34,512 nucleotides of DNA, taken from contig JAHJOQ010000064.1 of the NCBI GenBank assembly GCA_018820315.1, forward strand, positions 1 through 34,512. Reading direction: 5' to 3'. This stretch comes from Candidatus Zixiibacteriota bacterium (GTDB lineage: Bacteria > Zixibacteria > MSB-5A5 > JAABVY01 > JAHJOQ01). How positions within the stretch are numbered: the stretch's first letter is position 1; each line of letters opens with the position of its first letter. The position numbers were made by a program, and so were the translations under genes. Of this stretch, positions 1 to 34,512 are shown one piece after another. Below the pieces are notes generated by a model that saw only the letters and a program-made list of their open reading frames with translations, was not told the DNA's origin and did not search any database.

Positions 1-405
1 AAGGCGAACACTCCCGCCGATGTGTTCAGATTCTCTGCTCCGAAGATCGGTGAGGATGATGGAACGGTCATCGCCAGAACAATGGAAAATATCAAGACCG
101 TCCCGAATCCATACTACAACTTCTCGCCATACTATGAGCTTAACCAATTCGACAGAATAATTAAGTTCATCAACATTCCGCCGGCGGTCGATGTCACAAT
201 CAGAATATTCAATCTTGCAGGCGATCTTGTCCGCACCATTGAACATGACGGTGGCGAGATTTCCGAGATCGAATGGGATGTAAGGACCGACAACGGCCTG
301 TACGTCGCATCGGGAATTTACATCTATCTGGCGGAATCGGATATGGGTCAGAAGGTCGGTAAAATGGCTGTATTCACTGAGATCGAACAGCTCAATACCT
401 ACTAA
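1..405 (+). CDS. C-terminal end of a secreted protein with FlgD-like/T9SS-type sorting domain (5' partial)
   Basis: The reading frame is open from base 1 to the TAA at 403-405, so the gene begins outside the window and the GTG at 22 is an internal codon. The visible 134 residues contain a typical C-terminal beta-sandwich: a VPNPYY start, then VTIRIFNLAGDLVRTIEHD, an acidic W-D turn, and GLYVASGIYIYLAES followed by GKMAVF. This pattern (NPxx...I.IFN.AG..V.T...W.G....G.YxxGIYxY) is shared by FlgD Ig-like domains and by type IX secretion C-terminal sorting domains. The body of the protein is not visible, so its function is unknown. It lies 11-14 bp upstream of a PorV/PorQ-type gene and is probably in the same operon, which fits an exported or surface-attached protein. 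Confidence 0.75.
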   Translation, partial: KANTPADVFRFSAPKIGEDDGTVIARTMENIKTVPNPYYNFSPYYELNQFDRIIKFINIPPAVDVTIRIFNLAGDLVRTIEHDGGEISEIEWDVRTDNGLYVASGIYIYLAESDMGQKVGKMAVFTEIEQLNTY

Positions 406-419
406 GCAGGAGGAAGATG

Positions 420-1436
420 ATGAGAATAAAACCGTTGATAGTTAGTTTTGTGATTGTCCTCCTGGCTGCGTCTTGCCTCTACGCTGGAGGTAGCGAGCGG
501 ATCGGTTCCGCCGGCGCACAGGAGCTTCGCATTCCAGTCGGAAGTCGGGCTTCGGCGATGGCTGGCGCCAATATCGCCGATGTCAGCGGAGCCGAAGCGC
601 TCTTCTGGAATCCGGCCGGTGTGGCGCATTTCGAAGGAACGGAGGCGATGTTTACGCACCTCCAATACATCGCCGACATCAATGTCGACTACTTTGGCGT
701 GATGACAAACATCGAAGATTTCGGCTCCATAGGACTGCATGCGAAGGTGGTCTCGATCGGAGAAATGGAAGTCACTACGACTCAAGAGCCACAGGGCACG
801 GGTGAGACATTCAGCCCAACCTTCTCGGTGATTGGCGCGACTTATTCGCGTGTATTCACAGACAGAGTCTCGTTTGGCATGACTGCCAATTTGATCAATG
901 AGAAGATCGAGCAGGTGTCTGCTAACGGTCTTGCATTCGATTTCGGATTCATCTACGATCCGCTGTGGCGCGGATTCAAGTTCGCGATTGCGATTAAGAA
1001 CTACGGTCCGCAGATGCGGTTTTCGGGCGAGGGATTCAACCTCTCGGTTGATCCACCCGATGCCGAACCGGGCACGCAGTTAAAAACCGTTGCCACGAAG
1101 AGCGCTCAGTTCGAACTGCCCGCGTACATCCAGCTTGGCGCATCATGGGATGCCGTCAATCGGGACCTGAACCGCGCGGTGGTCGTTGGTTCTTTCCAGG
1201 CCAATAACTTCTCCGAGGATGAGTTCCGTGGAGGAATCGAGTACTCGTATGACGACATGTTCTTCCTTCGCGGTGGATATGTCGGCTCCAGTCAGGATTC
1301 CTTCATGTATGGGCTGACACTCGGTGCCGGGCTGAAATACGCCTGGGGACAGAACAGCATCACATTCGACTATTCCTGGGTTGAGACGGACTTCTTCGAT
1401 AACAACCAGTACTTTACTGCGAAATTCTCATTCTAG
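420..1436 (+). CDS. PorV/PorQ family outer-membrane beta-barrel protein
   Basis: A 338-residue protein with an N-terminal signal peptide (basic MRIK, hydrophobic stretch, cleavage near LYA-GG). The mature start carries the PorV/PorQ hallmark SAGAQELRIPVGSRASAMAGA followed by DVSGAEALFWNPAGVA, where the Asn-Pro-Ala-Gly turn is the most diagnostic part. The rest alternates short amphipathic strands and ends in an aromatic-rich strand finishing in Phe (YFTAKFSF), as expected for a FadL-like barrel inserted by the Bam machinery. In Bacteroidetes, PorV shuttles type IX cargo; in other FCB lineages the role is inferred only. ATG-ATG occurs at 417/420. AGGAGG at 408-413 is 6 nt from the second ATG and only 3 nt from the first, so 420 is preferred. 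A terminator follows at 1461. Confidence 0.88.
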   Translation: MRIKPLIVSFVIVLLAASCLYAGGSERIGSAGAQELRIPVGSRASAMAGANIADVSGAEALFWNPAGVAHFEGTEAMFTHLQYIADINVDYFGVMTNIEDFGSIGLHAKVVSIGEMEVTTTQEPQGTGETFSPTFSVIGATYSRVFTDRVSFGMTANLINEKIEQVSANGLAFDFGFIYDPLWRGFKFAIAIKNYGPQMRFSGEGFNLSVDPPDAEPGTQLKTVATKSAQFELPAYIQLGASWDAVNRDLNRAVVVGSFQANNFSEDEFRGGIEYSYDDMFFLRGGYVGSSQDSFMYGLTLGAGLKYAWGQNSITFDYSWVETDFFDNNQYFTAKFSF

Positions 1437-1460
1437 TCTGAAATGTGATAGACTCGAAAG

Positions 1461-1485
1461 AGCCGCCCGAGAGGGCGGCTTTTTC
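1461..1485 (+). terminator. Rho-independent terminator after the PorV-like gene
   Basis: A perfect 8-bp stem, AGCCGCCC (1461-1468) with GGGCGGCT (1473-1480), closes a GAGA tetraloop and is followed directly by TTTTTCT. It lies 24 nt past the PorV-like stop and ends the first operon. Confidence 0.93.
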
Positions 1486-1520
1486 TATGCCTGTATGCGA
1501 CGCTGCGGTCAAAATATGCC

Positions 1521-1549
1521 TTGCCATATAGCGCGAAACCGGCTATGAT
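1521..1549 (+). promoter_or_regulatory. Sigma70-type promoter for gatD
   Basis: TTGCCA (1521-1526), a 17-bp spacer, then TATGAT (1544-1549). It sits between the upstream terminator and the gatD GTG at 1612, giving a 5' leader of about 55 nt. Confidence 0.6.
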
Positions 1550-1611
1550 TCGTGCCATTGCGACTCGATTGCAGGCGATAGCTACTCGCACGGAAATATG
1601 GAGAGATAATC

Positions 1612-2997
1612 GTGACTAATTCGGCATATCAGGGTTACAAGGGCGCCGCGCTTGACAAGCTCAAAGAACTCGGGGTGAGAGTCTGGTGCGACGTGGAAGT
1701 TACAACCACCAAGGGTCAGTTCATCGGCGTAATCCTGCCGAGATCAGAGACCGGCGATGCGGATCATATCGTGCTCAAAATGCACAACGGTTACAATGTC
1801 GGTGTCAAAGTCGATTCGATCATGTCGGTGAAAGAGATCGGCTACAAAGAGGCGCATTACAAGATTCCTGAATCGGAGTTTCCGACCAGTCCCGACAAGC
1901 CGAATGTCACACTGCTCGGAACTGGCGGTACCATTGCCTCGCGCCTCGATTACCGCACCGGCGCTGTCATTCCTGCGTTCACTCCGGGCGAACTATACGG
2001 TGCGGTGCCGGAACTTGCCGACATCTGCAATTTGAAGACCGAGAAGCTGTTCGGAGTATTCTCCGAGAATATGGGACCGGAGCAGTGGATCGCGACAGCG
2101 AAGGCGATCGGTCGAGAGATCGAAAACGGCGTCGATGGTATCGTGATTGGCCACGGCACCGACACGATGCATCACACGGCGGGGATTCTCTCATTCATGG
2201 TTCAGGATTCGCCAGTGCCGATCGTTATGGTAGGATCGCAAAGATCGTCCGATAGGCCATCATCGGATGCCGCATTCAACCTCAGATGCGCCGCGCATAC
2301 CGCAGCATGTGGTGATATTGCCGAGGTCATGGTCTGCATGTTTGGGCCTACATCGGATCAGTACAACCTGCTGCATCGTGGGACTCGCGTCCGCAAGATG
2401 CATTCGTCCTATCGCAGCACATTCCGCACAGTCGGCGATATTCCGATCGCGAAATGCACGCCTGACAGTGTTACACCTCTGCGCGAGGATTACAAGCGCC
2501 GCAGGAAAGACCGGAATGTAAAGATCGATACCGCATTCGAGGAGAAAGTCTCAATTGTATACTACTATCCCAACATGAAGCCCGATATCATCGAATCGCT
2601 GGTCGATCATGGCTACAAGGGCATCGTGATAGCCGGAACCGGCCTCGGACATGTCAACAAACCTCTCTACCAACCGCTGCGTAAGGCTATCAAACAGGGC
2701 GTCGCAGTCTACATGACCGTCCAGACACTATGGGGATATGTCCAGATGTTTGTCTATGACACCGGACGGGACCTTCTCGATGCGGGCGTAGTGCCTGCGG
2801 CGAACATGCTGCCGGAAGTTGCGTATGTCAAACTCTGCTGGGCGCTTGGACACACGACCGACCTTGAGGAAGTCAAGAAGATCATGCTGACTCCGATTGC
2901 CTACGAGATCACCGACGGCGAGCCACACAACGGATACCTCATCATGCAGGGCGGCCTCCCCGAGACCGAAGAGTTTATCGCGAAGTATGTGAGGTGA
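1612..2997 (+). CDS. gatD: Glu-tRNA(Gln) amidotransferase subunit D (archaeal type, asparaginase-like)
   Basis: A 461-aa protein with the GatD layout and length: an N-terminal Tudor/SH3-like beta domain (about residues 15-80, VWCDVEVTTTKGQFIGVILPR) fused to an L-asparaginase-type domain. Catalytic features are all visible: GTGGTIAS at 103-110 with the nucleophilic Thr107, HGTDTMHHTA from 181 with Thr183-Asp184, and Lys262 in RVRKMHSSYRSTF. GatD releases ammonia from glutamine and passes it to GatE, which amidates Glu-tRNA(Gln). The start is GTG at 1612: GGAGAG at 1600-1605 is 6 nt upstream, and the ATG at 1598 runs into a stop. Plain asparaginases lack the N-terminal domain, and gatE lies about 3.5 kb downstream on the other strand. 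GatDE is regarded as an archaeal enzyme, so finding it beside bacterial envelope genes is unusual. Confidence 0.93.
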   Translation: MTNSAYQGYKGAALDKLKELGVRVWCDVEVTTTKGQFIGVILPRSETGDADHIVLKMHNGYNVGVKVDSIMSVKEIGYKEAHYKIPESEFPTSPDKPNVTLLGTGGTIASRLDYRTGAVIPAFTPGELYGAVPELADICNLKTEKLFGVFSENMGPEQWIATAKAIGREIENGVDGIVIGHGTDTMHHTAGILSFMVQDSPVPIVMVGSQRSSDRPSSDAAFNLRCAAHTAACGDIAEVMVCMFGPTSDQYNLLHRGTRVRKMHSSYRSTFRTVGDIPIAKCTPDSVTPLREDYKRRRKDRNVKIDTAFEEKVSIVYYYPNMKPDIIESLVDHGYKGIVIAGTGLGHVNKPLYQPLRKAIKQGVAVYMTVQTLWGYVQMFVYDTGRDLLDAGVVPAANMLPEVAYVKLCWALGHTTDLEEVKKIMLTPIAYEITDGEPHNGYLIMQGGLPETEEFIAKYVR

Positions 2998-3061
2998 AGG
3001 TTTGGAAGACATACGGAATCCAGGAGGAAAGAGGCCGAGTACTGGAAGCCACGAGAGACTA

Positions 3062-4369
3062 ATGGAGCCTAGCATGGTGGTAAAACAGAAGTTCTATCGG
3101 GACTATGTCTTGCCACTACTTAATGTAGAGCCCGCGGATACCAATTACGGTTCATTCCTAGAGATGGGATACATGGCATGGCGACTCGGAATAACGCAGT
3201 CGGACCTGAAGCGCTGCAGATTCGTTTTGGCCATGTGCCACGAGATTACAATGAAGTGGCCTATTGACTCGATATCTTTGATCTCGACCATGATGAGAGA
3301 ATACTACAAGGTGCACAGCAGGCGGAGCTTTGGTGAGAAACTATACGGTGACTATAGAGACGCTGAAAATGCGGATTTCAAAGCAGCCTATTTACTTAAT
3401 GTCTATAAAGTGATATTCGAAAATGACTTCCGCCTCTGGGCGACTATTCCATATGTTTACGCAGAATACATCTTGAACGCCAAAACAATTAGTGGTGATT
3501 TATCCCAATCTGTATTTCTGGGAGCAAGCGCAAAGTTGAAATCGATATCTGACAGTGAAACTCTATCGCGACGCGGCAACTTGAGCGATATTGTAGCTGG
3601 GTTCGACGCTAAGCTCCGCCACGCTGGCGCGGGGCATGAGGATTGGGAACTCGACGATTCAGGCGGCATAGTCTTCAGAGTTCGTGATCCGCGTTCAGGT
3701 AAGCTGAAGTCTTCTATAAATAAGACTTTAAGTGAGTTTGAATCTGATGTTGTCTCCTGTAGACGAACAATTTGGGTGCTTCACATGGGTGTTATAGCAT
3801 ACTTGAACAACAATCGCGTGCTTAGCTGTGAGATTCATGAGCAGCCAACGTTCAAAATCTCGGAAATGCGCGCCTATCTAGAAGACTTCGCGCTCGACCG
3901 AGGCTTGAGAGTTGCTAGGTTCGAGTGCAACATTGATCGTTCGCAAGTATCGCTTGGACTCTGCTATTCTCCGAACACAGAGGCCAGAGGTGGGACTGTG
4001 CGATTTGGCTCTGGCGAGGCATTTGATCTAGTGAGAATCGTAACCCGATCATCATATAAGAATCAGATTCTAGAGGTTCTGGAGTTTCTAATGCAGCACT
4101 TTGACCGTTCACGATTCCCCACTGTTGCGCTGGACATTTCTGATAAGACTGAGACCGTGGTCGCGTCCTTAGTTATTAAGTCAAACGAGCTAAGCAAAGT
4201 GGCGGCTGATCCCGGTAGTGGCGAAATGCCCGCGCTGCTAGTAGGCCAGTTGCCCGATGACGAGTGTGTGTTGATCACGGAACATGGAGTCCCGTTGGGA
4301 CATGGCAAGTTCATTGAGAAACAGCTTAAAGAGCAAGGATATGAAGTTATGGTCGAGCACTGCGAGTGA
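3062..4369 (+). CDS. Uncharacterised protein, 435 aa
   Basis: I do not recognise a family. The predicted product is soluble, with no signal peptide or membrane segment. The N-terminal half is mostly helical, with aromatic-rich segments (MGYMAWRLGI, DFRLWATIPYVYAEYIL). At R186-x5-H192 there is LRHAGAGH, which superficially resembles the R-x4-6-H of HEPN domains; this is only a hint. The C-terminal half alternates strands and helices and ends in VPLGHGKFIEKQLKEQGYEVMVEHCE. Codon use differs from the neighbours: more TTA, ATA, AGA and A/T third positions, suggesting later acquisition. The frame is open from TTG 3002, five bases past the gatD stop. ATG 3062 has a weak GAGAG upstream, and ATG 3074 has GGAG 6 nt upstream, so either may be used. 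It sits between gatD and an lpoB-like gene. Confidence 0.65.
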   Translation: MEPSMVVKQKFYRDYVLPLLNVEPADTNYGSFLEMGYMAWRLGITQSDLKRCRFVLAMCHEITMKWPIDSISLISTMMREYYKVHSRRSFGEKLYGDYRDAENADFKAAYLLNVYKVIFENDFRLWATIPYVYAEYILNAKTISGDLSQSVFLGASAKLKSISDSETLSRRGNLSDIVAGFDAKLRHAGAGHEDWELDDSGGIVFRVRDPRSGKLKSSINKTLSEFESDVVSCRRTIWVLHMGVIAYLNNNRVLSCEIHEQPTFKISEMRAYLEDFALDRGLRVARFECNIDRSQVSLGLCYSPNTEARGGTVRFGSGEAFDLVRIVTRSSYKNQILEVLEFLMQHFDRSRFPTVALDISDKTETVVASLVIKSNELSKVAADPGSGEMPALLVGQLPDDECVLITEHGVPLGHGKFIEKQLKEQGYEVMVEHCE

Positions 4370-4547
4370 CGGCGATAGCTTGCCAGTTGAAAAGCCCTTG
4401 TGCATCCTCTTCCAAGAAAACTCTTGCGCCATACATACCACATTTGTAGTATTCTGCCGAATGTTGAAACTTGACATCGTATTGTCAGTATGGATAGTTC
4501 GAAGAAACAGAGACATCGCTCATAAACCACAAGGAGAGGGTAGAATT

Positions 4548-5153
4548 GTGAAAAAGCTGATTTTTGTCTTGTTGATCCTCGCGGCGGCCGCATTCATATT
4601 CGGCTGCGGAAGTTCCAGGCAGGTCACGCGCATGGACCCCGAATCCCAGACCGATCTGTCGGGCAAATGGAATGAAACCGACGCCAGATTGGTCGCCGAG
4701 GAGATGATCTCCGACTGTCTGCGCCGCCCCTGGCTGACTACCTTCAACGCCGAGAAGGGGAGAAAGCCGGTCGTGACGGTCGGCAGAATTCGCAACAGCA
4801 GTTCCGAACATATAGACACCGAGACATTTACGAAGGATTTTGAGCGCGAACTGCTCAACTCCGGATCGGTTAGCTTTTCTGGCAGCAAGATTGAGCGCGA
4901 TGACGTTCGCGAAGAGCGGCTCGATCAGCGCGATTTCGCATCACCCGAGACTGTCAAGAAGCTGCGTGAGGAAACCGGCGCCGATTTCATTCTTCTCGGA
5001 TCGATCAAGAGTATCACCGATCAGATCGAGGGCAAGCAGACGATATTCTATCAGACCGATCTCGAACTGATCAATGTCGAGACAAATGAGAAAGTCTGGA
5101 TCGGCGACAAGAAGATCAAGAAGGGTATTGCGCAGAGCGGTACTAAGTTCTAG
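4548..5153 (+). CDS. LpoB-like penicillin-binding protein activator lipoprotein
   Basis: A 201-residue lipoprotein of the LpoB family. In enterobacteria LpoB is an outer-membrane lipoprotein that reaches through the periplasm to stimulate class A penicillin-binding proteins. The start is GTG at 4548, placing a basic MKKL in front of a hydrophobic run and the lipobox FGC-GSS at about residues 20-22. GGAGAGGG (4533-4540) lies just upstream. Family features are visible: DARLVAEEMISDCLRRPWL, then VVTVGRIRNSSSEHIDTETFTKDFERELLNSG, KLREETGADFILLGSIKSI, and a closing strand with TDLELINVETNEKVWIGDKKIKK. The open frame extends upstream to 4284, but that part is unrelated low-quality coding and the lipoprotein signal fixes the start. 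A COG3014-type lipoprotein follows 16 nt later. Confidence 0.88.
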   Translation: MKKLIFVLLILAAAAFIFGCGSSRQVTRMDPESQTDLSGKWNETDARLVAEEMISDCLRRPWLTTFNAEKGRKPVVTVGRIRNSSSEHIDTETFTKDFERELLNSGSVSFSGSKIERDDVREERLDQRDFASPETVKKLREETGADFILLGSIKSITDQIEGKQTIFYQTDLELINVETNEKVWIGDKKIKKGIAQSGTKF

Positions 5154-5169
5154 GTCAATCTTGGTATCA

Positions 5170-6564
5170 ATGACACGCGCTAAATCATGTATTCCGGCGC
5201 TTCTGGCGCTTCTAATTATATCCGGTTGCGGGTCTGTGCGGACCCGCACCGGCTTCTATGATCCGATCACTGTCGATCTGAAGAAGGGCGAATACGAGGC
5301 CGCAGTCGCTGGTGTCGAAGCCGCTAAGGAATCGAACAAGTACGAGCATAAAGATCGGTTTGTCTATTTCATCGATGCCGGAATGGCGAACCACTTTGCC
5401 GGAAATTTCGATTCGAGCAACGCAAGGCTCACTCTCGCCGAAAGCTCCGCAGAGGACCTTTTCACCAAAAGCATCAGCCGCGCCGCAGCGTCAATGCTCC
5501 TCAATGACAATGTTCTCGAATATGCGGGGGAAGACTACGAAATCCTCTACACCAATATCATCATGGCGCTCAACTATTTGATGTTGGGCAATTACGATGA
5601 CGCGTTCGTCGAGGTCAGGCGTGCGAATCTGAAACTCGATCTCCTCGATCAGAAATATGCCACTGCTGCCGAGAAGCTGCAGCGTGGATCTCCAGACGAT
5701 ACCGCGCGCATCGAGGTCGACTACAATGTTGAGAAAGTCCGATTCCACAACGACGCTTTCGCCCGGTATCTCAGCATGCATATGTATGCCGCAGGCGGCA
5801 AATGGGATGACGCCCGTATCGATTACGATTATCTGCGCGATGCGTTCAAATCGCAGCCGCATGTGTACAATTTCGAGATGCCGGAAGTTACGTACACTCC
5901 ACAAGGGGATGGAGTTATTCTGAGCGTAATCGGGATGGCGGGGCTGTCGCCGGTTAAAGAGGCGTTCGATCTGCGGATCAGAACAGACAAGGACCTCGGT
6001 CTGGTGCAGGTGCTCTATACTGATTCCGAGAATCACGAATCTGAGTACGGTCATCTGCCTATAGATATCGGTGAAGATTTTTATTTCAAGTTTTCGATTC
6101 CTCGGATAGTCGAGCGACCGACTACCGTCGATCGGATACGAGTTTTCGCCGGACCGCAGACAATCGGTGAACTACAACTTGTCGAGGATGTGTATCGCGT
6201 AGCCGAGGAGACATTCAGGGCGAAAAGCTCTCTGATCTATGTCAGATCAGTGCTGCGTGCTGTCTCGAAAGGGCTGTCAGCGCATCTGATGAAGAAGAAA
6301 GCTGATACCGGTGGGTTTGAGGGCTGGCTTAAGAAAGCCGCGATTGATGTGGCGACTGAGATTTCCGAAGGCGCGGACCTTCGCTGCTCACATCTGCTGC
6401 CGGGGAGAATCTATGTCGGCGATTTCGAACTGGAGCCGGGAGTATATGACTTGCGAATTGAATTTATCGATAAGGCGGGGAATCTGATTTGCGCCGAGGA
6501 ACTTCCCGGATATGAAGTCCGGTCAGGCGGATTCAATATTGTGCAGACAGTCTGCCTCAATTAG
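5170..6564 (+). CDS. COG3014-type lipoprotein, probable partner of LpoB
   Basis: A 464-aa lipoprotein. ATG 5170 gives a short basic start, a hydrophobic stretch and the lipobox ISGC-GSV at about residues 17-20. The middle part contains helical, TPR-like segments (NYDDAFVEVRRANLKLDLLDQKYATAAEKL; GGKWDDARIDYDYLRDAF) typical of the COG3014 lipoproteins. The C-terminal half is beta-rich and includes RTTVDRI-like and LPGRIYVGDFELEPGVYDLRIEF strands. From memory, members of this family often neighbour lpoB-like genes; the 16-nt gap and shared strand here fit translational coupling. No strong Shine-Dalgarno precedes 5170, which also suggests coupling to the upstream gene. Its biochemical role is unknown. 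The gene ends tail to tail with gatE, overlapping it by 8 bp (6557-6564). Confidence 0.72.
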   Translation: MTRAKSCIPALLALLIISGCGSVRTRTGFYDPITVDLKKGEYEAAVAGVEAAKESNKYEHKDRFVYFIDAGMANHFAGNFDSSNARLTLAESSAEDLFTKSISRAAASMLLNDNVLEYAGEDYEILYTNIIMALNYLMLGNYDDAFVEVRRANLKLDLLDQKYATAAEKLQRGSPDDTARIEVDYNVEKVRFHNDAFARYLSMHMYAAGGKWDDARIDYDYLRDAFKSQPHVYNFEMPEVTYTPQGDGVILSVIGMAGLSPVKEAFDLRIRTDKDLGLVQVLYTDSENHESEYGHLPIDIGEDFYFKFSIPRIVERPTTVDRIRVFAGPQTIGELQLVEDVYRVAEETFRAKSSLIYVRSVLRAVSKGLSAHLMKKKADTGGFEGWLKKAAIDVATEISEGADLRCSHLLPGRIYVGDFELEPGVYDLRIEFIDKAGNLICAEELPGYEVRSGGFNIVQTVCLN

Positions 6565-8476
6565 TCCGGAGTGCGTCAAAAAGCGTTTTGAGAACCAGCT
6601 CTCCCGGCAAGCTCCCGCGAACCCGAGACATAATTGCTCCCATCAGGTATTGGAACTTCCGTCTCTCACCATTGAAACTGATATTTTCGACCTTCTCGAC
6701 TTCTTCTCGGGCTATTTCTGTCAGATAACCGTTGTCCACCGTTCGATAATCTCTCTTCTCTACAATCTGCGCAAGAGTCGCAGGATTGCCGGATTGACAG
6801 AACTCGGTCAGAAGGTCGGGGATGGCCTCACGAGTGAACATCCCTTTCGAATACATCGAGAACAACTCAACCAGATTATTGTCGGTGACTCTCTCTGTAG
6901 GCAGACCTTTTCTGCGAAGGCTCTTGAGGGTTTGAGTCAGCACCACAGCGACAAGCTTCGGGTTGACATCAGTGTCTGCGACAATGCTATCGAATACTCT
7001 CGCTCTGTCGGATATCGTAAGCGGTCTGATGACATCTTCGCTTAACCCAAGCTCTCGCCATCGCTGCTCTTTTTCATAGGAGCGCTCCTGCAGATTATCC
7101 GCGATCTTCTTCAGTCTCTCGTCAGTTACTGCCAGCGGTGGAAGGTCTGTGTCGGGATACATCCTGTCCGGGCCAGGGAGGATACGCTCGAAATCCGTGT
7201 TTCCATTGCCGATATCCTGGCGTGTCTCGTTCGGCACCCCTCTGATTGCTTCGAGAGTCCGGAACTTGATCTCTTCAAGGGCTGTCTCGACATCTTGCGC
7301 CGTTCCCCAGACGACAATCACGGTATCGGTCAGCTTGCATCCGCAGTGATTCCTGATGGCGGTCCATTCATCAGTCGAGAGTTCCGATTGATCGGGTGCA
7401 TCCGAATGGAAAAGATTGGGCCGCTGGTCAATACATGCGACAACTTTGAGCCTACCGGAGTATTCCCAAGCAAGAGTATACCCCGGTTGAGTCGGATGAT
7501 TCAGAAGACCAGCGAAGCCATTGATCTTTGCGCATTTCACGACTCCTCCCGAATCGAGAGCCGAGCGGATCGAGGCCGATTTGGTGCCGGAGAGCAGATC
7601 CGTGAGGTCGTGATTGCTTAATACCAGACTTTTGCGGGAGATTCCTCTTGATTGGATAGCCGCCTTGATGTCCAGGAGCGCCTTTTGCCGCAACGCTTCG
7701 ACATGCGTCAGGTCGCGAACGTATCCGGTTTTGGCGACACCCTTGATTTCGACTCTCGTACCGCCATTGATGCTGACATTGACATCCTGCCGTACCGAAC
7801 CGATCCCGCGCCGCACTTTGCCGGACGCCTTGAGCAGTCTGCCGATCAGTTCATTAACTTCGGCGGCCTCAATCGGGCTTTTCATGTCGGGGTACGTTAT
7901 AACTTCCACGAGCGGAGTCGAGAGTCTGTCGGCCTTGAACGTAATTGTGTGACCGATATCCGATATTTCCCGGCAGGCATCCTCCTCGAGGCAGATCTGG
8001 ATAATTCTGATCCGGCGGTCTTTGTACGGCACCCATCCTTCAACGCCGACCACCACGGTCCGCTGAAATCCGGTCGGAATGCTGCCATCGAGATATTGCT
8101 TTCGCGATATGTGAATCTCGTCGACAATATTGCAGTTGAGCAGCAGCGAGATTTCGAGCGCGATGTCGAGCGCCTGCTGATTCAGCTCGAACGGCGGCGT
8201 ATCATCCATCTCATACGTGCATGTGCTTCCCTTGACAAGCTGGTAGATGACATTCTTCCGCGTCTTGAACTCCATCAATGCGGTGCCGTCATATTCCCCC
8301 AACTCCGAGAGGGTCGGGCGCATGTGCCGCAGGATCGTAGCATCGGGCGGCTCGTGACGCAATCCAACCGGACAGCGACAGAAGAGCTTGCGTTTTGTAT
8401 CGAGTTGCTGATGAATTTCCAGTCCGCACATGAAGCCGAGTTGGTCGAAATCTGCCGGCGGAAGTTGCGTTTTCAT
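6557..8476 (-). CDS. gatE: Glu-tRNA(Gln) amidotransferase subunit E (archaeal type)
   Basis: A 639-aa protein, the usual GatE length and clearly longer than bacterial GatB. It starts with the GatB/E signature FMCGLEIHQQLDTKRKLFCRCP (about residues 15-36) and continues through a kinase-like amidase/activation core (SRKQYLDGSIPTGFQRT; CLEEDACREI; VRQDVNVSINGGTRVEIKGV). At about 290-420 there is the AspRS-type GAD insertion that distinguishes GatE from GatB, then LPGPDRMYPDTDLPPLAV and a helical YqeY-like tail. It binds Glu-tRNA(Gln), phosphorylates the glutamyl moiety and amidates it with ammonia from GatD. The start is the ATG at 8474-8476, with AAGGA upstream. A promoter at 8517-8545 covers the longer open frame's start at 8545, so the longer start is excluded. 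Convergent with the COG3014 gene, divergent from the R-M gene. Confidence 0.93.
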   Translation of the reverse strand: MKTQLPPADFDQLGFMCGLEIHQQLDTKRKLFCRCPVGLRHEPPDATILRHMRPTLSELGEYDGTALMEFKTRKNVIYQLVKGSTCTYEMDDTPPFELNQQALDIALEISLLLNCNIVDEIHISRKQYLDGSIPTGFQRTVVVGVEGWVPYKDRRIRIIQICLEEDACREISDIGHTITFKADRLSTPLVEVITYPDMKSPIEAAEVNELIGRLLKASGKVRRGIGSVRQDVNVSINGGTRVEIKGVAKTGYVRDLTHVEALRQKALLDIKAAIQSRGISRKSLVLSNHDLTDLLSGTKSASIRSALDSGGVVKCAKINGFAGLLNHPTQPGYTLAWEYSGRLKVVACIDQRPNLFHSDAPDQSELSTDEWTAIRNHCGCKLTDTVIVVWGTAQDVETALEEIKFRTLEAIRGVPNETRQDIGNGNTDFERILPGPDRMYPDTDLPPLAVTDERLKKIADNLQERSYEKEQRWRELGLSEDVIRPLTISDRARVFDSIVADTDVNPKLVAVVLTQTLKSLRRKGLPTERVTDNNLVELFSMYSKGMFTREAIPDLLTEFCQSGNPATLAQIVEKRDYRTVDNGYLTEIAREEVEKVENISFNGERRKFQYLMGAIMSRVRGSLPGELVLKTLFDALRTN

Positions 8477-8516
8477 ATTAGATCGATCCTTCTTTCTCCA
8501 CTCTGAAAAGATAGGC

Positions 8517-8545
8517 AATATATACTTCCATGATTGGCAGGTCAA
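8517..8545 (-). promoter_or_regulatory. Sigma70-type promoter for gatE
   Basis: On the minus strand, TTGACC (8545-8540), a 17-bp spacer and TATATT (8522-8517). The predicted transcript starts near 8510, about 34 nt before the gatE ATG. Confidence 0.7.
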
Positions 8546-8569
8546 GCCCAGAGGGACGTTTAATCGACC

Positions 8570-8598
8570 TTGCAGATAGCGTTTTAAGATTCTATATT
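8570..8598 (+). promoter_or_regulatory. Sigma70-type promoter for the restriction-modification gene
   Basis: TTGCAG (8570-8575), a 17-bp spacer and TATATT (8593-8598). It is back to back with the gatE promoter, with 24 bp between the two -35 boxes, so one bound protein could affect both genes. Confidence 0.65.
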
Positions 8599-8632
8599 GT
8601 ATTATTGAACCGACAATCTGATCTTAGCGGGG

Positions 8633-8647
8633 GGCCGCGTAGCGGCC
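8633..8647. repeat. Inverted repeat in the leader of the restriction-modification gene
   Basis: GGCCGC and GCGGCC form a perfect 6-bp inverted repeat around GTA, 25 bp before the ATG at 8673. It could be a leader hairpin or a regulator site; it has no T-run and is not a terminator. Confidence 0.45.
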
Positions 8648-8672
8648 TGAGGCATTAAGCGAATGAGTTGGA

Positions 8673-11600
8673 ATGCAGAGACCAGACATCAAACCATCCA
8701 ATAAGGCGGTTCGAGACTATTACAAAACACTCGAAGGCTTTGATCGGCAGAGCATATCCCATGAGACTGCCGTTCGTGCCGCATTCCAGAATCTCCTCGC
8801 CGACACCGCGAAAGTCCGCAAATGGACACTGATTCCAGAGCTGGGGGACAAAGTCGACGGCAGGACTATCCGCCCCGATGGCACACTCCGCGACACCTTC
8901 CACATGCCGCGAGGCTACTGGGAGGCAAAGGACACTGCCGACGATCTTGACGCTGAGATCAAGAAGAAGATCGCCAAAGGCTATCCGATCAACAACACTA
9001 TCTTCGAAGATACGTGCCATGCAGTTCTCTTCCAGAACAAGCAGGAGGTGCAGCGCTTTGATCTCTCTGTGGCAAAAGAACTTACACTTCTGCTGAACAC
9101 TTTCTATTCCCATGAAGAACCGAACATCGAACAATTCGAGAAGGCTGTCGACGAGTTCAAGATTCGTGTCCCCGATCTTGCCCGGAGCCTTACGGAGAAA
9201 ATCGGACAGGCGCACAAAGATAACAAGAAGTTCATTGCGGCATTCGGAGACTTCTTCGGACTCTGTAAGAATTCACTTAATCCGAATATCAGCAAGGCGG
9301 CGGTTGATGAAATGCTGGTGCAACATTTGTTGACGCGACGGCTCTTTCAGACGATCATTGACAACCCCGATTTTGTGCACCGAAACGCTATCGCCGCCGA
9401 GGTCGAGAAGGTCATCGACGCTCTGGCAAGCAAGAGCTTCAGTCTGCACGAATTCCTCAAATCGCTCGATCAGTTCTATGTCGCCATCGAATCCGCCGCA
9501 CACGGACTCACTGAGTTTGGCGAGAAGCAGCACTTTCTAAATACCGTATATGAACGGTTTTTCCAGGGGTATTCGGTCAGAGTCGCCGATACGCACGGAA
9601 TCGTATACACTCCGCAGCCGATTGTCGATTTCATGTGCGCCAGCGTCGAGGAAGTCCTGAAGTCGGAATTCGGCAAGAGCCTCGGCAGCAAAGATGTCAA
9701 TATCCTCGACCCCTGCACCGGCACCGGAAACTTCATTGTCAATCTATTGCGGCGGGTGCAGAAACGTGATCTGAAGCGGGTTTACGGCGAACAGCTATTC
9801 GCCAACGAAGTCATGCTGATGCCGTATTACATCGCCGCGCTCAATATCGAACATGAATATTATGTGCGCACCGGTGAGTACGAATCATTCGACGGTCTCT
9901 GCTTCGTAGATACGCTCGATATGGCCGAACCCAAGCAGACGCAAATGGAATTCATGACAGAGAAGAACACGGCGCGTGTGAATCGTCAGAAAAAGACTCC
10001 GATCACCGTGATTATCGGCAATCCCCCGTACAACGTCGGTCAAATCAACGAAAATGATAATAATAAGAATCGGAAGTACAAAGTTATCGATAAAGGTATC
10101 AAGGACACCTATGCGAAAGACTCGAAAGCGACGAACAAGAACGCGCTATCCGATGCCTATGTGAAATTCTTCCGCTGGGCGACCAATCGGCTGGAGGGGC
10201 GCGACGGCATCGTCTGCTTCGTTTCAAACAACAGCTTTGTCGATCAGATCGCATTCGACGGCATGCGCAAGCATTTGCTTCAGGATTTCACACAAATATA
10301 CCATGTCGATCTTCACGGAAATGTCAGGAAAAACCCAAAATTGAGCGGAACAACACACAATGTCTTCGGAATACAGGTCGGAGTCGGAATCACGGTTGCC
10401 GTTCGCAAGGGCGACCACAAAAGCAGAAAACTGGTGTATGAGCGCGTCCCGGAGTTTTGGCGAAAGGAAGAGAAGCTCGACCACCTGCGACAGATGGGAT
10501 CGGTCGGATCGGTCAAGTGGACTCGACTCAGACCCGACAGCCGGTTTGCATGGTTGACCTCTGCACATGGCGACGAATACGAGGCATTCATTCCGCTGGG
10601 CACCAAAGAGGCGAAAGCAGCCGGTGCGCGAGAACCAAGTGTGATATTCAAGCTCTATTCCGGCGGTGTGAAGACAAATCGCGATACTGTCGTTTATGAT
10701 TTCGACAGAGATGCGCTCATCCGGGGGGTCAAGCAGTTCATCGAAGACTACAATTCCGAGGTCGATAGATATCAACGCGCCGATGGAAAGCCGGACGTTG
10801 ATTCTTTTGTGAAGTACGATAAGATCAAATGGAGCGAATCGCTGAAAAACAGCGTTGTTCGCGGCGCACGTGCTGCATTCATCGAAGAGAACCTCAGAGT
10901 GTCAACATACCGGCCCTTCTTAAAGCTGAGCCTGTTCTTTGATGCGCTTCTCAATGAAAGGCGCTACCAGCTACCAGTGATCCTTCCCACCCCAGAATCG
11001 GAAGCTGACAATCGGCTGATGTGCGTAAGCGGCATTGGAAGTAGTAGGCCATTCCAAACGCTCATTGTCTCTGGTATTCCATGCCTTGATATGCTTGAGA
11101 AAACGCAATGCTTCCCCTTCTACGTCTATGACGAAAATGGGAGCAATCGGCGGGAGAATATCACCGACTGGGCGTTGAAGACATTCCGCGAACATTACAA
11201 CGACAAGAAAATCGGCAAGTGGGATATATTCAACTATGTCTACGGGCTGCTACATCACCCTGTCTACTGCGAGAGATATGCCGACTGCCTCAAGCGAGAG
11301 CTTCCCCGCATCCCATTCGCGCCAGATTTCCGCGCGTTCGCCGAAGCGGGTAAGAGGCTCGCCGGGCTGCATCTCGACTATGAGAAGATCGAGCCGTATG
11401 AACTCGAATGGATCGAGGCCAAGGGAATTCCCCTGTCGTATCGAGTCGACGACAAAATACGACTCAGCAAAGACAAGTCTGAACTCAAAGTCAACGATTC
11501 GCTAACGCTCGGTGGCATTCCGAAGAATGCGTTCGAATATCGCCTCGGCAACCGGTCGGCACTCGATTGGGTAATCGACCAGTACAGAATCAAGACCGAC

Positions 11601-11741
11601 AAGCGAAGCGGGATTCTCAGTGATCCGAATCGCCCGGATGACGAAGAGTATATCGTTCGGCTTGTCGGTCAGGTGATCAATGTCAGCATTGAAACCATGA
11701 AGATCGTAAGATCTCTTCCAGTGCTCGGTTTGCCTTCCTGA
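8673..11741 (+). CDS. Single-chain (Type IIG/ISP-like) restriction-modification enzyme with N6-adenine methylase
   Basis: A 1022-aa fused nuclease-methyltransferase. Near the N-terminus, RPDG (Asp69) followed by GYWEAKD (Glu84-x-Lys86) forms a PD-(D/E)xK nuclease core. A helical connector leads to an N6-adenine methylase domain: ILDPCTGTGNF with motif I at 346-352 and the catalytic motif IV NPPY at 450-453, after VIIGN. The C-terminal half (about 620-1000) is the expected target-recognition region, with blocks typical of Type ISP/IIG enzymes (NSFVDQIAFDGMRKHL; FNYVYGLLHHPVYCERYA). No SF2 helicase motifs are present, so it is shorter than translocating Type ISP enzymes. It should cut and methylate DNA as one polypeptide. 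No separate methylase or specificity gene is nearby. The ATG at 8673 has only a weak ribosome site. Confidence 0.88.
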   Translation: MQRPDIKPSNKAVRDYYKTLEGFDRQSISHETAVRAAFQNLLADTAKVRKWTLIPELGDKVDGRTIRPDGTLRDTFHMPRGYWEAKDTADDLDAEIKKKIAKGYPINNTIFEDTCHAVLFQNKQEVQRFDLSVAKELTLLLNTFYSHEEPNIEQFEKAVDEFKIRVPDLARSLTEKIGQAHKDNKKFIAAFGDFFGLCKNSLNPNISKAAVDEMLVQHLLTRRLFQTIIDNPDFVHRNAIAAEVEKVIDALASKSFSLHEFLKSLDQFYVAIESAAHGLTEFGEKQHFLNTVYERFFQGYSVRVADTHGIVYTPQPIVDFMCASVEEVLKSEFGKSLGSKDVNILDPCTGTGNFIVNLLRRVQKRDLKRVYGEQLFANEVMLMPYYIAALNIEHEYYVRTGEYESFDGLCFVDTLDMAEPKQTQMEFMTEKNTARVNRQKKTPITVIIGNPPYNVGQINENDNNKNRKYKVIDKGIKDTYAKDSKATNKNALSDAYVKFFRWATNRLEGRDGIVCFVSNNSFVDQIAFDGMRKHLLQDFTQIYHVDLHGNVRKNPKLSGTTHNVFGIQVGVGITVAVRKGDHKSRKLVYERVPEFWRKEEKLDHLRQMGSVGSVKWTRLRPDSRFAWLTSAHGDEYEAFIPLGTKEAKAAGAREPSVIFKLYSGGVKTNRDTVVYDFDRDALIRGVKQFIEDYNSEVDRYQRADGKPDVDSFVKYDKIKWSESLKNSVVRGARAAFIEENLRVSTYRPFLKLSLFFDALLNERRYQLPVILPTPESEADNRLMCVSGIGSSRPFQTLIVSGIPCLDMLEKTQCFPFYVYDENGSNRRENITDWALKTFREHYNDKKIGKWDIFNYVYGLLHHPVYCERYADCLKRELPRIPFAPDFRAFAEAGKRLAGLHLDYEKIEPYELEWIEAKGIPLSYRVDDKIRLSKDKSELKVNDSLTLGGIPKNAFEYRLGNRSALDWVIDQYRIKTDKRSGILSDPNRPDDEEYIVRLVGQVINVSIETMKIVRSLPVLGLPS

Positions 11742-12275
11742 CAGCCGACTGAATCGTGCAGGAAAGGATTCCTGCCCGCGTGAAGATTCAACATTCCTGA
11801 CCATTCAGCGTCTATGAAGTGGTCTGCTGTATCAAAATGTCCCGAGTGTAGAGTTTCAGGCCGTCATTGCCGATTCTTTTTCAATGTGTCCCGAAGAATC
11901 CAAATTGTGATGGAATGAATCATTACGAATCTTGCCATGTTTATATGTAACAGCAGCTTTCAGAAGGTATGGGGACATCATGGAGATCCTATCATCGTGC
12001 AAATAGGTGCCTGTTTGTTCTTGACTTTTTCGGAAGGTTTTGCATATTATTGTATACTGACTTTTTACTCATCGCCATTACGTGTATTTGAAACCTGTAA
12101 TTATGTAACATCAACTTCGAACGTCAGATTAGCGGAGGTGCTTATGCAGGAATCCTGAATATGGCGACGTGTATTTATGACAACATCAGCCATATGAGGG
12201 ACACAAGCGATATTTCTAATTCACCAAACCACAGCAGTAAATTGAACTTTGACTAATCACCGAAAGGAGCAAGAG
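11742..12275 (+). other. Intergenic region with promoter and long leader; no gene supported
   Basis: 534 bp without a convincing gene. The first 280 bp show no recognisable feature. A promoter is at 12021-12050. The leader after it contains a very short reading frame, GGAGG (12134-12138) followed by ATG at 12144 and Met-Gln-Glu-Ser-stop (to 12158). The 73-codon frame at 11937-12158 that ends on the same codons has no coding character. No tRNA or known riboswitch is visible. Confidence 0.5.
12021..12050 (+). promoter_or_regulatory. Sigma70-type promoter for the 1069-aa dockerin protein
   Basis: TTGACT (12021-12026), an 18-bp spacer and TATTAT (12045-12050), in a locally A/T-rich stretch. It gives a leader of about 215 nt before the GTG at 12276. 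Confidence 0.55.
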
Positions 12276-15200
12276 GTGAACAGAAGTTTTAGTTTGATAT
12301 TTGTTCTAACTCTGATTCTGATGCTGTTGGCAGTCGGACCGGCAATGGCTACGGACAACGCACCTGCCGCAAAGGCTCAGAAGCTGATGATCAGACAGAT
12401 GGACGGTAGCGAAGATTCTCCGGTGGGCAATGGCGGACCGTTGCTCGGTTCATCCAGCTTCGCACCGGGTCCTCAACCTCCCGGCGATACAGTCGGGATA
12501 ACCCGGTATGAATTCCAGAAGAATGGCTCAATGGGCCGTCAGATCGCTTACACACCAAGCCTGAGTGGTTCGCCGTACGTCCACTTTATCTGGATGAAGA
12601 GTCCGGGTACAGCAGGCTTCAGGCATATTAACTACAACGCACGCAACCTGACGAACGGTGCATGGGCACATTCGTCTGGTGCGTCGGGTGGTACGGAAGT
12701 ATCCGGTAACAATGGCGGATACACCACGATCGATGTTACATCATCGGGTGCAGCAGTCGGCGCATGGCATGAAGGTCCAGCTGCGGCGTTGTATCGCACG
12801 AGGTCAGGGCCCGATAGCAGTCCCCCAAACGGGACCTTCGCCACGGTATTCTCACCAAGCCCTTCGAATCTGGCGATTCCCAACTGTCAGGATTTCGCCT
12901 CCGGCACCCAAGAGGGCGACGCCTACATTTGGCCGGCGGTCGAGTATCAGCTTACGTCCGGCCTCGATAAGGTGATCCACCTTGTGTCGACAGAATCACC
13001 GCCCGAAACAGTCCAAGGCGAGTATTGGAAGTCGCTCATCTATTACAGATATGTGAACGGTGAGTTCGATAAGTGCACCGCTGGTGATTCGGTCGGACTG
13101 TACATTGAGACAACGTATGACATCGCTGGCGTCGTTCGTTCCGACCCGAACCCGACGCGCGACAACGTGGCGATCGTCTATCTGAAACCTCTTACCCTCG
13201 ATCTCACCCAGTTACCATGTACAACATGGACGACATTTGCGAACGAAGTCTACTATATAGAGTCGACTAACGGCGGTGCTAACTGGGGAGTACCGGTAAA
13301 TGTGACGAATTACTCGGATGGCGGCGCCAACAATTACGAAGATGCCCGGCTGTGGGCTAACAATGAAGTCAGCGCTATATACGATTCTGCTGGCGTTCTC
13401 CATATCATTTGGGTCACACCAGATAAGGACATGGAAGACAATCCATGCCAGCCGCTGTTCCGCAGCAGCATGTGGCACTGGAGCAATGATCAGGCACCGG
13501 GCGTGAACATCTCGCAGGTGCTCGACGCAACCGGAGTAACCGGTTTCTGTTCCCAAGGAATCGGTGCAGGACTCGGTGCTATCTCCAAAGTCAACATCTC
13601 CGAATGCTACACCGGCTCGAGTGAGCTTCTTTATGTCATGTTCACTCAATTCGGAGTCGAGGCCACGGAGGGTGGCGGTCAGCTTAACTGCGGCGACTGC
13701 TCGAATGGCGGTTACGCAAACGGTGATATTATGATCACCGCCTCCAGTGACGGTGGTATCACGTGGGGTCCCGACGGTAGCCTACCGGAGCACGACACTA
13801 CATCGACAGCAGGCACAGGTACTCCGGTTAAGAAGGGTACTACTGTTGATTTGACCAATACATGGACTGATGATTGTCTCGGTGGCGATTGCCACAATGA
13901 GAACTTCGGTTCGATGGCTAAGTATTCGGTCGATGAAGTACACATCATGTATGTAGATGACAACGATGCTGGTAGCTTCATACAAGAAGAAGGTACAGAG
14001 ACCGACAATGCTATGAAGTACATGACTTATGACTGTTTCTCTCCGGAACCGATCTTCGATTACGCGACCGGCGCGCAGTCTTATGATCTAGTGGTTTCTC
14101 CGAATGACAGCACCGGCTGCACGATCGGCGTCACTACGACATTTGAACTGAGATTGACGAACAACGGCAACGTGCCGATCGGTTTCACTCTCACACCGAA
14201 TCAGGGCTGGATTTCACCAGCCACGACTTCGGGTTCGATCACAGCCGGTATCGATGCAACGCACACAATCACGGTTACAATCGGTCCGGTTGCCGCAGAG
14301 GGTAACTACTCCGGTACTATTGCTGTCAGCCTGACAAGTAGCGCAGGCAGCGCTAATTTCGATGTCAACATCAGTCTGCGCGCTCGCTGCCAGTATTATG
14401 CTGACGAATACAGCGATCCATATCTGTCGACCCAATGCTGGTCGGTAGCGGTCTGGAACGTTGGAAGAGCCGGTCTTGCCGCGGCTTCTGCACTTGGCAA
14501 CATGTACTGGTTTGAAGACAGTGTAGACCTGATGTACGATGAAGGCGTAGTTATCACGTATGCTGACGATCCTTCACAGACATACTTCTCGTTCTTCGAT
14601 GGTTCTGACGATAATGTCTACTTCGAAGGCGCTTCGGTACTGACCCTTGAGAGTCACAGCAACTATGATTATGCGAAGGGTGAGTTTATCACACCTGACA
14701 AGGTAGTCAGAGGGGTAGCTGAATACTACGTCCCGACGCATCCAGACACATGTGTGTTGATTGAGCGTGTGACATTCATCAACCATGCCGACACGACGAT
14801 CCGGATTCACATTGGAGAAGGCATCGACTGGGATATTCCTGATGGGGCCGATGGATCGGACAACCGCTCAGGAGCGGACGGCACCGGTCAGTATGTATAT
14901 CAGTATGGACCGATAGCCGATCCTCAGCAGGATTACTATGGTGGAGCAGCGTTCTCACATGAGATCGCCGGCGCGATCGTGCTTGAGAACGACATCTGGG
15001 TATATCCGAACTCCGGCTATGTACCAGCTGACATTGGCAATCTGCTGACTACATTGAGCGGTTTCACGGCATCGGATCCAGATTCGATCGAGGACCTGAA
15101 CTCATTCTACGCAGTGTGTCAGGATCTTGAGATCGAACCAGGTAAGAGCATCACGGTTTGTAAGGTCAAGACATCGAGTTTGACCGGCAAGACGGACTTT

Positions 15201-15485
15201 GACAATCTTATAGCTAAAGGTCGTTTGTGGATCGCTGCTAACGGTCTTTCGTGTCCTGGTTGTGCAGGCATCATCTGTCTTGAGGGTGATGCAGACGGCA
15301 GTACGGGTGTTGATATCGACGACGTCGTATATCTGATAGCGTACATTTTCACCGGCGGCCCGCCGCCAGTGGCAGCAGTATGCTGTGGTGATGCAGACGG
15401 CAGCGGCGGCGTGGACATCGACGATGTGGTCTATCTGATAGCCTACATCTTCACCGGTGGACCTGCACCCATCTACTCGTGTTAG
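12276..15485 (+). CDS. Large secreted protein with Asp-box (sialidase-like) repeats and C-terminal dockerin-like domain
   Basis: The start is GTG 12276, 6 nt after AAGGAG (12264-12269). The 1069-aa product has a clear signal peptide ending near AMA-TDN. The first ~600 residues look like a beta-propeller of the BNR/sialidase type, with Asp-box-like motifs STNGGANW (about 329) and SSDGGITW (about 490), though no sialidase catalytic residues can be assigned. An Ig-like/BACON-like beta-domain follows (about 620-700, LTNNGNVPIGF ... NYSGTIAVSL), then a long beta-rich domain rich in Asp and Tyr. The end holds two calcium-type dockerin repeats, GDADGSTGVDIDDVVYLIAY and GDADGSGGVDIDDVVYLIAY (about 1003 and 1037), each closed by FTGGP. 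Probably a surface or extracellular protein; its ligand is unknown. It is monocistronic between its own promoter and terminator. Confidence 0.85.
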   Translation: MNRSFSLIFVLTLILMLLAVGPAMATDNAPAAKAQKLMIRQMDGSEDSPVGNGGPLLGSSSFAPGPQPPGDTVGITRYEFQKNGSMGRQIAYTPSLSGSPYVHFIWMKSPGTAGFRHINYNARNLTNGAWAHSSGASGGTEVSGNNGGYTTIDVTSSGAAVGAWHEGPAAALYRTRSGPDSSPPNGTFATVFSPSPSNLAIPNCQDFASGTQEGDAYIWPAVEYQLTSGLDKVIHLVSTESPPETVQGEYWKSLIYYRYVNGEFDKCTAGDSVGLYIETTYDIAGVVRSDPNPTRDNVAIVYLKPLTLDLTQLPCTTWTTFANEVYYIESTNGGANWGVPVNVTNYSDGGANNYEDARLWANNEVSAIYDSAGVLHIIWVTPDKDMEDNPCQPLFRSSMWHWSNDQAPGVNISQVLDATGVTGFCSQGIGAGLGAISKVNISECYTGSSELLYVMFTQFGVEATEGGGQLNCGDCSNGGYANGDIMITASSDGGITWGPDGSLPEHDTTSTAGTGTPVKKGTTVDLTNTWTDDCLGGDCHNENFGSMAKYSVDEVHIMYVDDNDAGSFIQEEGTETDNAMKYMTYDCFSPEPIFDYATGAQSYDLVVSPNDSTGCTIGVTTTFELRLTNNGNVPIGFTLTPNQGWISPATTSGSITAGIDATHTITVTIGPVAAEGNYSGTIAVSLTSSAGSANFDVNISLRARCQYYADEYSDPYLSTQCWSVAVWNVGRAGLAAASALGNMYWFEDSVDLMYDEGVVITYADDPSQTYFSFFDGSDDNVYFEGASVLTLESHSNYDYAKGEFITPDKVVRGVAEYYVPTHPDTCVLIERVTFINHADTTIRIHIGEGIDWDIPDGADGSDNRSGADGTGQYVYQYGPIADPQQDYYGGAAFSHEIAGAIVLENDIWVYPNSGYVPADIGNLLTTLSGFTASDPDSIEDLNSFYAVCQDLEIEPGKSITVCKVKTSSLTGKTDFDNLIAKGRLWIAANGLSCPGCAGIICLEGDADGSTGVDIDDVVYLIAYIFTGGPPPVAAVCCGDADGSGGVDIDDVVYLIAYIFTGGPAPIYSC

Positions 15486-15542
15486 TGCGCACGGCATAGC
15501 AGAGCTTACAGAAGACTGTAAGACTCTTTAAGCGTAAAGAAC

Positions 15543-15575
15543 AAGGAGCGATCATAATTGATCGCTCCTTTCTTT
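15543..15575 (+). terminator. Strong rho-independent terminator after the dockerin protein
   Basis: A perfect 12-bp stem, AAGGAGCGATCA (15543-15554) with TGATCGCTCCTT (15559-15570), a TAAT loop, then TCTTTT. In the minus direction it is followed by a less regular T-rich stretch and may also stop transcription from the right. Confidence 0.92.
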
Positions 15576-15608
15576 TGCATGGCAATTCTGACTGTGTAGT
15601 GCTTGTTC

Positions 15609-15959
15609 TCAGTAGCTGTACTTCGGCTCCCATCCCGCAGGCCCATCCGCAAGCAGATCGAAGAAGTGCCACGTGCTGCAGAAGTCATCACCGGGTCCGA
15701 AGTAGGCTTTCGAAATTCGATGCATCATGCCGTCGGGAGACTTCTTGAATGCCGATATATCGGGCCAGTACCCACCATCATCAGTCTGGAAGCCCACGTC
15801 TTTGGCGAACGAGTTCTCGCTGCATGAGTACATCTTGAAATCTCAGTTTCGACTGGAAGCAAACTCCTTCTGAACATCAGGCCGATCCGGAGATATGACC
15901 ACAAACGCCGCTCTGTTCTCGATATGATGCAGCAGGCCGGTAAGACCGTCGGCCCACAT
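15609..15959 (-). pseudogene. Remnant of a DUF899-type thioredoxin-like protein with in-frame TGA
   Basis: Reading the minus strand in one frame from 15959 gives MWADGLTGLLHHIENRAAF, then VVISPDRPDVQKEF and SSRN, then TGA at 15845-15843, and continues without a shift into DFKMYSCSENSFAKDVGF, GGYWPDISAFKKSPDG, FGPGDDFCSTWHFFDLLADG and PKYSY before a stop at 15609. This matches the C-terminal half of DUF899 proteins (WADGFNG..PHL...AAFVVVSPD...FAASRGWRFRMVS), where the stop falls on the conserved Trp. A single TGG-to-TGA change explains it. The N-terminal half, including the usual Cys motif just before WADG, is missing: the sequence upstream reads PDSLAV instead. The gene is therefore both truncated and nonsense-mutated. 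The 3' part could still be translated from ATG 15833, but without its active site. Confidence 0.75.
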
Positions 15960-16016
15960 CACTGCGAGGGAATCTGGCTGCCGGAATTCTCGAGACAACT
16001 GCATGGCGCAGATCAG

Positions 16017-17119
16017 TTATTGTACCAACGAATCCAGCTCGCGACTTCCGTCAAGCTTATTGGTAATATCGACAGTCTGGTAGGGCGTAGCCCAAACCGA
16101 AAAATTACTTTTGTCTGCGAGGAACTCAAAATCTGTCCCGAAAGCGCGGTTGAAAACGGCTCTGAAGATGTTTACCGGGCTGATAGATGGGTACAGAATA
16201 GGACAATCAGTTCCACCTGTGTAGACTGCATTGAGGATTGACGTTCTTTCCAATACGTTCGATTTGTCTATACTCCCCCAGTCCAGCATTGACCCGGGAC
16301 CGTGATCCGCGTGCAAGATAATCACCGGGGGAGTCTTGGATCGAGCGAATATGCTATCTATACATCGAATCAATTTACCGTTCAGCCACGACAGATATCC
16401 CGCATAGCCCTTGCGGTACTCATCTTGAGTGCCTCCCGAGAGTATGAAATGCGATCCGTCAGCAAATACGAAACTTCTGTTTGGATTGACTTCCTCTCCA
16501 TCTGAATCGAAGACAAATGGGGGATGTGGTGCTATCATATGAGCGAAAACAAACACAGGCCCATCCGTCTGCGAAGCTTCCGCGAGATGATCAAGAGTGT
16601 AATTGAGTCGATTTCTGTGAGCAGAGTACTGCAGCCCAAGATGCTCGGAAATTCTTGCGATCAGTGTCAGCGCAATCAGGACCTGCTCAAACTCAGTCAG
16701 GACCAGTTCGAAGTTGCTACGAGACATATCGCTACGATGTTGACGATGCGTGTAACCGGCATCACGCTTCTGCGCGCAATCAGAAGTAGCACTACTGCAA
16801 TCAAGTAAATGAGAATCCAGACAATTACATAGCGTATACGCATTTGGGCTGGAATTGGGCACAATCCCATAGAGTACATAGAAGCTGTGATTGGTCCGTA
16901 CGAGAAGCAGTACAGTATAGAGAAGGAGACTACGAGCCCGGCCTTTCTCCCATCTCTAACGGTGAATTTCAGCATTAACCAGAGGATTGCTGCGCAAATG
17001 AGCAAGACTGCCGATGCCCGAAGTAACTGGCTGAGATGGGTTTCATCGGCGTTCAGAGAATAAAGGTATATAACCGGAAAAGCCGACAACAGCAGAATGT
17101 GGAACGGGTATCGGTTCAC
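16017..17119 (-). pseudogene. Broken sulfatase/alkaline-phosphatase-superfamily membrane protein
   Basis: Two frames together represent one decayed gene. The first (17119 to 16697) starts MNRYPFHILLLSAFP and encodes the N-terminal membrane part with several hydrophobic segments, ending just after RIVNIVAICLVATS. The second frame, open from 16862 and meaningful from about SRSNF, carries the C-terminal half of a sulfatase-like domain: YTLDHLAEAS, PVFVFAHMIAPHPPFVFD, PPVIILHADHGPG (metal-binding Asp-His), SPVNIFRAVFNRAFGTDF and ending at 16017. Between them, the first half of the catalytic domain, normally bearing a DIYYIILDGY-like metal/nucleophile segment, is absent. So there is a deletion as well as a frameshift. 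The gene begins 5 bp after the NoeA-like methyltransferase stop; from memory, intact homologues sit in the same place in related clusters. Confidence 0.75.
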
Positions 17120-17124
17120 AGATG

Positions 17125-18507
17125 TCAGTTCCCTTTTGATTCCATGAGAAACAGTACTCTCTCGCTGCCGCTAAGCGGTGCCTTCCTGCTGATCGTGAAG
17201 TATTGCCTGAACGCATCCGCGAAACCAGATTCGGAGTAATCCTCGAAGATATCCTGTCTCGATCGAAGCAGTCGAACCACCTGAGAGTCGGCTTTGGGTA
17301 CAAATTCAATTATTAGGCTGTGACAAATGCCCGCAAAAAACTCAGCAATCAGTCCCGGCGGAACATTGTTGGAAATCACCAGATGGTGAACAAGAGCCAG
17401 CGCCATCACGCAGTCTGGCGTGCCGCGGTTGATAAGGGCTATCCGCTCCTCGTTTCGCCAACCGATACCGGGGCTCGGATTGGTCAGGTCAGCAAGCAGT
17501 GGCAGACACTTAGTATCCCCGATCCGAAGGCATTCCAGATAGTTCTTCTCGACTGCCGCCGGATCGCTGTCAATTGAGAGAGTCTGAATCCCTTTCGATG
17601 ATGCGAGGCGGCTGAATCGACCGGTATTGCTACCGATATCCCATACGCTCCGGGGCAGTACAGCATCGAGGAAATCGGCAACTGCAGACTCTTTTTGTCG
17701 CAGCGTATCGTCACTGTAATTAGTATCGCTGTAGTAATCAGACCATACAGTTCCAGCAGGTTCATAGGAAAGTCCCCTGACTGCGGATTCGAGACTGTCG
17801 ATTAATCCCAGAAATGCCTGTTGGCTAATCCTGCGGCCTGTTCCGACCCGTTTGTCTGCGTATCGACGCTGACTAATCGAATGGAGATATATGTGACTCA
17901 ACAGAGAGAATCGGAGCCGACTCCGTATTGGCAGAAGTGAGCTAGCCAGATCGAGCGGAATACCATCTATATTGTTTCTTAGCAGTTGGCTGAGACGGAT
18001 GTCTCGACAGCTCATTAGAGCAAGTGGGGCCAGGAAGTGTTGGCAGAATTGTCGGTAGGCATTCCAAGTATGACCTTCCTCGTAAATCTCAAAAGAAAGA
18101 GTATCTATGAAAATGGGTTTACCTTGATGAAACTGAACATTGTATGCGCTGGCATCTTTAAGGGTCATGCCGAAGCGAAATGCAATGTTCTGGATTGCCA
18201 GAGTTGTCGGGGCTGCATCCCTGAGTTGGCTGAAGCACCACTCGTAAGGATACGTCAGGAAGTCTATCTGTTCTGGTCTGATGACCTTGTATTCAAGCTC
18301 GGAACGCCCGGCGAGCTTATCCACCTCTTCGTGATTCAACAGTAATCCAGCCTCGGTCAGCGCGTCGTACAGACCGGACCCCATAAGATATTCATAGTGC
18401 TCCCTATAGCACTTGTTGATCTGACGATAGATCGTTCCGCCGTCCAGAAAAACGAATCCGCTCGGATCCCTGAATGAGCTCTTGATGATGCGGCTACTGA
18501 TCGTCAT
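17125..18507 (-). CDS. NoeA-like class I SAM-dependent methyltransferase
   Basis: A 460-aa protein. The N-terminal third has the signature of NoeA-related proteins: SSFRDPSGFVFLDGGTIYRQIN (about 10-31), YEWCFSQLRDAAPTTLAIQ, and MTLKDASAYNVQFHQGKPIFIDTLSFE (about 114-140), resembling a degenerate kinase-like fold. The C-terminal half has a Rossmann methyltransferase: motif I WDIGSNTGRFS at 289-299, acidic post-I motif SIDSDPAAV at about 311-318, and a MALALVHHLVI segment near motif IV. The substrate is unknown. NoeA is named from rhizobial nodulation loci, but relatives are widespread and the role there is not established for this branch. The ATG at 18505-18507 overlaps the small membrane protein by 14 bp, indicating coupled translation. 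It lies between that protein and the broken sulfatase-like gene. Confidence 0.82.
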   Translation of the reverse strand: MTISSRIIKSSFRDPSGFVFLDGGTIYRQINKCYREHYEYLMGSGLYDALTEAGLLLNHEEVDKLAGRSELEYKVIRPEQIDFLTYPYEWCFSQLRDAAPTTLAIQNIAFRFGMTLKDASAYNVQFHQGKPIFIDTLSFEIYEEGHTWNAYRQFCQHFLAPLALMSCRDIRLSQLLRNNIDGIPLDLASSLLPIRSRLRFSLLSHIYLHSISQRRYADKRVGTGRRISQQAFLGLIDSLESAVRGLSYEPAGTVWSDYYSDTNYSDDTLRQKESAVADFLDAVLPRSVWDIGSNTGRFSRLASSKGIQTLSIDSDPAAVEKNYLECLRIGDTKCLPLLADLTNPSPGIGWRNEERIALINRGTPDCVMALALVHHLVISNNVPPGLIAEFFAGICHSLIIEFVPKADSQVVRLLRSRQDIFEDYSESGFADAFRQYFTISRKAPLSGSERVLFLMESKGN

Positions 18508-18730
18508 TCTTATTCGAGCGCTTTTTCCCCAGACGGGTGGCCAGGAACATTCTCACATTCTTCCAGAAGGCTTTTGTAGCAAACACAGCACCCAGCAAAC
18601 CGGCTATGAGAATCTGGAAAACGTAGCTGCCGCTGCCCGGATCGATGTAGGTGTGCGCACTGCCAAAGAATTGAACTAGCCACAGAGAAGTCAGGACGCT
18701 GAACAGTATTATCGCGAAGAAACATTTCAT
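18494..18730 (-). CDS. Small conserved membrane protein (YIDPGSGSY motif)
   Basis: A 78-aa protein: an N-terminal hydrophobic segment or signal (FFAIILFSVLTSLWLVQFF), then YIDPGSGSYVFQILIAGLLG with a second membrane span, and a basic tail (FWKNVRMFLATRLGKKRSNK). The YIDPGxGSY(I/V)xQ...G core followed by one helix and a basic tail is a pattern I recall from many small proteins next to NoeA-like methyltransferases and sulfatase-like genes; no function is known to me. It is the first gene of this minus-strand operon, with a strong promoter about 95 nt upstream. The ATG at 18728-18730 has only a weak Shine-Dalgarno. Short length alone would make it doubtful, but the motif and the 14-bp overlap with the next gene support it. 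Confidence 0.78.
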   Translation of the reverse strand: MKCFFAIILFSVLTSLWLVQFFGSAHTYIDPGSGSYVFQILIAGLLGAVFATKAFWKNVRMFLATRLGKKRSNKNDDQ

Positions 18731-18823
18731 CTAATCATCAACCCCACATATTCATTCAGATTGGTTTAACTGATCAGACACGACGGCGACTTGGCGGAGA
18801 TAGTCGTCAGGCCTTACACTTTG

Positions 18824-18852
18824 AAAATAGGTCTGATGCAAACGGATGTCAA
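18824..18852 (-). promoter_or_regulatory. Sigma70-type promoter for the small membrane protein/methyltransferase operon
   Basis: On the minus strand a consensus TTGACA (18852-18847), a 17-bp spacer and TATTTT (18829-18824). Confidence 0.65.
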
Positions 18853-18892
18853 TGGTTTTCTAGGGGCAGTGCGATCCGGTTTTCGCGATTAG

Positions 18893-19189
18893 TTATGTTT
18901 CGACTCGTCGCACATCCTCTCTAACGAAATAGTAGGGGAGACCCGTGCCGGCACCTCGCTCTTTGGTGCAAACGAGGAAAGACTCCGACTCGAATATCGC
19001 GACTACCTCCTCGTATGGCGCGCCCGGTTCGAGATCCCGGTAGGACTTGCCGACCTCTATGCGCATCTTCGGTTGATGTCTATATCTGGAATTGACCTCG
19101 ATTGCCCTGATCACACGGTCGCGCATTTTGCCAAGGACAACGCCTTCGAGATAAATCTTGATCTCTTCTCTCTCAGATTCGGTCAACAT
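18893..19189 (-). CDS. Hypothetical small protein, 98 aa
   Basis: Not recognised. The ATG at 19189 is chosen because AAGGA lies 5 nt upstream; the open frame reaches back to 19255, into the end of the ABC gene, without a better ribosome site. The product starts with an acidic helix (MLTESEREEIKIYLEG), has a basic middle (RVIRAIEVNSRYRHQPKMRIEVGKSY), then PGAPYEEVVAIFESESFLVCTKERG and a C-terminal PYYFVREDVRRVE strand. It looks like a small compact alpha/beta cytosolic protein with no membrane segment. It follows the ABC exporter genes on the same strand but is separated from them by a GC-rich hairpin (19205-19230), so expression may be uncoupled. A role cannot be inferred. Confidence 0.55.
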   Translation of the reverse strand: MLTESEREEIKIYLEGVVLGKMRDRVIRAIEVNSRYRHQPKMRIEVGKSYRDLEPGAPYEEVVAIFESESFLVCTKERGAGTGLPYYFVREDVRRVET

Positions 19190-19204
19190 ACCGATCCTTT
19201 GCAT

Positions 19205-19230
19205 GCCCGGAGGCTGACTCGCCTCCGGGC
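19205..19230. repeat. GC-rich perfect hairpin between ABC exporter gene and downstream small gene
   Basis: GCCCGGAGGC (19205-19214) and GCCTCCGGGC (19221-19230) form a perfect 10-bp stem with a TGACTC loop. It has no T-run on either strand, so it is not a standard terminator. It might be an mRNA-stabilising structure between the ABC stop (19246) and the next start (19189). Confidence 0.6.
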
Positions 19231-19245
19231 TGGCCAGATTCCAAT

Positions 19246-21045
19246 TTACCCACAAGCGACTTCTTCTTCAAGCCTATATCGCTTGTACATTCTTGCGTAT
19301 CTTTCGCCGCGATCCATGAGTTCGTCGTGGGTGCCTGTTTCCGCCACTTTGCCTTCATCGAAAACGTATATCCGATCAGCCCTTTCAAGGGTGTCGGGTC
19401 TATGCGTTATCACGATTGCAGTCATGTCGGGCATGACATCGTGCAATTTCTCCCACAGCGATGTCTCTGTCGCAGAATCGAGCGCAGACGTGCAATCGTC
19501 CAGAATCAGTATCCTCGGTTTGCTTACCAGGGCTCTCGCGAGAGCAAGCCTCTGCTTCTGACCGCCTGACAGTGTCATTCCACGCGTGCCGACATTTGTG
19601 TCGATGCGATCCGGAAATGTCTCAATTTCCTGTTTCAGCTGCGAGACATCAACCGCCCAATCGATTACTTCGTCCGAAATACCCTTCCGTCCAAGCACAA
19701 TATTGTTCTTCACGGTGTCGCTGAACAGTACCGGCTCCTGCGGAACATAACCGATGCTCTCGCGAAGCCCTTTCAACTTGATTGTCCGCAAGTCGTGACC
19801 ATCGAGCCGAACCTTCCCGGATGTCGGATCCACCAGTCGCGGGATCATGTTCACGAACCAGCTCTTGCCTGAGCCGACCTTGCCGACCAGCGCGATCGTT
19901 TCACTCGGCTCGATATCGAGCGAGATGTCGTCGATCACATTTCGCTCGGAGCCGGGGAACGATAGTATGACATTTTCGAAGCTCAGTCTTCCCTTTATGT
20001 CTCCATTGCCGCTCTCCAAGCCGACGTCTGTCACCATCGGCGGAACATTCTCGAGCTCCATCAAACGATCGATAGAGACCGCCGATTGACGAGACTTCAC
20101 CAGGAACTGGCCGATGTCGAACATCGGAAACACCAGGTACACGATATAGTAAATAAACGCCATCAGCTTTCCGAGGGACAGACCGGAGTTTATCACCATA
20201 TAGCCACCGGCGACGAGGACAATGAGAATCGCAAACTGCCATATGTACATGTACAGCGATTCGATCACCGTATGCGACTTGATCGCAGCAATCTCGGCAT
20301 CCCGTCGGTCCTCCACGGCATTATCGAACTTCGTCCTCTGTGCCTTCTCCTTGACATAGGCTTTGACCACCCGTATTCCGGAGAAACAGGCCTCCATCAC
20401 ATCGTTGAATCGCGATATTCGCGTTTGAAGGTGATCAAACCTCTTGTCCAGCAGGCTGGAGCTCTTGAAGAAGATCACAATCAGAAACGGCAAAGGTGTT
20501 ATCGACCACAGCGCAAGCATAGGATCAATCGACGCCATCATTACAATCGTGAAAATGACAATCATGACCGCCTCGTAGAGCCTGAATATGCCGGAGCAGG
20601 CAAACCAGGAGAGCTTCTCTGCTACATCGTCGGTCATTCTCGTCACAAGATCTCCGGTCCTGAATTTGTTGAAAAAGTCGGGACCTCGGAGTGTGATGCC
20701 GTCGAATGCTTTCTGCCGAAACAGCCATTCCAGTTTCAGGTTCATCCATGCGCGGTGACTCTGCACGAACGCATACAGACTGTTCGCACACAACCCGACC
20801 AAAACGAGTGAGATTGCATAGATGGCTACGGTCGACAGTCCGATCGTCGCTCCGAATTCACTTAGCATCACAGCCACTCTGTTTGACGGCACATCCCCTG
20901 TCTTAACATAGTCGACCGTGAATTCGATCAACCTCGGAATCAAAACATGAAGCGCAGTCTGAACCGGGGTCAGAAGAATAAGCACCGCAAGTACGTAACC
21001 GTACTCCTTGTAGTACCTCCAGAACCACTTTATTTTATCCAGCAT
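19246..21045 (-). CDS. ABC exporter half-transporter with degenerate catalytic site (heterodimer subunit A)
   Basis: A 599-aa type IV ABC exporter half: six predicted transmembrane helices in about residues 1-320, then a nucleotide-binding domain. Walker A is GKVGSGKS (388-395), the Q-loop is YVPQEPV, the signature is canonical LSGGQ (492-496) and the H-loop is VITHRPD. Walker B reads ILILDD (512-517), so Asp517 replaces the catalytic Glu. This is the hallmark of the degenerate-site subunit in heterodimeric exporters such as TM287/288, LmrCD and BmrCD. Its partner, encoded just upstream, has the complementary defect. The start at 21045 overlaps that gene by 11 bp, so the two are translationally coupled. 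The substrate is not predictable; drugs, lipids or peptides are all possible. Confidence 0.9.
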   Translation of the reverse strand: MLDKIKWFWRYYKEYGYVLAVLILLTPVQTALHVLIPRLIEFTVDYVKTGDVPSNRVAVMLSEFGATIGLSTVAIYAISLVLVGLCANSLYAFVQSHRAWMNLKLEWLFRQKAFDGITLRGPDFFNKFRTGDLVTRMTDDVAEKLSWFACSGIFRLYEAVMIVIFTIVMMASIDPMLALWSITPLPFLIVIFFKSSSLLDKRFDHLQTRISRFNDVMEACFSGIRVVKAYVKEKAQRTKFDNAVEDRRDAEIAAIKSHTVIESLYMYIWQFAILIVLVAGGYMVINSGLSLGKLMAFIYYIVYLVFPMFDIGQFLVKSRQSAVSIDRLMELENVPPMVTDVGLESGNGDIKGRLSFENVILSFPGSERNVIDDISLDIEPSETIALVGKVGSGKSWFVNMIPRLVDPTSGKVRLDGHDLRTIKLKGLRESIGYVPQEPVLFSDTVKNNIVLGRKGISDEVIDWAVDVSQLKQEIETFPDRIDTNVGTRGMTLSGGQKQRLALARALVSKPRILILDDCTSALDSATETSLWEKLHDVMPDMTAIVITHRPDTLERADRIYVFDEGKVAETGTHDELMDRGERYARMYKRYRLEEEVACG

Positions 21046-22843
21046 TGGAGATTACTCCATTCTTACTCTTGAATTGCAGGTGGAACAGCTTGGAGTAGTA
21101 TCCATCTTGGAGGATCAACTCCGTATGCGTTCCCCGCTCAATTATCTCACCTCGGCGGATCACCAGAATCTCATCGACATCGAGGATCGTCGAAAGACGA
21201 TGCGCGATGATCAGCGATGTCCGCCCTTCCATCAGCTTCTTCAAAGAAGCCTGAATCGTGCGTTCCGTTTCTGGGTCGACCGAACTCGTCGCCTCGTCAA
21301 GAAGCAGCACGTCCGGGTCTGTCACCAGCGCCCTCGCGAACGATAGTAGCTGCCTCTCACCTCGGCTGAAATTCGCGCCCTTCTCGGAAACTTCGGTTGC
21401 GTACCCATTCGGCAGCGCAGAGATGAAACGATCCGCCTCGACCGTCCGGGCAGCTTCGATCAACTTCTCCTCGGGTATCGCATCCGACTCCAGCGAGATG
21501 TTCGATTTGACATCTCCCGGGAAGAGCAGAATATCTTGCAGCACAAGCGCAAACCGGCTGCGTAGATCTGCCTTCGATATGTCTCGAATATCCGTTCCGT
21601 CGATCATAATACGGCCCTTCTGCGGGTCATATAGACGGAGCAGCAGCGAAATCACAGTCGATTTGCCACCACCTGTCACACCAACAAGTGCAACACGACT
21701 TCCAACAGGTATGTCGAAAGAGACATTCTTCATCGCAAAACTGCCATCTTCAGTATAAGAGAAGCTGACATCCTCGAAGCGAATGCCTCTCTCGATCCGA
21801 GTCAACGGAATCGGCTTCTCAGGATCGGGAATCCTCTGCTCCACCGACAGCAGAGAGAAAATTCTCTTTGCTCCGGCTACCGCCTTCTGAATGTTCGCAA
21901 GCTGCTCTGAAGTTCTCCAGATTGGCTCGAAAGACCGCCAGATTAGAACGATGAACATTCCGATCGTCCCGACTGTGAGCACACCTTGCTGGATCCAGTA
22001 CGCTCCGAAGAAGAGTGTAAGCGCCACCATGACATACTCGAAGAAGAAGACCGTGTTGAAAAACAAGCAAACAGCTATGTTCACATATTTGTCTTCATCG
22101 AACTTCAGCTTGTTGGCGCGAAATACTCGGTCGCGCGCATACTTGCCCTGGTGAAACACCTGTATGATCGACATTCCCTGCAGGAACTCCGTCAACTGCG
22201 CAGTGACTTCCGCCATTTTCTTCCTGACCTCGAGGAATCGACTCGTTGTCTTGCGCTCGAAGATCAGGATCAGGACTGCGATAATCGGCATTATCATGAA
22301 CAGGATCAACGCGAGTCTCCAGCTATAATAGAACATCACTCCGAAGATTCCCGTGACCAGAATCAAATCACCGACTATCAGCACCACCGTGTTGGTGAAC
22401 AGCATTCGAAGCGACTCTGTGTCCGACTCGACTCTCGCAAGGAGCCGTCCAACCGGATTCCTGTCAAAGAACGACACATCGAGCGACAGGATGTGGTTGA
22501 ACAGCTTTCGCTTTAAATCAACCATCACATCCTGTCCGATTATTTCCAGCCTGACACGCTGCACATATTGCAGTACCAGCGTTACTATCTGGATAACGCC
22601 AATTGCGGCGACAGTAATCAGAAGCCCATGGAAGTCGTTGTTCTTGATGTCAAGGTCGAGCGCTCTCTTAAGAAGCACTGGCCAGATAAGAGAAAGCGCT
22701 GTCGCCGAGAAGAGAAGGAACAGACAGAAAATGAGTCCGCGCTTATGTATGCTGAGCAGCGGCAGCAGTTTTCCGAATGCCTTCTTCGAGCTGATATCTT
22801 CTTCCGGCCTGATTTTTTCGTTTTCGTAGAATTGGCTGACCAT
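21035..22843 (-). CDS. ABC exporter half-transporter (heterodimer subunit B)
   Basis: A 602-aa ABC exporter half. Membrane domain about 30-320, including the coupling-region motif FFDRNPVGRLLARVESDTESL. The nucleotide-binding domain has Walker A GVTGGGKS (388-395), Q-loop LVLQDILLFPG, Walker B LLLDEATS with the catalytic Glu517 present, and H-loop IIAHRLS. The signature reads FSRGE (492-496) instead of LSGGQ. Paired with the downstream subunit, one composite ATP site is fully consensus (this Walker A/B plus partner LSGGQ) and the other is degenerate (partner Asp517 plus this FSRGE). The ATG at 22841-22843 follows AGGG by about 8 nt. It lies behind a leader with a small ORF and terminator (22900-23156), which suggests controlled read-through. 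Confidence 0.92.
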   Translation of the reverse strand: MVSQFYENEKIRPEEDISSKKAFGKLLPLLSIHKRGLIFCLFLLFSATALSLIWPVLLKRALDLDIKNNDFHGLLITVAAIGVIQIVTLVLQYVQRVRLEIIGQDVMVDLKRKLFNHILSLDVSFFDRNPVGRLLARVESDTESLRMLFTNTVVLIVGDLILVTGIFGVMFYYSWRLALILFMIMPIIAVLILIFERKTTSRFLEVRKKMAEVTAQLTEFLQGMSIIQVFHQGKYARDRVFRANKLKFDEDKYVNIAVCLFFNTVFFFEYVMVALTLFFGAYWIQQGVLTVGTIGMFIVLIWRSFEPIWRTSEQLANIQKAVAGAKRIFSLLSVEQRIPDPEKPIPLTRIERGIRFEDVSFSYTEDGSFAMKNVSFDIPVGSRVALVGVTGGGKSTVISLLLRLYDPQKGRIMIDGTDIRDISKADLRSRFALVLQDILLFPGDVKSNISLESDAIPEEKLIEAARTVEADRFISALPNGYATEVSEKGANFSRGERQLLSFARALVTDPDVLLLDEATSSVDPETERTIQASLKKLMEGRTSLIIAHRLSTILDVDEILVIRRGEIIERGTHTELILQDGYYSKLFHLQFKSKNGVISNAG

Positions 22844-22899
22844 TGTTCTGCCCTATTCTTCTGGTTTCAAGTTCTCGTGACTCAGGTCCGGAGATATAA

Positions 22900-22935
22900 C
22901 AAAAAACCCGCCGAACCTCTCTGGTCACGGCGGGT
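22900..22935 (-). terminator. Intrinsic terminator inside the leader of the ABC exporter operon
   Basis: On the minus strand ACCCGCCG (22935-22928) pairs perfectly with CGGCGGGT (22913-22906), followed by a run of six T (22906-22901). An inner ACC/GGT pair extends the stem around an AGAGA loop. It lies 57 nt upstream of the exporter start, in the sense orientation, so it would switch the exporter genes off unless bypassed. Confidence 0.85.
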
Positions 22936-22985
22936 CAAGAATCTATGTGTATTTGTTCAGATCAAGACACACTTCTCCCGCCGTG
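22926..22985 (-). promoter_or_regulatory. Candidate antiterminator hairpin competing with the leader terminator
   Basis: On the minus strand CACGGCGGG (22985-22977) is a perfect 9-bp complement of CCCGCCGTG (22934-22926). The latter contains most of the terminator's 5' arm, so the two hairpins exclude each other. The upstream strand lies within codons 24-26 of the small leader ORF, about 13 nt before its stop. Confidence 0.6.
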
Positions 22986-23054
22986 GAATTCGTTAACCTG
23001 GCTCACGCCAAGGCTGACAAAGACTTGACAATAATCGGATGTAATATTGATCAT
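22962..23054 (-). CDS. Putative 30-aa leader peptide of the ABC exporter operon
   Basis: A 31-codon frame from ATG 23054 to TGA 22962, preceded by GAGGAG (23065-23060) with 5-nt spacing, one of the better ribosome sites in the window. The peptide begins MINITSDYCQ and ends NEFHGGRSVS. It is not a membrane or signal peptide and resembles no known family. Its position, between a plausible promoter (23129-23156) and a terminator, and the complementarity of its codons 24-26 to the terminator arm suggest that its translation senses ribosome progress. Established parallel: bmrB ahead of bmrCD in Bacillus subtilis, where a leader peptide controls a heterodimeric drug exporter. A small hairpin (23013-22997, CCTTGGC/GCCAGG with one bulge) lies in its middle. 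It could also be a chance ORF. Confidence 0.5.
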   Translation of the reverse strand: MINITSDYCQVFVSLGVSQVNEFHGGRSVS

Positions 23055-23128
23055 CAAATCTCCTCGGTGGTTAAAGTACTACTGCTTCATTATCGAGTCT
23101 TACGCATCTACATCTTTCAGGTTTCACA

Positions 23129-23156
23129 AACTTAGCAAAAATATCGGCATTGTCAA
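23129..23156 (-). promoter_or_regulatory. Candidate promoter for the ABC exporter leader
   Basis: On the minus strand a consensus TTGACA (23156-23151), a 16-bp spacer and a weak TAAGTT (23134-23129), between the S41 peptidase stop and the leader ORF. The -10 is poor, so confidence is moderate. Confidence 0.42.
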
Positions 23157-23206
23157 ACATTTTTTGATCTCAGCCAGATTTTTGTTTTCCGGCTTGAATT
23201 TATCCA

Positions 23207-24583
23207 TCAACTACCGGACTTAGGTGAAATGTCCACATGGCCATTGTCGTAGAGACCGTTCAACTCGGTCGGATTGCCGCTATCATCCCTGATAACTTTG
23301 ATCCTGAAATAGTCAATCTCCTTGAACATGAACAGATCGTTTGCCATCGGAATCATCTTGTACTTCGGTCTGTCCTGGCGCTGGTAATACAAGTCTCCGT
23401 TCTCGAATATCAGCGTCCTGGGGCCGTATGTGCCGACATAGGATTTGAGAATTGACTCATCGACAGTCACCGGATTCAACTCGGCTTCAAGAGTTGCAAT
23501 ATTCCATTCCAGGTCATTCCTGCGATCTTCGTCTGTCGTCTTCTCCAGCAGTTTAGTCATCGCTTCGCGCCGTGCAACGGACAGAGCTTGATCACTCGGG
23601 ACTTCAATATCAGGTGTAATTCCGGTCCCCTCCCAGTTGGTGCCGGTGATCGGGTTGATCGCCCTGCCCATAGGCACTCTCATAGCTACGTTAAGATTCG
23701 GGAAGATTGCCTCATCGACCGGATGCGCGCCGCCGCCGGTTGTTTCGCCGATGATTGTCGCACGCTCCATGCTCTTCATATTATAGGTGAACTCTTCTGC
23801 ACCCGAGAAAGTGTACGAGCTTGTCAGCACGTAAAGATCAGTGTTCGCCATCCGTCTGCCCGGCACGTAGGCCTGGGTCCAGAACTGGTGGATCGTGTCT
23901 TCATACCGAAGATAGAAGCTGTTCAAGTGTTCTGGTTCTTCAAAAAAATAGCTCGATATTAATTGAATCATCGACGGACTTCCGCCACCATTGTTGCGCA
24001 GATCGAATATGATGGCATCTGAGTATGCGAGGAAGTTCATTGCCGCGATAGCCGTTGCACCGGCGTATTGAGCGTCTGCAAATCTTCTGAAATCGATATA
24101 GCCTATATTGCCGGGGAGACGCTCCACCTTGTAGAAGCCGAAATTATCGTACTGGGCTTCCTTGAGTTCCTGCTCACGCCGTTCATCGGTAACCGTGTCT
24201 GCCTCCAAGCCTTCGAAATACTCATCTGGCATGAAGGCGATTCCGAGATGACGGTCATGGCACACCTCTCGAAGATCATCTGTCAATGCTCGCGCCAACG
24301 CCGCCACCGTATTGAGCGTGTCGTACTTGCCATCCTTGAGCCGTTTGCGGACATACTTCTTCATTTCTTTCGCGACATCGGGGAAAACGTAGTGCGAGTC
24401 GAGCACAAGAGTTACGGAGTCGATAATCTCTGCTCTGAGTTTGGCGTCAGCCGCTCGACTTTCCTCGTGACCGGGTCCTCCCTGGGCAAAGGCAGCTTGC
24501 GAGAACAGCATACCGGCGGTCAATGCAACCACCACCAGTTGAATGCTAAGTCTGATTGAAATCGCCTTCAGATTCTCTGACAT
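23207..24583 (-). CDS. Secreted S41-family serine peptidase (tail-specific protease/IRBP-like)
   Basis: A 458-aa exported protein: signal peptide with cleavage near AFA-QGG (about residue 33). An N-terminal helical domain contains VTLVLDSHYVFPDVAKEM, typical of the tricorn/IRBP branch, and DRHLGIAF with the likely catalytic His112. The peptidase core includes GYIDFRRF, the IIFDLRNNGGGSPSMIQ strand-turn (about 191-206) and the nucleophile in LTSSYTFSGAEEF (Ser260), followed by IIGETTGGGAHPVD. A C-terminal beta-domain of about 90 residues (YVGTYGPRTLIFENGDLYY ...) follows. No PDZ domain is obvious. The substrate is unknown. GAGGAGGAG immediately before the ATG at 24583 fixes the start, and a LacI-type operator lies 80-95 bp upstream. 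Confidence 0.88.
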   Translation of the reverse strand: MSENLKAISIRLSIQLVVVALTAGMLFSQAAFAQGGPGHEESRAADAKLRAEIIDSVTLVLDSHYVFPDVAKEMKKYVRKRLKDGKYDTLNTVAALARALTDDLREVCHDRHLGIAFMPDEYFEGLEADTVTDERREQELKEAQYDNFGFYKVERLPGNIGYIDFRRFADAQYAGATAIAAMNFLAYSDAIIFDLRNNGGGSPSMIQLISSYFFEEPEHLNSFYLRYEDTIHQFWTQAYVPGRRMANTDLYVLTSSYTFSGAEEFTYNMKSMERATIIGETTGGGAHPVDEAIFPNLNVAMRVPMGRAINPITGTNWEGTGITPDIEVPSDQALSVARREAMTKLLEKTTDEDRRNDLEWNIATLEAELNPVTVDESILKSYVGTYGPRTLIFENGDLYYQRQDRPKYKMIPMANDLFMFKEIDYFRIKVIRDDSGNPTELNGLYDNGHVDISPKSGS

Positions 24584-24662
24584 TCACTCCTCCTCACTAT
24601 TGAGTCGACAGAACAGTTCTGCAGCGGCGGATAACTCGGTTCGGGCTGGTCGCCGCAGAATT

Positions 24663-24678
24663 ATGTAAGCGCTAACAT
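24663..24678. promoter_or_regulatory. LacI/CcpA-family-type operator upstream of the S41 peptidase
   Basis: ATGTAAGCGCTAACAT fits the cre-like consensus WTGNAARCGNWWWCAW at every position and sits inside a 20-bp imperfect palindrome (24661-24680, TTATGT.AGCGCT.ACATAA). It lies 80-95 bp upstream of the S41 peptidase start, in the 164-bp gap after the DinB-like gene. No LacI-family regulator is in the window. Confidence 0.6.
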
Positions 24679-24747
24679 AAATTGGTACGTATAGAAGTAC
24701 GACAGGTTGCACACTTCCGCCATTAAATACATCAGTTTAGATTGCCG

Positions 24748-25251
24748 TCAGATCTTGGGTGCTTTCATGCCGAACTGATCCCACTCTTCCAGCGACGGGC
24801 CATAGACTCCGGGGACTTTCAGCCCGGCCTGACGCATCAGCACAGTCATCTGTCCTCGGTGATGAATCTCATGCTCAATGAGTCCATTCACAGTCTGACC
24901 GCGTTTCCATACCATGCCGTAGAGTTCGTCCTCCTGCTCAAGCGTAGCGTCAGTCCATTTTGAGGTGATCTCTGACATCAAAGCCGCGGCCACGTTGTCG
25001 TAGGTCTTCTTGATTTCAGCCACAGATTCGGGAACAGGATCAGATTCCCTGGGGCCTGTGACGGAAAGGCCGGTCTTATTCGCCATTTCCGGAATGGTTT
25101 GTATGATGTGCCATGCGATTCTGCCAATTGTCCGGTGATCGTCGGCAACTTTCTGCTCGAGCGAGCTGTCGGTCAATGCTGCAAGAACTTTGCCGGTCGA
25201 CTCTGATACGTTCTGCCATCTTTCCTTGAAATGATCGATTTTCGTCAACAT
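24748..25251 (-). CDS. DinB-family (four-helix, metal-binding) protein
   Basis: A 167-aa protein with DinB fold features: an N-terminal helix with a conserved R-W, then TIGRIAWHIIQTIPEM (His48) and GLIEHEIHHRGQMTVLMRQAG with His127 and His131, giving the usual His triad for a divalent metal. The end GVYGPSLEEWDQFG is common in this family. DinB proteins include thiol-dependent transferases and damage-inducible proteins of unknown activity; nothing here identifies the substrate. It begins 15 nt after the NatB-like stop, with GGAG about 8 nt before the ATG, so it is probably the third gene of the natAB operon. A 164-nt gap with an operator separates it from the S41 peptidase. Confidence 0.85.
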   Translation of the reverse strand: MLTKIDHFKERWQNVSESTGKVLAALTDSSLEQKVADDHRTIGRIAWHIIQTIPEMANKTGLSVTGPRESDPVPESVAEIKKTYDNVAAALMSEITSKWTDATLEQEDELYGMVWKRGQTVNGLIEHEIHHRGQMTVLMRQAGLKVPGVYGPSLEEWDQFGMKAPKI

Positions 25252-25266
25252 TTTGTATCTCCCGAT

Positions 25267-26505
25267 TTACATCCTGAATAGTACCGATTCTCGTTCAAAC
25301 CATTTCCTCGCGGCGACGAGTGTCAGAGCCGCAAGCACGATTGTAGATACGAAAGCTGTGATCACATAGTTCCACTCGACCTGTCCCGATATCGCATCTT
25401 TGATTATCAGACTGACATTGACGATTGGGATGAGCGCCATCCGATAGCTCATTTCGATGCCTGGCAGGAACGACACAAATGCGGGCAGAATCAAGACCAT
25501 ATAGATTCCGGTGATGTAGCTCTGCGCTTCCTTGAATGATCTTGCGAAAATCGACACCGACAGCAGAATCGCGGCAAATATCCCTGCCAATGGCAGTACG
25601 ATCATCAAAATGAGAATCACTGTGCTGGTATCGAACTCTATGGCGAGCATCCTGCCGACATTCATCTTGCCAACGATATCTTCAAGCATGTAGTTGAGCG
25701 AGAAGGTAAGGCTGCCCATCGACAAAATAGCCGCCGTGATGCCGGTCGTCAGTATCACGAGATACTTGCCTACAACAAACTCGCCTCTCGTCGCTGGGGA
25801 CACAAGCAGGGTCTCGAGAGTGCCTCTCTCTTTTTCACCCGCAGCGAGGTCGATAGCCGGATACATCGCTCCCATGAAACACATGATTATGATCAGGTAC
25901 GGCAACATAGCTCCAAGCTTTTCGCCTGCAACCTTTTGCATCGATGCCACGTTCTCGCTGACGATTTCGAATGGCCTTATGATGTCACCGGAGATGTCCC
26001 GCTGATCCAGCCTCGCCTGAATTATCCGTTCCCGATAGGGATCGAGAACGGTCTTGATCTTGCTCACTGCGAATTCCGACTTCATCTCGGCTTCATCATA
26101 GAACAGCTCGATCTCGGTTGGGGATTCAATCTCGATAGCGCGGTCGAATGCTTTCGGCACTACCATTAGCACGTCAAAGCCACCCAGCCTCAGATCCTCA
26201 GTAATATCTGAGTTAGCAGTCGGATTTTCCGCTCTATATTGGGTTTCCGATACGACTGTCAGGTCATCACTTCCGATCAGCTCCGACCGAAGAGTATCCG
26301 GAAGGTATTCCAGTCCCTGTACGACCACTTCGGACACCCTTTCCATTTCTTTGGCAATCTGGCTCGTCATTAAACTCGACAGCGCCATCAGCAGAAGGGG
26401 AATCGCGGCAATCGGTACGAGTAGCATGAAAACCAGAGTGCGCCTGTCACGCAGCGTATCAGTCATCTCTTTCTTGAATATCGCATGTACAATCCTGACT
26501 CGCAC
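25267..26505 (-). CDS. NatB-type ABC-2 transporter permease
   Basis: An approximately 412-aa ABC-2 permease: a first membrane helix after IFKKEMTDTLRDRRTLVFMLLVPIAAIPLLL, a large extracytoplasmic domain of about 170 residues (including PTEIELFYDEAEMKSEFAVSKI), then five to six helices with the family motif AAGEKERGTLETLLVSPATR, typical of NatB/YhaP-like sodium or drug exporters. Two GTG codons compete for the start. The first (26511) overlaps the NatA stop by 4 bp but has AGGAG only 1 nt away. The second (26505) has AGGAG at 7 nt and gives MRVRIVHAIF, so 26505 is preferred. It pairs with the ATPase encoded just upstream. The substrate is not predictable from sequence; NatB itself exports Na+. 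Confidence 0.87.
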   Translation of the reverse strand: MRVRIVHAIFKKEMTDTLRDRRTLVFMLLVPIAAIPLLLMALSSLMTSQIAKEMERVSEVVVQGLEYLPDTLRSELIGSDDLTVVSETQYRAENPTANSDITEDLRLGGFDVLMVVPKAFDRAIEIESPTEIELFYDEAEMKSEFAVSKIKTVLDPYRERIIQARLDQRDISGDIIRPFEIVSENVASMQKVAGEKLGAMLPYLIIIMCFMGAMYPAIDLAAGEKERGTLETLLVSPATRGEFVVGKYLVILTTGITAAILSMGSLTFSLNYMLEDIVGKMNVGRMLAIEFDTSTVILILMIVLPLAGIFAAILLSVSIFARSFKEAQSYITGIYMVLILPAFVSFLPGIEMSYRMALIPIVNVSLIIKDAISGQVEWNYVITAFVSTIVLAALTLVAARKWFERESVLFRM

Positions 26506-26507
26506 AA

Positions 26508-27239
26508 TCACTCTCCTACAATCTTGATGAAAGCATCTTCGAGGTTGTCTGTGCCGGTCTGTGCCAGCAGATCAGTCGGAGTGCTGTCAGCAAAGATTCG
26601 GCCATTGTGAATTATTGCTACCCTGTCACACAGACGCATGGCTTCGCTCATTATATGCGTCGAAAAAATCACGCACTTGCCGGCATCGCGGCACTGTCGG
26701 ATAAACTTCACAATCGTGCGAGACGACATGACATCGAGGCCGGTCGTTGGCTCGTCAAAAATCATCACCGGGGGATCGTGAATCACCGATCGCGCGATTG
26801 AGACTTTCTGCTTCATCCCGCTCGAGAGCTTATCGTTTCTGCCATCGGCGAAGTCATGCATGTCGAGCATTGTGAAAAGTATGTCGATTCTCTTGTCGAT
26901 TTCCGGTTTTGTCATGCTGTACAGCTTGCCGAAATAGGCCACCATCTCGCGGGCAGTGAGGCGACCGTAGAGACCGGTGTTTCCCGACAAGAAGCCGATC
27001 AGACTCCGCACCTTCTCCGGTTGAGTCTTTGCATCTGTGCCGCAGATAGTTGCCGTCCCCGATGTCGGCTTCAGAGATGTTGAAAGGAGTCGTAATGTGG
27101 TCGTTTTTCCGGCTCCGTTTGGACCAAGAAGCCCGAAAACCTCACCATTCTTGCATTCGAAACTGACATTGTCGACAGCCCTGACTGTACCCCGCTTCTT
27201 GTCTTTAAATGTCTTACAAAGGTCTTTTGCGATTATCAT
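26508..27239 (-). CDS. NatA-type ABC transporter ATP-binding protein
   Basis: A 243-aa ATPase subunit with all ABC motifs: Walker A GPNGAGKTT (39-47), LSSGMKQKVSIARS signature (138-151), Walker B VMIFDEPTTGLDV (158-170) and an H-loop in VIFSTHIM. The SGMKQK form of the signature and the C-terminal DNLEDAFIKIVGE are typical of NatA/CcmA-like exporters. It powers the adjacent ABC-2 permease. It starts at the ATG 27237-27239, with AGGAGATAGG upstream, and a promoter at 27288-27316 drives it. It is divergent from the MacA-like operon, about 260 bp away. Confidence 0.92.
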   Translation of the reverse strand: MIIAKDLCKTFKDKKRGTVRAVDNVSFECKNGEVFGLLGPNGAGKTTTLRLLSTSLKPTSGTATICGTDAKTQPEKVRSLIGFLSGNTGLYGRLTAREMVAYFGKLYSMTKPEIDKRIDILFTMLDMHDFADGRNDKLSSGMKQKVSIARSVIHDPPVMIFDEPTTGLDVMSSRTIVKFIRQCRDAGKCVIFSTHIMSEAMRLCDRVAIIHNGRIFADSTPTDLLAQTGTDNLEDAFIKIVGE

Positions 27240-27287
27240 GTGTATCTGGACCTATCTCCTGTCGTTCCGTCGCCATTTTAGTTTCTC

Positions 27288-27316
27288 ACATTAACACTTG
27301 TGCCGGACTTAGTCAA
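27288..27316 (-). promoter_or_regulatory. Extended -10 promoter for the natAB-dinB operon
   Basis: On the minus strand TTGACT (27316-27311), a 17-bp spacer and TAATGT (27293-27288) directly preceded by TGT, giving an extended -10. It lies about 50 bp before the natA start. Confidence 0.5.
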
Positions 27317-27497
27317 TGATATACTGTCTGATGCGGTTGAATTCTCATGGTCGAACAGAAGCGACAAGGCTCCATGTTGTCGCAACTTTCATCGTTCAAA
27401 TTGGTATTAGGATGTGTAGCGAAGTACTTGATTTCAGGATGATTTTGGCACTCCATTCCAAGTCATGGGCGGAGTGATACGCGGAGGACATAACCGA

Positions 27498-28733
27498 ATG
27501 AAGAAATCAATATATGCAGCGATAATAGTCGTGGCAGTTCTTGGCGGCTACTACGGCGTCAATGCCTTTTTCACCATCTCAACCGAAATTCCGACTGCTC
27601 TGGTTGCGAAGGGTGAGTTTGTGATATCTCAGAAAGCGAACGGCAGCGTTGACGCCAAACGGGCATATACGATGTCGGCGCCGCGAATTCGGGGGCTCCA
27701 GATCACATGGCTTGCGCCGGAAGGTGCGATGGTCAAAGAAGGTGATCCGGTGATTAAGTTCGATGCTACCCAACAGCAGGCGGATCTCACGGACAACGAA
27801 TCAACTCTCAAGATTGCAAGGACGACTCTCGAACGTGCTCAAGGCGAATACTCGATTCAGGAGAAGCAGCTCAAACTCGATCTTAAGAAGGCCCAGCGCA
27901 ATTATGACGAGATGAAACACGAAGCTATCAAACTTGCTGAGGAGGCAAAGCTGGAGCTCGAGCTGGCCGAACTGAATTTTGAAGCGAAGCTCGAACAAAT
28001 CAAGGCCGATGTCGAGAAAGCAACACTCGAGGTTCAACGGGCGCAGGATAAGGTCAATCTTGCACGGCGTGAGTTGGATCAGCTCACAATGAATGCTCCG
28101 ATTCCGGGCATGGTCGTCTATCTCGAAATCTGGAAGGGTGGCTCCATGAGCAAGGTGCAGGAGGGGGATGGGCCGTGGCCGGGTCAGGGTCTAATCCAAC
28201 TTCCCGACCTGTCAGAGATGGTCGTTAAAGCTGCCGTTTCTGAAGTCAATGCTTCTGAGATTGATTCCGGACAGGCTGCCATCATCACGCTCGATGCCTT
28301 TCCTAATGTGCAGCATCAGGGTGTTGTCACAAAGAAGAGCACACTTGCGCGACGCAAAGAGCCGGGATCCAAGATAAACGTCTTTGATGTCGAAATAGCG
28401 ATCCTTGAAAATGACAAGCAGATCAAACCGGGCATGTCTGCCTCCAGCAAAATCATAATGGATCGTATTGCCGATGTGGTCTCTGTCCCGCTTGAGGCAG
28501 TCTTCGAGAAGGAGGGCGAGATTGTCGTCTATCTCGGCAACAAGGATAAGCGTTCTGTCGAGGTCGGTCGCCGCAATGACATGAACATCGAGATACTCTC
28601 CGGCCTCGATGGGGGCGAGCGGGTCTGCCTGAGCGATCCTACGGTTGAAGAGTTGGATCTGCCGGGCGATGTCGCTACCGAGCCTGAGTTGAACAAGGGG
28701 CGTCAAGCGGGCAGGTCGATCAATGGATCATAG
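27498..28733 (+). CDS. MacA/HlyD-like periplasmic adaptor (membrane-fusion protein)
   Basis: A 411-aa adaptor. ATG 27498 is chosen because GGAGGA (27483-27488) lies 9 nt upstream and it gives the MKKSIYAAIIVVAVLGG anchor; the frame also opens at 27465. After the single N-terminal membrane helix come a split lipoyl-like hairpin (GAMVKEGDPVIKFD, 77-89, and LTMNAPIPGMVVY, 196-208) around a long charged coiled coil (about 97-196), then beta-barrel and membrane-proximal domains with PGMSASSKI and VPLEAVFEKEGEIVVYLGN. It would bridge the inner-membrane permease and the TolC-like channel encoded downstream. It overlaps the permease gene by 11 bp, so the products are likely made in fixed ratio. Confidence 0.88.
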   Translation: MKKSIYAAIIVVAVLGGYYGVNAFFTISTEIPTALVAKGEFVISQKANGSVDAKRAYTMSAPRIRGLQITWLAPEGAMVKEGDPVIKFDATQQQADLTDNESTLKIARTTLERAQGEYSIQEKQLKLDLKKAQRNYDEMKHEAIKLAEEAKLELELAELNFEAKLEQIKADVEKATLEVQRAQDKVNLARRELDQLTMNAPIPGMVVYLEIWKGGSMSKVQEGDGPWPGQGLIQLPDLSEMVVKAAVSEVNASEIDSGQAAIITLDAFPNVQHQGVVTKKSTLARRKEPGSKINVFDVEIAILENDKQIKPGMSASSKIIMDRIADVVSVPLEAVFEKEGEIVVYLGNKDKRSVEVGRRNDMNIEILSGLDGGERVCLSDPTVEELDLPGDVATEPELNKGRQAGRSINGS

Positions 28734-30024
28734 ATTCCTGTATCGCATGTCATTCGATTCCCTCGGCGCACATAAGCTGCGCACATTTCTCACCATGCTC
28801 GGCGTGATCATCGGTGTGGCCGCTGTTATTGCGATGCTATCGATTGGTGAGGGAGCAAAGCAGGAAGCTCTCGAACAGATTTCCATTCTCGGAGTCAACA
28901 ACGTCATAGTCAATGCCAAAATCCCGGAGGAAGATCCAACTTCGGGGATCGCTCTGCAGAGATCACCGGGCCTCACTCTCGATGACGGTAAGAATATTGC
29001 AGAGCACTCTGAGTTCGTCGCGAATGTCATTCCACAAAGGTTCGAACCGATCAGCACGATCTCATACAGGGGGAATGATGCAGCTGTGAGAGTTGTAGCG
29101 ACGATTCCTGAATTCACTCTCTCATCGTCTATTGAGGTCGAAAACGGGCGGTTTCTCAAGGACTTCGACAGCAAAGATTTCAGTCAGGTCTGCGTGCTGG
29201 GTGCGAAGGCGAAACGGAGCCTTTTTGCGTTTGACGACCCAATAGGCAGAAGCGTACGTATCGGCGATCTCGATTTCACGGTGATCGGCGTGATGGCGGA
29301 TAAGTACATCGGGCGAGGCAAAGTAGAAGGTCTCGAACTGAAGAATTTCAACGAGGATGTGTACATTCCACTCTCGACAGCCCAGAAGAAGCTCGAACGA
29401 GTTGCAGAGTTGAGAGGTGCAACGCAACAATTCCGGATGGAAGTCTCTTCCGAGATAGAGAAGGCCTATAATACGCCGGAGATTGATCAATTGACAATAA
29501 CGGTTACCGATCTGAAATACGTTCCGGTCGTCACGAAACTCGTGGAGCGCATAATGGAACGCAGACATGCCGGCGTTGAGGATTATGAAATCGTAGTACC
29601 GGAATCGCTGCTTCGTCAATCACAGAAAACACAGCAGATTTTTAACATAGTCATGGGAGCTATCGCAGGGCTGTCGCTGCTAGTCGGCGGTATCGGCATA
29701 ATGAACATCATGCTTGCGTCGGTACTCGAACGGACTCGTGAAATCGGCATCCGCCGCGCAATAGGTGCAAAACGTGGCGATATCTTGAGGCAGTTCCTCA
29801 TTGAAGCTGTCACGATTTGCTTGCTCGGCTGCTTGGTAGGACTTGCGCTTGGACTGATCATCTCAACAGCAATCACATATTATGCAGGCTGGCCGACGAT
29901 CGTCTCCATCTTCTCGATAGTCCTTGCAGTAGGTGTATCCGCCACGGTCGGGATTGTCTTTGGCTTGTTCCCGGCGAATAAGGCTTCCAAGCTCGATGTC
30001 ATAGAGTCCCTCCGATATGAATAG
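28723..30024 (+). CDS. MacB/FtsX-type ABC permease lacking an ATPase domain
   Basis: A 433-aa permease of the MacB/FtsX (type VII) class: first helix in LRTFLTMLGVIIGVAAVIAML (about 18-38) with the following SIGEGAKQEALEQI, a periplasmic MacB_PCD domain of about 230 residues, then three C-terminal helices beginning at IVMGAIAGLSLLVGGIGIMNIM and including ERTREIGIRRAIGAKRGDI (conserved cytoplasmic helix contacting the ATPase), and ending near EAVTICLLGCLVGLALGL and IVLAVGVSATVGIVFGLFPA. MacB itself has a fused N-terminal ATPase; here there is none, so a separate ATPase must be supplied. None is encoded in this operon, and the nearest one (natA) is divergent and belongs to an ABC-2 pair. It begins inside the adaptor gene. 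Confidence 0.9.
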   Translation: MDHRFLYRMSFDSLGAHKLRTFLTMLGVIIGVAAVIAMLSIGEGAKQEALEQISILGVNNVIVNAKIPEEDPTSGIALQRSPGLTLDDGKNIAEHSEFVANVIPQRFEPISTISYRGNDAAVRVVATIPEFTLSSSIEVENGRFLKDFDSKDFSQVCVLGAKAKRSLFAFDDPIGRSVRIGDLDFTVIGVMADKYIGRGKVEGLELKNFNEDVYIPLSTAQKKLERVAELRGATQQFRMEVSSEIEKAYNTPEIDQLTITVTDLKYVPVVTKLVERIMERRHAGVEDYEIVVPESLLRQSQKTQQIFNIVMGAIAGLSLLVGGIGIMNIMLASVLERTREIGIRRAIGAKRGDILRQFLIEAVTICLLGCLVGLALGLIISTAITYYAGWPTIVSIFSIVLAVGVSATVGIVFGLFPANKASKLDVIESLRYE

Positions 30025-30050
30025 AAATCCCTCGGATGTGAGGTTAATCG

Positions 30051-31538
30051 ATGAATAGATCTCTACTGAATAAGCATTATCTTTTTGGCTCTGTTATTTT
30101 GCTTTTGGCAATTGCCATTGTTGTGCCAGCTCTGTCGTATGCCGAAATGTTGACACTCGATGACGCCATAGACATCGCGGTCAACCGTACAGCCCGCGGC
30201 GGGATGATTCGCGGCAATCTCGAAGTCGCAGAGCAGAATTACTTTGCCCGGAAGATCAATTTCTATGTGCCCGAGATTTCGATCAATGGCTCGGTGCCTG
30301 CGTACAATGTCGATGAATCATACAGGTTCTTCGGCGGAGCCACGGAGAAGCAGCTCTATCGGACACGCGATCTCGGCTTCAATTCGTTTGTCGAGCTGAA
30401 TCAAAGCCTGATAACGGGCGGTGATGTCAAAGTTACCGCGAATCTGCTGACCCGCGATGATCGCTATCCGAATACCAGGCCAGGTTCCGAGCTCGGTAGT
30501 TTCATTAAAGAGCATACGAATCAGGGTTACTTCACTTTTAGATACGAGCAGCCGATTCTAAAGCCTTCAGACTCCAAGAACAATCTTTACAACACCAGGG
30601 ATGATCTCGAAATCGCGAAGATGGTGAGGCTCGAAGAAGAGACGGCGCTGAGGAAAGAAATCACTGAGGCATATATTACTGTGCTGCAATTGTCGATCAA
30701 ATCCGAAATCACAAACGACAAGTTCGAAGCCGCTGGATTGACAGCCGAAATCGATTCGATGAAATTGATTGACGGTGTGATCTCCGAAGAGGACTGGCTG
30801 CTGTCGTCATCTAATCGACTCGATGCGGAATTGGAAAGCTTCGAAATCGAAAACCAGGTCGAGGAGCAGAGGCGTGAGCTGGCAATTCTTCTCGACAGGG
30901 ATCCGACTGCCGAATTGGAGCTGACACAACCGACTGTTTCTGAGAAAATAGATAAGTATGTTCGCCAGAGGATGCTCGACTCGTGGGAGATCAGCGTACC
31001 AGTAATCAAGGCAGACATGGAGTATTCGAAAGCTGAGCGGCAGGCGAATTATGCAGCATCGGGACACGGTATCAATGGCGATCTCACTGCTGAGTATTCG
31101 ACCGGACAGGGGAGAGTCGAAACCGACGGCATCAGCGACAATATCAATACCAAGGGCTGGGGAGTTGCGCTGAACTTCTCGTTCCCGATATGGGATGGTG
31201 GCGCGTCGGGTGCGGCAGTGAAGTCTGCATGGCTCGGTGCTGAGCAGTCCAAGCTCGAAAGTGACCGTGCTAGAAAACGAACCAAGGCTGAGATAATCAA
31301 TCTTGTCAATCAACTCGATGTCGGTTATAGAAGGCTCGAAATAGTCAGACAGCAGATCGATCTGGCTGAGAACAAACTCAACATCGCCGAATCACGATTC
31401 AATGACGGGCAGATTTCGAAAGTGACATATCTCGAAAGCAAAGTCTTCTATCTCGAAACCAGAGACAGATATCTTGAAGAGTTGAAGAGCTACGTTCTGA
31501 ACAAGATCGAACTTGAAGGCAAGTTCATCGACGGGTAG
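30051..31538 (+). CDS. TolC-like outer-membrane efflux protein
   Basis: A 495-aa outer-membrane factor with a signal peptide cleaved near LSYA-EML. Mature start MLTLDDAIDIAVNRTARG is the classic OEP opening. Two long helical-coiled regions (about 190-300 and 405-495, with ETDRYLEEL-like heptads in LESKVFYLETRDRYLEELKSY) flank predicted barrel segments (QGYFTFRYEQPILKPSDS; GWGVALNFSFPIWDGGASGAA). The second repeat ends with the expected closing helix. Trimers of such proteins form the exit duct for MacA-type pumps. The gene starts 26 nt after the permease stop with GAGG 8 nt before the ATG, completing a three-gene MacA-MacB-TolC-like operon, and is followed by a hairpin at 31552-31570. Confidence 0.9.
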   Translation: MNRSLLNKHYLFGSVILLLAIAIVVPALSYAEMLTLDDAIDIAVNRTARGGMIRGNLEVAEQNYFARKINFYVPEISINGSVPAYNVDESYRFFGGATEKQLYRTRDLGFNSFVELNQSLITGGDVKVTANLLTRDDRYPNTRPGSELGSFIKEHTNQGYFTFRYEQPILKPSDSKNNLYNTRDDLEIAKMVRLEEETALRKEITEAYITVLQLSIKSEITNDKFEAAGLTAEIDSMKLIDGVISEEDWLLSSSNRLDAELESFEIENQVEEQRRELAILLDRDPTAELELTQPTVSEKIDKYVRQRMLDSWEISVPVIKADMEYSKAERQANYAASGHGINGDLTAEYSTGQGRVETDGISDNINTKGWGVALNFSFPIWDGGASGAAVKSAWLGAEQSKLESDRARKRTKAEIINLVNQLDVGYRRLEIVRQQIDLAENKLNIAESRFNDGQISKVTYLESKVFYLETRDRYLEELKSYVLNKIELEGKFIDG

Positions 31539-31551
31539 GAAAGACACGTGG

Positions 31552-31570
31552 CCGCGATCTCTGATCGCGG
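31552..31570. terminator. Weak hairpin terminator between convergent operons
   Basis: CCGCGATC (31552-31559) and GATCGCGG (31563-31570) form a perfect 8-bp stem with a TCT loop. The downstream tract is TTCGACTTTG rather than a clean T-run. It lies between the TolC-like stop and the dockerin gene stop, so it may serve both. Confidence 0.5.
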
Positions 31571-31642
31571 TTCGACTTTGTCGAACAAATCAACTCGGCA
31601 GAACCGCTTCGCGCGTATCCGTGCTCCGGGATTCAGCCATAC

Positions 31643-32398
31643 CTAATACGGCTTACCACAGCAAACCGGGTATGGCCCGCCAGTAAATATGTAGGCAATA
31701 TTAAACACGATATCATCAATATCCACTTCGCCGCTGTTGTCATCATCCCCGACGCATGTAGCCAGTACCGGGTACGGACCACCTTGGAAAATGAAATACA
31801 GCAGATATACCGCATCATCAATGTCTACCGCACCGTTTCCGTTCGCGTCCCCGCACCTCACTCCAAAAGTGGTTATGCAAACCGGATGGTCAGCGTCGCT
31901 GCTGTCCTTCGCGATAAACATCGGCCCGCCGCATCCCCAGTCTCCGCTGAAACCTGAAGTGTCAAAACAAATTCCGCCTTCTCCCCAGCCAACGTCCAGA
32001 TAAAGGCTGAAAATCCATTGTTCCTCGAATGTCCCGATCCCACCGGGTGGCGTTGCAGCACCGCTGACGGCGAAATAGTCCGGCGGTGTGCCGTCGATTT
32101 GGTTGTCAAACATCAACCCACCGAGATTGAACCACTCTGCAAGTTCCGGGTTCGCTTCGAACCCTGAGAACGACCAGAAGGCATTGCCTTCAGCGGTAAT
32201 GTCAAACCCGACGCCGAAGTTGAGCACCGTCTCCGGGTCGGTGCATTCGCGTTGCCAGTAGAACTTGATCTCGACATCATGCGCTCCAGCCACTAGCGAG
32301 TCGACTCCAATGCGAATATAATCTCCCGGTTGCGCGCCAGCCGAACCGGCGACAACCACCAGCAATGTGATTACAATAATGAACAATCGTCTACTCAT
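31643..32398 (-). CDS. Secreted dockerin-like protein (paralogue 3 of tandem array)
   Basis: A 251-aa exported protein: signal peptide ending near GSAGA-QPG, an approximately 150-residue beta-rich domain starting DYIRIGVDSLVAGAHDVEIKFYW and including EEQWIFSLYLDVGWGEGGICFD, then a linker HPVCITTFGVRC and two dockerin repeats, GDANGNGAVDIDDAVYLLYFIF and GDDDNSGEVDIDDIVFNIAYIF. Asp/Asn at positions 1, 3, 5 and 12 of each loop fits calcium binding. The N-terminal domain has the look of a cohesin-type beta-sandwich, but this is not certain. Its repeats are the most diverged of the three paralogues (IFQGG and AVYLLYFIF). AAGGAGG before the ATG at 32398. It is the last gene of the operon. Confidence 0.85.
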   Translation of the reverse strand: MSRRLFIIVITLLVVVAGSAGAQPGDYIRIGVDSLVAGAHDVEIKFYWQRECTDPETVLNFGVGFDITAEGNAFWSFSGFEANPELAEWFNLGGLMFDNQIDGTPPDYFAVSGAATPPGGIGTFEEQWIFSLYLDVGWGEGGICFDTSGFSGDWGCGGPMFIAKDSSDADHPVCITTFGVRCGDANGNGAVDIDDAVYLLYFIFQGGPYPVLATCVGDDDNSGEVDIDDIVFNIAYIFTGGPYPVCCGKPY

Positions 32399-32434
32399 CC
32401 AGTCCTCCTTGTCTACTGAACGCGCAAAACACAG

Positions 32435-33202
32435 TTACATGTCACAGCAATATTGATACGGTGGTGGGCCGCCTGTGAAAATGTAGGCCAGCATCTCGAC
32501 CACATCATCTATGTCTACTCCATCCATGCCATTGACATCGCCGACGCAGACATATGGAACGGGTGCAGGACCGGACGTGAAGATGTAGGCAATCAAATAG
32601 GCCACATCATCTATATCTGCTCCCCCGCTGCCGTCAGCATCACCACAGACGACATCGAGCATCGTTATGCATATCGGATGGATGTCCGATCCCTGAGCAT
32701 CCACCAGCTTGGGAACCACAGAACCGTCCGTACCGGACCATCCCCAGTCGCAGGAGGGCGGCAATGAGCAGGAGTCAATGCAGATCTGGCCACTACCGAG
32801 ACCGGTTTGCAGGTACACAGTAAAGAGAAGTTCGTCTTCGACATTTGGGATTCCTTCACCCGGCATGCCGACAATCTGTATCGCGAATATATCGGGCGAC
32901 ACGCCGTCGCATTCGATGCATTCGAACATGATTCTACCGAGATCAAACCACGGCGAGCTATTGCCGGTACCACCCTGAATACTCCATGTGGCATCTCCGG
33001 TGGATGTTATCATAAATGCATTGCATCCCTGATTGATGAGGCTTGGAGTCGCAGATTGGTGTGTGATCAGGAATGGAATCTGCGCGCCCCAGTTATTCTG
33101 CACCAATTGACTTCTGTCGATCTTGATGTAATCAACTTGTGCACTGGCTAAGCCAGAGGAAAGTCCCGCAATTGCAGTAACCAGTAAGAACACTCTTTTC
33201 AT
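32435..33202 (-). CDS. Secreted dockerin-like protein (paralogue 2 of tandem array)
   Basis: A 255-aa exported protein with signal peptide cleavage near ASA-QVD. The mature domain opens DYIKIDRSQLVQNNWGAQIPFLI, which aligns with the opening of its neighbours, and contains VEDELLFTVYLQTGLGSGQICID. Linker HPICITMLDVVC leads to two dockerin repeats, GDADGSGGADIDDVAYLIAYIF and GDVNGMDGVDIDDVVEMLAYIF. The first loop has an extra Ala at GADID and the second has GMD instead of GSG. Four Cys pairs of the family (QGCNAF, FECIEC, CIDSCSLPPSC) suggest disulfide bonds in the extracellular space. GAGGTG 6-8 nt before the ATG at 33202 marks the start. The stop lies 36 nt ahead of the next paralogue. Confidence 0.85.
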   Translation of the reverse strand: MKRVFLLVTAIAGLSSGLASAQVDYIKIDRSQLVQNNWGAQIPFLITHQSATPSLINQGCNAFMITSTGDATWSIQGGTGNSSPWFDLGRIMFECIECDGVSPDIFAIQIVGMPGEGIPNVEDELLFTVYLQTGLGSGQICIDSCSLPPSCDWGWSGTDGSVVPKLVDAQGSDIHPICITMLDVVCGDADGSGGADIDDVAYLIAYIFTSGPAPVPYVCVGDVNGMDGVDIDDVVEMLAYIFTGGPPPYQYCCDM

Positions 33203-33281
33203 AGTCTAACACCTCACTTCTAAATCTATCTCAAATCGCCGGTTGTGTCTGTCCGGCCAGAACGTCCCGTCTTGAGCACGC

Positions 33282-34067
33282 TCATTTCGCGCAACAAAGT
33301 TTTGGATATTGACCCCCCTGGAATATATAGGCGATGAGCCAAACGACATCATCAATATCGACTTGACCTGTGCCGTCAAAATCCCCGATACAATATGTTG
33401 GCATAGGCTCCGGTCCGCTGACAAAGATGTAATCAATCAAGTACACCACATCGTCGATATCGACTCCGCTGCTTCCGTCGGCGTCTCCACACAAGGCATC
33501 GAATACCGTAATACAGATCGGGTGATTGGCATCGCTGCTGTCTTTGGCGATGAACAGTGGACGATTTGGCGCGCCTCCTTCACCACAGGTAAGCTGTGAC
33601 CACTTCCAGGTGCCCGCTGGGGGAACGTAGACTGAATCAACACATATCTCGCCTGTGCCTCCACCGGTGTGCAACACGAGAGTGACATACGGAATCTCTG
33701 AGGTAACCGGCAATCCTATGAACATGCTAACACTCAAAATCTCAAGATAGTCTGGGGGCGAGCCATCAAAGATGGCATATGCGCAGCAGTGACAGAGATT
33801 GAAATTATTGCAGATGGCACTCGGTTTTACCCTTACATATTCCCACGTAACGTTTCCGGTGGACGTGAATTCGAAAGGGTTTAACAGCCCCATTATCTCT
33901 TCCGGCTCCGGGCATGTCCGTTCGAGGTAGAAAGGAATCTCAACGTTATCAGTCCAGGCCGGAATACTATCTCGCCCGAGACGGATATAATCACCTGCGT
34001 GAACGCTGGCTGAACCGGCGATTACCGCCAGCAGCAAGACTGCGGTGAGTAACACTCTGCCATGCAT
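33282..34067 (-). CDS. Secreted dockerin-like protein (paralogue 1 of tandem array)
   Basis: A 261-aa exported protein: signal peptide near SVHA-GDY, mature domain DYIRLGRDSIPAWTDNVEIPFYL, a Cys-rich stretch (NNFNLCHCCAYAIF), YLEILSVSMFIGLPVTSEIPYVTLVLHTGGGTGEICVD, then HPICITVFDALC and two dockerin repeats, GDADGSSGVDIDDVVYLIDYIF and GDFDGTGQVDIDDVVWLIAYIF. Order and spacing match the two downstream genes, so the array arose by tandem duplication. GGAGG 5 nt before the ATG at 34067 fixes the start. It is the promoter-proximal gene, with a promoter at 34220-34248. Function unknown; candidate roles are cell-surface assembly or sorting through dockerin-type contacts. Confidence 0.87.
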   Translation of the reverse strand: MHGRVLLTAVLLLAVIAGSASVHAGDYIRLGRDSIPAWTDNVEIPFYLERTCPEPEEIMGLLNPFEFTSTGNVTWEYVRVKPSAICNNFNLCHCCAYAIFDGSPPDYLEILSVSMFIGLPVTSEIPYVTLVLHTGGGTGEICVDSVYVPPAGTWKWSQLTCGEGGAPNRPLFIAKDSSDANHPICITVFDALCGDADGSSGVDIDDVVYLIDYIFVSGPEPMPTYCIGDFDGTGQVDIDDVVWLIAYIFQGGQYPKLCCAK

Positions 34068-34219
34068 AATGGCCTCCCTATTTCATACATGTCTATCGAG
34101 TACACGCGAGACCGGAGACTGCTTAACGCCCACAATGCCCATGGTCAGGGCAGTAAGCCCCAAAGTGAACAGCCTTTCGGCCAGGATGGCGGATGTTATC
34201 AGTTGTTATCAGCTATTCA

Positions 34220-34248
34220 AAAGTATGCAACTCAATGAGGATTGTCAA
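34220..34248 (-). promoter_or_regulatory. Sigma70-type promoter for the tandem dockerin operon
   Basis: On the minus strand a consensus TTGACA (34248-34243), a 17-bp spacer and TACTTT (34225-34220). It gives a leader of about 145 nt before the first dockerin gene. Confidence 0.65.
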
Positions 34249-34361
34249 GACCATTTTTGTGCGAATCGACCGGACCGCAGGGCAGGATTGACCCAAGCCC
34301 GCCATGTCCCCACGCGGAACGTGTGGCGTTGTTTTGACGTCCCATTTCATGCTGCGCATGA

Positions 34362-34390
34362 TTGTCAAAAGCGCAGGGCTTTGATATTAT
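34362..34390 (+). promoter_or_regulatory. Promoter for the IS110-type transposase
   Basis: TTGTCA (34362-34367), a 17-bp spacer and TATTAT (34385-34390). The predicted transcript would start near 34397, at the foot of the leader hairpins. Confidence 0.6.
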
Positions 34391-34395
34391 GAGAA

Positions 34396-34453
34396 GGCCG
34401 CTCGGCCAGTATAGATTATACTGGCCTTGTAAACCCTTAAGCAAGGAGCGGCC
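34396..34453 (+). repeat. Nested inverted repeats sequestering the transposase ribosome site
   Basis: Outer stem GGCCGCTC (34396-34403) with GAGCGGCC (34446-34453) and inner perfect 10-bp hairpin GGCCAGTATA (34404-34413)/TATACTGGCC (34417-34426) with a GAT loop. A third short pair CCTTG/CAAGG (34425-34429, 34442-34446) overlaps the Shine-Dalgarno AAGGAG (34443-34448). These would mask the start of the transposase when transcribed. Confidence 0.7.
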
Positions 34454-34512
34454 ATGTCAAATACATATGTCGGTATCGACGTACACAAGAAGCTATGTGT
34501 ATACACAGAGCT
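34454..34512 (+). CDS. IS110-family transposase, N-terminal end (3' partial)
   Basis: Only the first 19 codons are in the window: MSNTYVGIDVHKKLCVYTE. The YVGIDVHKK start is the RuvC-like (DEDD) opening of IS110/IS1111-family recombinases, with the first catalytic Asp in GID. AAGGAG (34443-34448) lies 5 nt before the ATG. The gene runs off the right edge, so the family subgroup, element ends and integrity cannot be judged. Confidence 0.78.
   Translation, partial: MSNTYVGIDVHKKLCVYTE

Follow-up and report, generated by a model that had tools for sequence, protein, structure and literature searches.

A distinct GatDE clade found across many bacterial phyla, with a tendency to co-occur with GlnRS

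The gatD and gatE genes of the window

The window, meaning the whole 34,512-nucleotide stretch of Candidatus Zixiibacteriota DNA that was analysed, encodes both subunits of a GatDE amidotransferase of a class that we call type B. The following features were located:

1521..1549, plus strand: promoter-like hexamers upstream of gatD (10/12 match; not above chance)
1612..2997, plus strand: gatD, type-B GatD subunit, the glutaminase side (TIGR02153, domains, catalytic residues)
6557..8476, minus strand: gatE, type-B GatE subunit, the kinase/transamidase side with a predicted GAD insertion and YqeY-type tail (TIGR00134, motifs, model)
8517..8545, minus strand: promoter-like hexamers upstream of gatE (10/12 match; not above chance)

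The gatD gene is intact, starts with GTG and encodes 461 amino acids. Its product scored 527 bits against TIGR02153 (gatD_arch), the NCBI equivalog for archaeal GatD (cut-off 324), and Pfam domains GatD_N (53 bits), Asparaginase N and Asparaginase C were found. Thr107, Thr183, Asp184 and Lys262, which a sequence-only reading had named together with the N-terminal domain, are all present, and these catalytic residues are invariant in 25/25 archaeal-type and 87/87 type-B GatDs aligned. Type I/II asparaginases have the Asparaginase N and C domains and the catalytic residues in common with GatD; GatD differs by GatD_N and its gatD_arch score, and reached only 157 bits against the L-asparaginase 2 profile (cut-off 506).

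The gatE gene is likewise intact, with an ATG start at 8476 and a product of 639 amino acids; the longest open reading frame extends to a TTG at 8545, and residue numbers for motifs, conservation and class positions and model pLDDT are counted from the codon after the ATG. GatE scored 514 bits against TIGR00134, the NCBI equivalog for archaeal GatE (cut-off 320), and contains the motifs RHMRPTLSELGEY and RKQYLDGSIPTGFQR. The kinase core is homologous to that of GatB from bacterial GatCAB, but GatE is set apart by its GAD insertion and by pairing with GatD, and at 154.7 bits it fell well below the gatB cut-off of 314.8. Both subunits are intact, as had been proposed; both exceed their equivalog cut-offs, and GatD keeps its four catalytic residues.

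The GAD insertion gave no match in the Pfam search. In the predicted model of GatE (mean pLDDT 88.7), residues 280-411 align with AspRS chains (Z up to 14.7) over a region that we take to be the GAD domain, supporting the insertion, and the C-terminal part aligns with GlnRS N-terminal (Z 11) and YqeY chains (Z 8). According to the model, the kinase core of GatE carries a GAD insertion and a YqeY-type tail. The segment RHMRPTLSELGEYDGTALMEFKT, among the most conserved of type-B GatE, contains the sole stretch of the model with pLDDT below 50 (residues 52-66), which would fit a loop that becomes ordered upon ligand or partner binding. The best PDB matches to the window GatDE, by sequence and fold, are the archaeal complexes 2d6f (Methanothermobacter) and 1zq1 (Pyrococcus), which have the same two subunits, domains and catalytic residues.

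GC content is ordinary for both genes (gatD 0.547, gatE 0.533, window 0.510). They lie on opposite strands with 3,559 bp between them, in agreement with the earlier estimate of about 3.5 kb. The good promoter attributed to each is not established, as the region contains 9 promoter-like sites where 6.7 +/- 2.8 are expected from shuffled controls. In a sister genus (G001), gatD adjoins homologues of window ORFs 22-405 and 417-1436, and gatE adjoins a homologue of window ORF 5074-6564. Because the window's homologues are kept beside each gene, a contig chimera with an archaeal genome is unlikely, an artefact is refuted for the window and the host stands as bacterial.

A clade distinct from archaeal GatDE

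To place the window proteins, relatives were collected from three samples. Within the window's phylum (132 genomes of a single class), 69 passed the GatE cut-off, and GatD was found in 29 of the 58 nearest genomes. A wide scan of genome contigs used two peptide patterns taken from type-B sequences, and is therefore biased to type B; it returned at least 589 stretches, at least 586 of them relatives by tblastn. The titles of the best 80 of these 586 or more, which are our named loci, include Eisenbacteria, KSB1, WOR-3, Planctomycetota and Phycisphaerae, Aminicenantes, Coatesbacteria, Ignavibacteria and Bacteroidota, Latescibacteria, Caldisericia, Caldithrix, Gemmatimonadota, Krumholzibacteriota, Myxococcota, Elusimicrobia, Acidobacteria, Cloacimonetes, Fermentibacteria, Neomarinimicrobiota, one Gammaproteobacterium and two archaeal MAGs. 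Among the Thermoplasmatota, 68/77 genomes passed the GatE cut-off; sequences from 50 of the 68 were typed, giving 39 genomes with the archaeal type only and 11 with type B (two of which, G200 and G209, also have an archaeal-type copy), and the other 18 are untyped. GatDE is not peculiar to the window genome, and type B is spread across many bacterial phyla.

Of the same best 80 of at least 586 loci, 50 have gatE and gatD less than 400 bp apart on one strand, 6 have them on one strand in another layout and 3 have them on opposite strands; in the other 21, gatD is outside the stretch. Because 50 of the 59 loci with gatD have the close, same-strand order, the split in the window, previously read as a sign against uptake as a simple recent operon, looks like a local rearrangement.

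Phylogenetic analysis separated two classes. In an IQ-TREE analysis of 60 GatE rows with GatB as outgroup, type B was recovered (99/99) as sister to archaeal GatE (100/97); the bacterial type-B rows had support of 97/88, and the archaeal type-B rows, representing about three lineages, fell near the type-B base. A quick tree of 164 GatE rows contained the same two clades. In the GatD tree, the archaeal-type rows formed one side of a branch with support 100, by a quick method that gave long-branch warnings. The window GatE lies outside archaeal GatE. Although the archaeal GatD and GatE cut-offs are passed, the description "archaeal-type" is wrong: the pair belongs to a separate clade. Of the placements suggested for checking, branching within the archaeal proteins is not what the trees show, and the type-B clade includes 11 Thermoplasmatota genomes as well as bacteria.

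The classes differ at several otherwise invariant core residues. In type B, the signature residues M, T, D, Y, I and D replace archaeal L51, A64, E91, V127, N132 and E441 (window numbering), and the motifs HMRPT[LM] and RKQYLDG[ST]IPTGFQR stand against LRPT and RKxVxDGS in archaeal GatDE. GatB and type-B GatE share Tyr127 and Pro133, against Val and Thr in the archaeal protein; of the 14 class-swapped positions, 2 in GatB match type B, 3 match archaeal GatE and 9 match neither. The window GatDE falls outside the archaeal type both by these residues and by that type's expected host, one without GlnRS and with an A1-U72 tRNA-Gln.

The core and the tail of GatE also differ in conservation. Mean pairwise core identity is higher in type-B GatE (0.66) than in archaeal GatE (0.55). 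At 0.6-0.7 core identity, archaeal-type tails keep an identity of 0.36 and type-B tails one of 0.17; the type-B value is 0.14 within the window's phylum and 0.19 among archaeal type-B proteins. GatB tails over the same core range reach 0.36-0.45 (six pairs, five phylum genomes). By these comparisons, the tRNA-binding tail of type B is conserved about half as much as expected. The loop with R49 and R52 is kept in type B and is also found in archaeal GatE.

Co-occurrence with GlnRS and gene neighbourhood

Passages of PMC8762117 and PMC9499178 describe GatDE as a signature protein confined to archaea, as the sequence-only reading had supposed, and archaeal Gln-tRNA synthesis as only indirect. No report of bacterial GatDE or archaeal GlnRS was found in the literature searched, where results were partly swamped by the word "gate" and by community surveys.

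A search of the rest of the window genome, as proposed earlier, recovered a full GlnRS (762 bits), one GltX, AspRS-sized and AsnRS-sized PF00152 proteins, and gatA and gatB behind glnA, a gene that also adjoins some gatE or gatD. Among the 58 nearest phylum genomes, GlnRS passed its cut-off in 25/29 with GatD and 9/29 lacking it (Fisher p 4e-5, with the genomes related and not independent), or 27/29 and 13/29 when fragments were included. The GatD-GlnRS association persisted on permutation within families, again with fragments included (p 0.0036); in family f8, both genes occur in four genomes and neither in four. Exceptions are two genomes with GatD lacking GlnRS (G010, G024) and nine GatD-negative genomes with a full GlnRS. 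GlnRS passed the cut-off in 32 of the 50 genomes searched behind the named loci (best 80 of at least 586) and failed in 18.

In Thermoplasmatota, 17/77 genomes had GlnRS over the curated cut-off: 9/11 with type B, 2/39 with the archaeal type only, 6/9 lacking a GatE over the cut-off and 0/18 of those untyped, again among related genomes that are not independent. The presence of GlnRS in archaea contradicts the 2022 review PMC9499178 in the passages cited. Taken together, type-B GatDE tends to co-occur with GlnRS.

Several candidate markers were set aside. Arg358 was present in 25/25 GltX compared and is uninformative as a mark of a discriminating GluRS, since these include GlnRS-less genomes expected to need a non-discriminating enzyme. 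GlnRS relics do not prove that GatDE replaced GlnRS: those in G025 and G132 sit at the ends of contigs and count as fragments only, G025 and G159 gave identical hit places in the GlnRS search, and the sole isolated C-terminal piece inside a chromosome is in G144. The absence of GatB from G016 and G023 was not used, as it was seen with GatE queries only, and these find no or almost no GatB in G039 (which lacks GlnRS and GatD) either.

Turning to gene neighbourhood, glnA adjoins gatE or gatD in 7/80 named loci (best 80 of at least 586; p 2e-6 by a rough binomial estimate that ignores kinship); five of the seven GlnA proteins score above the type I cut-off, one is truncated by a contig end and one is divergent. 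In the window's phylum, gatE, gltX and tRNA-Gln(CUG) lie on one strand in G016 and G023, and gltX, glnS, gatE and gatD share one stretch in G031 and G046; these four stretches were chosen because tables hinted at linkage. The best 80 of at least 586 loci contain four tRNA genes: tRNA-Gln(CUG) in the archaeal loci L151 and L162, where it adjoins gatE or gatD, tRNA-Glu in L155 and tRNA-Met in L215. Linkage of type B to glnA, gltX, glnS or tRNA-Gln is present in several lineages, in a minority of loci. The pair gltX-tRNA-Gln(CUG) failed as a GatDE marker, being found also in genomes lacking GatD and GlnRS (G015, G029, G022).

Some archaea carry a separate gene for the CUG isoacceptor within or next to the gatDE-glnA cluster. 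GatDE-linked and GlnRS-linked tRNA-Gln(CUG) match at 66/72 aligned places in G133, counting the D loop as one difference, and at 71/72 in G143. The tRNA-Gln genes that often flank archaeal GlnRS have A1-U72 and A73 or G73. Both clear tRNA-Gln genes of the window genome have U1-A72 and G73, differing from the A1-U72 form that archaeal GatDE recognises according to a passage of PMC9499178. In the window genome, tRNA-Gln(CUG) has an identity of 0.56-0.57 to tRNA-Glu and tRNA-Gln(UUG) of 0.47-0.52, a modest difference.

Possible roles of type-B GatDE

Type-B GatDE thus departs from archaeal GatDE in its separate clade, its drifted tail and a host that usually has GlnRS. The explanation we favour, at about even confidence, is that it acts as a Glu-tRNA(Gln) amidotransferase in cells where GlnRS also makes Gln-tRNA(Gln) directly, and that its recognition of tRNA has changed. 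Part of the tRNA(Gln) pool would be charged with Glu, either by GluRS or through a GlnRS error; the mischarged share might be the CUG isoacceptor, which has its gene next to gltX. GatD would release ammonia from glutamine, and GatE would phosphorylate the Glu side chain and amidate it in place. Because the GatE tail has drifted, recognition may have shifted from the tail, used in archaea, to the conserved acceptor-side loop (49-73) and perhaps a partner synthetase. Catalytic activity, tRNA as the substrate, a preference for CUG and any contact with a partner are inferred.

An active amidotransferase is suggested by the invariant catalytic residues, the more conserved core and a predicted GatE fold like that of 2d6f and 1zq1; a role beside GlnRS is favoured by the co-occurrence with GlnRS and the linkage to glnA, gltX, glnS and tRNA-Gln. 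Against the amidotransferase reading stand the tail drift, the U1-A72, G73 form of the window's tRNA-Gln, and GatA/GatB in the genome, which could amidate the same tRNA. Further, GatDE is mostly absent where GlnRS is absent, when a spare route would be expected to outlive GlnRS loss, and the linkage concerns a minority of loci, with the gltX stretches hand-picked.

The main rival, which we regard as unlikely, is that type-B GatDE has left tRNA and uses glutamine-derived ammonia to amidate another carboxylate (on a metabolite, peptide or protein), GlnRS having taken over the tRNA duty. A drifted tail alongside a strongly conserved core, the swapped core residues and the occurrence beside GlnRS are as this would predict, and linkage to glnA suits any glutamine-using enzyme. 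It accords poorly with the tRNA-Gln(CUG) genes that adjoin gatE or gatD in the archaeal loci L151 and L162, and gltX with gatE in G016 and G023, with a tail still predicted to be a folded YqeY-type domain and with retention of the R49/R52 loop that archaeal GatE also has.

Next comes plain redundancy, which seems improbable: an ordinary GatDE would be a spare beside GlnRS with no special tie, their co-occurrence reflecting the history of the lineages or horizontal movement of genes. In its favour, related genomes do not count as independent, the two genes could be transferred together, and GatA and GatB are likewise kept beside GlnRS in the window genome; yet GatD and GlnRS agree within families, the same tie appears in Thermoplasmatota, and an unchanged enzyme would not be expected to show tail drift. 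Finally, an assembly or binning artefact, with archaeal genes in bacterial bins (or, where type B and GlnRS occur in archaea, bacterial genes in archaeal bins), might be suspected where most genomes are draft or MAG and two of the best 80 of at least 586 loci bear archaeal names. It is scarcely credible given the conserved flanks in G001, the number of phylum genomes over the GatE cut-off and the presence of type B in records whose titles say chromosome or complete genome (L163, L165, L171, L185, L223). For the archaeal cases, G209 encodes a glycerol-1-phosphate dehydrogenase some 5 kb away from gatE that scores 483 bits against a cut-off of 413, and the tRNA-Gln genes adjoining archaeal GlnRS have the archaeal A1...U72 form.

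If type-B GatDE is an amidotransferase beside GlnRS, a doubtful extension is that it belongs to a GlnRS-linked package of bacteria and some archaea, in which GlnRS would serve one share of tRNA(Gln) and the other, the CUG isoacceptor, would be charged with Glu and amidated by GatDE-B, with tail recognition lost and the tRNA perhaps held by a synthetase.

GatDE has been known as an archaea-only enzyme; what is new is a separate clade over many bacterial phyla, with a tendency to co-occur with GlnRS, and one may ask why a cell would retain the two. Should this be confirmed, the accepted view would fail on both counts, namely that GatDE is confined to archaea and that archaea make Gln-tRNA only indirectly, and arguments placing GatDE in LUCA from its archaeal-only range would need redoing. 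The system would also offer a case, open to experiment, in which the direct and the indirect route of glutamine encoding are kept side by side.

Gene rows at gatAB and gatE in the window's genome

The genome to which the window belongs carries a row that is the GatAB equivalent of the glnA-gatE-gatD rows in other genomes, and within the window gatE is adjoined by a protein-coding gene:

8445-12696 of stretch L310 (G000:C73): glnA, gatA and gatB, consecutive, on the same strand
8673-11741 of the window, + strand: protein of 1022 aa that combines the coupler, N6 methylase and specificity domains of type ISP restriction-modification enzymes

tRNA-Gln and tRNA-like genes

In the window's phylum gltX is often adjoined by tRNA-Gln(CUG), whether GatDE is present or absent (stretches L325, L326, L327, L333, L288, L289 and L149). 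The window's genome also contains an unusual tandem:

9619-9764 of stretch L148 (G000:C155:19118-19263): two tRNA-like genes

One has anticodon TGA and lacks the long variable arm; the other, with anticodon TTG, G1-C72 and A73, scores under the Rfam cut-off.

GatE and GlnRS in Thermoplasmatota

In the two archaeal genomes that carry both kinds of GatE, the archaeal-type copies have rather long terminal branches in the tree (1.41 for L260, genome G209; 0.84 for L262, genome G200), as if these copies had become relaxed. Stretches L290-L305 hold 16 of the 17 Thermoplasmatota GlnRS matches, and these GlnRS genes lie within archaeal genomes. Several are adjoined by tRNA-Gln(CUG) and tRNA-Gln(UUG), and GlnRS with its flanking tRNA-Gln genes looks as if transferred together, like a cassette.

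Follow-up and report, generated by a model that had tools for sequence, protein, structure and literature searches.

The window, as we call the entire stretch of 34,512 nucleotides analyzed here, is part of a 3.78-Mb genome from the candidate phylum Zixibacteria, with Candidatus Zixiibacteriota as the nearest relatives judging by the exporter; this is in line with the first-pass annotation of this DNA, which had placed it in a candidate phylum. All elements of the leader reside on the minus strand, between a gene for an S41 peptidase and two overlapping genes for ABC half-transporters (Table 1). From the DNA letters alone, the first-pass annotation had called a 30-codon ORF with a Shine-Dalgarno (SD) GAGGAG at 5 nt, an intrinsic terminator in the sense direction ~57 nt ahead of the first exporter gene, and a 9-nt complement between codons 24-26 and the 5' arm of this terminator. 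The ORF and its SD were found base for base at their places and the complement is exact; the terminator is also present, with a hairpin of -22.6 kcal/mol (z of -3.4 by folding) and a T6 tail, about 57 nt from the exporter ATG at 22843. The hairpin, which was absent from the output of a simple terminator scan, lies outside the leader ORF, beginning ~25 nt past the stop codon, and the antiterminator strand is separated from that stop by 12 nt. When the whole leader of the window is folded, the antiterminator is displayed. The first-pass annotation had also stated that a transcription start downstream of 22900 would refute its reading, and for such a start we found no support: TTGACA-16-TAAGTT lies upstream of the ORF, with a start predicted near 23125-23122 (GAAAC).

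Table 1. Features of the leader and of its flanking genes in the window.
Feature	Position	Strand	Details
S41 peptidase gene	24583-23207	minus	upstream of leader, same strand as leader
Putative promoter	23129..23156	minus	-35 TTGACA 23156-23151, 16-nt spacer, -10 TAAGTT 23134-23129
Shine-Dalgarno GAGGAG	23060..23065	minus	5 nt ahead of leader ATG
Leader ORF, 30 codons, MINITSDYCQVFVSLGVSQVNEFHGGRSVS	22962..23054	minus	ATG 23054, TGA 22964-22962
Antiterminator strand CACGGCGGG	22977..22985	minus	codons 24-26; exact complement of 22934-22926
Antiterminator hairpin loop	22938..22972	minus	contains stop codon and small nested stem GTGT/ACAC
Shared segment CCCGCCGTG	22926..22934	minus	antiterminator 3' side, identical with terminator 5' arm
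Intrinsic terminator hairpin and T6 tail	22901..22936	minus	3' arm CGGCGGG 22913-22907, T6 22906-22901
Exporter gene 1, ABC half-transporter	21035..22843	minus	catalytic Walker B LLLDE, degenerate signature FSRGE
Exporter gene 2, ABC half-transporter	19246..21045	minus	intact signature LSGGQ, degenerate Walker B LILDD

The two exporter genes overlap by 11 nt. Heterodimeric exporters, e.g. TM287/288, TmrAB and BmrCD, typically show complementary degeneracy of their ATP sites, and the asymmetric pair encoded here, with one degenerate ATP site, bears out at the sequence level the heterodimer that had been proposed. Gene 1 is close to TmrA (5mkk_A), TM288 and BmrD (YheH)-type chains, and the closest bacterial heterodimers in PDB by sequence are TmrAB, BmrCD and TM287/288. 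Among the NCBIfam matches listed, none exceeded its curated cut-off for the exporter. Transport of drugs is plausible for such a protein; ABCB-type exporters also move lipids and peptides. The window harbors additional transport genes between 25267 and 31538, including an ABC ATPase with an ABC-2 permease (27239-25267, minus strand) and, at 27465-31538 on the plus strand, HlyD-like and MacB-like genes with an outer-membrane efflux protein.

Searching related genomes for exporter gene 1 yielded 59 distinct upstream regions; 48 leaders were aligned, and the 47 complete ones were used for ORF and folding counts. Nearly all relatives at about 59-83% identity to the exporter protein of the window share the leader anatomy, comprising a small ORF, a CGGCGGG-type strand near the ORF end, a loop of about 40-48 nt and then a terminator, the end of which is positioned roughly 40-77 nt from the exporter. 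A promoter-like sequence, with a TTGACA-like box, a spacer of 16-18 nt (mostly 16, with GAAAC then mostly coming after the promoter) and an AT-rich -10, precedes the ORF by about 90-130 nt in almost all of the 47 leaders. Upstream of the exporter, L044 and L055 have a leader variant that combines a weak or degenerate terminator with an ORF ending a few bases short of the CGGCGGG strand; L017 is masked with N. The more distant exporter relatives (L025-L031, about 48-57% identity) are without the element as modelled; in two of these, L025 and L029, the exporter follows a small ORF and a terminator unlike the one modelled, GAGCCGGAC...GTCCGGCTC, which together may be a further attenuator of this type.

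Compensatory changes in both hairpins, which the first-pass annotation had proposed to look for in relatives, are present. Over the 48 aligned leaders, the antiterminator helix is 91% paired, 6 of its 9 pairs having changed on both sides, and the terminator helix is 98.7% paired, 5 of its 8 pairs having done so; two mutually exclusive helices sharing one strand are thus each backed by compensatory changes. The nested stem within the antiterminator loop is about 71% paired and reads TGTGA/TCACA in many relatives; a TGTGA-N6-TCACA palindrome in their loop could also be a DNA site. These pairings stand out from controls as evidenced by: 1) a covariation score of 0.271 for antiterminator plus nested stem vs. 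0.149 in shuffles (0/500), with slid versions at ≤0.129; and 2) a score of 0.285 for the terminator vs. 0.141 in shuffles (0/500), also above all slid versions. Relatedness is not accounted for by the shuffles, and we therefore also counted changes on the exporter protein tree, on which pair 29/89 changed state 11 times. At antiterminator column 29 (ORF strand), G changed to A along at least 5 independent paths; on 4.8 of 5, the arm changed from C to T, with the opposite never seen; the sign test for this single best pair gave a p of 0.06, limited by the number of independent changes. With the middle strand being part of each helix, the covariation is three-way, as exemplified by CGACGGG / CCCGTCG / CGACGGG in L019, L069 and L078. 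RNAalifold reports the terminator alone on this alignment since the alternative helix shares its strand, and the antiterminator was therefore scored as a named structure. An exact complement of at least 7 nt to the terminator arm was found in 27 of 47 leaders vs. 2.4% of shuffles, reaching 9 nt in the window.

The small ORF, likewise expected to be conserved, is present as well: 43 of the 47 complete leaders have an ORF that is preceded by an SD and ends 9-19 nt past the antiterminator strand, vs. 1.4 ± 1.2 in dinucleotide shuffles. The SD comprises at least 4 nt in these 43, with a weak SD or none at the ORFs of the remaining 4. Lengths range from 22 to 30 codons in the window and its relatives, and the distance from strand to stop is always 9-19 nt, being 18 nt in 28 of 47 leaders. 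As for its putative translation, the ORF offers the SD, the conserved frame and the position of the stop. The encoded peptide, on the other hand, had to be rejected as the conserved element, given that codon differences between close leader pairs are mostly nonsynonymous and that the conserved RNA motif is translated as GG, DG or AAG depending on lineage, and in other frames in five leaders. Among the 47 exporter leaders, there were no runs of three like residues other than Gly, and no residue common to most leaders at any position before the strand. The leader peptide is free to change and, in the scheme favored below, is not itself the signal. As for composition, acidic residues (D+E) are scarce in the exporter leader ORFs before the strand (2.6% vs. 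5.9% in shuffled sequence), Pro occupies the fifth codon ahead of the strand in 18 of 47 leaders, there is an enrichment for Asn, Ile and Cys, and a VP-like motif often occurs 5-6 codons before the strand. The 32 nt preceding the strand display a weak folding excess (-5.2 vs. -4.2 kcal/mol in shuffles, about 3.7 sd), which might reflect a hairpin that pauses RNA polymerase; a conserved protector hairpin or anti-antiterminator was not found across the aligned leaders.

A covariance model built from the leaders found matches in 75 of 133 Zixibacteria genomes at the search threshold of E ≤ 1e-6. The genome of the window itself has one strong copy (E of 1.8e-23; the next match is at 0.065). Wherever inspected, strong matches precede orthologues of the exporter, the exceptions being leaders of trpE and of a pheA-type gene, so that the recurrence of the element with the same exporter in related genomes was confirmed. 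One genome has two copies of leader plus exporter, L157 (G069:C1:815300-818700) and L156 (G069:C1:1546400-1549500); in one of them the exporter gene enters masked sequence and may be broken. Matches L122-L127 and L129-L133 were rejected as leaders, resembling ordinary terminators behind or between genes, as was L134, which precedes a distant relative of the exporter and is a terminator without the leader design. No Rfam family scored above its gathering threshold in the leader, the best being RF02837 with 16.8 bits vs. 49.5 needed.

The exceptions serve as natural controls. L128 (G050:C54:17515-17609, minus strand; MKMMQTNFSSSAHDFARYWWWYIINIDSGSCAIRIPL) is a trpE leader with a WWW peptide and a stop 25 nt after the strand; L158 (G105:C126:10246-10331, minus strand; MNFSVSHNNIPGSARNWWWWSIPDTGSG) is a trpE leader with a WWWW peptide and a stop 0 nt after the strand; and L121 (G054:C8:2237-2322, minus strand; MNRFATTADVYYYQYFGLFTQPRAGVNPPH) lies ahead of a chorismate mutase/prephenate dehydratase-like (pheA-type) gene, with the genes downstream of all three named from their sequence, without a family search. 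These leaders have the same geometry as those of the exporter, i.e. a strand in the last codons of the ORF that is complementary to the 5' arm of the terminator. In contrast to the exporter leaders, which have no control codons, they carry Trp or Tyr/Phe codons in runs of WWW, WWWW or YYYQYF located 3-11 codons before the strand. In trp-type attenuation, starvation stalls the ribosome at the control codons, resulting in antitermination. Recognizing that the same geometry is found within this phylum, the likely direction of the exporter switch is that a stall upstream gives read-through and completion of the ORF gives termination. Since control codons are absent from the exporter leaders, general ribosome stalling is probably what is sensed.

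Based on these data, we surmise that the leader is a ribosome-mediated transcription attenuator sensing general translation stalling, a reading to which we assign a probability of roughly 0.8. RNA polymerase would start about 70 nt before the short leader ORF. A ribosome reaching the stop codon would clear or block the antiterminator strand and occupy the loop of the antiterminator hairpin, with the 5' arm of the terminator then pairing with its 3' arm and transcription ending before the exporter. Were the ribosome to stall before this point in the leader, for instance owing to antibiotics that target it, the antiterminator would form first, because both its strands are made before the 3' arm of the terminator, and the heterodimeric exporter would be transcribed. 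That stalling leads to read-through, and not the reverse, is a direction we infer by analogy; the drug stimulus and the role of the exporter are likewise proposed, the exporter probably responding to general ribosome stalling such as that caused by antibiotics. If the ribosome failed to load, the antiterminator and read-through might perhaps ensue too, and we lean, loosely, towards read-through for an untranslated leader.

Folding models, which do not encompass steric effects or kinetics, delineate how far this scheme can be carried. When synthesis had proceeded no further than the 3' arm, 42 of 47 leaders formed the antiterminator, whether the ribosome was absent or stalled 8 codons ahead of the strand. 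At equilibrium in the full-length model, in which the RNA is cut at the T tail, the terminator formed in 45 of 47 leaders with a ribosome at the stop, and in 35 of 47 without any ribosome. As the terminator is favored at equilibrium even in these 35, kinetics must decide, and we rejected an explanation of the switch by equilibrium alone in preference to the order of synthesis. A second constraint pertains to the claim in the first-pass annotation that a ribosome at the stop hides the antiterminator strand. This holds where the stop is close, as in the window with its 12 nt, but not in the 28 of 47 leaders with the stop 18 nt away, in which a 30-nt footprint abuts the strand without covering it, so that closing of the loop would have to be blocked sterically. 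Prior to synthesis of the 3' arm, with a ribosome on the last codon and pairing around it allowed, the antiterminator still formed in 27 of 47 leaders. We speculate that a ribosome within the ~45-nt loop would sterically prevent closure of the antiterminator, and that translation through the strand would disrupt it.

Other explanations would do without a translating ribosome. The hairpin could be the terminator of the S41 peptidase gene, which lies upstream on the same strand and ends at 23207, the exporter having its own promoter after the hairpin; intrinsic terminators are indeed common behind genes in Zixibacteria genomes, as seen with weak generic model matches. We consider this very improbable. 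A promoter-like sequence sits between the peptidase and the leader ORF. We also inspected 41 loci for the closest ORF upstream: in 23 it lies on the opposite strand, and the window is the sole locus where it is an S41 homologue, yet the leader is present; with the upstream gene so variable, the terminator does not serve it. Nor would a terminator of this kind give the antiterminator strand and the ORF any reason to co-vary with it. A ligand riboswitch, a protein-controlled antiterminator or a DNA-bound roadblock at the TGTGA-N6-TCACA palindrome in the loop is just as far-fetched. The palindrome resembles a CRP-type operator, spans or adjoins the stop codon of the leader and is found strictly in 14 of 47 leaders (19 when relaxed), but most leaders lack it, the window has no palindrome of this form, and where present it behaves like a nested stem with co-varying sides. 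With neither an Rfam family above threshold nor a conserved aptamer-like core in the leaders, and with the ORF left unexplained, such a control is hard to reconcile with our data.

Among readings that do involve the ribosome, stalling might be confined to codons for a scarce amino acid or to a defined peptide. Starvation attenuation could be entertained because the same two-hairpin design precedes trpE and a pheA-type gene in Zixibacteria, and because of the Pro codon and the enrichment for Asn, Ile and Cys mentioned above. Nevertheless, the trp and phe leaders show at least 3 control codons in the stretch before the strand, whereas not one of the 47 exporter leaders has a codon run or shares a residue with most others there; moreover, the target is an exporter and not a biosynthetic gene. 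A starvation signal is therefore quite unlikely. Drug-specific arrest peptides, a defined nascent motif of which halts the ribosome in the presence of a drug such as a macrolide or phenicol, are known from the leaders of ermC and msrD, the latter being the subject of PMC10314930. Along with this precedent, the paucity of D+E and the frequent VP-like motif near the strand would fit an arrest peptide, but the peptides are very diverse, differing mostly by nonsynonymous changes even between close relatives, and the enrichment in Asn and Ile fits ordinary start-proximal codons. An arrest peptide may operate in single lineages, leaving the diversity of leaders unexplained; as a general account we deem it unlikely.

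Preferring an attenuator that senses general stalling, we put forward a broader proposition, for which the odds appear to us about even: throughout the phylum, the leader may be a codon-neutral and sequence-free sensor of translation rate, in which any short ORF serves provided that its stop falls 9-19 nt after the strand. The exporter would then answer any agent that slows the ribosome, translational stress having been its constant cue as the phylum evolved, with the same scaffold, supplied with Trp or Tyr/Phe codons, being used for amino-acid operons. Our findings indicate that an uncultured phylum uses RNA alone to tie a drug-type pump to the stalling of ribosomes, in a coupling old enough to occur in most genomes available for the phylum, and they predict inducible drug-type efflux beyond the bacteria in which such attenuators were studied. 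The aligned leaders also provide 48 natural variants of one switch with a freely varying peptide, and, with the trpE and pheA-type leaders as controls, whether general stalling or a specific codon is the signal becomes directly testable.

Attenuators in Zixibacteria were not described in any work found by our literature search, the coverage of which was incomplete. The closest precedent is bmrB-bmrCD of Bacillus subtilis, a ribosome-mediated system in which drugs targeting the 50S subunit cause read-through and blocking translation of the bmrB leader lowered expression (PMC4191407). Both that system and ours place an intrinsic terminator, an antiterminator and a leader ORF before the genes of a heterodimeric ABC exporter of the multidrug type, assigned here by sequence. 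However, bmrB spans 162 nt, encloses the terminator within its ORF and has a predicted anti-antiterminator (PMC4191407), whereas the Zixibacteria ORFs comprise 22-30 codons with the terminator downstream and no conserved anti-antiterminator; bmrB-bmrCD belongs to another phylum, and a sequence relation between the two is not expected. The patAB genes of Streptococcus pneumoniae, also encoding a heterodimeric ABC exporter, are preceded by a terminator with a predicted antiterminator and anti-antiterminator, and terminator mutations result in overexpression; unlike the case here, the text mentions no leader peptide, and the inducers named are fluoroquinolones or DNA damage (PMC4319486). In lactobacilli, a multidrug-export ABC-leader was predicted by analysis of premature terminators, with no sensing system assigned in the accessible part of that report (PMC2965389); it likewise precedes a multidrug export operon, in another phylum and as a prediction only. 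The principle is thus known from bmrB-bmrCD, while the phylum-wide occurrence in Zixibacteria is new and has unusually strong backing from sequence, with a simpler two-state layout in which the terminator lies outside the ORF.
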